A stretch of 49,886 nucleotides of DNA from positions 1 to 49,886 of the forward strand of contig SUUI01000014.1 of assembly GCA_015062605.1 (NCBI GenBank). The letters are read 5' to 3'. Below are positions 1 to 49,886 of this stretch, piece by piece. The notes below the pieces were generated by a model. That model was not told where the DNA came from. It did not search any database and saw only the letters and a program-made list of their open reading frames with translations. Both the position numbers and the translations under genes were made by a program. Source of the DNA: Eggerthellaceae bacterium. Lineage in GTDB: Bacteria; Actinomycetota; Coriobacteriia; Coriobacteriales; Eggerthellaceae. Each line of letters opens with the position of its first letter. Position 1 is the first letter of the stretch.

Positions 1-3
1 TAT

Positions 4-405
4 GTGAAGATGTCGCAGCTCGTGGTGCCTTTATACAAGGATCTGATGCAGGATGCCGATTCTCTCGAAAGCATCGGTATTATCACCGATTTGTTCGGCA
101 TTCCAGGCGTTTCCACGATGCTTTCCGCCATTTCCAGTGCCGATCGCGTGCACGATCTCGGTGACACCGTGAAGGATGCGTTTACAGGCGTGGAGATGGA
201 GGCCGAAGACGGCGTGTCGGTCGTGCACAATATCGCCGCGATTTTGGGGCTCGATACGATTGCGGCCATAAGCGAACTGGCCGAGGATGTATCCGATACA
301 CGTGATTCCGTAACGGGCGATGAGGAAGGCAAAACGCACAAGGCCTATAAGGCCGGTGAGGTTGGCAAAGACATCGGTGATGTCATCGGCAGCCTGTTCG
401 GATAG
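4..405 (+). CDS. small hypothetical protein, possibly 5'-truncated
   Basis: A 133-residue reading frame begins with GTG at the window edge. The codon before it is also open, so the true start may lie outside the window and no ribosome binding site can be judged. The protein is acidic, has no obvious signal peptide or transmembrane segment, and ends in a glycine-rich stretch (IGDVIGSLFG). I do not recognise a family. It stops 18 bases before the GTG of the ADP-ribosylglycohydrolase, so the two are probably cotranscribed. That hints at a function tied to ADP-ribose turnover, but it is only context. Confidence 0.55.
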   Translation: MKMSQLVVPLYKDLMQDADSLESIGIITDLFGIPGVSTMLSAISSADRVHDLGDTVKDAFTGVEMEAEDGVSVVHNIAAILGLDTIAAISELAEDVSDTRDSVTGDEEGKTHKAYKAGEVGKDIGDVIGSLFG

Positions 406-423
406 ACGGATGAGGAGTTGTAC

Positions 424-1260
424 GTGGGCACTCTCAGAGATGCGGTTTATGGTGCAGCTATAGGCGATGCGCTCGGCGTTCCGTTCGAATTCAAGGCCCG
501 CGATTCATTCGAATGCTCCGACATGGTGGGGCAGGGCACATACGGTTTACCTGCCGGAACGTTCTCGGACGATACGTCCATGATGCTTGCCACATGCGAT
601 AGCATCCGCGAGCTAGCCGGACGCATCGATACGGATGACATGCGCGAACGTTTTAGGCACTGGTGGCGCAACGGAGCATATACAGCGGATGGGTCGTGCT
701 TCGATATCGGCAATACGACAGCCATAGCGCTCGATGAGGGGTACGGCTGTTCGGGCGAACGCGATAACGGCAATGGCTCGCTCATGCGCATCGCGCCGCT
801 CGCGTATTGCGATGCAAACGATGATGCTGTGCGAGCTGTTTCCGCCATCACGCATGCGCATCGCGTTTCCACTGAATCGTGCGTGTTTTTCGTTGAGCTC
901 CTGCGCCGCATCATCAACGGCGACATCACGGATGTCCTTTCGATGGAAGAGGTTGTTTGCGAGTTGAAGCCCACAGGCGAAAGCTTCGCTTTCCTCGATA
1001 CCGTGGTTACTTGGCAACGAGGTGAAGTGCGTTCGAGCGGATTCGTGTTGGATACGCTTGGCGCGGCGCTTTGGTGTTTTGCCAATACCGATAGTTATGC
1101 CGATTGCGTGCTGGCAGCGGTGAATCTCGGTAGCGATACCGATACGACTGCGTGCGTGGCTGGCGCGCTCGCTGGCGCATTCTATGGCATCGACGCTATT
1201 CCTGCGCGGTGGATGGAATCGTTGCGGGGCAAAGAGATAATCGAGGCGTGTTTGTTCTAA
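424..1260 (+). CDS. ADP-ribosylglycohydrolase (DraG/ARH-like)
   Basis: A 278-residue all-alpha hydrolase expected to remove ADP-ribose from a protein, nucleic acid or small molecule in the cytoplasm. The N-terminus has the family signature GAAIGDALGVPFE. FSDDTSM follows, with paired aspartates for the dinuclear metal site, then NGNGSLMR mid-protein and GSDTDTTA near the C-terminus, which supplies the second metal-binding set. A TTG six bases upstream is in frame, but GAGGAG at 412-417 sits correctly only for the GTG at 424. The 3' end overlaps the convergent TetR gene by three bases. The ADP-ribosylated target is unknown; no ADP-ribosyltransferase is visible in the window. Confidence 0.9.
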   Translation: MGTLRDAVYGAAIGDALGVPFEFKARDSFECSDMVGQGTYGLPAGTFSDDTSMMLATCDSIRELAGRIDTDDMRERFRHWWRNGAYTADGSCFDIGNTTAIALDEGYGCSGERDNGNGSLMRIAPLAYCDANDDAVRAVSAITHAHRVSTESCVFFVELLRRIINGDITDVLSMEEVVCELKPTGESFAFLDTVVTWQRGEVRSSGFVLDTLGAALWCFANTDSYADCVLAAVNLGSDTDTTACVAGALAGAFYGIDAIPARWMESLRGKEIIEACLF

Positions 1261-1844
1261 ACGCGCCTCTCGAGCGGGTAGATGCCGTTTCTTGCAGAGT
1301 CCTCGACGATTTTGGAAACCGCTTCCACGGGTTCCTTGCAGCCGTTCTTGAGCCAAAACGTGTATAGAGAGAGTGCTCCGGCGAGTGCGTAGCGCAAACG
1401 CGCAAGCGCAAGGACGTTCGCCAACTGCCCTGCATCTACTTCTTTTGCGAGTCCCGTATTGACGACGGCGGGGCCAAGCGTGTTTGCGATGATGTCGATC
1501 ATCTCATCGGTCGAAAGATTGTCAGCGAGGTGCGTCCACACATCGATGTTCTCTTCGAACATCGCATTCGCCTCTTGAAGCATAGGGTGAAGACGCTCTT
1601 CGATGGGTAGATAAGAATGCCTTTTGAAGACCTTGAGTACACGCTCTAAATGTTGCTGGATGAAGCTGTTGACTAAAGCGTTGATGGATGGGTAATGCAA
1701 ATAGAAGGTCTTGCGGTCGATGTTCGCCTTGCGTGCAAGCGCGGAGATGCTGATCGTATCGATGCTCTGTACGGCGATGAGCTCGCCGAATGCATCCATG
1801 ATTGCCTTGCGGGTACGTATGACGCGACGGTCTGTTCTGCTCAT
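1257..1844 (-). CDS. TetR/AcrR family transcriptional regulator
   Basis: A 195-residue one-component regulator. The N-terminal third holds a TetR helix-turn-helix, with ISALARKANIDRKTFYLHY as the recognition segment. The rest is a helical ligand-binding and dimerisation domain without a familiar signature. An open frame extends upstream, but the ATG at 1844 starts the normal TetR N-terminus (SRTDRRVIRTRKAI). It is also downstream of a good sigma-70-type promoter at 1881-1909, which the longer form would overlap. It may control itself or the ATPase gene upstream on the same strand. The ligand is unknown. Confidence 0.88.
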   Translation of the reverse strand: MSRTDRRVIRTRKAIMDAFGELIAVQSIDTISISALARKANIDRKTFYLHYPSINALVNSFIQQHLERVLKVFKRHSYLPIEERLHPMLQEANAMFEENIDVWTHLADNLSTDEMIDIIANTLGPAVVNTGLAKEVDAGQLANVLALARLRYALAGALSLYTFWLKNGCKEPVEAVSKIVEDSARNGIYPLERRV

Positions 1845-1880
1845 AAGGGTTACTCGATTCTCTCGATAATGTGCGAATTT

Positions 1881-1909
1881 ACTATAATCCACACATGTAG
1901 AAGAATCAA
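1881..1909 (-). promoter_or_regulatory. promoter of the TetR gene with nearby repeats
   Basis: On the minus strand, TTGATT (1904-1909) and TATAGT (1881-1886) are separated by 17 bases. TGTAGA occurs at 1896-1901 and 1914-1919 on the plus strand, overlapping and flanking the -35 box. These copies could be operator half-sites for the regulator itself; that role is inferred. Confidence 0.55.
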
Positions 1910-2008
1910 CAATTGTAGATAAATTTGCACAACATGATGTGTCGTTAATGCCTGAGTTGAACTTTCCCTGCATATGGGATCGAGCGCCGCAATGAAATGT
2001 GGCGCTTA

Positions 2009-3532
2009 TCAATTGCGCCTAACCGGCAGCCAGACGTTATGGATGATTTGGTTGTCGGCCAAAGTTTCAGGCATGTCGGGGTCATCGGGTTTTGGTTTGC
2101 AATCGACGTCAAGCGTTAAAAGACGCTGCTCGTTATCGAGCAATACGCGGGCAAGCGGGTGATAACGCCTGATATTAGCGACTTCGCGTTCGTCCACGTT
2201 GAGCTGGCGAGCCATCAGGGTGGTATCCGAACTACCAATGGGATAGGTGATAACGGTTCCGACGTTTCCGAGGATGGCATCAAGCAGCTTGCTGCTTTCA
2301 CGGCCTGCATGGGTATCGAACGTGCTCATTTGCGCGAGGTTCTGAAATGCAAGCGTGAATCCGACGTGATACTTGCGCGCTTCGGCGAGAAACGATGCGA
2401 ATTCAAGGCTTGCCTGCTCACCGAATTCATCGACGTACACGAAGAACGGGTCGAGGTCTTGTGTCTTTCGTTTCGATGCGGAGCAGATGCCGAAATAACC
2501 GCCGTCATCTAAGGCTCCTCGAGCAAGAATGGCGTCTTTTAGCTGCATGAGCAGCCATGTGCGTAACAGCGCAGCGGCATCGTGCCCGATGCGATGCTCG
2601 GGGATGATTGCCACGAGTATCTTCCCTTCATCGACGATTTGCTTGATGTCGATGGTCTTCTTACCCGGGCCGAAGATGTTCTTCAGCACGCGATCGCAGA
2701 AGAACGGATCGAGCTTGCTTAAGAACCATTGCACTTTGTCATCCGCATCAATCGAACGGCGCGAGCTCGCTTCGAGCTTCCATTGATCATAGAGGTGCTT
2801 GCTTGTGAGCTTGGGAAGAAACAACCTTACGTAGTCGGGGTCTGTGTACATGCGCTCGATCAGCCCTATATGGGGGTGATTTGCGAGTTGTTCCCGCGAT
2901 GCGGGAACGCGTGGGGCCGCCTCAGTCTGCGTGTTCGTTCCGCATACGGCCACAAGAAAGCCGGGGTCGAGCATCGTTTCAAGGGCGAGGCGTGCCATCT
3001 GGTCGAATCTGGGTCCCGCCCATTCGTGATAGCACTGGCTTTTCAGCAGCTGGATGCAATCGCTCACTGCCTTTGAGGTCGCTGCCTTGTCAGTGGGTTC
3101 CACATCGAGCGGATTCAAGCAGGGCAAAACGCGGGCATTGGTCGGATCGAGGATGATCACATCGTCGATCCGCTCCTTTGGGACGCACATGAGCGGATAG
3201 AGCGCATCCTCCTCATGGGCTGCGATAATGGCGACGCCGGCTCCGTTTCGGATGTCCTCGCGTTCCATCTGCATGATGTGGTTTGATTTGCCGCTGCCCG
3301 TACGGCCGATGATGGCCGTATGGCGGAAACGGTCCTCGTTGAATTGGAACACGGTGCGCCCGTCGACTTTGCCGAGCGTGATGCCGAAGGAGAGGTTCTC
3401 GGCCAGTAATTGCCCTTCGGGGCAATGTTTGTCAAAGGGGTTTTCGCTGTTCGCATCCAAACCCGATATGGCATCGGCATTTTCATCGACATGGTCGATT
3501 CTGCCGAGGGATTTATGATTGTTCGTAGACAT
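2009..3532 (-). CDS. VirD4/TraG-like (HerA-FtsK superfamily) ATPase, orphan
   Basis: A 507-residue P-loop ATPase of the conjugative coupling-protein/HerA superfamily. Walker A is GRTGSGKS at about residues 75-82 and Walker B is FFVYVDEFGE in the C-terminal half. A TraD/VirD4-like tail follows (GNVGTVITYPIGSSDTTLMARQLN in two runs, TLMARQLN being typical). No membrane helices are visible, unlike true VirD4 proteins. The start at 3532 has an AAAGGA site seven bases away; a longer TTG frame to 3733 has no family similarity. There is no relaxase, type IV secretion gene, integrase or repeat boundary nearby. It may be a relic of an integrative element or a stand-alone DNA-handling ATPase. Confidence 0.85.
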   Translation of the reverse strand: MSTNNHKSLGRIDHVDENADAISGLDANSENPFDKHCPEGQLLAENLSFGITLGKVDGRTVFQFNEDRFRHTAIIGRTGSGKSNHIMQMEREDIRNGAGVAIIAAHEEDALYPLMCVPKERIDDVIILDPTNARVLPCLNPLDVEPTDKAATSKAVSDCIQLLKSQCYHEWAGPRFDQMARLALETMLDPGFLVAVCGTNTQTEAAPRVPASREQLANHPHIGLIERMYTDPDYVRLFLPKLTSKHLYDQWKLEASSRRSIDADDKVQWFLSKLDPFFCDRVLKNIFGPGKKTIDIKQIVDEGKILVAIIPEHRIGHDAAALLRTWLLMQLKDAILARGALDDGGYFGICSASKRKTQDLDPFFVYVDEFGEQASLEFASFLAEARKYHVGFTLAFQNLAQMSTFDTHAGRESSKLLDAILGNVGTVITYPIGSSDTTLMARQLNVDEREVANIRRYHPLARVLLDNEQRLLTLDVDCKPKPDDPDMPETLADNQIIHNVWLPVRRN

Positions 3533-4023
3533 GCATCTTCCTTTCTTTCCATTTCGTTCATCTGCACAGACGATGAAGTTTTCGGACGGTTGGATGGTTG
3601 TCTGCAGATTTCTGTGCTTGTCACCGTATGCGCGATGCCCTTTACGTATCAGCTCGCTAGGTTGGCTGCCGGGGGACTCTATGCGGCTCCGGCCCCGCAT
3701 TCGGGATGTTCGTTTCAGATATGCGGTTGTCAAAGAGCAACATGGCTTTTAAGGCATGCGCATACGCGCACGCCGAAAGAGGGCGCACTACTCCCAAGCC
3801 ATGCTGTCTTTCCTGATTTGATTCGAGATATTCAGATGATCCCGAGTGATTTCGGGCGAAGGAGATTCTACGGTAAAGCGCTTTTCTGGTCAAGGAGAAA
3901 AAGTTGATTTCAACTGGGTTTTCAATAATGGTCTCGGTGTGTTTCAGCATGCGCATCTATTATCTGCGCGCTATACTTCCACCGTCGGATCTGCAAGAGA
4001 TGCGTTCTAAAGGGAGATAGGCG
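3533..4023. other. non-coding gap
   Basis: This 490-base stretch lies between the divergent ATPase gene and the unknown plus-strand gene. Open frames inside it have no family similarity and poor start contexts. It presumably carries promoters for both sides; I could not place a convincing one. Confidence 0.5.
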
Positions 4024-4959
4024 ATGGACGAGGTGAAGCTTAATGCGGCCCTTGCCAGAATCAATGAGTTCAAAAACGCCGTGCTTCGACAATATACGGC
4101 AGGCCTATTGAGCGATAACGAGCTTGATATGCAGCTTTACGAGCTGCAGGTTGCGTACCGTGAAGCGCTTCGCGAATTGGGTCTTCGCGATGTGCATGCG
4201 AGGAATCGCGACACCATGAAACGCTATGAGCTCGATTACCGTCTGTGGGCTTTTGGGAAAAAACCGGACGCAGCCGATGGTGAGCCGTGGCTTCTCCGGC
4301 TTGAAGGGGAATCCGAGGCATCATCCGATGAGCGTGCTGCGCTTTTCATTCTTGCGAAAGACGCCCTCCTTGAGATATTTGCATTCGACTTCCCACCAGA
4401 TGATATAGAGAAACCCGTGCGGCATCTTAGGGTGTACGACAACGGCACAAGGGTTATCGTGCCGTTTGACTGTGTGGATGATGGCGGGCTTTTGGCCTGC
4501 GATGACCCACGCGGGAAACGCTTTTTTCTCACGGCTTCCAATGGCTTGCATGCGATGATAGAAATCGATGAAGGTGCGGGGCTGGATTACCGGCCTTCGT
4601 GGAAGGCGGGTTCGCAATACCGCGGGCTGATTGCCGTTGAGGGGTATACGGTAGAGGGGCTTCATAGCAAAGGGGCGGTCAATATTGCTCATGGAAAGAT
4701 CGATTCTGTGAGCTATACCAATTCACGCTGGGTATGGCACGATGATGCGCATATTCGGATGATTTGCGATGAGGAAGAAATCGAAGCTACCGATGCGGTA
4801 AGCATCTTAACGAGGCAAGGAGAGCGAAACGAAGAGGCTTTCCGGGGCTATCCAAGATGGCAGGCTTGCTTTGCGTGGGAGCGCAAGCATCCGCCCAGGC
4901 TGCTCTCTCCAAGTCGAAAAGAATATATCGACGCGCTTCTTAAAGAGGTGGGTTCTTAA
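4024..4959 (+). CDS. hypothetical protein, 311 aa
   Basis: An intact gene with ATG preceded by GGGAGATAGG. I do not recognise the family. The first 60 residues are predicted helical (KLNAALARINEFKNAVLRQY, then a leucine-rich stretch). The rest is rich in Trp, Asp and beta-type sequence (RVIVPFDCVDDGGLLAC, then SVSYTNSRWVWHDDAHIRM). There is no signal peptide or membrane segment, so it is probably cytoplasmic. It stands alone and ends just before a strong bidirectional terminator shared with the HIT gene. Confidence 0.75.
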   Translation: MDEVKLNAALARINEFKNAVLRQYTAGLLSDNELDMQLYELQVAYREALRELGLRDVHARNRDTMKRYELDYRLWAFGKKPDAADGEPWLLRLEGESEASSDERAALFILAKDALLEIFAFDFPPDDIEKPVRHLRVYDNGTRVIVPFDCVDDGGLLACDDPRGKRFFLTASNGLHAMIEIDEGAGLDYRPSWKAGSQYRGLIAVEGYTVEGLHSKGAVNIAHGKIDSVSYTNSRWVWHDDAHIRMICDEEEIEATDAVSILTRQGERNEEAFRGYPRWQACFAWERKHPPRLLSPSRKEYIDALLKEVGS

Positions 4960-4968
4960 ACGCATGGG

Positions 4969-5008
4969 AATAAGCGAGGCACCGGGAAACCCCGGTGCCT
5001 CGCTTATT
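4969..5008. terminator. bidirectional intrinsic terminator
   Basis: A perfect 18-bp inverted repeat (arms 4969-4986 and 4991-5008, loop AAAC), starting AATAAGCGAGG and ending CCTCGCTTATT. It sits between the convergent 3' ends of the 311-aa gene and the HIT gene. A/T-rich ends on both sides let it act in both directions. Confidence 0.88.
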
Positions 5009-5029
5009 GATGGTATGGCGCTTATTTGC

Positions 5030-5572
5030 CTAGCCGAGGCGCTGCGAGCCCTCGAACGTGAAGCGGCCGAGTTTGACGCCACCTAAGATGTGCACGTGCA
5101 GATGCGGTTGCGTTGCTGCTGAATCGGGACCGGTGTTGATGACCGAACGGTAGCCGGATTCATAAACGCCCTTGATCTTGGCGACCTCGGGGACAACCTT
5201 CCACAGCTTGCCCAAAAGCTCGGCGGGAACGTCGTCTTGCAGGCTCTCGTAGTGCTTTTTGGGGATGACGAGCGTATGGATCGGGCACTCGGGCTCGATG
5301 TCGTCGAATGCGAGGAAATCCTCGTCTTCATACACGACGTTGGTGGGAATTTCACCGGATACGAGTTTGCAGAACAGGCAGTCGTCCATGATGGTTCCTT
5401 TCGTTTCGTTGTCGGTTTTCGGCTGGTCGTTGGTCGTCGCCGGATCGTCAAGCTCGCCGAGTTCATTTGCTTCAGCGGAGGTTTCGGCCTCGTTCGGATT
5501 CTTGGGCGACTTCTTGATGCGGGAGACAACCGCGTCATAGATATCGCAGAAGATGCACCTATCCAAATCCAT
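5030..5572 (-). CDS. HIT family nucleotide hydrolase with N-terminal extension
   Basis: A histidine-triad hydrolase or transferase acting on nucleotide phosphoramidates or dinucleoside polyphosphates in the cytoplasm. The catalytic motif QPHLHVHILGG lies near the C-terminus. The HIT domain proper begins at Met62 (5389) with MDDCLFCKLVSGEIP, the normal start of 110-120-residue HIT proteins, and that ATG has AAAGGA upstream. The longer start at 5572 has an even better site (AGGAGG, about five bases spacing) and opens with MDLDRCIFCDIYDA, which mimics the HIT N-terminus, followed by a charged linker. Either two isoforms are made or a second CxxC motif was duplicated onto the front. Confidence 0.9.
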   Translation of the reverse strand: MDLDRCIFCDIYDAVVSRIKKSPKNPNEAETSAEANELGELDDPATTNDQPKTDNETKGTIMDDCLFCKLVSGEIPTNVVYEDEDFLAFDDIEPECPIHTLVIPKKHYESLQDDVPAELLGKLWKVVPEVAKIKGVYESGYRSVINTGPDSAATQPHLHVHILGGVKLGRFTFEGSQRLG

Positions 5573-5832
5573 GGTGGCCTCCTATAACGAGTCTTCTTCA
5601 GCCGCATCTTTCGCAAGGTACTCTAACATTGTATATCTGCCTTGCGTGCGTGACCATATCTGCTTCGCGGATGCATACGATGCGGCAGGTGTTCGGAATG
5701 GGAAAGGGCATAGCATCCAAATGAATTGAGAATTACGGATTCTGCTATCTTTCCTGACTGGCCTCCTTCGAATTAGCAGCATTCTCAATGCTTGGATTTT
5801 GCTAGCTGAACTTGCATTTTGTTGCGCAGCGT

Positions 5833-5862
5833 TTGACACTTGTTCACCTCGTCAAATACAAT
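5833..5862 (+). promoter_or_regulatory. promoter of the riboswitch-controlled operon
   Basis: TTGACA (5833-5838) and TACAAT (5857-5862) are 18 bases apart. Transcription would start near 5869, just before the cobalamin aptamer. Confidence 0.6.
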
Positions 5863-5884
5863 GACCTCCGTATGTTGATAACCG

Positions 5885-6065
5885 AATGCTGGGCAGTTGC
5901 GTAGGGGTGCCGCAAGGTACATCACGCGGCAGGGGAATCGGGTGTAATTCCCGAGCAAGGGACATTGCCGTAAGAGTCGGAATGCCTGTCCTGCTCAGAC
6001 GCTAGATGGCTCTGTGAACCCCGGAGTAGTGTTCCTTAAGAAGTGGTTGCACGGCTCGCGCGCGA
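5885..6065 (+). promoter_or_regulatory. cobalamin riboswitch
   Basis: The leader has the B12-box-like core of adenosyl- or methylcobalamin aptamers: GGGGAATCGGGTGTAATTCC (5931 onward), then GGGACATTGCCGTAAGAG and GGAATGCCTGTCC. A TGCCGC/GCGGCA hairpin lies just before the core, as expected for P2-P3. It sits between a good promoter and an intrinsic terminator upstream of the NEAT-like/ExbB operon. It therefore most likely turns that operon off when corrinoid is plentiful. Exact ends are approximate. Confidence 0.8.
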
Positions 6066-6094
6066 GCGCGCGAAGGCAATCGTGCTTCTTCGCT

Positions 6095-6125
6095 AACGCG
6101 TCCGGTCAGGGCGCGTTTTTTATTT
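6095..6125 (+). terminator. riboswitch terminator
   Basis: AACGCG (6095-6100) pairs with CGCGTT (6112-6117), with the inner CC/GG pairs extending the stem, and a run of T follows. It lies after the aptamer and 110 bases before the first gene. The GC-rich CGCGCGCGAGCGCGCG stretch just upstream could form the competing antiterminator. Confidence 0.75.
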
Positions 6126-6237
6126 GGCTGATTCGGTTACGCAATGCGCGATGTGATGATATCTTGCGTGTGCTCGTCGTCTGATCGAGACGATACGATG
6201 CTTTCACGGAGGTTTGGGTGTTGAAGGAGTTGGAAAG

Positions 6238-8694
6238 ATGAGAAGGGAATCATCGATGGGTTCGTCAAAGATGATTCAAGCGTGGGCGCGCGCAGCGCTC
6301 GCCGCTGCACTTGCATTCGGCTTGATGCTTGCGCCAACGGCGCTTGCGGATCCTGCGACCGCGACGATAGATAGCGTGCGAACGGCGATCGCAGCGCTCG
6401 AGGTCGATCCGGCATCGTTTACCGCGGATGACAAGGCCGCAGTCGAAGCGGTTTGGGCGGATTACCAGGCGTTGAGCGACGAGGATAAGGCAACGCTCGA
6501 TGCAGAAAGCCATCCAAGCGCCGGTCAATCGTTGGGTCGTGTCCTCGAAAGCGCGCTGTGGTCCGTCAAGTCATTCGATATCGATGACAGTACTACGCTT
6601 GCGGATGGCACCTACTCCACGACGTCGACTCCAGCAGTGAGCTCGGAGTCCAATAAGGGCAAGAGCACGTCTTCTCGTGTTAGGAATTGGTGGGTAGAGA
6701 AGGTCGTCGTCCAGGACGGCAAGGCTACGGCCTACATCTACGTTACCAGCGGCACTGCCGCTGACAACAAACTGACCTCGTATCCGAGTGTCTGGGTTGG
6801 TGGAGAAACTATTCCGAGGGAGTCGGACAGCACGTATCCGATACCTGTCGACCTAAACGGCGATACATACTTCGCTGGCATTTCGAGCACTATGCCCTAT
6901 CCGATCATGTATGAGCTGAAAACCGAAATCGCCGAGCCTGCTGCTCCTGAAGAGGATTTCATCGAGCTCGACGTGGAGAATAAGGCGGATGGCTTGACTG
7001 CCGGTAATGCTTCCGCTGCGGTTGAAGAAAGCGGTTCGGTCGAACTTTCTGTTGATTTGGAAGGCGCATCGGTTGACTACATGTTCCTCGGCAACCTTGC
7101 GCAGGCGCTAGCGGCAGGCGATGACCTTTCCGCATGGATTGCCGGTGAGCCTCAAGAGGACGGAACGATGCGTTTCGTCATCCCAACGGCGTATAATGCG
7201 TTGCTCGTTCCATTTGCCGTTATTAACGCTGATGACGTCGATGACAGTGCCGAGAAGTTGCACGCATACCAGTTCGAGCTCGACCTTGCTGCGGCAACGC
7301 TCACGCTCGAGCGCTATGACAATGCGTTCGACATTGCGGTTGAGGTTGGCGACGGCGTTGCTCCCGACTTCAATGCAGCTCCGACGGCGAGCGTGCGTGC
7401 CATCGGCGACCCGAATGACAGCATGTTCAAGTGCGTTGTGACCTTGCCGATGAATGATGAGGCGTACGATTACATCGAGTACACGTCGATGATCGAAGGC
7501 GAGCTCGCACCCGCGGGTGCGACGCTTTCGAATGGTTCGTTCCTGCTCGTGTTCGAGAATTCGGCAGGGCAAAAGAGCTTCAGCCTCGGTGAGCCCATCC
7601 AGATGAGCGTCCATCACGTCGATAGCGATTTGTGGCTTGACCGAACGTTGGCAATCGATCTGGCAGGCGGTGTTATCCGCATCGATGGCACAGACGATAG
7701 CGAAAACGTGGCCAAGGCGCTCATAGAGGCTCTTCCGCGCGACCCGATCGACATCAGGAACGACGATGATGGCGCCATCGCGAAGGCGGCTGCAGCCTAT
7801 AACGCACTGCCTGCCGATGTCCAAACGCGTCTCGATGATGAGAAACCTCCGCTGAGCACGACCCCTTACGGTCGCATCCTCGAGAATGCGCAGTGGGCAT
7901 TAGACGCCATGAGCAGTGCGAACGCGTCAACAACGCTGCCAGAAGGCGTGTACACGACTGGTATCGAGTCGTCATACGATTACGGTAAAACCCAGTCCAC
8001 GCGTTCGAAGGCCTTCAACGTGAAGAGCGTCACGGTGAAGGATGGCCTCGCGATTGCGACCATCGAGCACGAGTCCACGACTGACGGCATCATGCATATC
8101 AACGGACGCGAATACGCGAACAATCCGCCCGTGAGCAATAAAGACTATCGTACCTACGATGTGCCGATCGATTTGAATTCAACTACGCATCTCGTGTGGA
8201 AAGCGCAGGATGCGGGAAGCGGCACGACAGGTGTTTCTGTTGAGCTGACGAATGCAATCGATGAGTCCCGCACATCTCCCGACAGTCCGCTGCCGAGCGG
8301 AAGCGATACGAGCTCCGAGGAGTATGAGGCTGTCATCAACGAGTTGCTCGACATCATCGACCAACTGCAAGGACGAGGTTCAAGTGCCGCTCCGTCTGTG
8401 AACCCGAACGGCTCGACTGCGAGCAACAGCTCTGCATTGGCTGCTGCTGCGGCTTCGAGGACCGGTAATACGACCAAGGCGACCACGACAGGGGCGGCAT
8501 CACCCACGGCGCAGGCCTCGCTGGGGAAGGGCTCGCTCGGTTCGAATGGGCTTGGATTCACGGGTGAATCGATGGGCAATGACGATAGCGCGGGCAACGC
8601 ACCGCTCGCTATTCTTGCGGGAATCCTGTGCGCCGCTGCGCTCGGTGCACTCGGTTTCGCATTGCGTTTCGTGCATCGCGAAGATAAGAACTAA
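6238..8694 (+). CDS. surface protein with two NEAT-like modules, membrane anchored
   Basis: An 818-residue exported protein. A signal peptide spans residues 1-37 (cleavage after PTALA) and a C-terminal transmembrane helix lies at about 788-811, followed by a short basic tail. Two copies of one module are visible: a helical lead-in (SLGRVLESALW near 100; YGRILENAQWALDA near 545), then a beta domain with DGTYST or EGVYTT, a DGKAT-type strand and a PIPVDLN-type strand (about 118-232 and 565-673). The middle (235-500) holds two other beta domains I cannot name; residues 690-780 are Ser/Thr/Ala-rich stalk. The beta pattern matches NEAT-like ligand-binding domains at the surface. AAGGAG precedes the ATG by about eight bases. 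It is the first gene after the cobalamin riboswitch, so corrinoid is a plausible ligand (inferred). Confidence 0.8.
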   Translation: MRRESSMGSSKMIQAWARAALAAALAFGLMLAPTALADPATATIDSVRTAIAALEVDPASFTADDKAAVEAVWADYQALSDEDKATLDAESHPSAGQSLGRVLESALWSVKSFDIDDSTTLADGTYSTTSTPAVSSESNKGKSTSSRVRNWWVEKVVVQDGKATAYIYVTSGTAADNKLTSYPSVWVGGETIPRESDSTYPIPVDLNGDTYFAGISSTMPYPIMYELKTEIAEPAAPEEDFIELDVENKADGLTAGNASAAVEESGSVELSVDLEGASVDYMFLGNLAQALAAGDDLSAWIAGEPQEDGTMRFVIPTAYNALLVPFAVINADDVDDSAEKLHAYQFELDLAAATLTLERYDNAFDIAVEVGDGVAPDFNAAPTASVRAIGDPNDSMFKCVVTLPMNDEAYDYIEYTSMIEGELAPAGATLSNGSFLLVFENSAGQKSFSLGEPIQMSVHHVDSDLWLDRTLAIDLAGGVIRIDGTDDSENVAKALIEALPRDPIDIRNDDDGAIAKAAAAYNALPADVQTRLDDEKPPLSTTPYGRILENAQWALDAMSSANASTTLPEGVYTTGIESSYDYGKTQSTRSKAFNVKSVTVKDGLAIATIEHESTTDGIMHINGREYANNPPVSNKDYRTYDVPIDLNSTTHLVWKAQDAGSGTTGVSVELTNAIDESRTSPDSPLPSGSDTSSEEYEAVINELLDIIDQLQGRGSSAAPSVNPNGSTASNSSALAAAAASRTGNTTKATTTGAASPTAQASLGKGSLGSNGLGFTGESMGNDDSAGNAPLAILAGILCAAALGALGFALRFVHREDKN

Positions 8695-8713
8695 CCCAGC
8701 GGTATCGCATACA

Positions 8714-9715
8714 GTGCGCTTTCCGAAAGACATAGTACACGGACGTTTGGGCATCTTGCTTGCAAGCCTCGCCCTCGCGTTCGCATGTCTAACCCCAAGC
8801 ACCGCATTCGCGAGTTTCAGCGATTACTCCACTGCCGATCCGTTCAACGGCGCGGCATCTCGCTCTCAGGATTCGTGGAACTCGTATATGGCATCGATGG
8901 GCGAGGTCATCTTGCCCGGAGAGGTACCTGATGGCACATATAACATCGATGCCATGACTACATCAACGATGTGCTGGCTGTATCCGACCGCCTCGGAGTG
9001 CTCCGGGCGTATCCAGGATCCGCCCTGGTGCCATTGCACTCTCACGGTAAGCGGGGGAACGTTCACCGTGCACTTCTACCTGTCGCAGGCATATACGCAT
9101 ATGCGGTGGGGTACTGCTATTGAGGCGGCTGCCGCTTGTAATGCTGATGGCACGGATGGGGATGGCTACATCTTCGGAAGTCCTTCCCAAGGTTATGTGC
9201 CGCATTATTTCTCGTTGCAGATTCCTGCGCTGAACTGGCCGATGGATGTCGCGACTTATGGTGGCAACAACGCCGATTTCGCAGGCGGTCGCTGGTGGCA
9301 TCGCTTCATCGCGTTCAAGGCGACAGACGAGGTGTATGCTGCCATGAGCGGCACCGATCCGACTCCTGCACCGTCGGGCGACTCAACGCCGAGTGGTGGT
9401 TCAGGCTATAGCGGCTTAATCGATGATATCAATGATCAGATTGCTGCGAATCAAGGTGCAAACAGCGCTGCAACATCGCAGAATGGAGGCGCGCAGGCTG
9501 TTTCCCCTGGTGCGAAGCGGGGCGTGGTCATTACAGGCGTCACGTTCGATACGCAAACGGGAGCAGATGCTGTAGCCAGCGCACCCGAGCTTTCGGGAAA
9601 GGCGCAGTCCCAAGGGCTCTCCCTGTCGCAAATCCTTACGCTCATCATGGCAGGCGCTGTGCTTGCCGGCATTATATTACGTTCGGTTTCATTCGCATTG
9701 GGAAAGAAGAGGTAG
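8714..9715 (+). CDS. secreted, membrane-anchored NEAT-like protein
   Basis: A 333-residue protein starting at GTG 8714; the frame is open further upstream, but that would bury the signal peptide (LGILLASLALAFACLTPSTA). The ribosome site is weak, so translation is probably coupled to the previous gene, which ends 20 bases earlier. The mature region has a PDGTYNID strand, a Cys-rich loop (CWLYP, ECSG, PPWCHC), GGTFTVHFYLSQAYTHMRWG, then NWPMDVATYGG. This strand pattern resembles the NEAT-like modules of its neighbours. A Ser/Gly/Gln linker and a C-terminal helix (about 308-327) anchor it. The four nearby Cys plus His and Met could bind a metal or cofactor (inference). Confidence 0.75.
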   Translation: MRFPKDIVHGRLGILLASLALAFACLTPSTAFASFSDYSTADPFNGAASRSQDSWNSYMASMGEVILPGEVPDGTYNIDAMTTSTMCWLYPTASECSGRIQDPPWCHCTLTVSGGTFTVHFYLSQAYTHMRWGTAIEAAAACNADGTDGDGYIFGSPSQGYVPHYFSLQIPALNWPMDVATYGGNNADFAGGRWWHRFIAFKATDEVYAAMSGTDPTPAPSGDSTPSGGSGYSGLIDDINDQIAANQGANSAATSQNGGAQAVSPGAKRGVVITGVTFDTQTGADAVASAPELSGKAQSQGLSLSQILTLIMAGAVLAGIILRSVSFALGKKR

Positions 9716-9721
9716 GAAACA

Positions 9722-10450
9722 ATGCTTGTTCAGATGCTGCATACGATTTCGAGTGCATTGCAGATACCGGTCATCGTGCTGCTGATTGTGCTCACCATCG
9801 CCATGGTGGTCATCATCGGCATGTTGATCGCTGAGCTGTTCACAGAGAGACGCTACTTCAAGCTTGATTTGCCTGTGCTTATCGACGATCTGGGCGCTGA
9901 CGAGAATCCTGTCGAGGTCATCGAGGATGCAGATTTGCTGCTGCGCCAGAAGCAGGCCCTGCTCGAATTGCTGCGGCATCCGCACGCGAAGGAGTCCCAA
10001 CGCGAGTCGATGGCCGTAAACTTGGTTGCGAGCGAGCGGAACATCTATGACACCCGTACGAAGGTAACCGACTTCATCGCGAAGGTCGCGCCGATGCTCG
10101 GTCTGATGGGTACGCTCATCCCGCTTGGTCCTGGCATCGTTTCCATCGGCACGGGTGATACTTCGCTTCTGTCAGAAAGCCTGCTCGTCGCGTTCGACAC
10201 GACCATCCTCGGCTTGATCGTCGGCGCGCTCGCGTTGTTCGTATCGGCAGTGCGTAAATCGTGGTATGCGAAGTACATGGCGGCATTTGAGGCAGCGATG
10301 GAATGCGTTCTTGAGAGGGCGAATGAGTTGGCGGCCACACCACAACGTTCGAGCGTGAAAGTTCCAGCGGCGCAAAGCGCAGTTCCGTCATGGATGGAAA
10401 GGCGCGATGATGACGTGTCCATTCCGCGTGGGTCCATACAGGAAGGATAA
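9722..10450 (+). CDS. MotA/TolQ/ExbB-type proton-channel subunit
   Basis: A 242-residue membrane protein. One helix lies near the N-terminus (about 10-38), followed by a cytoplasmic helical stretch of about 75 residues and a helical pair at about 118-175 (APMLGLMGTLIPLGPGI and DTTILGLIVGALALFVSAV). LGLMGT and the DTT/TILG segment are hallmarks of the family, which uses proton or sodium flow to energise partner proteins. ATG follows AGGAAAC and is six bases after the previous stop. The next gene supplies an ExbD-like partner. Gram-negative ExbB energises outer-membrane transport; here its neighbours are surface proteins of a monoderm. Confidence 0.9.
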   Translation: MLVQMLHTISSALQIPVIVLLIVLTIAMVVIIGMLIAELFTERRYFKLDLPVLIDDLGADENPVEVIEDADLLLRQKQALLELLRHPHAKESQRESMAVNLVASERNIYDTRTKVTDFIAKVAPMLGLMGTLIPLGPGIVSIGTGDTSLLSESLLVAFDTTILGLIVGALALFVSAVRKSWYAKYMAAFEAAMECVLERANELAATPQRSSVKVPAAQSAVPSWMERRDDDVSIPRGSIQEG

Positions 10451-10455
10451 AAACG

Positions 10456-10761
10456 ATGAGGCGTAGATACTCGCATTCGCTCGCAGGTAATCCTCCTGTT
10501 GAAGAGGACGTGAACCCGGGATCGTACATCTTCAATATCGCCGACTGCATGCTCGTGTTGATGCTCGGTTTTCTCGTTGCGCTCATCACGCGCTACAACA
10601 TCGACTTGAATGAGGTTCCGATCCAGTCTGATGACATTATCGGCATTCAGGTTGCGATGGATGCGAACCAAGACGGAGAAGTCGACGACACATACGAGGA
10701 ACGCGGAGCGGTTTACTATGACAAGAGCACGGGGAAGTATTACTTTGTTGCGAACCAATAA
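10456..10761 (+). CDS. DUF2149 protein, ExbD/MotB-like subunit
   Basis: A 101-residue protein with one membrane helix (about 30-46), a short cytoplasmic N-terminus and a small extracellular domain. The helix begins with IADCMLVLMLGFLVAL, closely resembling the DVMLVLL motif of ExbD, whose Asp is the proton-carrying residue; here that is Asp30. The tail has a DANQDGEVDD calcium-loop-like segment and ends in YYFVANQ. ATG has AGGAAGGA upstream and is five bases after the ExbB-like gene. Such pairing is what an ExbBD-type motor needs. DUF2149 has no assigned function that I know of; the ExbD assignment is inferred. Confidence 0.85.
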   Translation: MRRRYSHSLAGNPPVEEDVNPGSYIFNIADCMLVLMLGFLVALITRYNIDLNEVPIQSDDIIGIQVAMDANQDGEVDDTYEERGAVYYDKSTGKYYFVANQ

Positions 10762-11368
10762 TCAAAAAACGTTGTTTACCAGGTGCTTTGCAGCCATTAC
10801 CGTGATGGTATGCGCTGTGCTGCTCTTTTGCGCTTCGACTTTGCATGCGTATGCAGCTGAGGCGGTTGAAGCTCTCGAGCCCGGCAGCTATACCATTGGC
10901 GTGACGATGGCGGGTGGTACGGGCAAGGCGACAGTCGAATCGCCTGCCAAACTCGAGGTTGCTGACGGCAAGGCGTATGCGACGCTTATCTGGAGCAGCG
11001 AGAATTATGATTACATGAAGGTGAACGGCGAGAAGATCATGCCGATCACTCAGAAACCGACTTCGCAATTCAAAGTACCCGTGGGCGCATTCGATACGCC
11101 ACTCGTGATGATCGGCGACACGACCGCCATGGGCAATGCGCACGAGATAGAGTACTCCTTCACATTCGATTCATCGACGCTCAAGAAGACTGCTGGGGCA
11201 GAATCGGCTCAGACGCAGAATCCGCAGACTGGCCAAGCCGCTTCCGGAACAACCGATGCGGATACTGAGACGATCCTCAAGTGGGTAACCATCGGGAGTC
11301 TGGTTGTCGCTCTTATTGCTATCGGCATCACCATCGGCGTGCTGCGCAGCTATCGCAAACGGCGTTGA
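10748..11368 (+). CDS. secreted NEAT-like domain protein, membrane anchored
   Basis: A 206-residue protein. The start is uncertain: TTG at 10748 (or 10745), overlapping the DUF2149 gene by 14 bases, gives a proper signal peptide (FAAITVMVCAVLLFCAST, cleavage near HAYA). The mature part is one NEAT-like domain (EPGSYTIG, GKATVESPAKLEVADGK, YDYMKVNGEKIMP, FKVPVGAFDTP, EIEYSFTFD), a short linker and a C-terminal helix (about 178-198) with a basic end. It is the cleanest copy of the domain seen in the first gene of the operon. Overlap implies translational coupling. A surface ligand-passing role is inferred. Confidence 0.78.
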   Translation: MRTNNQKTLFTRCFAAITVMVCAVLLFCASTLHAYAAEAVEALEPGSYTIGVTMAGGTGKATVESPAKLEVADGKAYATLIWSSENYDYMKVNGEKIMPITQKPTSQFKVPVGAFDTPLVMIGDTTAMGNAHEIEYSFTFDSSTLKKTAGAESAQTQNPQTGQAASGTTDADTETILKWVTIGSLVVALIAIGITIGVLRSYRKRR

Positions 11369-11464
11369 GGAATCTGGAAAGCGTCCAAAACCCTTTAACT
11401 GTTTCTAAGAGAAAGCGGCCTTTGCGATATACGGCAGGCCGGTTCGGGCATGTGGTTGAAACGC

Positions 11465-13564
11465 TTATTCGGGAAGGAATGCCCGCGCATTGAACGCCGA
11501 AAGGGCAATGGTCGACCCATTGTGCGCTGCCGATGAGACTTGTGGTGCGATAATGCCGCCGATACCGAGAACGAGCAAAAGCGAATTGAATGCGATAGTG
11601 AATCGATAGCCGTTCTTCATACGCGTAACGAGAATGCGGCTCAGTTTCCTCAAATCGACAAGAGCATTCAGGTCATCCGACACCAGCGCGATATCAGCCG
11701 CCTCGCGGGCAACCGCGCTCCCTCCGCTCATGGCAATGCTTACATGCGCAGCAGCCAGTGCAGGACCGTCGTTCACCCCATCGCCGATCATAGCAACCTT
11801 GTAACCTTCGGCTTGCAATTGTTGGATGATGGCATGCTTGTCTTCAGGAAGAAGGTCGGCACGATACTCATCGATACCAGCGAGCTTCGCTATCTTTGAG
11901 GCGGTGCGCTCGTTGTCACCCGTGAGCATGACGGTGCGCTTGAAGCCGAGGCTTTTGAGTTCGGACATGACGTGTGCGACATCTGGTTTAAGCGGATCTT
12001 CAACGTAGATGACCCCGACAAGCTGCCCATCGATGGCTAAGAGCAACGGCGATGACCCTGCCGCTTTTCGATGAATCTTTTGAAGCAGCTTCTGTGGAAT
12101 GACGACCCCCTCGTCTTCAACGATGAAGTGCTCGCTGCCAATAACGGCCCGCTTGCCATTGATGCTCGAAGCAATGCCGTGTGCAACGATATATTCGACT
12201 TCCGCGTGCTTCTCACGATGCTCGAGGCCCTCTTCAAGTGCCTTGTTGACCACGGCGCGTGCGACGGGATGCGGGAAATGCTCCTCGAGGCATGCTGCGA
12301 ATCGGAGCACTTCGTCGGTGGACTCATCGCAATAGGATTCCACACAGCAGACGCTTGGTTCTGCTGCGGTCAAGGTGCCAGTCTTGTCGAACACGATGAC
12401 GTCGGCATCGGCGATGGCTTCGAAGAAACGCGAACCTTTTACGATGAATCCTCGCTTCGCGCTTTCGCGCTGTGCGGCCATGACGGCGATCGCCCCCGAA
12501 AGTCTTAGCGCACACGAGTAATCCACCATGAGCGCCGCAGCCGTCTTTGTGAGGTTGCGCGTTGTAAGCGCGACGATGCCTGCAAGCAGGAAATTCCACG
12601 GAACGAGTTTGTCTGCCATGCGCTCGGTGCGCCTCTGACTTGCGGATTTAAGCGCTTCCGCCTGTTCCATCATGCACATGATGGAACGCACTTTGCTTGT
12701 GTTAGGATCGTCGGTGACGAGGATGCGAATCTCGCCTTCCTCGATGGCGGTGCCCGCATAGACAGAGTCCCCGGCGGCGCGAGGGATGGCGAGTGGTTCG
12801 CCTGTAAGCGAGCTTTGGTTCACCTCAGCGTAACCGTCGATGACCTTCCCATCGACGGGGATGGAATCGCCGAGTCGCGCGATAATCACGTCTCCGGGAT
12901 TCAAATCGTCGATGGGAACCTCGATCTCAACATCGCCTTCGAGTTTGCGTGCATTGCTCGGGATGTCCATAAGGCTCCGCGCGAGGCTGCTCTCAGAACG
13001 TCGCTGGGTGTAATCCTCCATGGCCTCGCCAACGTGCAAGAGATACATGGAGCTTCCCGCGCTCGAGCCTTTGCCTTGTAAAAAGCCCATGGCGATGGCT
13101 GCACCATCGAGAACAGGCACATCAAGGCGTCGCGCACGCAGCGAGGCAAGGGCGGCACGCCAAAACGGGATGGCATGCCACAATCTCAATACCGTCTTGA
13201 TAGGCTGGGGGAGGAGGATCCTTCGCGCGAAATGCCATACCGTCATACGGGCGAGTTGCGAGAACAGATGCCTCGGTCTTGGCGCGAGCGCCAATGAGTC
13301 AGTTGGCTTCCATGCAGCTATCTGTTCTCGCTGCAAGGTACTCAATGTCCCCAAAACGGCATCGCGGGAATCATTCAACGAATACTTATCCGTTGCGCAG
13401 AAACGGATGGCGAGCGTTCCAGTCTTCGGGTAGGCGACACATCGTGTCACGAACGGCTCGCTGGAAATGATCTCCTCGAGTGCAACGGCGTGATCTTCCG
13501 GAATCTTTCCGTGCAAGCTGACGCGGATGCGTCCTGGTACGCTATGTACGATGGAATATTTCAT
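11465..13564 (-). CDS. P1B-type metal ATPase lacking the CPC motif
   Basis: A 699-residue P-type ATPase. The N-terminus (HSVPGRIRVSL) is an HMA-like fold without CxxC. Actuator TGEP (SSLTGEPLAIP), phosphorylation DKTGTLT near residue 393, HP motif (HFPHPVARA) and hinge GDGVNDGPAL are all present. The membrane metal site reads DYSCALRLSG instead of CPC, so copper or zinc specificity by the usual rule does not hold. Architecture and partner match mycobacterial CtpC/CtpG/CtpV-type pumps with a small PacL partner. The gene for such a partner ends 20 bases upstream. The transported metal is unknown (Mn, Zn or Fe are candidates from the family). Confidence 0.9.
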   Translation of the reverse strand: MKYSIVHSVPGRIRVSLHGKIPEDHAVALEEIISSEPFVTRCVAYPKTGTLAIRFCATDKYSLNDSRDAVLGTLSTLQREQIAAWKPTDSLALAPRPRHLFSQLARMTVWHFARRILLPQPIKTVLRLWHAIPFWRAALASLRARRLDVPVLDGAAIAMGFLQGKGSSAGSSMYLLHVGEAMEDYTQRRSESSLARSLMDIPSNARKLEGDVEIEVPIDDLNPGDVIIARLGDSIPVDGKVIDGYAEVNQSSLTGEPLAIPRAAGDSVYAGTAIEEGEIRILVTDDPNTSKVRSIMCMMEQAEALKSASQRRTERMADKLVPWNFLLAGIVALTTRNLTKTAAALMVDYSCALRLSGAIAVMAAQRESAKRGFIVKGSRFFEAIADADVIVFDKTGTLTAAEPSVCCVESYCDESTDEVLRFAACLEEHFPHPVARAVVNKALEEGLEHREKHAEVEYIVAHGIASSINGKRAVIGSEHFIVEDEGVVIPQKLLQKIHRKAAGSSPLLLAIDGQLVGVIYVEDPLKPDVAHVMSELKSLGFKRTVMLTGDNERTASKIAKLAGIDEYRADLLPEDKHAIIQQLQAEGYKVAMIGDGVNDGPALAAAHVSIAMSGGSAVAREAADIALVSDDLNALVDLRKLSRILVTRMKNGYRFTIAFNSLLLVLGIGGIIAPQVSSAAHNGSTIALSAFNARAFLPE

Positions 13565-13584
13565 TGAAGATGAAACGAGTTGAT

Positions 13585-13887
13585 TTACTCGGCTTCAGCA
13601 GCCTTCGTCTTCTTTGCGCGTGCACGCGTGATCTTTTTAGCGGGTGCTTTTGCTTCCTCGACAACTACCACGTCTTCGCTTTGCGCGTCCTTCTCGTACT
13701 CGGCTTCTGCCATAAGGTCATCGAATTCTGCCTTAGCCTCTTCGATGAGGGTTTCGCACTGGTCTTTGGCTTTCATGCCCTGGACGAGACCTTTCACACA
13801 AGCCTTGCGAACAGGTTTGGATGCGATTACTTTCATGCCAGCGGTTCCCGCCAAAAAACCCAGGCCTACCAATGCTACGTGATTCAT
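13585..13887 (-). CDS. DUF6110-type / PacL-like small membrane partner of the P-type ATPase
   Basis: A 100-residue protein. A short hydrophobic helix (VALVGLGFLAGTAGMKVI) is followed by KPVRKACVKGLVQGMKAKD, an acidic amphipathic helix (AKAEFDDLMAEAE) and a Lys/Ala-rich tail. The order of helix, KPVRKA-like motif, long helix with VMAEA-like sequence and charged tail matches the DUF1490 PacL proteins, which scaffold and assist metal P-ATPases in mycobacteria. ATG has AAAAGGGG upstream. It is the first gene of a two-gene operon with the ATPase. The His-rich metal-binding tail of PacL1 is missing here. Confidence 0.75.
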   Translation of the reverse strand: MNHVALVGLGFLAGTAGMKVIASKPVRKACVKGLVQGMKAKDQCETLIEEAKAEFDDLMAEAEYEKDAQSEDVVVVEEAKAPAKKITRARAKKTKAAEAE

Positions 13888-14002
13888 GGGATCCCCTTTT
13901 CTCTTTTCGATGCTTCAGCGTCAGTGTCACGCTTCGGCGCACCCATAGCGGCAGAGCATATTCATACCGCTATTCATGCCCAATACAGGTGCTATTGTAT
14001 AA

Positions 14003-14052
14003 AAAAAGTTATATGCATCAAACAAAAAGTTATAGAATACTAACAAAAAGTT
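14003..14052. repeat. three direct repeats at exact 21-bp period
   Basis: AAAAAGTT occurs at 14003-14010, 14024-14031 and 14045-14052; the first two copies continue as AAAAAGTTATA and the last two are preceded by AAC. The step is 21 bases each time, two turns of the helix, so a protein would meet all copies on one face. The array lies 58 bases before the ABC ATPase gene, in the divergent region with the PacL-like gene. LytTR-family regulators bind direct repeats with a GTT core at this spacing; that identification is inference. Confidence 0.7.
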
Positions 14053-14110
14053 CTTGAAAGGTTGTCAGGCAGGGTTGCATGGGTAGTGCATACCTGGCGG
14101 GAGGGACACG

Positions 14111-14890
14111 ATGGGAGATTTCGAGGTTCTAGACACTGAAGCAGATTCTGCAAGCGCATCAGGTTATAAAGACGCTTCCGATTGCGCTGATTCGTTTTTG
14201 ATCGTTAAGGGTTTATGCAAGCATTATGGTGAAGGGGATGCACGACTCGATGTCCTGAAGGACATCGATGTGACGCTTAGGCGCGGCGAGATTTGCGTGT
14301 TGCTCGGGCCTTCCGGTTCGGGTAAATCCACGTTCTTGAATATTATCGGTGGCCTTGAAAAAGCAGATGGCGGATGCGTCATCTGCGATGGGGTCGAGTT
14401 GACAAGCCTTAAGGACAGGCAACTTGGCGAATACCGTCGCCGCGAGCTGGGCTTCGTGTTCCAGTTTTACAATCTCATCAGCGATCTCACCATACGAGAG
14501 AATATCGAAGTGTGTAAGCACATTTCTGATAATCCGCTCGATTTAGATGAGCTTTTGCATTCGCTCGGCTTGTGGGAACATCGCAACAAGTTTCCCGCGC
14601 AGGTGTCAGGTGGACAACAACAGCGTTGCGCTATCGGCCGCGCACTCGTGAAGAACCCTGGACTGTTATTGTGCGATGAGCCCACTGGCGCACTTGACTA
14701 CAAGACTTCCAAAGAGATTCTCGCGCTCATCGAGGATGTCAATCGCCTTTATGGCTGCACGGTCGTCATCGTTACGCATAACGATGCAATCAAGAACATG
14801 TCTCATCGGATTCTGCGTTTGCGTGATGGCGAGCTGGCAGAAAACAGGTTGAACGACAGTCCGATTGCCGCACGCGATTTGGTGTGGTAG
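14111..14890 (+). CDS. ABC transporter ATPase, MacB/LolD type
   Basis: A 259-residue ATPase. Walker A GPSGSGKS (about 78-85), the Q-loop FQFYNLISDLT, signature VSGGQQQR, Walker B and DEPTGALD, and the His switch VTHND are all intact. The family pairs with FtsX-domain permeases and works as a mechanotransmitter or in export of peptides and antimicrobials. The 40 residues before the ABC domain are acidic and unusual. The start has GGGAGG upstream. The permease begins 15 bases after the stop. Regulation probably runs through the 21-bp repeats. Confidence 0.93.
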   Translation: MGDFEVLDTEADSASASGYKDASDCADSFLIVKGLCKHYGEGDARLDVLKDIDVTLRRGEICVLLGPSGSGKSTFLNIIGGLEKADGGCVICDGVELTSLKDRQLGEYRRRELGFVFQFYNLISDLTIRENIEVCKHISDNPLDLDELLHSLGLWEHRNKFPAQVSGGQQQRCAIGRALVKNPGLLLCDEPTGALDYKTSKEILALIEDVNRLYGCTVVIVTHNDAIKNMSHRILRLRDGELAENRLNDSPIAARDLVW

Positions 14891-14905
14891 GGGAGCTGGT
14901 AGTCG

Positions 14906-17900
14906 GTGTCTCCGCTTTCAAAAAGGCTTCCGCGTGAATTCAAAAGCAACTTAGGTAAATGGCTGGGCATCATCATGCTGCTCGTTCTGACTATCTCGCA
15001 GGTTGCGGGTTATCTTATGGCGAGCTCGTCGATGAAGCTTATTCTGAACGCGGTTGACGAGGATTACATTGTCGAGGACGGGCGTTTTACGGCGAACTTC
15101 GAATTGAAGGAGAAGGTTATCTCCGATGTCGAAGCGCTTGGCGTTACGCTGTTCAAAAACTACAGCTACGATGTGCCCTTGAGCGTGAATGGCTCAGATG
15201 CATCCATGACGGCACGCGTGTATAAGAATCGCACGCAGGTTGACCTTGCAGCATATTTCGAGGGTTCCGTTCCGACGGAGGCGAACGAAATCGCCCTCGA
15301 CCGCGTGTTCTGCGTCAACCATGGCATCAATACGGGCGATAGCGTTGAGATCGATGGTATGCCGTTTGTCGTGAGCGGCATCATGTCGCTTGCCGACTAC
15401 CAAGCGATGTTCGAGAAAAATACGGACTTCGTATTCAACGCGCAAACGTTCACGGTTGCACAGGTGTCCGATGAGGGTTTTGCTACGCTCAAGGGCAATA
15501 GCTGCAGTTACACCTATTCGTTCATCATCAATGACCGTACTCTCGATGATGCGGCGCGCATCGATTTCGAGCAGGACATGCTCGACGTTCTCAAAGATTC
15601 GGGTGTGACGCTTTCCGACTTCATAGACCGCGATGCGAATTTCGCCATCGGCTATGCCAAGGAGGATGTCGAGCACGACACCATCATGTGGATGGTCTTG
15701 CTCTATCTGATGATCACCATTCTGGCATTCGTGTTCGTTGTGCTCTCTTCTGCGACGATCGAAGAGGAAAGTGCAGTTATCGGCACGCTTTTGGCGTCGG
15801 GCTATCGGAAAAGCGAGCTTGTCATTCACTACCTGACCCTACCGCTCGTTTCGGGAATCATCGGGGCGGTCATCGGCAATGCGCTCGGCTATGCGTTCTG
15901 TATCGAGATGATGGCAGGGTTGTACTACAACAGCTATAGCCTTCCACCGTATGTGACAACCTGGGATTGGTCGGTATTCGCTCAGTCAACGATCCTGCCG
16001 ATTGCCATTCTGCTTGCGGTGACGCTCGGAGGCCTTTTGCGCAGGTTACGCTGTACCCCGCTGCAGTTTCTGCGTCACGAGATCAGCCGCCGCAGCCGTA
16101 AGGGCGGACGCCAATTGCCTGATGCGCTCAGCTTCTCCACGCGATTCAGGCTGCGCGTGTTCGGCCGCAACATCTCGCATTTCGCAACGCTGTTCGTGGG
16201 CATTCTATTTGCCTCGTTGCTCCTTTTGTTCGGTTTTTGCCTGATGCCGACCATTGAGAACTACGCTTCATCGCTGGCTGAAAGTCTCGTTTCCGAGCAC
16301 ACCTATATTCTGAAGGCGCCCGTTGAGATCGAAGGCACGCCAGAAGAGCGTGAGATGTATGCCGCTGCGTTGAAACTTTCCGATACGGTTGATCTTTCCG
16401 ATATTGATGAAGATGAGGTGGAAAGTAAGCTGTCATCGCTCATTGAGGGCCGCATCGAATCTGATGTTCGAAATCAAGTGGAGCATCTCTTCAACGAGAA
16501 TGCGCTCAGGGGCATCATCGAAAACCAGGTTGGCTCGCTTTTTGATGCCGAGGCATTGGGGAAGGTCATTACCCAAAAGGTGACAGTCGATCTTTCCGAT
16601 GCGAAAATTGCCGAGCTTATAGCGTCCGGTTTCGATGTGAGCAAGCTCGCCTCGGGGGATATAGCCAGCCTTTCAGCGGATGACAAGGCTGTTCTCATCG
16701 AGCATGGTGTGCTTTCTCCGCGCTACGTGAGTCTTGAAGAGTACGGTTTGGGGAGCATCGACATCTTGAATGCATCGGCAGCCAACCTCGGCGACGTGGA
16801 TGCTTCGACTCTCAACTGGAATCTTCTCTTAGCGGACGGAATCATGAGCTCTTCTGTCGTCGATCTTACGTACTATGGATTAGGCACCTTCGATTTAGCG
16901 AAGACAACGGATTTGGACGACTATTTCAATACGGTGGACGTAAGCGGTTTGCAGTGGCAGCGCTTAGTCGATGCGGGCATTCTTACCTCGACGTGGATAG
17001 ACCTTTCCCGATATGGGCTCGGATCGGTTAATCTTGAAAGTTTCGACGAGAACAGCATCTCCATCGATGACATCGATTTCGATGCATTCGATTTCAGCGA
17101 AATCGATTTTAACGACGTTGGTCTTGGCAGCGTCGAATTGGGCGACATGACCAAAAACGAATTTTTCAAGCTCATGCAGCAAGCTTCCAAAATCGATAAG
17201 GATGCAAACCCGGTGAACACGTATGAGAATAGCCCGGAAGTCATAGAGCAGGCCGAGAAATATGTTGTCACATCGCTCGAATTCGATCGCGGCAGCGGCA
17301 ATGGCTACGAGAGCGTGAGCTTATACGGCATCCAGCCAGATTCGCGTTACTATACCGACCTTGAGCTTTCCAGTGATACGATTGCCGCAGGGTATGGCCT
17401 CATGCTGAAGTTCGATCTTAAGGTCGGAGATACCATCCGGTTATTCGATAGGTACGCGAACAAGAACTACGACATGGTCATCGGATCGGTGTGGGGCAGC
17501 GATGGCACCATGAACGTCTATATGCCCTTCGATGCGGTAAACGATTTGGTTGGAAACGATGCCGACTATTTCAGTGGCTATCTGTCGAATGAAGCAATCG
17601 ATTTAGACGCACGCTATGTGGCAAACGATCTCACGCCTGGCGAAATGGACAAGATCGGCGCCCAAATGGAAGACTCCATGGGTGACATGATGATGCTCAT
17701 CGTCGCGATTGCCGTTGTCATCTACATAGTGCTCATGTATCTGCTGACGAAGACGATCATCGAGCGCAGCGCCCGTTCGATTTCTTACATGAAGGTGTTC
17801 GGGTACCGCGACGGCGAGATCAACAGGCTTTATCTGCTGTCGATTTCCGAGGCGGTTGTTTTGTCGCTCATCGTGGCTGTTCCCATCGTCATAGCGCTCA

Positions 17901-18082
17901 TCACGCTTTTGGTGAAAGCCATATTCATCCAGTATAACGGCAACTTCGTCATCTCCTTGCCGTTCGACCGTCTAGCCATCGAGATTGCTTTAGGCATCGT
18001 CTGCTTCGCGGTAGTGGCGTTCTTCCATTCTCGACGCATCAAGAACGTGCCATTGGCACTTGCCTTAAAGATCCAGGAATAA
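14906..18082 (+). CDS. FtsX-domain ABC permease with large extracellular repeat domain
   Basis: A 1058-residue permease. Helices lie near 15-38, 260-282, 312-332, 359-378, 425-446, 929-948, 982-1002 and 1025-1042, the layout of two FtsX units. One extracellular domain spans about 40-258; the other, about 447-928, is far longer than usual. Inside the second, from about 588 to 740, a 45-residue unit repeats three times and ends in YGLGSIDI, YGLGTFDL and YGLGSVNL, with a partial fourth (VGLGSVEL). The start is GTG with GGGGAG eleven bases away. It forms an export or sensing complex with the preceding ATPase. Substrate unknown. Confidence 0.9.
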   Translation: MSPLSKRLPREFKSNLGKWLGIIMLLVLTISQVAGYLMASSSMKLILNAVDEDYIVEDGRFTANFELKEKVISDVEALGVTLFKNYSYDVPLSVNGSDASMTARVYKNRTQVDLAAYFEGSVPTEANEIALDRVFCVNHGINTGDSVEIDGMPFVVSGIMSLADYQAMFEKNTDFVFNAQTFTVAQVSDEGFATLKGNSCSYTYSFIINDRTLDDAARIDFEQDMLDVLKDSGVTLSDFIDRDANFAIGYAKEDVEHDTIMWMVLLYLMITILAFVFVVLSSATIEEESAVIGTLLASGYRKSELVIHYLTLPLVSGIIGAVIGNALGYAFCIEMMAGLYYNSYSLPPYVTTWDWSVFAQSTILPIAILLAVTLGGLLRRLRCTPLQFLRHEISRRSRKGGRQLPDALSFSTRFRLRVFGRNISHFATLFVGILFASLLLLFGFCLMPTIENYASSLAESLVSEHTYILKAPVEIEGTPEEREMYAAALKLSDTVDLSDIDEDEVESKLSSLIEGRIESDVRNQVEHLFNENALRGIIENQVGSLFDAEALGKVITQKVTVDLSDAKIAELIASGFDVSKLASGDIASLSADDKAVLIEHGVLSPRYVSLEEYGLGSIDILNASAANLGDVDASTLNWNLLLADGIMSSSVVDLTYYGLGTFDLAKTTDLDDYFNTVDVSGLQWQRLVDAGILTSTWIDLSRYGLGSVNLESFDENSISIDDIDFDAFDFSEIDFNDVGLGSVELGDMTKNEFFKLMQQASKIDKDANPVNTYENSPEVIEQAEKYVVTSLEFDRGSGNGYESVSLYGIQPDSRYYTDLELSSDTIAAGYGLMLKFDLKVGDTIRLFDRYANKNYDMVIGSVWGSDGTMNVYMPFDAVNDLVGNDADYFSGYLSNEAIDLDARYVANDLTPGEMDKIGAQMEDSMGDMMMLIVAIAVVIYIVLMYLLTKTIIERSARSISYMKVFGYRDGEINRLYLLSISEAVVLSLIVAVPIVIALITLLVKAIFIQYNGNFVISLPFDRLAIEIALGIVCFAVVAFFHSRRIKNVPLALALKIQE
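16660..17150 (+). repeat. 45-residue tandem repeats inside the permease
   Basis: Three protein repeats start near 16669, 16806 and 16943, about 137 bases apart, with consensus L-x-W-x-x-L-x-x-A/H-G-I-L-S-S-x-x-V/I-D-L-x-x-Y-G-L-G-S-x-D/N-L. A degenerate fourth ends near 17140. DNA identity is low while the protein pattern is kept, so the repeat is old and selected. Confidence 0.75.
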
Positions 18083-18084
18083 AA

Positions 18085-18111
18085 AAGACCCGCGCTTGAT
18101 GCGCGGGTCTT
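18085..18111. terminator. bidirectional intrinsic terminator
   Basis: Arms AAGACCCGCGC (18085-18095) and GCGCGGGTCTT (18101-18111), loop TTGAT, with A-rich flank on one side and TTGAAAA on the other. It separates the convergent permease and dehydrogenase genes. Confidence 0.85.
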
Positions 18112-18134
18112 GAAAACGCCGTTCGGCTAAGCGA

Positions 18135-18920
18135 TTAGACGCAGGTGTAACCGCCGTCGACTGCGATGGCCTGACCGGTGACGTAGCTTGCCTCTTCGGC
18201 ACCCAGGAAGATGGCAGCGGCATTCAGCTCGCCAGAGTTGCCATAACGCTGCATCGGGACGGTGCTCTTCGCGAAGTTCTGGAAGTACTCGGTGTCGAGC
18301 GTCTCGGTGGTGAGCTCGGTGTAGAAGTAACCCGGGCAGATGGTGTTGACGGTGATGCCAAGAGGAGCGAGCTCAGCAGCCGCACCACGGGAGAAGTTCA
18401 CGACAGCGCCCTTGGACGCATGATAGGCGATGGTCGGGATGGCGGTGTTGCCCACAAGGCCATAAATCGAAGCGATGTTGATGATGCGGCCGTAGGTCTG
18501 CTTGCCAGCCTCGATGTTTGCGGCCATATAGCCGGCGAACTTCTTGGTCATGGTGAAGACGGAGGAGAGGTCGAGATTCATGGTGAAGTCCCAGTCGCCG
18601 CGATCGAAGTCAACGAGGCGCGTGCCAGTGCCCTTCTCGCCGCCTGCGCAGTTCACGAGGACCTCAACATGGCCGAACTTCTCATCGGCAGCTGCTAAAG
18701 CTGCATCGATGACAGCTTCGTCGGTAACGTCGCATGCAAGAGGCAGAACCTCAACGCCATACTTCTCTGCCCATTCGGCAGCGCTTGCCTCGAGACGCTC
18801 AACGCGACGAGCCAAAAGCACGAGGTTGGCGCCCTGCTCGGCGTAACCCTCGGCCATTTGCTTGCCGAGACCCGAAGAAGCACCGGTCACCGCAACGACT
18901 TTGCCAGTGTAATCAAACAT
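18135..18920 (-). CDS. short-chain dehydrogenase/reductase (SDR)
   Basis: A 261-residue classical SDR that oxidises or reduces a hydroxyl/keto group with NAD(P). TGASSGLG binds the cofactor (residues 11-18), NCAGG replaces NNAG, and the catalytic Ser (INIASIYG), Tyr and Lys (YHASK) are present, as is the PG motif (ICPGYFYTELT). An acidic residue is not visible after the second strand; the ARRVERLE segment there favours NADP(H). The start at 18920 follows AAGGAGG at ideal spacing; an upstream extension lacks family similarity. Relatives include gluconate 5-dehydrogenase, FabG and bile-acid dehydrogenases; the substrate cannot be chosen. GTCTTGCAA occurs twice in its leader (18949-18957, 18964-18972). 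Confidence 0.92.
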   Translation of the reverse strand: MFDYTGKVVAVTGASSGLGKQMAEGYAEQGANLVLLARRVERLEASAAEWAEKYGVEVLPLACDVTDEAVIDAALAAADEKFGHVEVLVNCAGGEKGTGTRLVDFDRGDWDFTMNLDLSSVFTMTKKFAGYMAANIEAGKQTYGRIINIASIYGLVGNTAIPTIAYHASKGAVVNFSRGAAAELAPLGITVNTICPGYFYTELTTETLDTEYFQNFAKSTVPMQRYGNSGELNAAAIFLGAEEASYVTGQAIAVDGGYTCV

Positions 18921-19114
18921 GGAATCCTCCTTAAAAACCGTAATATACGTCTTGCAAACATGGGTCTTGCAACCCAATATCTGTCCATATGAAATTGTAC
19001 TGAATAACTCAAGTTCCGTATATGCTCAAATTCAACCTTTTTAGGATTATCTGCATCAACATGCTGCGTTCGTTCCTGTAAGAAATGCATAATTGCAGGT
19101 CTTTTGATTCCATA

Positions 19115-19142
19115 TTGCCAAACGATGAGAGAGCGGTATAAT
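19115..19142 (+). promoter_or_regulatory. promoter of the copper operon
   Basis: TTGCCA (19115-19120) and TATAAT (19137-19142) with a 16-base spacer. The CsoR operator begins 13 bases after the -10 box, so bound repressor would block the start region. Confidence 0.75.
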
Positions 19143-19154
19143 CTCCTTGTTTCG

Positions 19155-19175
19155 ATATACCCCTAGGGGGTATAT
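19155..19175 (+). promoter_or_regulatory. CsoR operator
   Basis: Perfect palindrome of 9-bp arms ATATACCCC and GGGGTATAT around TAG. A GC tract inside A/T-rich ends is the standard CsoR site. It lies between the promoter and the csoR start, so the repressor controls its own operon. Confidence 0.9.
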
Positions 19176-19202
19176 GCTAGATGCTGAGTTAAGGAGAGCG
19201 CA

Positions 19203-19511
19203 ATGGAGCACGAAACCTGCACGTGCCGGCATAAGAAGACGCCGCGTGGCGATGAGTTCCAAGCTGATTTGCAGAAGCGCCTAAACCGCGCTATCGGTCA
19301 ACTTGGCGGTGTGAAAACCATGCTTGATGAAAACCGTTATTGCGGGGATGTGCTGCTGCAGCTTTCGGCTGCAGAGCGTGCGGTGCATCGGGTAAGCGAG
19401 CTTATCTTGGAGAACCATTTGCATACGTGCGTTGTGGAACAGGTCCGAGAAGGCAATGATGAAGTGGTCGACGAGGCCATGGATTTGATCAGAAAGTTCG
19501 GAAGTCGCTGA
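19203..19511 (+). CDS. csoR: CsoR-family copper-sensing repressor
   Basis: A 102-residue helical repressor (DUF156). The copper ligands fit the Cys-His-Cys pattern: Cys in NRYCGDVL, His and Cys in [10 protein letters not shown] second Cys pair and histidines at the N-terminus (CTCRHKK) are extra. Copper(I) binding releases it from the palindrome at 19155-19175. AAGGAG precedes the ATG. Its stop overlaps the start of copA (TGATG), so repressor and pump are made together. Confidence 0.95.
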
Positions 19512-21817
19512 TGGCAAACCAGAAGTTCGATGTAGTTGGCATGACATGCGCGGCATGCTCCGCGCGCGTAGAAAAGGTGACTAACGAAGTCCCTGGCGTG
19601 GAGAACGCCGTCGTGAATCTTCTGAAGAACAGTATGGAGGTCAACTACGATGGAGATCCTGCAACCATAGCGGCGATAAGCGCGGCGGTCGATAAGGCCG
19701 GTTACGGCGCAATTCCGCGCCAAGAAGGGGAACGGGGTACGCTCAGCGCCGCGGGCGCAACACCCCTTTCCAAACCAGAGAACCTTGCTCTTAAGGAAGC
19801 GCGGACGGTTCGCCTTCGCCTCATCGTGAGCTTCATCTTCTGCATTCCTCTGTTCTATGTGGACATGGGGCATATGTACGGGTGGCCTTTACCTGCTTGC
19901 TTTTTGGGGCCTGAGAGCTCCATGACGCTCGGGCTCACGCAGCTTCTTCTCGTCACTCCCATCGTTGCAGTGAACTTCAAATTCTTCCGCAATGGTTTCA
20001 AGGGGCTCATCCATGGTGCGCCGAACATGGATACGCTCGTGGCGCTTGGCGCAACGGCTTCGCTTCTCTACAGCATCGTTAAGCTCTATATCGCGGGAAT
20101 CGCGCTTGGTGCGGGAGAAGCGGAAGCGGCGCATGCGGCCGTCATGGATATGTACTTCGAAGGTGCTGGCATGATCCTTACGCTCATCACCTTAGGCAAG
20201 TACTTCGAAGCGCGCTCGAAAGGACGCACAACCGATGCCATCACGGCGCTGATGGATCTTGCGCCTAAGACCGCCACGCTCATCTCCGATGACGGGAGCG
20301 AGCAGGAAGTTTCCGTGGAATACGTGAAGCCCGGTGACATACTCATCGTTCGCGCAGGTCAGGGTATCCCCGTTGATGGCGTGATCATCGATGGCGATGG
20401 CATCGTCGACGAGTCCGCCTTGACGGGCGAGAGCATCCCAGTTGAGAAAAGCGTAGGCAGCAAAGTTACGGGCGCCACCGTGAATACTGCCGGGTATTTC
20501 AAGATGAGAGCGGAGCATGTGGGCAACGACACGGCGCTCGCGCACATCATACAATTGGTTGATGATGCGACGAGCTCGAAGGCACCCATCCAGCGCATCG
20601 CCGATAAGATCAGCGCGGTGTTCGTTCCCGCCGTCATCGGCATCGCAGTTGCCGTATTCGTCATCTGGCTTGTCGCTACGGGTATGGATGTATCGCGTGC
20701 GGTGGTGCATGGTATCTCAGTATTGGTCATCAGTTGCCCTTGTGCGCTGGGCTTGGCCACGCCTACGGCCATCATGGTCGGTACGGGGCGGGGTGCTAAG
20801 CAAGGCATTCTCATAAAGAGCGCAGAGGCGCTCGAAAACGCACACGACATCTCAACCGTGGTGTTCGACAAGACGGGCACGATCACGAAGGGCGTACCCG
20901 AAGTTACCGATGTGGTATGCGCTGAAGGCATCGATGAAGCAGACCTGCTCATGCTGGCGTATGGCCTTGAGAAGAGAAGCGAGCATCCGCTTGCGAAGGC
21001 AATCTGCTCTTATGCGGAAGAGGCAGAAAGCGATCAGCTGCCCATAAAGGACTTCCGTCAGGTTCCCGGACGGGGCTTGTCTGGCGTGACCGAAGGAGCT
21101 TTCGCCTATGCCGGCAATGCAGCCATGATGGCCGATGCGGGCATCGAGCTGGATGATCTTTCCTTGCGTGCTGAGGAGCTTTCGCAAGAGGGAAAAACGC
21201 CGTTGTTCTTCGCATGGTCAGGGCAATTGCTCGGCATCATCGCGGTTGCCGACCAAGTGAAACCTACGAGCGCTGCAGCTGTTGCCGAGCTTTCCGCGCT
21301 TGGCATCCATACCGTGATGCTCACGGGCGACAACGAGCGTACGGCTCATGCCATCCAGGCTCAGGTCGGCATCGATGAGGTTATCGCGGACATGCTGCCT
21401 GCAGATAAGGCTGCGCAGATTCAGCAGCTTGAAAAGGATGGCAAGGTCGCGATGGTGGGCGATGGCGTGAATGATGCGCCAGCGCTCGCGCGTGCCGATG
21501 TCGGCATCGCTATCGGGGCAGGTACCGACGTTGCCATCGAAAGCGCGGACATGGTGTTAGTGCGCAACGACCTTTTAGACGTTGCCGCCGGCATCCAGCT
21601 TTCGCGCTCCACTATGAGAAACATCAAACAGAACCTGTTCTGGGCATTGTTCTACAACGTGCTCTGCATACCGATTGCGGCGGGGGCGCTTTCGGGTTTG
21701 GGAATCACGCTCACGCCTGATTTCGCGGCAGCTGCCATGAGCCTTTCGAGCATCTTCGTCGTGAGCAATGCATTGCGCCTACGCGCATGGAAGCCGAAAT
21801 GGGCCACCTTGAAATAA
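19511..21817 (+). CDS. copA: copper-exporting P1B ATPase CopA
   Basis: A 768-residue Cu(I) exporter of the inner membrane. One N-terminal HMA domain carries [11 protein letters not shown] (Cys13, Cys16). The membrane site is CPC at 409-411 ([14 protein letters not shown]), followed by DKTGT from Asp453, the HP motif (SEHPLAKA), TGDNERTA and [11 protein letters not shown]-terminal membrane helices contain the [12 protein letters not shown] segment typical of copper pumps. It is translationally coupled to csoR and followed 32 bases later by copZ. Confidence 0.96.
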
Positions 21818-21849
21818 AAAGGCAAGCGAACGGAAAAGGAGAATAGATC

Positions 21850-22077
21850 ATGAGCTTGTTCAGCAAGAAGGAAACCGTGAATCTTGATGTTAAGGGCATG
21901 CATTGCGAGAAATGCGTCGCTCGTGTCAAGGAGGCCCTTGAGGGTGTCGAAGGCGTTACGAAGGTAGCGGTCGATTTGGCAAGCGACTCTGCAGTCGCTG
22001 AAGGACGCGGTCTCGATACGGCCGCGATGATCGCCGCCATAGAAGCATGCGGCTTCGAAGCTGCACTTGCGAAGTAA
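21850..22077 (+). CDS. copZ: copper chaperone / HMA protein CopZ
   Basis: A 75-residue ferredoxin-like metal carrier with GMHCEKCVARV (CxxC) at about residues 16-26. It delivers Cu(I) to CopA or CsoR. ATG has AAAAGGAG upstream. It ends eight bases before the convergent zinc/cadmium ATPase. Confidence 0.92.
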   Translation: MSLFSKKETVNLDVKGMHCEKCVARVKEALEGVEGVTKVAVDLASDSAVAEGRGLDTAAMIAAIEACGFEAALAK

Positions 22078-22085
22078 GGTAATTG

Positions 22086-24014
22086 CTAAGCGCGCTCGAC
22101 ATGCAGCGCGCGCATGGCATTGAGGATCGCGAGCACGGCGACGCCGACATCGCCGAACACCGCGAGCCATAACGTCGCGATGCCGAAGACGGCAAGAATA
22201 AGAATCGCGATTTTCACACCGATGGCGAAGATTATGTTTTGCCATACGATGCGCATCGTGCGCTTCGCGATGCGCATGGAGGCGGCAATCTTTACGGGCG
22301 CATCATCCATGAGCACGACATCGGCTGCTTCAATGGCTGCATCGCTTCCCAAGGCGCCCATGGCGATGCCGATGTCCGCGCGCATAAGCGCGGGGGCATC
22401 GTTGATGCCATCTCCAACGAACGCGAGCGTATGCTTTCCGGATGTCTTTTTCGTAGCAAGAAGCTGTTCAACGACTGCGACTTTTTCCTGCGGAAGCAGG
22501 TGGGCCCGATAATCGGTGATACCCAGTTCGATGGCGACGGCAGAAGCGACATCTTCGCGGTCGCCGGTGAGCATGACCGTCTTAGATCCCATTTCATTCA
22601 ATTGCTTGATTGCAATCGCTGCATCTGGTTTAAGCGAGTCTCCTATGAGCAGATGGCCCGCATACACGCCATTGCATGCCACGAAAAGCAACGTGCCGAT
22701 ACATGAGGGATCCTCTTCGGGCATGCCCGCAACATCTTCCATAAGCTGTCGATTGCCGACTTTCACATGCGTGTCGCCGACAGTAGCGCAAATTCCTCGG
22801 CCTGCGATTTCTGAAACATCGGTTACGCATGATTGGTCGATGCTTGCACCGTCATTGCTTGCTTCAAAAGCTTCGCGGATGCTCGTTGCAATCGGGTGGG
22901 TGCTGAATGCTTCAGCATGGGCGGCTTTACGCAAGAGTTCTGAAACTTCGGTATCGCCATCGTGCGCAGGTACCGCCTCGATGACGCTGAACTTGCCTGT
23001 GCTCAATGTTCCAGTCTTGTCCATAACGACCGTATCGCAATGCGCAAGCGCCTCAAGGTAGTTGCCGCCTTTTACGAGGATGCCCTGCCTCGAAGCGCCG
23101 CCGATGCCGCCGAAGAAGCTCAATGGCACGCTGATCACGAGTGCGCACGGACAACTGACGACTAAAAACACCAGACCACGTTGGATCCAGTCGCTCCATG
23201 CGCCGAATCCGAGTAGAGGAGGAATGATTGCCAGCAGCACCGCACCGCCAACGACGATCGGTGTGTAATAGCGGGCAAATCGCGTGATGAATGCCTCGCT
23301 TGTGGCCTTTCGCTCGCTTGCATCTTCCACGAGCGCGAGAATGCGCTGCACCGTAGAGTCGCCATACGGCTTGGTCACTTGCACGGTGATTAGACCGTTT
23401 AAGTTAATGCAGCCAGAGATTGCCTCGTCGCCAACCCTCACGCTTCGCGGCAAGCTTTCACCAGTGAGAGCGCTGGTGTCGAGCTGGCTTGTGCCGGATA
23501 CTACCACGCCATCGAGCGGTACGCGCTCACCGGGTTTCACGATAATGAGTTGACCAGGTTCGACATCGTCGGGGTCGACCAGGTAGCTGTAGCCCTCAGG
23601 GTCGAGCAGATTCGCATACTCAGGTGCGATATCCATGAGCTCGGCGATGGATTTACGGCTTTTGCCGACCGCGTAATCCTCGAAGAATTCGCCGACCTGG
23701 AAGAAGAGCATGACGGCAGCGCCTTCGGCCATATGCGGTTCGGCATCTGGGAACAGCACAAGGGCGAATGCTCCGATGGTCGCTACGCTCATGAGGAAGT
23801 ATTCATCGAGCACCTGTCCGTGGCCGATGCCGCGTACGGCTTTGATGAGCACATCGTAGCCGGCGATGAGGTAGGGGATGAGGAACAAAAAGAACTCGAC
23901 GTAAAGCCCCGTTGGCTGCTCGAACCAGCTGTCGATGGGCAAAACGAGGATAACGGCATAGATGAGAAGCGATATGCCGATGCGAGTGAGCCTGCGTTTT
24001 TGCGAAGATGCCAT
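22086..24014 (-). CDS. zntA: zinc/cadmium/lead-exporting P1B ATPase (ZntA/CadA type)
   Basis: A 642-residue divalent-metal exporter. CPC at 288-290 lies in VVSCPCALVISVPLSFFGGIGG, the diagnostic stretch for the Zn/Cd/Pb group. MDKTGTLS, the HP motif (STHPIATS) and GDGINDAPAL are intact. It has no N-terminal HMA domain: the protein starts directly with membrane helices. A stand-alone HMA protein is encoded just upstream, 20 bases before, and appears to be the detached domain. An ArsR regulator leads the operon. Confidence 0.94.
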   Translation of the reverse strand: MASSQKRRLTRIGISLLIYAVILVLPIDSWFEQPTGLYVEFFLFLIPYLIAGYDVLIKAVRGIGHGQVLDEYFLMSVATIGAFALVLFPDAEPHMAEGAAVMLFFQVGEFFEDYAVGKSRKSIAELMDIAPEYANLLDPEGYSYLVDPDDVEPGQLIIVKPGERVPLDGVVVSGTSQLDTSALTGESLPRSVRVGDEAISGCINLNGLITVQVTKPYGDSTVQRILALVEDASERKATSEAFITRFARYYTPIVVGGAVLLAIIPPLLGFGAWSDWIQRGLVFLVVSCPCALVISVPLSFFGGIGGASRQGILVKGGNYLEALAHCDTVVMDKTGTLSTGKFSVIEAVPAHDGDTEVSELLRKAAHAEAFSTHPIATSIREAFEASNDGASIDQSCVTDVSEIAGRGICATVGDTHVKVGNRQLMEDVAGMPEEDPSCIGTLLFVACNGVYAGHLLIGDSLKPDAAIAIKQLNEMGSKTVMLTGDREDVASAVAIELGITDYRAHLLPQEKVAVVEQLLATKKTSGKHTLAFVGDGINDAPALMRADIGIAMGALGSDAAIEAADVVLMDDAPVKIAASMRIAKRTMRIVWQNIIFAIGVKIAILILAVFGIATLWLAVFGDVGVAVLAILNAMRALHVERA

Positions 24015-24034
24015 GGCGAGGGGTAAAGGCTAGA

Positions 24035-24256
24035 CTACTTCACGAGCACTTCGACATCCGGCTCGATCTTCTTGAAGATACTGATGCTTTTGGTGAGCGC
24101 ATTCTCGAATGCGCCATCTTCTGCATCCAACGTGAATCGCTGCAGCATGAAATTGACTTTGGTGCTGTTGACTCCATCGAGTTTGGAAATCTTATCCTCT
24201 ATCTTTGCGGCGCAGTTAGCGCAGCACTCGCCTTCGAATTTATAGGTCTTGCGCAT
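24035..24256 (-). CDS. stand-alone HMA metal-binding protein
   Basis: A 73-residue heavy-metal-associated protein with GECCANCAAKIE, a CCxxC motif as in the N-terminal domains of ZntA/CadA pumps. The C-terminal half (SISIFKKIEPDVEVL) also matches the end of that domain. It probably loads Zn or Cd onto the ATPase downstream. ArsR ends 22 bases before its start. The ribosome site is weak (AAGAAG), so expression may depend on coupling. Confidence 0.88.
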   Translation of the reverse strand: MRKTYKFEGECCANCAAKIEDKISKLDGVNSTKVNFMLQRFTLDAEDGAFENALTKSISIFKKIEPDVEVLVK

Positions 24257-24278
24257 GGTGGTACTTCTTTCTGTTCTT

Positions 24279-24629
24279 TTACTCGCAGATGTGGTTCATG
24301 CCCTGCGAAAGGATGGTGAAAACATGGTCGTCGGCCAAAGCGTAGATGACGTTTTTGCCATCGCGGCTGAAACGCACGAGGTGCGCCTGTTTTAACACGC
24401 GCAATTGATGGCTGACTGCGCTTTGGCTGGCACCGACTGCTTGGGCGATATGCGCTACGCACAGATCCTTTTCCATAAGTGCGTAGAGGATTTTGACGCG
24501 CGTGGTGTCGGCGAAGACCTTGAACAGGTCTGCCAAATCGTACAAAAGCTCCTCCTCCGGCATGCCTTCCGCGAGGATGCTCTCATCGATTTCCGCTGTG
24601 CAGTGGATGCTTGCCAAAGAATCTTCCAT
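24279..24629 (-). CDS. ArsR/SmtB-family metal-responsive repressor
   Basis: A 116-residue winged-helix repressor. The DNA-reading helix is ASQSAVSHQLRVLKQAHLV. DLCVAHIA replaces the ELCVCDL metal loop, keeping one Cys. The N-terminus has Cys, Asp and Glu (IHCTAEIDESILAEG) and the C-terminus ends in GMNHICE, so a CadC-like or CmtR-like site is possible. ATG at 24629 follows AGGAG; the upstream frame extension runs into the operator. It leads the HMA and ATPase operon and should release it when Zn, Cd or Pb rises. Confidence 0.92.
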   Translation of the reverse strand: MEDSLASIHCTAEIDESILAEGMPEEELLYDLADLFKVFADTTRVKILYALMEKDLCVAHIAQAVGASQSAVSHQLRVLKQAHLVRFSRDGKNVIYALADDHVFTILSQGMNHICE

Positions 24630-24655
24630 GGTTTCTCCTATTCGCTTATTCATAA

Positions 24656-24712
24656 ATGAATGAACATATGAACAATCATTCATAAGTATAAGCACAGCGA
24701 TACCGTTGTCAA
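24656..24712 (-). promoter_or_regulatory. consensus promoter and ArsR operator
   Basis: On the minus strand TTGACA (24707-24712) and TATACT (24685-24690) have a 16-base spacer, close to consensus. Immediately downstream lies an inverted repeat ATGAATGA (24656-24663) / TCATTCAT (24676-24683) with a 12-base centre, typical in size and placement for SmtB/ArsR repressors. Confidence 0.82.
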
Positions 24713-24776
24713 GCAGTTTCGGGGGACGGATTGCGAAAGGGAGGGAAGGGGATGCTCAGTATCTTGCTGCATCCTC

Positions 24777-25469
24777 CTAGACGATGGTGCGTCCTCCCCG
24801 AAGTGCTTCATCGCGTTTATCGCTTTGCGACTTCTCCCACTCCTCTTTCGTAGCGAAGGACTTGCGCACGTAATGGCAATCGCACACGTTACCGCCTGTT
24901 GCCAGCGTGGAGTCGCGCAAAAACAGGTGGTTCGAGATCTCGCCCATGGTGAAATCGATGGCGCACATTGCGGGGACGATGTGCGCCATGCCGCGGCTTT
25001 TAAGATAATCGTAGATGCCACAGCGGGTAAACGTCGCCGTGAATCGGTTCTCGTCTTCCACGCATACTGAGAATTGCCAGGTAAAGGGGTGGCTTGCATT
25101 TTGGCTCTTTTTCCCGATGTCTATCTGGCGCTGCACTTCCTTGGGTGCGAGCATGTCTCGCTTCGCCATCTTCTTCATAAGGAAGCTCGAGTGCGTGAGG
25201 AAGTCGTGATAGAAACGCGTGAGCGTGTCGATATCGGGCTTAGGGTCGCAAGTCTCGTAGATGGCGCCAAGCATCACCGCTTGCGCGAGGTTCAGCTTGA
25301 GCACATCACCCTCACCGTACTCCGGTAACGAGTCCATCTCCAGGCGATAGACTGCCCGCGCTTTCTTGTAAAAGGCACGCGGATCTTCCACTCCCAAAAT
25401 GGGCAGTGTTGCCAGCATCGAGTTTTCGAGGAGCTTCCAGCTGGCGGAGATGACGAGACCTTCTTTCAT
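24777..25469 (-). CDS. L-2-amino-thiazoline-4-carboxylic acid hydrolase-like protein
   Basis: A 230-residue protein matching the ATC-hydrolase family, which opens a thiazoline ring on the way to cysteine. Key stretches are CGIYDYLKSRGMAHIVPAMC, DFTMGEISNHLFLR and the C-terminal GGNVCDCHYVRK. Three Cys and the His of CDCHY are well placed to form a catalytic or metal site. No signal peptide. It follows the methyltransferase gene by 28 bases and is its likely operon partner. Family members beside transporter or methyltransferase genes often have unknown substrates; thiazoline-bearing metallophores are a tempting but unproven link. A weak hairpin (24750-24774) lies beyond its end. Confidence 0.85.
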   Translation of the reverse strand: MKEGLVISASWKLLENSMLATLPILGVEDPRAFYKKARAVYRLEMDSLPEYGEGDVLKLNLAQAVMLGAIYETCDPKPDIDTLTRFYHDFLTHSSFLMKKMAKRDMLAPKEVQRQIDIGKKSQNASHPFTWQFSVCVEDENRFTATFTRCGIYDYLKSRGMAHIVPAMCAIDFTMGEISNHLFLRDSTLATGGNVCDCHYVRKSFATKEEWEKSQSDKRDEALRGGRTIV

Positions 25470-25497
25470 GGGTGCACAACCTCCCGAAAGGCGTTTC

Positions 25498-26331
25498 TTA
25501 CGCGAAATCCATCCGCACTATGCGCATCTTCACCGCACCATCGCAACGCCTCGCGAGGAAGCGGTGCAAGCACGTCACCGCAGGGTCGTCCATATCGTGG
25601 TATCCCAGCATGTAACCGCGTGAGGAAACACGCGCCGTGGGTACCCAGCCTTCTACTTCGGAGATATCTTCCACGGACAGGCAGTCGTCGAAGTTCTCCA
25701 TGCCGAAGTTCTTGAAGGTCTTCCTCATGAGCTTCTTTCCGAGTCTTCCGAAGATGTCAAACACGAGCTTGCCGCCCGGGAAGCGCACTGCCAGCTTTGC
25801 GGCAAGAGCTTTCGCTTGGTCGAACGTGAGGTAGCAAAACACCCCTGCGGCAAAAAAGACGGCACCGTTCGAGCCATCGATCCCATCCATCCACGTGAAG
25901 TCGTTCAGGTCACCCGCGATATTTAACTCGCGCTCGAAAGCGGGGCAGAGCTCCTCGCGCGCCTCGATGATGTCCGGCAGGTCCACGTTGTAGATAAGGC
26001 ACGTGCCGTTATCGCATGCACGGCCTGTTTGGTCGAGTCCGCAGCCCATGTTCACGACGGCGGCATTCGGATGGGAGAAAAGATAATCGCGGATCTCCCA
26101 TTCCATATCGAGTTGGCGCATAGCCGCCTCGAGCGCCCCGAAACGCCAGAACGAGCTTTTCGCTTGCTTATCCATCTCCGCGAAATCGTAATCGATGTGC
26201 GAGCAGACCTCTTTCGCGCTCTTATCGGTGTAGAGCGAAGGGAACACCTCGGCGCACAGCTTTCGGCCATAAAGGGGGATGATGAGCGTTTCCTGGACCG
26301 AGCCAGGTTCGATTTTGAACGTTTCCGGCAT
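25498..26331 (-). CDS. LCMT/TcmP-type SAM-dependent methyltransferase
   Basis: A 277-residue methyltransferase of the leucine carboxyl methyltransferase / TcmP group, which methylates carboxyl or hydroxyl groups of small molecules. AVVNMGCGLDQTGRAC forms the SAM loop, YNVDLPDIIEARE contains the ribose-binding acid, and FFAAGVFCYL follows. The C-terminus (HRFLARRCDGAVKMRIVRMDF) fits the family. ATG has AAAGG upstream. It diverges from the ABC/ECF operon across 132 bases with palindromes near each promoter, so the two sides are probably co-regulated. Confidence 0.88.
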   Translation of the reverse strand: MPETFKIEPGSVQETLIIPLYGRKLCAEVFPSLYTDKSAKEVCSHIDYDFAEMDKQAKSSFWRFGALEAAMRQLDMEWEIRDYLFSHPNAAVVNMGCGLDQTGRACDNGTCLIYNVDLPDIIEAREELCPAFERELNIAGDLNDFTWMDGIDGSNGAVFFAAGVFCYLTFDQAKALAAKLAVRFPGGKLVFDIFGRLGKKLMRKTFKNFGMENFDDCLSVEDISEVEGWVPTARVSSRGYMLGYHDMDDPAVTCLHRFLARRCDGAVKMRIVRMDFA

Positions 26332-26353
26332 GGGGGACCTTTCGCGGAAAAGG

Positions 26354-26438
26354 AGTTAAATAAAGCTAACTTAACTATAGCACATCCACAGGATTTGTCC
26401 TATCCTATTAAAAGTAAACTTTGACTAACTAATTAGTC
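26354..26438. promoter_or_regulatory. divergent regulatory region with three palindromes
   Basis: AGTTAA/TTAACT (26354-26359, 26371-26376) lies next to the methyltransferase gene; GACTAA/TTAGTC (26423-26428, 26433-26438) lies next to the transporter operon; AAAGT/ACTTT (26411-26422) is between. CTAACT occurs in both outer sites. The set looks like two operators for one repressor; a metal-responsive one would suit the genes, but its identity cannot be told. Confidence 0.45.
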
Positions 26439-26463
26439 TACCAGCATGAATGAAGGGATCACT

Positions 26464-28266
26464 ATGGCAGAAAAGAAGCAGGGGGACCTATCCGTCCTCC
26501 TCGGCTATGCCGGCAGCCATAAGGCGCTCACCATCATAGGATGCGTGCTCTCGGTCATCGCGATGCTCATGGGCATGGCGCCCTACATCTGCATCTGGCT
26601 CGTGGCGCGCGACCTTATCGCCGTCGCCCCCAACTGGGAGATGGCCACGGATATCGCCATGTACGGCTGGGCGGCGTTCTGGTTCGCCGTGGGCGGCATC
26701 GTCGTGTACTTCGCAGCGCTCATGTGCACGCATTTGGCGGCATTCCGCACGGCGTCCAACATCCGCAAGCAAGGCATGGCGCACATCATGAAAGCGCCGT
26801 TGGGGTATTTCGACAACAACGCAAGCGGACTTATCCGCAACCGCCTTGACGGCGGTGCGGGGGAGACAGAGACGCTTCTGGCGCACAACCTCGCCGACAT
26901 ATCCGGCACCATCGCCATGTTCGTAGGCGTCATCGTGATCATGTTCGCCTTCGACTGGCGCATGGGTTTGGCATGCCTGTTCGCGGCCGTCATCTCCTGC
27001 ATCGCGATGTTCGTGATGATGGGCGGCAAGAACGCGGGCCTTATGGCCGAATACCAGGCGGCGCAGGATCGTATGAGCAAGACGGGCGTCGAGTATGTGC
27101 GCGGCATCCCCGTCGTGAAGGTGTTCCAGCAGACCGTCTACTCGTTCAAGGCATTCAAAGAGGCCATCGATGCGTACAGCGACAAGGCCAAGTACTACCA
27201 GGGCGATGTGTGCCGCATGCCGCAAACCATAAACCTCACGGTCACGGAGGGTGCGTTCATATTCCTCGTGCCCGTGGCGCTCATCTTGGCTCCGGGCGCG
27301 CTTGAGTCGGGCGACTTCGCGGCCTTCGTGACCGACTTCGCGTTCTATGCTGTGTTCTCCGCGATCATCTCGACGGCGCTCGCCAAGATCATGTTCGCGG
27401 CGAGCGGGATGATGCTTGCATCTACGGCACTCGGCCGTATCAAGAAGGTCATGGATGCCCCCGTGCTTGCAACGGCAGCGAATCCAGACGTGCCAGCCGA
27501 TGGCCGCATCGAGTTTACGGATGTCACGTTCACCTACGAGGGTGCCGCCGAACCCGCGCTCAAGAACGTGTCGTTTACGGTGGAGCCGGGCCAGACGGTC
27601 GCGCTCGTGGGTCCTTCGGGCGGTGGCAAGACCACCGCTGCGAGCCTCATCCCGCGCTTCTGGGATGTGGACGAAGGCGCGGTAACGGTTGGCGGCGTCG
27701 ATGTACGGAAGATCGACCAGCATGTGCTCATGGATCAGATCGCGTTCGTCTTCCAGAACAACCGCCTGTTCAAGACATCGATCTTAGAGAACGTGCGCGC
27801 CGCGCGCCCCGATGCCTCCCGCGAGGATGTTCTTAATGCACTTGCCGCCGCGCAGTGCGATGACATCATAGCCAAGCTTCCCGAGGGCATCGATACCATC
27901 ATCGGCACCGAGGGCACCTATCTTTCCGGCGGCGAGCAGCAGCGCGTGGCCCTTGCCCGCGCGATACTCAAAGACGCTCCCATCATCGTCCTCGACGAGG
28001 CGACCGCGTTCGCCGACCCGGAGAACGAATCCCTCATCCAGAAGGCGTTCCAGACGCTTCTCAAAGACCGCACGGTCGTCATGATCGCCCATCGCCTCAC
28101 AACCGTCACGGGAGCCGACAAGATCGTCGTGCTCGATGCCGGACGGGTGGTTGAAGAGGGAACGCATGAGAAGCTCGTCTCCTCAGGCGGCCTCTATGCG
28201 CGCATGTGGGCCGACTACGGCAAGGCGGTCAAATGGCGGATCTCGACCGAAGGGGAGGTGGCCTAG
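26464..28266 (+). CDS. ABC half-transporter, IrtA/YbtP-like (first subunit)
   Basis: A 600-residue fusion of a six-helix membrane domain and an ABC ATPase. Walker A is GPSGGGKT, the Q-loop region VFQNNRLFKTS, the signature LSGGEQQR, Walker B IIVLDEATAFADPE and the switch AHR. Exporter-fold pairs of this kind with GGGKT and QNNRLF belong to the group that imports siderophores (IrtAB, YbtPQ). ATG at 26464 follows GAAGGGA; an ATG 18 bases earlier has no site. It abuts the second half-transporter and is followed by an ECF system. The ligand is unknown. Confidence 0.88.
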   Translation: MAEKKQGDLSVLLGYAGSHKALTIIGCVLSVIAMLMGMAPYICIWLVARDLIAVAPNWEMATDIAMYGWAAFWFAVGGIVVYFAALMCTHLAAFRTASNIRKQGMAHIMKAPLGYFDNNASGLIRNRLDGGAGETETLLAHNLADISGTIAMFVGVIVIMFAFDWRMGLACLFAAVISCIAMFVMMGGKNAGLMAEYQAAQDRMSKTGVEYVRGIPVVKVFQQTVYSFKAFKEAIDAYSDKAKYYQGDVCRMPQTINLTVTEGAFIFLVPVALILAPGALESGDFAAFVTDFAFYAVFSAIISTALAKIMFAASGMMLASTALGRIKKVMDAPVLATAANPDVPADGRIEFTDVTFTYEGAAEPALKNVSFTVEPGQTVALVGPSGGGKTTAASLIPRFWDVDEGAVTVGGVDVRKIDQHVLMDQIAFVFQNNRLFKTSILENVRAARPDASREDVLNALAAAQCDDIIAKLPEGIDTIIGTEGTYLSGGEQQRVALARAILKDAPIIVLDEATAFADPENESLIQKAFQTLLKDRTVVMIAHRLTTVTGADKIVVLDAGRVVEEGTHEKLVSSGGLYARMWADYGKAVKWRISTEGEVA

Positions 28267-30009
28267 ATGTTCGGCCCTAAATTCCAGCGCAAGTTCGCGC
28301 TTTCAGACGAAGGCATCGCCACCACGAAGAAGGGGACGTTTTGGACCGTCATCGTGAACCTTATCGTGATGGCTGGCATGGGCATCCTGTACTTTCTGAT
28401 GATGGGCTTCATGGAAACGCTCACGGACGGCGCGGAGCTGCCGAGTTGGATGGTGCTCATCGGCGTCACGGTGGCGTTCGTGGCCTTATCGCTTATAACG
28501 CATTACCAGCAATACTATGCCACGTACGGATTGGTATTCGAGGAGATCCGCACGATGCGCATCGGGCTTGCGGAGAGATTGCGCAAGCTGCCGCTCGGCT
28601 ACTTCGGCAAGCGCGATCTGGCAGACCTCACCGAGACCATCATGGGCGATGTCAACCGCATGGAGCATGTATGGTCCCATGTGCTCGGCTATCTCTACGG
28701 CGGCTACATCTCGACGGCCATCATCACGGTCATGCTGCTGTTCATGGATTGGCGCTTGGCCATCGCATGCATGTGGGGCGTGCCGGTCGCATTTGCCCTT
28801 TTGTTCGGGAGCCGCCGCATCTCCGAGCGCAATGCCGAGAAGACGAAGGCATCCGCCGTGGCTATGGCGGATGGCATGCAGGAGGCGCTCGAGAACATCC
28901 GCGAGATCCATGCGACGAACCAGGAGCAGCGCTATCTCGATGACCTGAACGCCAAGATCGACGATTGCGAGCGCATGAAGATCAAAAGCGAGTTCGCCAC
29001 CGGCCTGTTCGTGAACGGGGCGAGCGTGATCATGCGCCTCGGTGTGGCCACAACGGTCCTCGTCGGCGCCAACCTCATCCTCTCCGGGCAGATAGACTTC
29101 ATGATGCTGTTCATGTTCCTCCTTGTCATCACGCGTGTATACGCCCCCTTCGACCAGTCGCTCGCTCTTATTGCCGAGGTGTTCATGTCCGAGGTTTCGG
29201 CGAAGCGTTTGATGGAGATCTACGATACCCCGACGGCCGAAGGCGCTGAGACCTTCTTGCCTTCCGGCCATGACATCGAGTTCAAGGATGTTTACTTCGC
29301 CTACGACGACGAGCAGGTGCTTTCCGGCGTGAGCTTTACCGCCAAGGAAGGGGAGGTCACGGCGCTCGTCGGACCGTCCGGCTCGGGCAAGAGCACATGC
29401 GCGCGCCTGGCGGCACGCCTTTGGGATGTCTCGCAGGGCACCATCGAGGTTGGCGGCGTCGACATCTCGGAGATCGATCCCGAGGTTTTGCTCGGCGATT
29501 ACTCGATGGTGTTCCAAGACGTGGTGCTCTTCGATGATACGGTCATGGAGAACATCCGCCTGGGCAAGCACGGCGCCACCGATGAGGAGGTGCGTGCGGC
29601 TGCCGCTGCAGCCAACTGCGACGAGTTCGTGGACAAACTGCCACAAGGCTACGACACGCTCATCGGCGAGAACGGTACGAAGCTCTCGGGTGGCGAGCGC
29701 CAGCGCATCTCCATCGCGCGTGCGCTCCTGAAGGATGCCCCCATCGTGCTTTTAGACGAGGCCACCGCATCGCTTGATGTGGAGAACGAGACGAAGGTGC
29801 AAGGAGCGCTCTCACGTCTGCTTCAGGGCAAGACCGTGCTCGTGATCGCGCATCGCATGCGCACCGTCGAGAACGCCGACAAGATCATCGTGCTCTCCGA
29901 TGGAAAGGTCACAGAAGAGGGCGCACCTTCCGAATTGCTCGCGCAAGAGGACGGCGTGTTCTCCCGCATGCGCCAGCTTCAATTTGCAAGCGCCCAATGG
30001 ACTTTGTGA
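28267..30009 (+). CDS. ABC half-transporter, IrtB/YbtQ-like (second subunit)
   Basis: A 580-residue partner of the previous gene, starting on the base after its stop. Six helices are followed by an ABC domain with GPSGSGKST, VFQDVVLFDDT, LSGGERQR, LLDEATASLDVE and the His switch. Both subunits have intact catalytic Glu in Walker B, so the heterodimer is probably not asymmetric in the usual degenerate-site way. Membrane, ATP-driven. See the S, T and A components downstream. Confidence 0.9.
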   Translation: MFGPKFQRKFALSDEGIATTKKGTFWTVIVNLIVMAGMGILYFLMMGFMETLTDGAELPSWMVLIGVTVAFVALSLITHYQQYYATYGLVFEEIRTMRIGLAERLRKLPLGYFGKRDLADLTETIMGDVNRMEHVWSHVLGYLYGGYISTAIITVMLLFMDWRLAIACMWGVPVAFALLFGSRRISERNAEKTKASAVAMADGMQEALENIREIHATNQEQRYLDDLNAKIDDCERMKIKSEFATGLFVNGASVIMRLGVATTVLVGANLILSGQIDFMMLFMFLLVITRVYAPFDQSLALIAEVFMSEVSAKRLMEIYDTPTAEGAETFLPSGHDIEFKDVYFAYDDEQVLSGVSFTAKEGEVTALVGPSGSGKSTCARLAARLWDVSQGTIEVGGVDISEIDPEVLLGDYSMVFQDVVLFDDTVMENIRLGKHGATDEEVRAAAAAANCDEFVDKLPQGYDTLIGENGTKLSGGERQRISIARALLKDAPIVLLDEATASLDVENETKVQGALSRLLQGKTVLVIAHRMRTVENADKIIVLSDGKVTEEGAPSELLAQEDGVFSRMRQLQFASAQWTL

Positions 30010-30027
30010 TAGAGAAAGGACGTATTT

Positions 30028-30612
30028 ATGGCAACCCAAGATAGAATCAACGGCAAGGATCTTATCAACATCGGCATTTACGCCGCGATCTTCTGCGTGG
30101 TCATGACGGCGATCGCCATGCTTGGCTTCATCCCGATCATGATGCCCATGCTCGCGGTCCTCTGCCCGCTCATCGGCGGCATCCCCATGATGCTGTTCTA
30201 CACGAAGGTGAAGAAGTTCGGCATGATTACCATCATGGGAATCATCATCGGATTGTTTCTGATGATAACGGGCATGGGCTATTGGCCCGCCATCCTCGGC
30301 ATCGTCTTCGGCATCCTGGCTGACCTCATCGCGAAAAGCGGTGCCTATGCGAGCGCGAAGAAGAGCATCTTGAGCTATGCCACGATGTGCCTATTGATCT
30401 TCGGCAACTACATTCCGCTCTATACGAACATCACGGAGTATTTCTCGACCAGGCAATCCTTCGGTGAGGAATACATCGCCACGTTGACCGCTGTCATGCA
30501 ACCATGGACCGCCCCGGTCATCCTCGTTGCGTGCTTCGTCTTCGGCGCACTGGGCGCCATCATCGGCCAGAAGCTGATGAAGAAGCATTTCGAGAAGGCG
30601 GGTATCGCCTGA
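30028..30612 (+). CDS. ECF transporter S component, MptD family
   Basis: A 194-residue integral membrane protein with about five helices. The N-terminus (INIGIYAAIFCVVMTAIAML) and the GNYIPLY segment are typical of the MptD-type substrate-binding subunit. The family's ligand is not established, although these S components commonly sit beside YbtPQ-like ABC pairs. GAAAGGA precedes the ATG. Its stop overlaps the T-component start. Confidence 0.88.
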   Translation: MATQDRINGKDLINIGIYAAIFCVVMTAIAMLGFIPIMMPMLAVLCPLIGGIPMMLFYTKVKKFGMITIMGIIIGLFLMITGMGYWPAILGIVFGILADLIAKSGAYASAKKSILSYATMCLLIFGNYIPLYTNITEYFSTRQSFGEEYIATLTAVMQPWTAPVILVACFVFGALGAIIGQKLMKKHFEKAGIA

Positions 30613-31367
30613 TGGCGAACTCGGTCCTTATGATCGAAGGGAAGAGGTCCGGGCTTGTACTAGATCCCCGAACGAAGCTGTTGCTGCTTCTGACCATGGC
30701 GGTCTTCGGCTTAGGCGGTGCCGGAAGCGATGCGGTCAACGCGGTGCTCCCCTTTATCCTGCTTGTGCCGTACCCGCTTCTGCTCTTGGCGGGGAAGTGG
30801 AAATGGGCGCTGTTCGGGGTGGTTGCCTATGTAGGCTCCGATTTGCTCATGCACTACGTGGGCCCTTTGCTCACGGGGCTGCCGAGCTTCCTTCTGCTCG
30901 GCAGCTGCGCCATCTTAAACCGCTTCCTCCCGAGCATTCTCATGGCAGCCTATCTGATGACCACGACGACGGTGAGCGAGTTCACCGCCGCGATGCAGCG
31001 GATGCATGTGACCGAGAAGATCACGATCCCGCTGTCCGTTATGTTCCGATTCTTTCCGACCGTTGCCGATGAGGCCGCATCCATCAACTGCGCTATGCGC
31101 ATGCGCGACATCCGGTTCGGCGGGAGAAACATGGCGAAGACCGTGGAGTACCGCATGGTCCCGCTCATGACCTGCTGCGTGAAGATAGGCGAGGAGCTCT
31201 CTGCCGCGGCGCTCACGAGGGGATTGGGCGGTGTTGTGGAACGTACCAACATCTGCCGAATCGGACTGAAGGCCCAAGACATCATCGTCATGGCGCTGTG
31301 TGCGGTTCCCTGGGTGCTTTTGATCATCGACCTTATCAACGGGGCTTTCCAAGGAGGTCTTCTGTGA
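30612..31367 (+). CDS. ecfT: ECF transporter T component (EcfT/CbiQ-like)
   Basis: A 251-residue membrane protein starting at ATG overlapping the previous stop (TGATG). DPRTKLLLLL at the N-terminus is the classic EcfT start. The cytoplasmic coupling helices carry AMRMRDI (first Ala-Arg-Gly-like motif) and ALTRGLG (second). It links the S component to the ATPase. Confidence 0.92.
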   Translation: MANSVLMIEGKRSGLVLDPRTKLLLLLTMAVFGLGGAGSDAVNAVLPFILLVPYPLLLLAGKWKWALFGVVAYVGSDLLMHYVGPLLTGLPSFLLLGSCAILNRFLPSILMAAYLMTTTTVSEFTAAMQRMHVTEKITIPLSVMFRFFPTVADEAASINCAMRMRDIRFGGRNMAKTVEYRMVPLMTCCVKIGEELSAAALTRGLGGVVERTNICRIGLKAQDIIVMALCAVPWVLLIIDLINGAFQGGLL

Positions 31368-32779
31368 TAGAGATCGATCATGTGAGCTTTCGCCACAGCA
31401 AGGCGGATGGGCCATCGCTTCGCGACGTGTCCCTTACCATCGCTGATGGGGAATGCGTGCTTTTATGCGGGGCGTCAGGCAGTGGGAAAACCACGCTCAC
31501 CCGCGTCATCAACGGCCTTATCCCGCATTATTACGAAGGGGATATGTCGGGCAGCGTCCGTGTGAACGGCCTGGATGTCACGGGCGCCGAGCTGTATGAG
31601 ACAGCCCGCATGGTGGGAAGCGTGTTCCAGAATCCCCGGAGCCAGTTCTTCTGCGTGGACAGCACGAGCGAGCTGGCCTTCGCCTGCGAGAACATGGGGA
31701 TCAACGAGGACGAGATAGCCGAGCGCGTGGACGAAGCCGCCCGGGACATGGGGATAGAGGATCTGCTCGGCCGCAGCCTCTTCGCGCTCTCGGGTGGCGA
31801 GAAGCAAAAGATCGCATGCGGATCGGTTTCGGCGCTCCATCCCGATGTGTTCGTGCTCGACGAGCCCAGCTCAAACCTCGACCTTGCGTCCATCGAGGAT
31901 TTGCGCGAGCTTCTTAAGAAGTGGAAGGCGTGCGGCAAGACGCTGATCATCGCCGAGCACAGGCTCTATTGGCTGCGCGATGTCTGCGATCGCGTCATCT
32001 GCATGAAGGACGGCAGGGTGGGCTTCGATATGCCCATGGACCACTTCGCAAGCTTTTCGGAAGAAGAGTATCGCGCTTTCGGTCTGCGATCCATCAACGC
32101 CTTAACGCTCTTCGTCCCGAAAGAGCGCAACGGAGTGCAGGAAGGCTCCCGTCGCATGGTGCTGCGAGGATTTCGCCATTCATATGGGAATGTCGAGGCG
32201 CTCGACATCGATAGGCTTGAACTGCCAGCGGGAGAGGTGATCGCAGTCGTGGGGCCAAACGGCGCGGGCAAATCGACCTTTGCCAAATGCCTATGCGGTC
32301 AGCAAAGGAGAAGCAAGGCGACCATCGAGGTAGATGGAGAGCTGCGCAAGAGGAGACAACTTGCCAAGAGCTCCTACATGGTTATGCAGGATGTCAACCA
32401 CCAGCTTTTTTGCGAGGCGGTCGACGAGGAGGTCCGCCTTGGCGCGGACGTTACGGAGGAGGAGGTCGCCGAGGTGCTTGGCGCCCTCGATCTGCTTCCT
32501 CTTGCGAAGAGGCATCCTATGAGCCTCTCGGGTGGGCAGAAGCAACGCGTCGCCGTGGCGAGCGCGCTCCTTTCCGGGAAGGACCTGCTTGTCTTCGATG
32601 AGCCCACGAGTGGCATGGACTTCCAGAACATGGAACTCACGGCATCTTTGCTCTCCTCACTTTGCGGCAAGGCGAGCGTGTTCGTCATCACGCACGACCC
32701 CGACTTGGTTCGACGCTGTTGCACAAGCGTGCTCCATTTGGAGGCGGGGCATGTGAAAACTGTGATTGGAGGAAGATGA
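31364..32779 (+). CDS. ECF transporter fused ATPase (EcfA-EcfA')
   Basis: A 471-residue protein with two ABC domains. First: GASGSGKTT, LSGGEKQK, DEPSSNLD. Second: GPNGAGKST, LSGGQKQR, DEPTSGMD. Fusion of both ATPases is common in ECF modules of dedicated (group I-like) type. GTG at 31364 follows AAGGAGG and overlaps the T-component stop by four bases. It powers uptake of the S-bound ligand. Confidence 0.94.
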   Translation: MIEIDHVSFRHSKADGPSLRDVSLTIADGECVLLCGASGSGKTTLTRVINGLIPHYYEGDMSGSVRVNGLDVTGAELYETARMVGSVFQNPRSQFFCVDSTSELAFACENMGINEDEIAERVDEAARDMGIEDLLGRSLFALSGGEKQKIACGSVSALHPDVFVLDEPSSNLDLASIEDLRELLKKWKACGKTLIIAEHRLYWLRDVCDRVICMKDGRVGFDMPMDHFASFSEEEYRAFGLRSINALTLFVPKERNGVQEGSRRMVLRGFRHSYGNVEALDIDRLELPAGEVIAVVGPNGAGKSTFAKCLCGQQRRSKATIEVDGELRKRRQLAKSSYMVMQDVNHQLFCEAVDEEVRLGADVTEEEVAEVLGALDLLPLAKRHPMSLSGGQKQRVAVASALLSGKDLLVFDEPTSGMDFQNMELTASLLSSLCGKASVFVITHDPDLVRRCCTSVLHLEAGHVKTVIGGR

Positions 32780-32780
32780 G

Positions 32781-33569
32781 ATGAAACCTGATTACAAGAA
32801 TTGGATGCCGAAGGGCATGGTGGTGACTTCGGTCGTCTTGACTATCGCATTTGCGCTTGCATTTGCCATCGTCGGGATGGCAGGGCTTGCCGACAGCACG
32901 CTTAAAACCGTCCTGCGTATCATTTTCGGAGTATTGTCGATTGTCGGCATTGGGGTTTCCATATGGATGATTCTTATGTATCGAGCATTCTCCTATGAGG
33001 GGAAGCGGCAAATGCAGAAGCAGATCATCCAGGGCATCGCCGAATACGTCGAGCTTCCCGAAGGTGGGGTGGGGCTTGATGTGGGCTGTGGCAGCGGCGC
33101 GCTCACGATCGCGTGCGCGAAGCGCAATCCTAGGGCAACCTTCATCGGCATCGACCGCTGGGGCAAGGAATATGCTTCTTTCAGCCTCAAGTTGTGCGAA
33201 CGTAACGCGGAGGCGGAGGGCGCAAGCAACGTATCCTTCGCGCGCGGTGATGCGATAAAGCTCGATTATCCCGATGAGAGTTTTGATGCGGTAACCAGCA
33301 ACTATGTGTATCACAACGTTGTCACGCGCGACCGCAAAGCGCTTTTGCTCGAGACGTTGCGCGTGCTGAAGAAGGGCGGCACGTTCGCCATCCACGATAT
33401 CTTCTCCAAGCACAAGTACGGAGATATGCAACCGTTCATAAGAAAGCTAAAGAGCATGGGCTACGAGCAAGTGGATTTTATCGATACGACGAATGGCATG
33501 TTCATGTCGAAATGGGAGTCCACGTGGACGGAGCTTTCGGGATCGGCGCTGCTTATCGGGAAGAAGTGA
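32781..33569 (+). CDS. membrane-anchored SAM-dependent methyltransferase
   Basis: A 262-residue protein with two N-terminal helices (about 12-35 and 44-67), then a class I methyltransferase domain: GLDVGCGSGALTIA (SAM loop), FIGIDRWG, ARGDAIKLDYPDESFDAV and VLKKGGTFAIHDIF. The last third is short, with no obvious substrate domain. ATG follows GGAGG, one base after the ATPase stop. Its place at the end of the ABC/ECF operon suggests the imported compound, or a lipid near it, is methylated at the membrane (inferred). Confidence 0.88.
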   Translation: MKPDYKNWMPKGMVVTSVVLTIAFALAFAIVGMAGLADSTLKTVLRIIFGVLSIVGIGVSIWMILMYRAFSYEGKRQMQKQIIQGIAEYVELPEGGVGLDVGCGSGALTIACAKRNPRATFIGIDRWGKEYASFSLKLCERNAEAEGASNVSFARGDAIKLDYPDESFDAVTSNYVYHNVVTRDRKALLLETLRVLKKGGTFAIHDIFSKHKYGDMQPFIRKLKSMGYEQVDFIDTTNGMFMSKWESTWTELSGSALLIGKK

Positions 33570-33591
33570 GCCAAATCGCCTGAATCGCAGC

Positions 33592-33612
33592 CCGCAAGGC
33601 AATGGCTTGCGG
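33592..33612. terminator. hairpin between convergent genes
   Basis: CCGCAAG (33592-33598) pairs with CTTGCGG (33606-33612), with outer CGC/GCG extending the stem. It has no strong T run, so its strength as a terminator is doubtful. Confidence 0.5.
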
Positions 33613-33634
33613 AGCGATATGAAAGGGACGCTCG

Positions 33635-34714
33635 CTAGAAGAGTGTGCCTTTAAAGCAGACCATTGGAGAATTGGAATCATAATTCCAACTGTGATGGGC
33701 GCCGCCGCGGCAGAAGCGTACGTGCTCGCATGCCCGGCAATCCTCGTTTAATTCCGAAAGGTCATGCCGGAAGAACTCGAAGCGGTTGTCCCATACATCA
33801 CGGAGACGGTCTGTGCGGATGTTGCCTTGGATGACTTCGGGACGTCGCTCGATGTCAAGGCACGCGCCGATATCCCCGTTTGCCATGATAGATGCGGTGT
33901 ACACGCCTGCGTTGCAGAGCCAATACCACTCGCGCACCTCCGCCTCATATTCGAGCCCGAGGTAATGGGTGCAGCCGTACTCCAACGGATAGCCCGCTTG
34001 ACGCTTTTCGCGGATGAATTCGAAGAGGCGTATGTAATCCTTAGGCGTGAGCATGAGCTCGGGGCGCGTAAGCGCACGGCCGATCGGCTCTAAGTTGATG
34101 ACGCGCCATGAATCGATATCGATACCGTCCATGATATCGAACAACGCATCGAGCTCGCAGATGTTTCCGTGATTAATAACGGTGGTCACCTGTATTGCAT
34201 TGAAGGTGCCTACATCGATGAGGTTTTGGATGCCGGCCATGGCGCGGTCGTATCCGCCTTTGAGCCCACGCAGTTCGTCATGCGTATCGCGCAAGCCATC
34301 GATGGAGACCGAAATCGTGCCCATGCCCACTTCAGAAAGGCGATGTGCCACTTCTGGAGTGATGAGTGTAGCATTGCTCGTCATGCCCCACCTAAAGCCC
34401 TGGTCGTGCGCATATCCCATGATGTCGAAGAAGTCGCGGTGAAGCAGCGGCTCGCCGCCTGTGACGCACAGCTGCATACGCGAGATGTCGAAATCTGCTT
34501 TCACCTGGTCGATGATAGAGAACCATTCCTCGCGGGTAAGGTCGTCGGGGTTTTTAAGGCCCGGTGCGCAGGAGCTTCCGCAGTGAAAGCATCGTTCGTT
34601 GCATTGCAGTGTGAGCTCGAAGAACAATTTGCGCAGTTCAGGGGCGCGGTACAGCGTTCGCGTGTAATCTGAGAGCGCGTTCAGATGCTCGGTTTTGATG
34701 TCGCGGAGATTCAT
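33635..34714 (-). CDS. radical SAM/SPASM peptide- or protein-modifying enzyme
   Basis: A 359-residue enzyme. Cys38, Cys42 and Cys45 (CNERCFHC) bind the SAM-cleaving 4Fe-4S cluster; CVTGGEPLLH and SVSIDG are radical SAM strands. The C-terminal SPASM region has Cys at about 268 (CNAGVYT), then DIGACLDIE, EDCRACEHVRFCRGGAHH and a final Cys at 353, enough for one or two auxiliary clusters. SPASM enzymes usually modify ribosomal peptides or enzyme partners. Its ATG overlaps the stop of the VYGPP-repeat lipoprotein (ATGA), a tight coupling that marks that protein as the likely substrate. Confidence 0.92.
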   Translation of the reverse strand: MNLRDIKTEHLNALSDYTRTLYRAPELRKLFFELTLQCNERCFHCGSSCAPGLKNPDDLTREEWFSIIDQVKADFDISRMQLCVTGGEPLLHRDFFDIMGYAHDQGFRWGMTSNATLITPEVAHRLSEVGMGTISVSIDGLRDTHDELRGLKGGYDRAMAGIQNLIDVGTFNAIQVTTVINHGNICELDALFDIMDGIDIDSWRVINLEPIGRALTRPELMLTPKDYIRLFEFIREKRQAGYPLEYGCTHYLGLEYEAEVREWYWLCNAGVYTASIMANGDIGACLDIERRPEVIQGNIRTDRLRDVWDNRFEFFRHDLSELNEDCRACEHVRFCRGGAHHSWNYDSNSPMVCFKGTLF

Positions 34715-35238
34715 CTACGCCCCGAAGGAGGACCGTACACCGGGGGCGGTGTGTTCTGCGAGGGATTGAACGATGCGCGTCCGCCCGACTGGAACCATTC
34801 GGGCGGTCCGTAGACGCACACGGGTTCATTGTCGCTCGGTGTGAATGCGATGCCGGTTTTCTGATCAACCTGCCCGAAATCTTCGGGAGGACCGTAGACA
34901 CCCTCAATCAGGTTCTTATCCACCTCGAAATCCTCGGGTGGCCCATAGACGTCCTCAAGCTCGTTTTCGGATGGGTCGTACTCCGGGTCGGTTTGCTCGA
35001 CAGGTTCGAGCCCTAGATCCTCGGGAGGTCCGTAAACGGTTTCGATCTCATTATCGGGTGGATTGTAATCGTCGGGCGGTCCGTAGACATCCTCGATCTC
35101 GTTGTTCTTCGGATCGAGCATGTTCGGCGGCCCATAGACAGCATCGGGGTTGTTCTTGGATGGCTTGAAACAGCCCGTAAGCCCGAGCGCCGCAAGTATG
35201 CCGGCGGCAGTGAAGCCTCTACGCGAAAGCGGTTTCAT
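34711..35238 (-). CDS. Tat-exported lipoprotein with seven VYGPP repeats; probable substrate of the radical SAM enzyme
   Basis: A 175-residue protein. The signal MKPLSRRGFTAAG combines a twin-arginine motif with a lipobox (LTGC, Cys23). The mature chain is acidic, Pro/Asn-rich and low in hydrophobics. VYGPP occurs at residues 34, 51, 68, 97, 114, 142 and 167, spaced 17, 17, 29, 17, 28 and 25, often within D/E-VYGPPE-D-F/L and followed by NEIE-like linkers. Codons within the motif differ between copies (GTCTATGGG, GTTTACGGA, GTGTACGGT), so the peptide is what is kept. GGAGG precedes the ATG. I know no named family with certainty. Confidence 0.88.
   Translation of the reverse strand: MKPLSRRGFTAAGILAALGLTGCFKPSKNNPDAVYGPPNMLDPKNNEIEDVYGPPDDYNPPDNEIETVYGPPEDLGLEPVEQTDPEYDPSENELEDVYGPPEDFEVDKNLIEGVYGPPEDFGQVDQKTGIAFTPSDNEPVCVYGPPEWFQSGGRASFNPSQNTPPPVYGPPSGRR
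34726..35139 (-). repeat. VYGPP-coding repeat region
   Basis: Seven DNA segments coding VYGPP, the first three and copies 4-5 at an exact 51-base step. Third-base variation between copies argues against recent tandem duplication. Confidence 0.85.
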
Positions 35239-35321
35239 ATGCGTACCTCCATCCTGTTGATCGACCGACTTGATTGTAGCGCAAAGGAACTTGCGAAAAC
35301 AGGCACGCCTCGGCATGCTCG

Positions 35322-35350
35322 TTGCAAGTACTGATTTGTAATAGTAATAT
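35322..35350 (+). promoter_or_regulatory. promoter of the MNT-HEPN pair
   Basis: TTGCAA (35322-35327) and TAATAT (35345-35350) with a 17-base spacer, 21 bases before the ATG at 35372. An RHH domain in the antitoxin could bind here; no clear operator was seen. Confidence 0.55.
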
Positions 35351-35371
35351 ATTAGAAAAAGGATGGTGCAT

Positions 35372-35833
35372 ATGGGTTCCAACATCTCGATATACTTAAG
35401 CGATGCGGCGCTTGCGAAGCTTGATGGGATTGTTGCGCGCAACGCTGCGAAGAATCGAGCCGATGGGCTTAGCGGTCGCAAAGTCGCGAGTCGTTCGAGC
35501 ATTCTTGAGCAGATGATCATGGAAAGCTTTGAAGGGGATGGCGTGCTCGATCGGAAGACCATCGAGTATTTTACGGTATCGCTTGCAAAGAAGTACGGGG
35601 CCAAAAAGGTATCGCTGTTCGGATCGTATGCCCGAAACGAGGCTACAGCTGATTCCGATATCGACATCCTCTTGGATAAGGGCGAAATTCGCGGAATGGG
35701 CGTGCTTGATTTCCAGGAAGAGCTGGCTTCCAAACTTGGGAAAAAGGTCGATGTTGTCACTACGGTCGGTGCTAGTGAGCGCTTTTTGAAAAAGATAGAG
35801 CGTGACGAGGTGGTGCTTTATGAGGCAAGCTGA
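35372..35833 (+). CDS. MNT-type nucleotidyltransferase antitoxin with N-terminal RHH-like region
   Basis: A 153-residue protein. The C-terminal half is a minimal nucleotidyltransferase with GSYARNEATADSDIDILLD, the GS-x10-DxD motif that AMPylates HEPN partners. The first 55 residues (SNISIYLSDAALAKLD, then SRSSILEQMI) look like a ribbon-helix-helix DNA-binding domain, which MntA-type antitoxins usually lack. ATG at 35372 follows AAAAAGGA; an ATG nine bases earlier sits too close to that site. Its end overlaps the HEPN gene by 14 bases. Confidence 0.87.
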   Translation: MGSNISIYLSDAALAKLDGIVARNAAKNRADGLSGRKVASRSSILEQMIMESFEGDGVLDRKTIEYFTVSLAKKYGAKKVSLFGSYARNEATADSDIDILLDKGEIRGMGVLDFQEELASKLGKKVDVVTTVGASERFLKKIERDEVVLYEAS

Positions 35834-36185
35834 GCGCGATATCGACCAGCTCTTTGTCATCAGGCGTTATTGCGATCGTCTTGACAAGGCACTCAACCGT
35901 TTCGGTGCAACGTACGACGCGTTCGTCGACGATACCGTTTTCCAAGATAGCTGCTCTTTGTGCATCATCCAGATCGGGGAGGCGGTGAACCGGCTTTCCG
36001 AGAGATTCGTGTTGTCGCATCCCGAGATAGATTGGAGCCGTATTTACGGCATGCGCTGCCACTTGGTTCACGGATACGAGATGTTCGATTCCGAAATCGT
36101 ATGGGATGCCATCGAGCATTGCATCCCTCCACTCCGCGCGTTCTGCGAGCAACAAACCGCTTCCGAAAACGAGGCCTTTCTCTAA
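35820..36185 (+). CDS. HEPN toxin (DUF86/HepT family)
   Basis: A 121-residue helical protein that starts inside the antitoxin gene. The RNase motif R-x4-6-H appears as GMRCHLVHGYE in the C-terminal half, with the conserved IGEAVNRLSE before it. HepT toxins cleave RNA, tRNA in studied cases, and are silenced by AMP addition at a Tyr near the motif; HGYE provides it. With the preceding gene it forms a type VII-like pair. Confidence 0.88.
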   Translation: MRQAERDIDQLFVIRRYCDRLDKALNRFGATYDAFVDDTVFQDSCSLCIIQIGEAVNRLSERFVLSHPEIDWSRIYGMRCHLVHGYEMFDSEIVWDAIEHCIPPLRAFCEQQTASENEAFL

Positions 36186-36208
36186 ATGAGGGTTTTCTGA
36201 AACGAAAA

Positions 36209-36236
36209 CGGCAGGCATCGTAAAAGATGCCTGCCG
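36209..36236. terminator. bidirectional terminator
   Basis: CGGCAGGCATC (36209-36219) and GATGCCTGCCG (36226-36236), loop GTAAAA. It lies between the convergent HEPN and DUF5714 genes. Confidence 0.8.
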
Positions 36237-36261
36237 CATGTCAATCGCACAAAAGGCAATG

Positions 36262-36966
36262 CTACTTTTTCGGATAGTAAGGGCAACGGTCTTTCAGACA
36301 TTCGTCGTTGCGGTCGGAGAACGCGCATTTCACATTCTCGGGTTTGATCATCTGGATTCCTGTTATTTCAGCAACGTAATCGATGGTGATGAGCACCGCC
36401 GTGAAACCTGTGCGTTTGCAGCAGCGCGGCCCGCCGATATCGGCAAGCGCGCCTAAGATCTTCGAAGTCAAGCGTTGCACGACACCCCAGGGCTCGGGCG
36501 TCATAGGACTTGCCTTTAAGATGATGGACATGAACTGCCCGGCACTGACTGCCGCACCGCAACAACCCCAGAATCCGCACGTTCCGCCCGGAACCTTAAG
36601 GGAGCGCTGCTCGAGTTCTTTAAGCGCCGCTTCTTTATCTATGTCGCCGCCGGCATTCGCGTATGCGGCGATGAGCGCTGCGCCGACGAGCGTGTGATGC
36701 TCCGGCCCGTTCGGGTAGATGGACTTGTCGGCCATCATGCGGTTTAAGATGAAGATCGGGTTGGCCGAGTCGGTATGAAGAGCGAACGCAAGCCCGGCAT
36801 TCACGCCTTCCGTGCGATGGCACGCATCGCATACATAATGACCTTTTGAACAGGTGCAATGACCCTTCTCCTGCTTTCCGCAGATAGCGCAGGTCACATC
36901 CATCGCCTCATCGCTGTAAACGATGGGTGCTTCGCAAATGAGGCAATTCGCCCTACCGATAGTCAT
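36262..36966 (-). CDS. Cys-rich DUF5714 protein
   Basis: A 234-residue cytoplasmic protein with about 20 Cys in pairs: CLIC, CAIC, CTCSKGHYVCDAC near the N-terminus (likely zinc ribbons), CGFWGCCG mid-protein, PRCCKRTG and CLKDRCPYYPK at the end. The GCCGAAVSAG stretch is typical of DUF5714. Function is not known; bound zinc or Fe-S is likely. GAGGAG precedes the ATG. It is the last gene of the SsuABC-like operon and close to SAM-dependent enzymes, so it may handle a thiol- or metal-linked compound. Confidence 0.85.
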   Translation of the reverse strand: MTIGRANCLICEAPIVYSDEAMDVTCAICGKQEKGHCTCSKGHYVCDACHRTEGVNAGLAFALHTDSANPIFILNRMMADKSIYPNGPEHHTLVGAALIAAYANAGGDIDKEAALKELEQRSLKVPGGTCGFWGCCGAAVSAGQFMSIILKASPMTPEPWGVVQRLTSKILGALADIGGPRCCKRTGFTAVLITIDYVAEITGIQMIKPENVKCAFSDRNDECLKDRCPYYPKK

Positions 36967-36993
36967 GAAAACTCCTCTCTTTATGCAGCGATC

Positions 36994-38016
36994 CTATTGA
37001 TCGCTCCAGCGTACGGTCTTCTTGATGAGCAGGCCGACCAGCCAGTCCAGTATGGTCACGACGATGCCGATCATGATAATGCCGGCGATGACGTTCGTGT
37101 AGTTAGCGTAGTTAGTATAGTTGATGATGAAGTACCCCATGCCACTCGTGGCCCCGTACATCTCAGACATGACCATGATCAGCATGGCGGCGGGCAATTG
37201 CAGCTTAAGTCCCTTAGCAATAGCTGGGTACATATAGGGTACGAGAACCTCCAATAGCATCGTCTTCGTATCGAGTCCGAGCATCTTGGCGGAATCGACG
37301 ATGCGCCGATCCATCGATTCGACGCGCGTGATCGTGTTCATGAGCGTCGACCAGAAGATGCCCAAGAAGATGACGAACACAGCTGCCAGCCTAAACGACG
37401 GCAGGATGAAGATCAGATACGGCGTGAACACGATGGCGGGGATGGGGGCGAGCACGCGGGCGACCGGATAGATGGTCTCGCGTACTTTCGGGAGCCATCC
37501 GACGATAAGGCCAAGCACGTTGCCAACGACGATGGCGGAGATGAAGCCTTCGCAGAACAACGTGAGCGATGAAGAGACGTTCTTCCACAGCTCGGCAGTC
37601 TTGGTCGGGAACACATTGAAGACGTTTTCGGGAATCGGGATGAGCACAGGATGCGTGAGCTGAAGGTCTGTTGAGCATACTTCCCAGATAATGAGGAAAA
37701 CATACACGATCGTCACGATGTAGCAGGTTGCGGGCTTATGCGCACCACCCTTAAGGTAATGGAACAGAAACAGCGCCTCGATGATGCAGCACGCGACGAT
37801 GAACGGCACATATGTGTTGAATGTCACTTTGCCAGGGATAATGATCGCCACGATCAACAGCAAAAAGAGCACGTTTGCCACGATAAAGCTTGGCTTGAGA
37901 ATACGACGGTCGACCTTAATGGGCTTGCGTGCATCCGCCGGCTTCGCGGCGATCGTGCCATCGGTTGAGACTGTTGTGCTGTCCACTGCGTCCGATCTCT
38001 TTTCGAATGGTTTCAT
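36994..38016 (-). CDS. ABC transporter permease (SsuC/TauC/NrtB type)
   Basis: A 340-residue permease with an N-terminal extension, six or more helices and the coupling loop (RRIVDSAKMLGLD) of nitrate/sulfonate/taurine importers. Two extra N-terminal helices (residues 45-100) are unusual. GAGGA precedes the ATG, four bases after the ATPase stop. It is the membrane path for the ligand bound by the lipoprotein encoded at 38911-40074. Confidence 0.92.
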   Translation of the reverse strand: MKPFEKRSDAVDSTTVSTDGTIAAKPADARKPIKVDRRILKPSFIVANVLFLLLIVAIIIPGKVTFNTYVPFIVACCIIEALFLFHYLKGGAHKPATCYIVTIVYVFLIIWEVCSTDLQLTHPVLIPIPENVFNVFPTKTAELWKNVSSSLTLFCEGFISAIVVGNVLGLIVGWLPKVRETIYPVARVLAPIPAIVFTPYLIFILPSFRLAAVFVIFLGIFWSTLMNTITRVESMDRRIVDSAKMLGLDTKTMLLEVLVPYMYPAIAKGLKLQLPAAMLIMVMSEMYGATSGMGYFIINYTNYANYTNVIAGIIMIGIVVTILDWLVGLLIKKTVRWSDQ

Positions 38017-38020
38017 CGGG

Positions 38021-38812
38021 CTAGTCCTCGCTTCCCGTATCGGTTTTCTCGAACAAGTCGAGGATCTCGGCCTTCATCTCGGCCATCTCGGGCAAAAGCA
38101 CGCGCGCTTCGGGCGGCTCGCCAGGGTCGCGCTTCGGAAGGATGAAGTCCTTGATGATGTGCCGAGGTTCCATGAACACGATGCGGTCGGCTAAGATGAG
38201 CGCCTCATCGATGTCGTGCGTAACGAAGACGGCATTCTTACAACAGCTCTTCTCCTTGTCGTTCCACAAATCGAGCAGAAGATGCTGGAGCTTTCTTCTG
38301 ATGGCGGGGTCGAGCGCACCGAACGGTTCGTCCAAAAGCATCGTATTCGCCTCGACGGCCAGGGCACGCGCGATGGCAACGCGCTGCCGCATGCCGCCAG
38401 AGAGCTGGAAGGGATAACGGTTCGCCGCCTCCTTCATGCCGACGCGGTCGAGCAAATCGAGTGCCTGCTCGTCAGCCTGCTCCTTGGTGACGCCCGGATG
38501 TGTCTTCAAGATGCTGAACGATACGTTCTTGAGCGCCTTCTGCCATGAGAAAAGCGAGTAGTTCTGGAACACGATGGAGCGGTCGGGGCCAGGTCCTTCG
38601 ATGGGCGCATCGTCGATGCATACCGAACCCTTCGTTGGCTTGATCAAGCCCGCGATGAGCGAGAGCATCGTGGATTTGCCGCAGCCGGAATGCCCGACGA
38701 GGCATAAGAACTCGCCATCGTTGATGGTAAGGTTGATGTTCTCGAGTGCGAGGTACGTCTCGTTTAAATCGACGTAAGAGTACTCGAGGTCTTTGAATGT
38801 GATGCGCGGCAT
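38021..38812 (-). CDS. ABC transporter ATPase (SsuB/TauB type)
   Basis: A 263-residue ATPase: GHSGCGKST, FQNYSLFSWQ, LSGGMRQR, DEPFGALD and VTHDIDEA match the nitrate/sulfonate/taurine group. The start at 38812 has AGGAG five bases upstream; a longer frame would run through the hairpins at 38834-38895. Confidence 0.94.
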   Translation of the reverse strand: MPRITFKDLEYSYVDLNETYLALENINLTINDGEFLCLVGHSGCGKSTMLSLIAGLIKPTKGSVCIDDAPIEGPGPDRSIVFQNYSLFSWQKALKNVSFSILKTHPGVTKEQADEQALDLLDRVGMKEAANRYPFQLSGGMRQRVAIARALAVEANTMLLDEPFGALDPAIRRKLQHLLLDLWNDKEKSCCKNAVFVTHDIDEALILADRIVFMEPRHIIKDFILPKRDPGEPPEARVLLPEMAEMKAEILDLFEKTDTGSED

Positions 38813-38833
38813 ATATCTCCTAGATGGATGAGG

Positions 38834-38895
38834 CGCGCCTGCAGGGAGAATCCGCAGGCGCGTCGGGCTCCTCGCCCCGCGAAGTACGGGGTGAG
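38834..38895 (-). terminator. two hairpins between binding-protein and ATPase genes
   Basis: CGCGCCTGC (38834-38842) pairs with GCAGGCGCG (38854-38862); CTCGCCCCG (38871-38879) pairs with CGGGGTGAG (38887-38895, one G-U). They sit in the 98-base gap after the binding-protein gene. Such structures usually protect the upstream message or trim read-through so more binding protein than transporter is made. Confidence 0.65.
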
Positions 38896-38910
38896 GCAAA
38901 AAGGGCTAGA

Positions 38911-40074
38911 TTACAGACCCAGCGTGTTCTGCTTGTTGTACTTGGTGAGCAGGCCGTTGTAGAAGTCCTTGTTCTCACCGCGTTCGATCAAAGTATCGAG
39001 GGCGACCTTGTAGATGGAGGAGTCGAGGTGCTTCTTGATGAGCTCCTTGTCCTTGTTCTCGATGTCACCGTTGTCGATCATGTCGCCGTAGAAGTCGACG
39101 ACGGCATCCGTCTGCGGATCCATCTCGAATTTCATGGCGGCTACGTAGCCGTCCTTGCCGTAGGTGATCTTCTCGACGTAATCGGCATCTTGGCCGGAGT
39201 ACTCTTGGATCATCTGGAGCGTTGCAGTGTGGTCGTTCTCGATGACCTGCAGAGCGCGCAGGTTGGCAATCTCGAACTTGATCAGCGCGGAGCGCTTTTC
39301 CTCGAAGGCCTTGCGGTTCGTGCTCTGACGGCAGCAAGGGAATTCCTTGCCGATGAGCTCGTTGGGGCGGAATGCAACGGCGCACTTGCCGGTCTTGACG
39401 GCATTGACGCCATAGCCGCTGTTCACGAAGCACATATCGATCTCGCCCTTCTCGACGGCAGCGACTTCTGCCGCAGAGCTCTCAAGCAGGATGAACTCGA
39501 CGTCATTGCCTTCAGCGAGCGGACCGATTTTCAGGCCTTGCTTACGCAGCCAGCTTTTAGTGATCATATGGCCGGTCTCCATGCGGAAGCAGCCGATGGT
39601 CTTGCCCTTGAAATCTTCGGCTTTCTTGTATTTGTCCTTGTTCTCGATGAGCGTGATGCACTCGGAACCATCGGTTACCGTGCCGCCGAATATGACGAGG
39701 TCATCGCCCTGACCGATATAGGAACAGGTGGGAATCGACCCGAAGGGGAGGACGTCGGCGGAACCGTTGGAGAGCGCCGGCATGGCCTCGGGGAAGCCGC
39801 CGGACACGGTTTGCGTATGAATGCTGAGGCCTTCTTCCTCGTAGAAGCCTTTCTTGATGGCAACGATGATGCAGGCGATTTTCGCATCTTTGCCGAGCAG
39901 GACGAGGTTCAAGTCCTCGGTTTCGGTCTTGATGGTGTTGTCGAACTTCTTCGTGTCGGCACCCTTGCCGCTTGAAGAGCAACCGGCAAGCGTACCGAAG
40001 CTCGCCAACGCTCCAGCGGCGAGGGCGGTGCTACCGGCAATCCTTAAGAATTGCCTACGGGAAATATCAGCCAT
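38911..40074 (-). CDS. ABC substrate-binding lipoprotein (SsuA/TauA/THI5-like), Tat signal
   Basis: A 387-residue lipoprotein with SRRQFLRIAG (twin-arginine) and lipobox LAGC. The mature domain resembles nitrate/sulfonate/taurine binding proteins: KKGFYEEEGLS, SNGSADVLPFG, DFKGKTIGCF. It carries vicinal Cys in the lobe (EFPCCRQST) that may contact a thiophilic ligand such as an arsenic or sulfur compound (inference). ATG at 40074 follows AAAGGA. It heads the operon binding protein, ATPase, permease, DUF5714. Confidence 0.92.
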   Translation of the reverse strand: MADISRRQFLRIAGSTALAAGALASFGTLAGCSSSGKGADTKKFDNTIKTETEDLNLVLLGKDAKIACIIVAIKKGFYEEEGLSIHTQTVSGGFPEAMPALSNGSADVLPFGSIPTCSYIGQGDDLVIFGGTVTDGSECITLIENKDKYKKAEDFKGKTIGCFRMETGHMITKSWLRKQGLKIGPLAEGNDVEFILLESSAAEVAAVEKGEIDMCFVNSGYGVNAVKTGKCAVAFRPNELIGKEFPCCRQSTNRKAFEEKRSALIKFEIANLRALQVIENDHTATLQMIQEYSGQDADYVEKITYGKDGYVAAMKFEMDPQTDAVVDFYGDMIDNGDIENKDKELIKKHLDSSIYKVALDTLIERGENKDFYNGLLTKYNKQNTLGL

Positions 40075-40132
40075 GAAACATCCTTTCACTCAATTAAATA
40101 CGACCCATTGAGGTATATTGGCTAAGGTCTAG

Positions 40133-40203
40133 TATAATGAAATTTAGTTGCATGTGTAGAACAATTATTAGATGTGTTCCAATAATTGCGGTAAGCAACT
40201 AAA
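40133..40203 (+). promoter_or_regulatory. -10 box and nested hairpin leader of the CobW-radical SAM operon
   Basis: TATAAT at 40133-40138 puts transcription start near 40145. Two nested inverted repeats follow: TTTAGTTGC (40143-40151) / GCAACTAAA (40195-40203), and inside it CAATTATT (40162-40169) / AATAATTG (40181-40188). The element is about 110 bases before the ATG. As RNA it would form a long stem with an internal loop; as DNA it could be an operator pair shared with the divergent importer. Confidence 0.6.
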
Positions 40204-40310
40204 CCATACCGGAATGATGGGTGAACCATCCGTAACAGGCGGATCGCATCGAAATCGCGAGAGCGGATGCGGATTGCGAGGGCGTGAAATTGGCAGGCGA
40301 GGATAAAAGC

Positions 40311-41435
40311 ATGGGTAATGAGCTTCCTAAATATTTGGTTGTCAGTGGTTTTCTGGGCGCGGGCAAAACGACGAGCATGATCGCGATGGCGCGCGTCATC
40401 AATAAGAAATATGGGCAAGCCGCCATCATCGCCAACGATCTCGGCGCGAAGAACCTGGTGGATGCCGACTATACGCGTACGACCGATGTCGCCATCTCGG
40501 AGATCACGGGCGACTGCATCTGCTACGTCACTGAGGATTTGGTCCATCGTATCGATGGGCTTGTCGCCGATGGCGCGAACATCGTGATGTCGGATATCCC
40601 CGGATGCGGCTTAGGCGCGCTCGACCATGTCTACATCAAACTCAAGAACAACTATCCCGACCGATACGATTTGCTGCCGTTCCTAGTCATCGTCGACCCA
40701 GAGCGCTTGCGCATGATCTTGCCCGAGCGTGCGAACATCAACCTGACTGAGGAGATGCGCTTCTTGCTCGATGCGCAGCTTGCTGAGGCAGATCTCATCG
40801 TGTTGAACAAGACCGATTTGATCAGCGGCGAGGAACGTGACGCCGATCTGGCATTCATACAAGAGGCGTATCCGGAAATCCCTGTGATGTCGATGAGCGC
40901 GAAAACGGGCGAAGGCGTCGAGGATGTCGTTGACTATCTGGTGACGCATCGCGCCAATGCCGAGCATCGCGAGCTCGGTGATGACGCCGAGGAATTCGAT
41001 GCCGCCGAGAAGCAGATGTGCTGGTACAATCGCCGCTTCTTCGCATCGGTCCGCGACGAGAGCAATATCGATTTCAACCAAGTGGTTGATGATTTCATCG
41101 AAGCGATCCGTGACGGGCTCATCGAGGCGAAGCGAAACGTTCCGCACTTAAAACTGTTTGCGGCGGGCGAGGGAGAGGACTTCGTGAAGGCCTCGCTATT
41201 GGGTGTGGATTACGATATCCAATACGACCATCGGCTCGAACGTAACTACACCGCCATGGCCATCGTGGTGAACGCACGCGCGCTGTGCGAATCCGAAACG
41301 CTCGGCGAGGTCATCGAAGACGCGATGGATTTCATAAAAGCCGAGCACAATCTGAAGTGCAACGTGTTGTTCACGGAGTGCTTTGGGCTATTTGACGAGG
41401 GCCGTTCAAACGGCGGCCGTGCGAGCCGCTATTAG
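40311..41435 (+). CDS. CobW/G3E-family GTPase, metal or cofactor chaperone
   Basis: A 374-residue P-loop GTPase. Walker A is GFLGAGKTT (13-21), DIPGCG is the G3 region and NKTD the G4. The metal motif GDCICYVTED keeps two Cys of the CxCC pattern. Such proteins insert metals or assist metalloenzymes. GTG 27 bases earlier is in frame but GAGGAT fits the ATG at 40311. It leads the operon; the product of the next gene is a radical SAM/methyltransferase fusion it could serve. Confidence 0.88.
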   Translation: MGNELPKYLVVSGFLGAGKTTSMIAMARVINKKYGQAAIIANDLGAKNLVDADYTRTTDVAISEITGDCICYVTEDLVHRIDGLVADGANIVMSDIPGCGLGALDHVYIKLKNNYPDRYDLLPFLVIVDPERLRMILPERANINLTEEMRFLLDAQLAEADLIVLNKTDLISGEERDADLAFIQEAYPEIPVMSMSAKTGEGVEDVVDYLVTHRANAEHRELGDDAEEFDAAEKQMCWYNRRFFASVRDESNIDFNQVVDDFIEAIRDGLIEAKRNVPHLKLFAAGEGEDFVKASLLGVDYDIQYDHRLERNYTAMAIVVNARALCESETLGEVIEDAMDFIKAEHNLKCNVLFTECFGLFDEGRSNGGRASRY

Positions 41436-41447
41436 GATGATGCTGCC

Positions 41448-43361
41448 ATGAAGCTTGCCGATCACGACAATGCCTGCTGCGTGAGCGTCGAACCGCCACG
41501 ATATGTGGCGGACGTGCTTCGGCGCTTGGCCGATGACGTGCCGAGCGAGAATTGCGGTTACGGCGTACCCGTGCCTCCTGCTCTTAGCGGTTTGAAGGTG
41601 CTTTGCGTCGGCCGCGGAACGCAACGCGAGGCTGTCATCGTCGAGGAATTGGTCGGATCCGAGGGATCCGTTGCCACGATCGATGCGCTCACGGACGCCG
41701 AAGGTTTGACGGGCGAGGCGCGTGCGCTTGCCGATGGCTCGTTCGACCTTGTGGTTGCCAACTGCGCATTCTCTACCGAACGCGATCGAGATGCTGCGCT
41801 CGAATGCGCAGCACGCGTGCTCGTTTCTGGAGGAGAGCTTTTCTCATCCGACTTATTCTGCCATCCTGCTCCTCCAAAAGAATGGGCTGAGGATCCCGAG
41901 CTTGTCGAGGAGGGTTTTGCGGGGGCGTTTTGCGCTGACGATTTCGAACAGAGACTCGTCAAGGCGGGTTTTATCGGAGCGCTTACTGTCTCAACCGAAC
42001 GCGTGAAGGTCATGAACCTCAACATGCAGACGAAGGTGCGTTTCCATCTGTTTGAGCTACGCACATGGCGCGCCATCAAGGATGGCGGGAAGGCGTTGCC
42101 CGATGCCATCGGGGGCGAAAGCAACGTTTGCATGCGCTATTTAGGCACGATTCCCGAGCAACCGAGATATTTCGACTGGTCTGATGGCCTTCGCTTCGTA
42201 AAGGGCAAGCCGAAGACCATTTCTCCTTCCGATGCGTCGCTTATCGCCCAGTCGCGCTACAAAGCGTTCTTCTCGTACGAGACCGCAGAACCTGATGCCG
42301 TAGTCGTTCCCGCGAAAGAACATCGCGATAAACCGTTTTTCATGGAGGACTCCTCGAGTATCGTGATCGATAAGGAGTTCCTCGACGATGCATATAAGCG
42401 TCTCGGCTACAAAAGCTTCGAGGAACGCGTAGGCGAACCTGAGTTGCTTAATACGCATGAGAAGCTCACCACGATGCAGATGAACATCACGTATCGATGC
42501 AACATCGCGTGCAGGCACTGCTTCTTGGAAAGCGGGCCAACCCGTCCCGAGATCATGTCGCATGAGACCATGGAGGATTGCATCCGCGCGTTTAAGGCAG
42601 GTGGATTCGAAAGCATCGACATCACAGGCGGATCGCCCGAATTGCATCCCGATCTCGAATGGCTCATCTGCGAATTCTCCGGTATCGCGAAGGAGATCAT
42701 CGTCCGCACGAACCTCACGATGCTCGATTTGCCCAAGTACTCTCATCTCGTCGACCTGTTCGCCGAGAAGGGCGTTCGCATCATAGCGAGCTTGCCGTTC
42801 TATACCGAGCAAGGCGCCGACGATCAACGTGGCAAGGGCGTCTTCGAGCGCGCGATGCGTGGCATCCGCGAACTGAACAAACGGGGATATGGTATGGGGC
42901 GTGGCCTTGTGCTCGACCTCATGTTCAATGCGGGAGGTCCGTATTTGCCTCCGCCGCAATCAAAGATCGAAGAGGCGTATCGCGCTCGCTTGGAAAAAGA
43001 GCAGGGCATTCATTTCGATAGCTTGCTTGCACTCAATAACTTCTGCTTAGGGCGTTATGCCCACGACCTTATCGAGTCGGGCACCTTCGATGCATATCTG
43101 AGCTTGCTTGCTGATAACTACAACGCACTCGCCGTGACGCGCACGATGTGCTTAAGCCAGGCAAGCGTCGACTATGATGGCCGCATTTACGACTGCGAGC
43201 CGAACCACGCGCTTTCCATGCCTCGGCAAATCGATGGTCGCGACATGACGATCAAGGATCTTGTTAATGGGCAGTTGCCGCCGCGCAAGATCCTCACGAA
43301 CGCTATCTGCTACAGTTGCGTTGCCGGATCGGGCTCGAGCTGCGGTGGTTCGCTGGTATAG
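41448..43361 (+). CDS. ArsM-like methyltransferase fused to ArsS-type radical SAM enzyme
   Basis: A 637-residue fusion. Residues 1-300 resemble arsenite methyltransferases (CGYGVPVPPAL, then VLVSGGELFSSDLFC), but the SAM loop reads VLCVGRGTQREAV instead of D/E-x-G-x-G-x-G, and the Cys ligands are not all obvious. Residues 335-637 match ArsS: Cys351, 355, 358 (CNIACRHC), ITGGSPELHP, YLPPPQSKIEEAY, DGRIYDCEPN and the terminal CYSCVAGSGSSCGGSL. ArsS attaches the 5'-deoxyadenosyl group to dimethylarsenic in arsenosugar synthesis. Here the substrate is unproven. ATG 41448 has AGGA ten bases upstream. Confidence 0.88.
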   Translation: MKLADHDNACCVSVEPPRYVADVLRRLADDVPSENCGYGVPVPPALSGLKVLCVGRGTQREAVIVEELVGSEGSVATIDALTDAEGLTGEARALADGSFDLVVANCAFSTERDRDAALECAARVLVSGGELFSSDLFCHPAPPKEWAEDPELVEEGFAGAFCADDFEQRLVKAGFIGALTVSTERVKVMNLNMQTKVRFHLFELRTWRAIKDGGKALPDAIGGESNVCMRYLGTIPEQPRYFDWSDGLRFVKGKPKTISPSDASLIAQSRYKAFFSYETAEPDAVVVPAKEHRDKPFFMEDSSSIVIDKEFLDDAYKRLGYKSFEERVGEPELLNTHEKLTTMQMNITYRCNIACRHCFLESGPTRPEIMSHETMEDCIRAFKAGGFESIDITGGSPELHPDLEWLICEFSGIAKEIIVRTNLTMLDLPKYSHLVDLFAEKGVRIIASLPFYTEQGADDQRGKGVFERAMRGIRELNKRGYGMGRGLVLDLMFNAGGPYLPPPQSKIEEAYRARLEKEQGIHFDSLLALNNFCLGRYAHDLIESGTFDAYLSLLADNYNALAVTRTMCLSQASVDYDGRIYDCEPNHALSMPRQIDGRDMTIKDLVNGQLPPRKILTNAICYSCVAGSGSSCGGSLV

Positions 43362-43380
43362 GCGGGATAGGAGACAAGGT

Positions 43381-44247
43381 ATGGAGAAGCCTACGGATAA
43401 GACGGTGCACGGATTCGCTACGGATGCGGCGATGTATTTGCGCTCTAAGATCGTCGAAGCGGCGGTTGAATCGAATGCGCCCGTTGAGATTCCCGAAATC
43501 GCCATCGTGCTCGGCAGCGGCTTAGGCTCGCTTGTCGACAAGGTAGAAGATAAGCTGACCATCCCGTTTTCCGACGTACCGCATATGCGCATGACGACGC
43601 AGCGCCTGCATGCGGGCAACTTTGTCATCGGAAAGCTTGGCGGCAAGCAGGTCATCGTGCTGCAGGGACGCTTGCACTTATACGAGGGCTACTCCTCACG
43701 TATCGTCGTATTCCCCGTTTTCATTCTGCATATGCTCGGGGTGAAGACGCTCATCTTGACGAACGCATCCGGGGGTATCAACCTCACGTATTCCGTCGGC
43801 GACATCGTCGCGGTATCGGACCACATCAACTTCATGGGAGTGAATCCTTTACGCGGCGACATAGAGATGGGACGCAAGGCACTCTTTCCCGATATGACCG
43901 ACACGTATACGCCGAAATTGCGAGAATTGGCGTGCACACAGGCCAAAGCATGCGGCATCGATTTGCACGAAGGCGTCTATATCGGCGTTGCCGGGCCATC
44001 GCTTGAGACGCCTGCGGAAATCCGTGCATTCCGCGTGCTCGGTGCTGACTTGGTTGGTATGTCAACGGTTCTAGAGGCGATTGCCGCACGCGATTGCAAG
44101 ATGGAGATACTTGCGCTCTCGCTTGTGACCAATATGGCAGCGGGTGTTTTAGATGAACCCATCTCGGGCGAGGAAATCGTCGCGACGGCGAAAAGACGCG
44201 CTACCGATTTGGGAAACCTCATCGAGGGCATTGTCGCGAGCGTATAA
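43381..44247 (+). CDS. punA: purine nucleoside phosphorylase
   Basis: A 288-residue class I phosphorylase of the cytoplasm: VLGSGLGSL, RLHAGNFVIGKLGGKQV, QGRLHLYEGY, TNASGGIN, GPSLETPAEIRA and VGMSTVLEAIAA line the phosphate and purine sites. It cleaves (deoxy)inosine- or guanosine-type nucleosides. ATG at 43381 has AGGAGA upstream. Between a radical SAM enzyme and a deaminase it may split a nucleoside product made by those neighbours. Confidence 0.93.
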   Translation: MEKPTDKTVHGFATDAAMYLRSKIVEAAVESNAPVEIPEIAIVLGSGLGSLVDKVEDKLTIPFSDVPHMRMTTQRLHAGNFVIGKLGGKQVIVLQGRLHLYEGYSSRIVVFPVFILHMLGVKTLILTNASGGINLTYSVGDIVAVSDHINFMGVNPLRGDIEMGRKALFPDMTDTYTPKLRELACTQAKACGIDLHEGVYIGVAGPSLETPAEIRAFRVLGADLVGMSTVLEAIAARDCKMEILALSLVTNMAAGVLDEPISGEEIVATAKRRATDLGNLIEGIVASV

Positions 44248-44273
44248 AAGAGCATCAAGAGAAAGGCACCATC

Positions 44274-45569
44274 ATGCTCTTCAAAGACATCAGCATCTTG
44301 GACGAGAATTTCGATCACAAAGCTCACCAGTGGGTTGGCGTGAAAGACGGCAAGATAGCCTATATCGGCGACGTGCCACCTGCTGATGCTGCCGAATATG
44401 GCGAAGTGTATGACGGCGCCAATCGTTTGATGATGCCTGCGATGTATAACGCCCATGCGCATTCTCCCATGACGCTTCTTCGGGGCTATGCTGAGAATGC
44501 TACGCTGCACGATTGGCTGAACAAGCTCGTTTGGCCGTTCGAGGCTAAGATCACAGCGGAAGATTATCATTCGGCGACCTTGCTTTCCTGCGCGGAGATG
44601 GCACGTTATGGCGTTGTTAGCTTCAGCGATATGTACTTCCGTGCTGAGCAACGTGCGGAAGCTATCATCGAAGCCGGCCTGAAGGCGAATCTCGCGGATG
44701 GTGTTATCGCGTTCGATCCGGATAAGCCCTATAGCGACTACGATGCGTACCAGGTGTACGAGACCGCACTTCCCAAACTGCACGGCGCCGACGATGGCCG
44801 CATCCTCATGGACCAGACCATACATGCCGAGTACACGACGGTCGATCCAGTGGTTCGCGACATCATCGCATACGCGAAGGAGCACGGATTAGGTGTGCAG
44901 CTGCACGTTTCTGAAACGCAATCCGAGCATGAGGAGTGCAAGGGCCGCAAAAACGGCATGACCCCCGTGCAGTATTTCGAAAGCGTCGGGCTCTTTGACG
45001 TGCGCACCGTCGCCGCGCACTGCGTGTGGGTCGAGGATGCCGATATGGCCATCATGAAGGAGCACGGCGTGTTCGTGGCTTCGAATCCTGCGAGCAACCT
45101 AAAGCTCGGCAGCGGCTTCGCGCCGATTCCAAAGATGCTCGCACGAGGCTTGAACGTATGCATCGGCACCGACGGCATGGCCTCGAACAACAATCACGAT
45201 ATGTTCCAGGACATGTACCTGTTCGCGATGATTCATAAGGGCATAGGCGATCCGACGGTGGTCACGCCGAAGGAGACCATCCGTGCCGCAACGCGTATGG
45301 GTGCGCTGGCGCAGGGGCGTACGGATTGCGGTCTGATTAAAGAAGGCTTCAAGGCCGACCTTGCCGTATTGGATACGAGCGGTCCGAGTTGGTGGCCGAT
45401 GACGGATCCGTTGTGCAACCTCGTATACGCCGGGCATGGTTCAGACGTTGTGCTCACTATGTGCGATGGTCGTGTCGTGTATCGCGATGGGGAGTGGCCG
45501 CGCTTCGATATCGAGCGCGTCAAGGCCGAGGTGAGCGCGCGCACCAAGCGCATCATCTCCGAGCTGTAA
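44274..45569 (+). CDS. amidohydrolase: SAH/MTA/5'-deoxyadenosine deaminase (MtaD/DadD type)
   Basis: A 431-residue zinc amidohydrolase. NAHAHSPMTLLRGYAE holds the first metal histidines; HVSETQSEHEEC, AAHCVWV and GTDGMASNNNHD supply the remaining ligands. The family deaminates S-adenosylhomocysteine, methylthioadenosine and 5'-deoxyadenosine. GAAAGGCAC precedes the ATG. It follows punA by 26 bases. Since radical SAM and methyl transfer yield 5'-deoxyadenosine and SAH, the pair could recycle them. Confidence 0.92.
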   Translation: MLFKDISILDENFDHKAHQWVGVKDGKIAYIGDVPPADAAEYGEVYDGANRLMMPAMYNAHAHSPMTLLRGYAENATLHDWLNKLVWPFEAKITAEDYHSATLLSCAEMARYGVVSFSDMYFRAEQRAEAIIEAGLKANLADGVIAFDPDKPYSDYDAYQVYETALPKLHGADDGRILMDQTIHAEYTTVDPVVRDIIAYAKEHGLGVQLHVSETQSEHEECKGRKNGMTPVQYFESVGLFDVRTVAAHCVWVEDADMAIMKEHGVFVASNPASNLKLGSGFAPIPKMLARGLNVCIGTDGMASNNNHDMFQDMYLFAMIHKGIGDPTVVTPKETIRAATRMGALAQGRTDCGLIKEGFKADLAVLDTSGPSWWPMTDPLCNLVYAGHGSDVVLTMCDGRVVYRDGEWPRFDIERVKAEVSARTKRIISEL

Positions 45570-45593
45570 GAGTTCAAGAATCGAGCGTATGGG

Positions 45594-45621
45594 GCGCCTG
45601 CTTGCAGGCGCTCTTTTCGTT
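45594..45621 (+). terminator. intrinsic terminator
   Basis: GCGCCTG (45594-45600), loop CTTG, CAGGCGC (45605-45611), followed by TCTTTTCGTTT. It ends the CobW-to-deaminase operon. Confidence 0.88.
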
Positions 45622-46062
45622 TGGAGCCCCTGTTTGCGAAGAACCGCGAAAGCTGGCATCTAAGGCTTACAACTCCATTTTTTGTCCTGTTCTAGGCGGA
45701 TGAGAGAACGGTAATTTGCCCTAGAGGGCGGTTTCCTTACGACTTCCTCACTGCATGCTTAGCGCTTGATCCGAAATCTGCTTCTGCAGGTTAATCCCCA
45801 ACCGTGGAAAAACGTGGAAAATGCCGCAAAAAGCACCGATGCGGCGTTTCAAAGTGCCTGATTAAACAGAAAAGTGCCATATCGGTGCGAAGTGTGTCCG
45901 TTCGGTAAACTTTTCAAACAAAAAACGAAAGAAAGTGTTTTCAAGGATTGCACTTTAAGGTAGCATTAGTCTGTCTATAACTATGTCCAAACTATGCTCT
46001 TTTTTGGTCATTGCGGTAGGCAACAAGGTCGTCGGTATTGGTTTGTAGGAAACGGGGTAATT
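45622..46062 (+). other. long leader or promoter region of the adhesin gene
   Basis: No gene was found in these 441 bases. GCACCGAT (45833-45840) and ATCGGTGC (45881-45888) form a distant inverted repeat; GTGGAAAA occurs twice near 45805. TATAAC at about 45975 is a possible -10. No known riboswitch core was recognised. Confidence 0.4.
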
Positions 46063-49000
46063 ATGGAGAAGATTAGAAGGAAAACACAGACAAAACGAAA
46101 GACTCCTTTTATCAAAACGCTTCTCATCACGATGCTCGCAACAGTTGCTCTCGTTGCAGGCGGCGTGTCGATGGCGTACGGCGCAGAAACTGATGCTCCT
46201 GCGTTTGCGAAGAAATTGGTCGACAATGGGGACGGTACGTACACCTTGTCACTCAATGTGACGGGTGCTAAGGAATCGTCAACCGTCGAAACCGTAAACA
46301 AGGCGAACGTCATCCTTGTTTTGGACACGTCGAGCTCGATGTACAACTCTGCGGGTAGTACGTACTATACGGTACCCGGCATTCCCGGCAATCCCAACAC
46401 CGGAGGCGTGAATGCGACGTATTATCGTCAAAATGGCGCTGGTTATTCTCAGGTCTACTATAGAAACGGCAATTGGTACACCTCGCAAAATGGTGGAACC
46501 CAGTTTACTGGTCCGTTCTATTCAACCTCCCGCTTCTGGGCAGAATACCATGCGCTGACCGATGATGGCGGTATCGTCGATAGCCTTCTTGCTCAGAATA
46601 CGACGATAAACCCAGACATCATCGAAATCGGCATTGCCTCGTTTGGTGGAGCAGGTGAGACAAATCTTGATTTCAGCGGATCTAGCAATACGAATGCCGC
46701 CGCTATCAAGAATGTCATCAGCGGACTTAGCGTTACGCAAGGCACCAACTGGGAAGAGGGACTGATCGAAGCCCATAATATCTATAACACCCTCTCAGCC
46801 GATGAGAAAGAAAACGAGACGACTTACGTTGTCTTCCTGACCGACGGTCAACCGACGACGCATTATAACGACCACTCTGTGAGCCAAGATGTCTCTGCCG
46901 AATTCGACGCAGCGAAAGACAATGCTCGCTCTCTCGTGGCAGATGATGGCGCAGAGTTCTACGGCGTTTTCACATGGGGCGACCAGCGATACTATCAGTG
47001 CGTCCAGAGCCTTGTTGGTTATGCCTATACGGGAACAGGTAATTACGACACCGGTGACCAGGGCAAAGGCAGCAACGTCTTCAATGCGACAAGCACCCAA
47101 GCGCTTATCGATGCGTTGAAGCAGATTGCTGATGTGATTACGAATAACGTCGGCTACACCGATACTGGAGTCCATGACGGCGTTACTTCCATGACTTCTT
47201 CCTCCGTGAAGGCAAACGCTTCCGGCACTGTCACGGGTGTGAAGTATTATCGCAGCGGCGGAAGCTATGGAGAGGCAGATCCCGACGCTGGTAATTACGG
47301 AACCGAGTGGGAAGACGCCCCCGAGGCTTCCATCGGAGAAGATGGCGTAATCAATTGGGAGCTCGGCGATGGCTTCGACCTTGAGGATAAAGTTACCTAT
47401 ACGATGACTTTCGTCGTCTGGCCCAAGCAGGCGTCCCTTGACCTCGTTGCCGATCTCAACAATGGGATCAGGTCCTACGATAGCCTGACTCCGGATGAAA
47501 AATCCCAGATCACGGTATCTGGAGGCAAGTACTACCTCAAAACCAACACCGATTTCCCATCAGTTACCTACAAGACCTATACCGAAGAGGTTGACGACTC
47601 CGGCCAGCCTATCCCTGGAACGCGCGTCGAATCAGATTTGAAGACTTCTGAAATCGCCAACCCCGATCCTGTTGGCCTTGCAGAGGAAAAGCTGAATGCT
47701 CTCAAGATTTGGGAAGACTCGCTTGACCCGAGCCAGCGTGAGGACGTCGGCGATTCCGTAACGCTCTACCTCATGGTTGATGGCGATTACTATTACGTCG
47801 ATGAAGATGGCAAGCCCATAGGTGTTACGCTTCAGAAGAGCGAGGATTGGGAAAAGTCCGATTACATCAGCATCGCTCCTGGCATCATGGTAACCGAAGA
47901 TAGCCCGGCGTATGATCCTAATGCTACGCAGGTTACTTACGACGGCGTTACATATGCGCTTATCGAAGAGGGCCATGACTATGTCTTCAAAGAGAGCGAA
48001 AGCGACAAGCATTTCGAACTGACAGCGTATCATCATCATCCCATGATTATGGGTGAGAACACAGACGGTTCGCTTCATGTTGTGGACGTGATCTTTACTT
48101 ATGCTGCTGATGGTAAGACCATCACCGGTATTGAAGACATCAAAGAGCTTTCAGATAGCCTTTCTGCAACCAACACCCTGAAGGGCGGCATCAATATTAC
48201 CAAGGTAGTAGTTGACGAAGAAGGCGAAGCGATTGATGACTTGAATCCCTTCGAGATTAAGATCACTATGACCGATCCTGATGGCAATGCTCTTCCGACC
48301 AAGACGGTTGCAGAGGGAGATCCGCAGGCTGGTACCGAGTACACCATCGACTATCGTATTTACTATGGTCCGAACAATCCCAACTACGATGCGGCTTCCA
48401 GCGATAACCGCTCCGACCACATCTACAAGACCGGTACCGAGTTCACCGAAACTATCTATGTTGGCGATGTGATTCGTATCGTTAACGTTGAAGACGACAC
48501 GATTTACACCGTGACCGAGACTGCACCTACGGGTTACGAGTACGTAAGCACCACCTATGAAATCGCTTACGGTGGAAAAGCAGAGAATCGCAAAGCGGAT
48601 CCCGATCATCAGGTTCAGGGCAACTCTGCAAGCTATGCGGAAGTGACCAACAAATACACCTTCGGCGATCTTGAAGTCTCCAAGACCGTTACTGTCCCCG
48701 CTGGATACACGAAGGATGCTTCTAAGGAATTCGAATTCACGTTCAAGCTGTTCTCCGACGAGAACAAGACCACTGAGCTCGAGGGCCAGAAGTACAACTA
48801 CACTATTACGCCGGCCAGTGGCTCCGCAACTGAAGGAACCATTACCGAGGGCGGTACTTTCAAGCTGAAGGATGGCGACACGATCAAGTTCGAGAAGCTG
48901 CCCGAGGCTGCTTACTATGAAGTCACCGAGACCACTCCGGCCGGTTACACGATTTCTTCCAAGACTGGCGATACCGGTACTATCGTAAAGAACGAAACCG

Positions 49001-49886
49001 CATCGGCTGCGTTCACCAATGCCTATAGCGCTTCTGGCAAGGTTGATCCGCCGGTGAAGAAGGACATCACCGGTACCGAAGAGCTTTATAACAAGGGCGA
49101 CTTCACGTTCGTCATCGCGAATACGGCTGCTCCTACGGGTGTGACCGCCCCGATGCCTACCAACACGTCCATCACCAACAGCGCCACCTATGAGCTCGAC
49201 GACAAGGAAGGCTACTACGAGTTCGGTGAGATCACCTTTACCGTTCCGGGTACCTACACCTATTCCGTAACTGAGTCCGGTAGCGTTCTGGGTGTCACTA
49301 ACGACTCCGAAGCAACCAAGACCATCACATTCACCGTTACCGATAACGGCGATGGCACCTTGTCCGTGGATCCGGCTACCGATAGTGCCGTTTTCGCCTT
49401 CACCAACGCGTACAAGACCGGTAGGTTGGAAATCACCAAGACTGTTGTGAACGCGGCCAATCCTGAGGACAACACCAAGTTCACGTTCACCGTTACGTTT
49501 GCCGATGCAACGGGTGCAGCTATTGAAGGCAGCTTCCCGTACACCATCGGCGATAGCGCAACTGGCACCATCGCATCTGGCGGAACCGTCCAGCTTGCCA
49601 ATGGTGAAACCGCCATTATCACTGAGCTTCCCGATGGCGTGACCTATACCGTAACCGAGACTGTAATTGATGGTTATACGCCCGATAAGACTTCTGCCAC
49701 TGGCACTATCGATGATGAGCAGGCTGCTGCAGTAGAATTCATCAACACCTATTCTGCTGAGGGCGAGGAGTCCATCACCGTGACCAAGGAGCTCGCTGGC
49801 GCCGCATGGCCCACCGGCAAGACCCTGACCCTCACCCTGACCGGCGAAGACGACGAGACCCCGATGCCGGAGACCACGACCGCGAC
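46063..49886 (+). CDS. large vWA-domain pilin/adhesin with DUF7601-like domains (3' truncated)
   Basis: At least 1274 residues; the frame runs off the window. A signal peptide (LLITMLATVALVAGGVSMAYG) comes first. The vWA domain starts near 80 with the metal-ion site DTSSSM (Asp88) and LTDGQ near 261; it contains an unusual Tyr/Gly/Asn-rich insertion (about 95-160). After about 520, beta domains follow: one Cna-B-like, a DUF7601-type at about 868-985, a Spy0128/FctA-like pilin domain at 986-1118 and a second DUF7601-type at 1119-1232. Threonine-rich, few Cys. Isopeptide-linked adhesion at the cell wall is likely; the sortase signal is outside the window. AGGAAACGGGG precedes the ATG. Confidence 0.92.
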   Translation, partial: MEKIRRKTQTKRKTPFIKTLLITMLATVALVAGGVSMAYGAETDAPAFAKKLVDNGDGTYTLSLNVTGAKESSTVETVNKANVILVLDTSSSMYNSAGSTYYTVPGIPGNPNTGGVNATYYRQNGAGYSQVYYRNGNWYTSQNGGTQFTGPFYSTSRFWAEYHALTDDGGIVDSLLAQNTTINPDIIEIGIASFGGAGETNLDFSGSSNTNAAAIKNVISGLSVTQGTNWEEGLIEAHNIYNTLSADEKENETTYVVFLTDGQPTTHYNDHSVSQDVSAEFDAAKDNARSLVADDGAEFYGVFTWGDQRYYQCVQSLVGYAYTGTGNYDTGDQGKGSNVFNATSTQALIDALKQIADVITNNVGYTDTGVHDGVTSMTSSSVKANASGTVTGVKYYRSGGSYGEADPDAGNYGTEWEDAPEASIGEDGVINWELGDGFDLEDKVTYTMTFVVWPKQASLDLVADLNNGIRSYDSLTPDEKSQITVSGGKYYLKTNTDFPSVTYKTYTEEVDDSGQPIPGTRVESDLKTSEIANPDPVGLAEEKLNALKIWEDSLDPSQREDVGDSVTLYLMVDGDYYYVDEDGKPIGVTLQKSEDWEKSDYISIAPGIMVTEDSPAYDPNATQVTYDGVTYALIEEGHDYVFKESESDKHFELTAYHHHPMIMGENTDGSLHVVDVIFTYAADGKTITGIEDIKELSDSLSATNTLKGGINITKVVVDEEGEAIDDLNPFEIKITMTDPDGNALPTKTVAEGDPQAGTEYTIDYRIYYGPNNPNYDAASSDNRSDHIYKTGTEFTETIYVGDVIRIVNVEDDTIYTVTETAPTGYEYVSTTYEIAYGGKAENRKADPDHQVQGNSASYAEVTNKYTFGDLEVSKTVTVPAGYTKDASKEFEFTFKLFSDENKTTELEGQKYNYTITPASGSATEGTITEGGTFKLKDGDTIKFEKLPEAAYYEVTETTPAGYTISSKTGDTGTIVKNETASAAFTNAYSASGKVDPPVKKDITGTEELYNKGDFTFVIANTAAPTGVTAPMPTNTSITNSATYELDDKEGYYEFGEITFTVPGTYTYSVTESGSVLGVTNDSEATKTITFTVTDNGDGTLSVDPATDSAVFAFTNAYKTGRLEITKTVVNAANPEDNTKFTFTVTFADATGAAIEGSFPYTIGDSATGTIASGGTVQLANGETAIITELPDGVTYTVTETVIDGYTPDKTSATGTIDDEQAAAVEFINTYSAEGEESITVTKELAGAAWPTGKTLTLTLTGEDDETPMPETTTA

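Follow-up and report, generated by a model that had tools for sequence, protein, structure and literature searches.

The window analysed here, a stretch of 49,886 nucleotides from a gut bacterium of the Eggerthellaceae, contains the gene of a radical SAM/SPASM enzyme (P0001) next to the gene of a lipoprotein (P0002) in which the pentapeptide VYGPP occurs seven times. The question raised by this locus is whether the enzyme modifies the repeats of its neighbour and, if so, which chemistry could be involved.

Organization of the locus

Both genes were recognized as real, and the ATGA overlap between the end of the P0002 gene and the start of the P0001 gene was confirmed in the sequence. The twin-arginine motif (SRRGF) and the lipobox (LTGC) that had been proposed for the lipoprotein in an earlier, sequence-only reading of the window were confirmed as well, and the seven VYGPP copies stand exactly at the residues given there (Table 1). 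P0002, whose N-terminal sequence is MKPLSRRGFTAAGILAALGLTGC, has both the signal peptide and the lipobox Cys (LTGC at residues 20-23) by which a lipoprotein is recognized, and TatC is encoded in the source genome. The chain is acidic and is predicted to be disordered (mean pLDDT 54.6). Of its two Cys, one belongs to the lipobox; these are too few thioether donors for a sactipeptide or ranthipeptide maturase, and this assignment of the enzyme was rejected.

Table 1. Coordinates of the two genes and of their sequence features in the window
Feature	Position	Strand	Basis
Radical SAM/SPASM enzyme P0001, 359 aa	33635-34714	minus	Pfam Radical_SAM (2.1e-20) and SPASM (1.2e-7)
P0001 CxxxCxxC radical SAM cluster motif (C38, C42, C45)	34580-34603	minus	homologue alignment
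P0001 SPASM domain, C267-C353	33656-33916	minus	Pfam match and clade alignment
P0001 C248 codon	33971-33973	minus	clade alignment
VYGPP-repeat lipoprotein P0002, 175 aa, probable substrate, predicted disordered	34711-35238	minus	sequence and structure model
P0002 signal peptide, SRRGF twin-arginine motif and LTGC lipobox (Cys23)	35170-35238	minus	sequence
VYGPP copy 1, residue 34	35125-35139	minus	sequence
VYGPP copy 2, residue 51	35074-35088	minus	sequence
VYGPP copy 3, residue 68	35023-35037	minus	sequence
VYGPP copy 4, residue 97	34936-34950	minus	sequence
VYGPP copy 5, residue 114	34885-34899	minus	sequence
VYGPP copy 6, residue 142	34801-34815	minus	sequence
VYGPP copy 7, residue 167	34726-34740	minus	sequence

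Linkage of the enzyme and the YGPP lipoprotein

An enzyme-based scan of genome contigs yielded 59 loci in Coriobacteriia and Clostridia, 57 of which included upstream DNA; the contig titles are mostly host-associated (e.g. rumen, jejunum, faeces). At every one of these 57 loci the enzyme is adjoined by at least one YGPP protein, in which the motif occurs one to seven times; several loci carry two such proteins in tandem, and members with a single motif in varied surroundings were also found. No conserved third gene was detected around the 57 loci. Within the family the enzyme is present in 9 of 138 genomes, and all nine have the repeat protein. A scan of viral contigs returned distant radical SAM proteins only and no pair of such an enzyme with a YGPP lipoprotein.

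The linkage was also examined from the opposite direction, independently of the enzyme, with a DNA pattern of two YGPP motifs 25-55 bases apart in 395 genomes of the order. The pattern was matched in 28 genomes, two of which were left out (L115, with no repeat ORF, and L117, with the repeat gene at the contig edge), and the enzyme adjoins the repeat gene in all 26 testable cases. Among 391 evenly drawn Clostridia it stands beside five of five real YGPP lipoproteins; the draw had been centred on one of these five genomes, and another was known beforehand. The matches in L115 and L139 were dismissed as chance occurrences of the DNA pattern; a zinc-ribbon protein with MQYGPPAQPDAGQPTQ repeats (L145, genome G416), which has no radical SAM gene in its locus, is probably an unrelated repeat.

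The lipoprotein without its enzyme, named beforehand as the outcome that would speak against the pairing, was looked for and not found, and the expected constant adjacency of the SPASM gene was borne out in both search directions. The enzyme and the YGPP lipoprotein are thus an obligate module. Their coupling as enzyme and substrate, suggested earlier from the layout of the genes, is strongly supported and we regard it as very probable.

Conservation of the VYGPP motif

Among 199 distinct motif sites in related loci YG is conserved in 100%, P(+2) in 99%, P(+3) in 97%, V(-1) in 93% and N(-6) in 81%; P(-9) and F/Y(-11) are also conserved, and VYGPPEWF and VYGPPEDF are among the forms in which the motif occurs here. 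The codons of VYGPP vary from copy to copy within P0002. When P0002 was compared with its homologue in a congener (G001), all 35 motif codons kept their amino acid, with 25 synonymous and no nonsynonymous changes against 40 synonymous and 45 nonsynonymous changes outside the motif (Fisher p = 2.3e-7). Selection on the peptide motif, as had been claimed from the codon variation, is supported in this way, and the conservation of the 199 sites together with the codon comparison ruled out a repeat arisen by chance. Furthermore, Leu, Ala, Gly, Trp or Ile can replace Val at position -1, which rules out Val-specific cyclopropanation as a general rule; with Leu, Ala or Gly standing there at some sites, a reaction at the Val methyl groups is not general. 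It is probably the tyrosine of each VYGPP copy that is modified by the adjacent enzyme.

Family and phylogenetic position of the enzyme

The best NCBIfam model for P0001 is TIGR04133 (rSAM_w_lipo), which is matched over the full length with 263.7 bits, under the cut-off of 425, and is also matched by all 33 aligned homologues. P0001 reached 126.6 bits with TIGR04103 (cut-off 725), of which it is not a member, and 122 and 151 bits with the MftC and AhbD models, respectively; the models of the crosslinking enzymes PapB, DynA and WgkB score lower on the enzymes of this group. P0002 matches no family, and gave no match at E up to 1 to TIGR04134 (lipo_with_rSAM; cut-off 39.8 bits). In the AlphaFold2 model of P0001 (pLDDT 90.7) one N-terminal helix precedes the barrel and there is no RRE domain. 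Among solved structures, SkfB, SuiB and anSMEcpe have the most similar folds, by which the chemistries are not told apart.

The CxxxCxxC motif is invariant in the 33 homologues. The last Cys of the Cx2Cx5Cx3C motif, kept in PlpX-type, GDL and MftC enzymes, is missing from the clade formed by the YGPP and TIGR04133 enzymes, where an invariant C248 just upstream of the SPASM domain is found instead. Judged from the alignment, one ligand of an auxiliary cluster seems to have been swapped for another; since the last Cys is lost and C248 gained, the auxiliary cluster would differ from that of the PlpX-type enzymes. As to which cluster is touched by the swap, we rely on an assumption drawn from anSMEcpe.

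In a tree of 41 rows, in which PlpX itself was not included, the outgroups were thinly sampled and some outgroup branches were long, the YGPP enzymes and TIGR04133 form one clade (100/99). Its sister (99/94) contains the Nostoc nif11-class maturase 3, which is a member of TIGR04103 (853 bits), the GDL maturases and an Agathobacter enzyme, and the union of the two clades is itself recovered with 100/99. Constrained sisterhood to MftC (p-AU 0.033) and to TIGR04053 (p-AU 0.007) was disfavoured in both cases. Among the SPASM families sampled P0001 is therefore nearest, as sister group, to TIGR04103, which we take to be the equivalent of the PlpX class and IPR026482.

The substrates of these relatives share a common feature. 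The precursor beside the Nostoc enzyme has the C-terminus ALYGLPPELF, which resembles VYGPPEWF and VYGPPEDF, and the GDL precursors have a looser motif. Plasmid records of Parabacteroides and Treponema contain true members of TIGR04133, with 608 and 451 bits, respectively, both adjoined by a TIGR04134 lipoprotein; the arrangement recurs in a Phocaeicola record, where the lipoprotein gene lies downstream. At or near the lipobox of these lipoproteins CEYGSP, CEYGTP or SCYGMP is found, and YGxP just after the lipobox was seen in real TIGR04134 members. The profile itself contains YGTPYA, as a synthetic probe dropped from 67.9 to 50.9 bits when the six residues were replaced by Ala. A motif of the type X-Y-G-(x)-P thus appears to be common to the substrates of both sister clades, the sample being small (one Nostoc precursor and published tags).

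In the Treponema lipoprotein (L123:2059-2448) Tyr-Gly directly follows the apparent lipobox Cys (TSCYGMP), and in this layout the X of XYG would therefore be the lipidated Cys. On an Agathobacter rectalis plasmid (L125:2228-3670) a TIGR04103-like radical SAM gene is preceded by a small ORF ending in VMYGTGVRM and followed by an MFS transporter gene, which is possibly an unannotated splicease system.

Proposed mechanism

PlpX is a SPASM enzyme of class IPR026482 which, together with the RRE protein PlpY, cuts tyramine out of Xaa-Tyr-Gly so that an alpha-keto amide remains (PMC11002830). It acts on XYG, its natural sites being MYG and LYG and its engineered tags including LYGLPI and GYGLPI (PMC10533398), and precursors with several splice sites are possible (PMC10373908). 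P0002 offers seven VYG sites to such an enzyme. We infer that the chemistry of the locus is a splicease-type excision of tyramine at Val-Tyr-Gly, to which we give a somewhat better than even chance. The best explanation of the whole, a self-contained two-gene module in which tyramine would be excised at each Val-Tyr-Gly of a surface lipoprotein, stands in our estimate just on the favourable side of even.

According to this proposal the acidic, disordered lipoprotein would be synthesised in the cytoplasm, where the enzyme might recognise each [FY]-D-P-x-x-N-E-x-x-D-V-Y-G-P-P unit and modify its Tyr. Excision would cost C8H9NO, about 135.07 Da per site and about 945 Da for seven, and would turn the Val of each site into an alpha-keto-beta-amino residue ahead of Gly-Pro-Pro. 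The chain would be exported afterwards, by Tat in Coriobacteriia and by a different pathway in Clostridia, and would be held in the membrane's outer leaflet by its anchor. Since spliceotides are reported to be protease inhibitors (PMC10373908; PMC11117315), the surface ketoamides might, speculatively, act as multivalent protease-inhibiting warheads. Three observations speak against splicing: PlpX works with PlpY, whereas no RRE protein is conserved at the YGPP loci, in line with the missing third gene, though one may be encoded elsewhere in the genome; the SPASM Cys set of the clade is altered; and the preference for Val at -1 is stricter than the XYG rule demands.

Alternative explanations

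The main rival of tyramine excision is an intramolecular link in each motif, e.g. a cyclophane or ether from Tyr to the nearby Pro (+2) or Asn (-6), by which each site would become 2 Da lighter. Crosslinks are the product of many SPASM peptide maturases, and the conserved N(-6), P(-9) and F/Y(-11) as well as the Cys set of the auxiliary cluster, unlike that of PlpX-type enzymes, could be read in this sense; however, the sister clade is the PlpX/GDL group and not the known crosslinking families, whose PapB, DynA and WgkB models score lower, and the motif also occurs singly in varied surroundings. We consider crosslinking unlikely.

Another modification of Tyr is conceivable, for instance loss of its side chain (about -106 Da), epimerisation (mass unchanged), hydroxylation or a mycofactocin-like oxidation of Val-Tyr. 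The scores with the MftC and AhbD models are good and the MftA precursor ends in VY, but MftC decarboxylates a C-terminal Tyr (PMC9062424; PMC8326336) while the Tyr of VYGPP is internal, and the grouping with MftC was disfavoured in the tree; these modifications are distinctly unlikely in our view. The repeats might also stay unmodified and serve for docking, as proline-rich motifs often bind proteins, with the lipoprotein being the partner of an enzyme that acts on another molecule. This appears quite improbable, since no other gene is conserved at the loci and YG recurs beside related enzymes in unrelated scaffolds (lipoproteins, the C-terminally anchored proteins of L114 and L116, and Nif11 precursors). 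Chance adjacency of a radical SAM gene and a low-complexity lipoprotein is practically negligible, as it was refuted by the linkage found in both directions (57/57 forward, 26/26 and 5/5 motif-first).

Export and anchoring

Most homologues of P0002 have a lipobox Cys as P0002 does. The coriobacterial YGPP lipoproteins mostly carry a twin-arginine lipoprotein signal, and TatC was found in all nine coriobacterial carrier genomes tested; the clostridial ones have plain, non-Tat lipoprotein signals, and TatC was absent from all 15 clostridial carrier genomes tested. The suggestion that Tat export would suit a chain crosslinked or bulky before leaving the cytoplasm was consequently not borne out by the clostridial carriers. 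The anchor type varies, while the motif and the enzyme are constant; because the anchors vary and the clostridial carriers lack TatC, the export route is uninformative on the modification.

In L114 (G367) and L116 (G383) the YGPP motif is near the N-terminus of a protein with a C-terminal membrane helix and without signal peptide or lipobox; here the radical SAM gene is upstream of the YGPP gene, not downstream, and the enzymes belong to a divergent branch of the clade. The YGPP protein of L085 (G025), encoded next to the usual enzyme, has a signal-like N-terminus in which a lipobox Cys is not evident, and its C-terminus is basic. In the window itself a substrate-binding-like lipoprotein (38911-40089, minus strand) has the twin-arginine signal SRRQF and the lipobox LAGC. 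This second probable Tat lipoprotein suggests that Tat use is common among the lipoproteins of the source genome, and it also undercuts Tat as a hint of a bulky modification.

Relation to known systems

The nearest described arrangement is the TIGR04133/TIGR04134 pair of NCBIfam, found in Bacteroidota and Treponema, to which the clade of P0001 is sister. In both cases a radical SAM/SPASM gene adjoins a lipoprotein gene, the enzymes share one clade and YGxP occurs in the lipoprotein; P0001, however, scores far lower than real members, and TIGR04134 lipoproteins carry the motif once, ahead of a folded-looking domain, whereas in P0002 its copies are spread over a chain predicted to be disordered. 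The PlpX/PlpY spliceases (TIGR04103 class) and the GDL maturases (TIGR03913) share with the YGPP module the sister position and the X-Y-G-(x)-P substrate motif. They differ from it in that the YGPP module lacks an RRE partner and has a changed set of SPASM cysteines; neither a protease nor a transporter is conserved with it, and its probable substrate is a membrane-anchored lipoprotein without Nif11 or NHLP leader. In the TvgB pathway to poly-cyclopropylglycine (PMC9062424) one radical SAM enzyme likewise acts repeatedly on a short Val-containing motif, but the repeats are TVGG and genes for an oxidase, a peptidase and a transporter are added. MftC of mycofactocin is a SPASM enzyme acting on Val-Tyr as well; its Tyr is C-terminal, it is encoded with the chaperone MftB and it lies on a separate tree branch.

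Text searches found no paper on VYGPP, on YGPP with radical SAM, or on TIGR04133 or TIGR04134. The splicease survey of Scott et al. from 2022, the title of which names both peptides and proteins, may include part of the findings already. The sequence-only reading had held a multi-site modified surface lipoprotein of this family to be undescribed; the principle of the pairing is already known from NCBIfam, and the chemistry, if right, from PlpX. What is new is a surface-anchored substrate with repeats and many sites, together with a clade of RRE-free enzymes that falls outside the family cut-offs and the link of TIGR04133/TIGR04134 with spliceases, although part of this may be published.

If the proposed excision is true, a chemistry would be assigned to a pairing that NCBIfam names by association only, beta-amino-acid protein splicing would be extended to permanently membrane-anchored proteins of gut bacteria, and the labelling of proteins at many sites could draw on a repeat-driven system with a single enzyme and no RRE. 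The wider proposal is that a splicease working without an RRE cuts the backbone of surface lipoproteins of gut and rumen bacteria at as many as seven sites and so turns them into multivalent membrane-anchored alpha-ketoamide proteins. The lipoproteins of the TIGR04133/TIGR04134 pairs in Bacteroidota and Treponema would then undergo this chemistry too; the chances of this wider proposal appear evenly balanced. Should the chemistry be other than splicing, the module still offers a short recognition motif that hardly varies, and it makes a clear phylogenetic prediction.

Neighbouring genes

Divergent from the P0002 gene, an MntA/HepT-like type VII toxin-antitoxin pair is located at 35363-36185 on the plus strand of the window, the MntA-like protein of which has about 60 extra N-terminal residues with a weak ribbon-helix-helix match.
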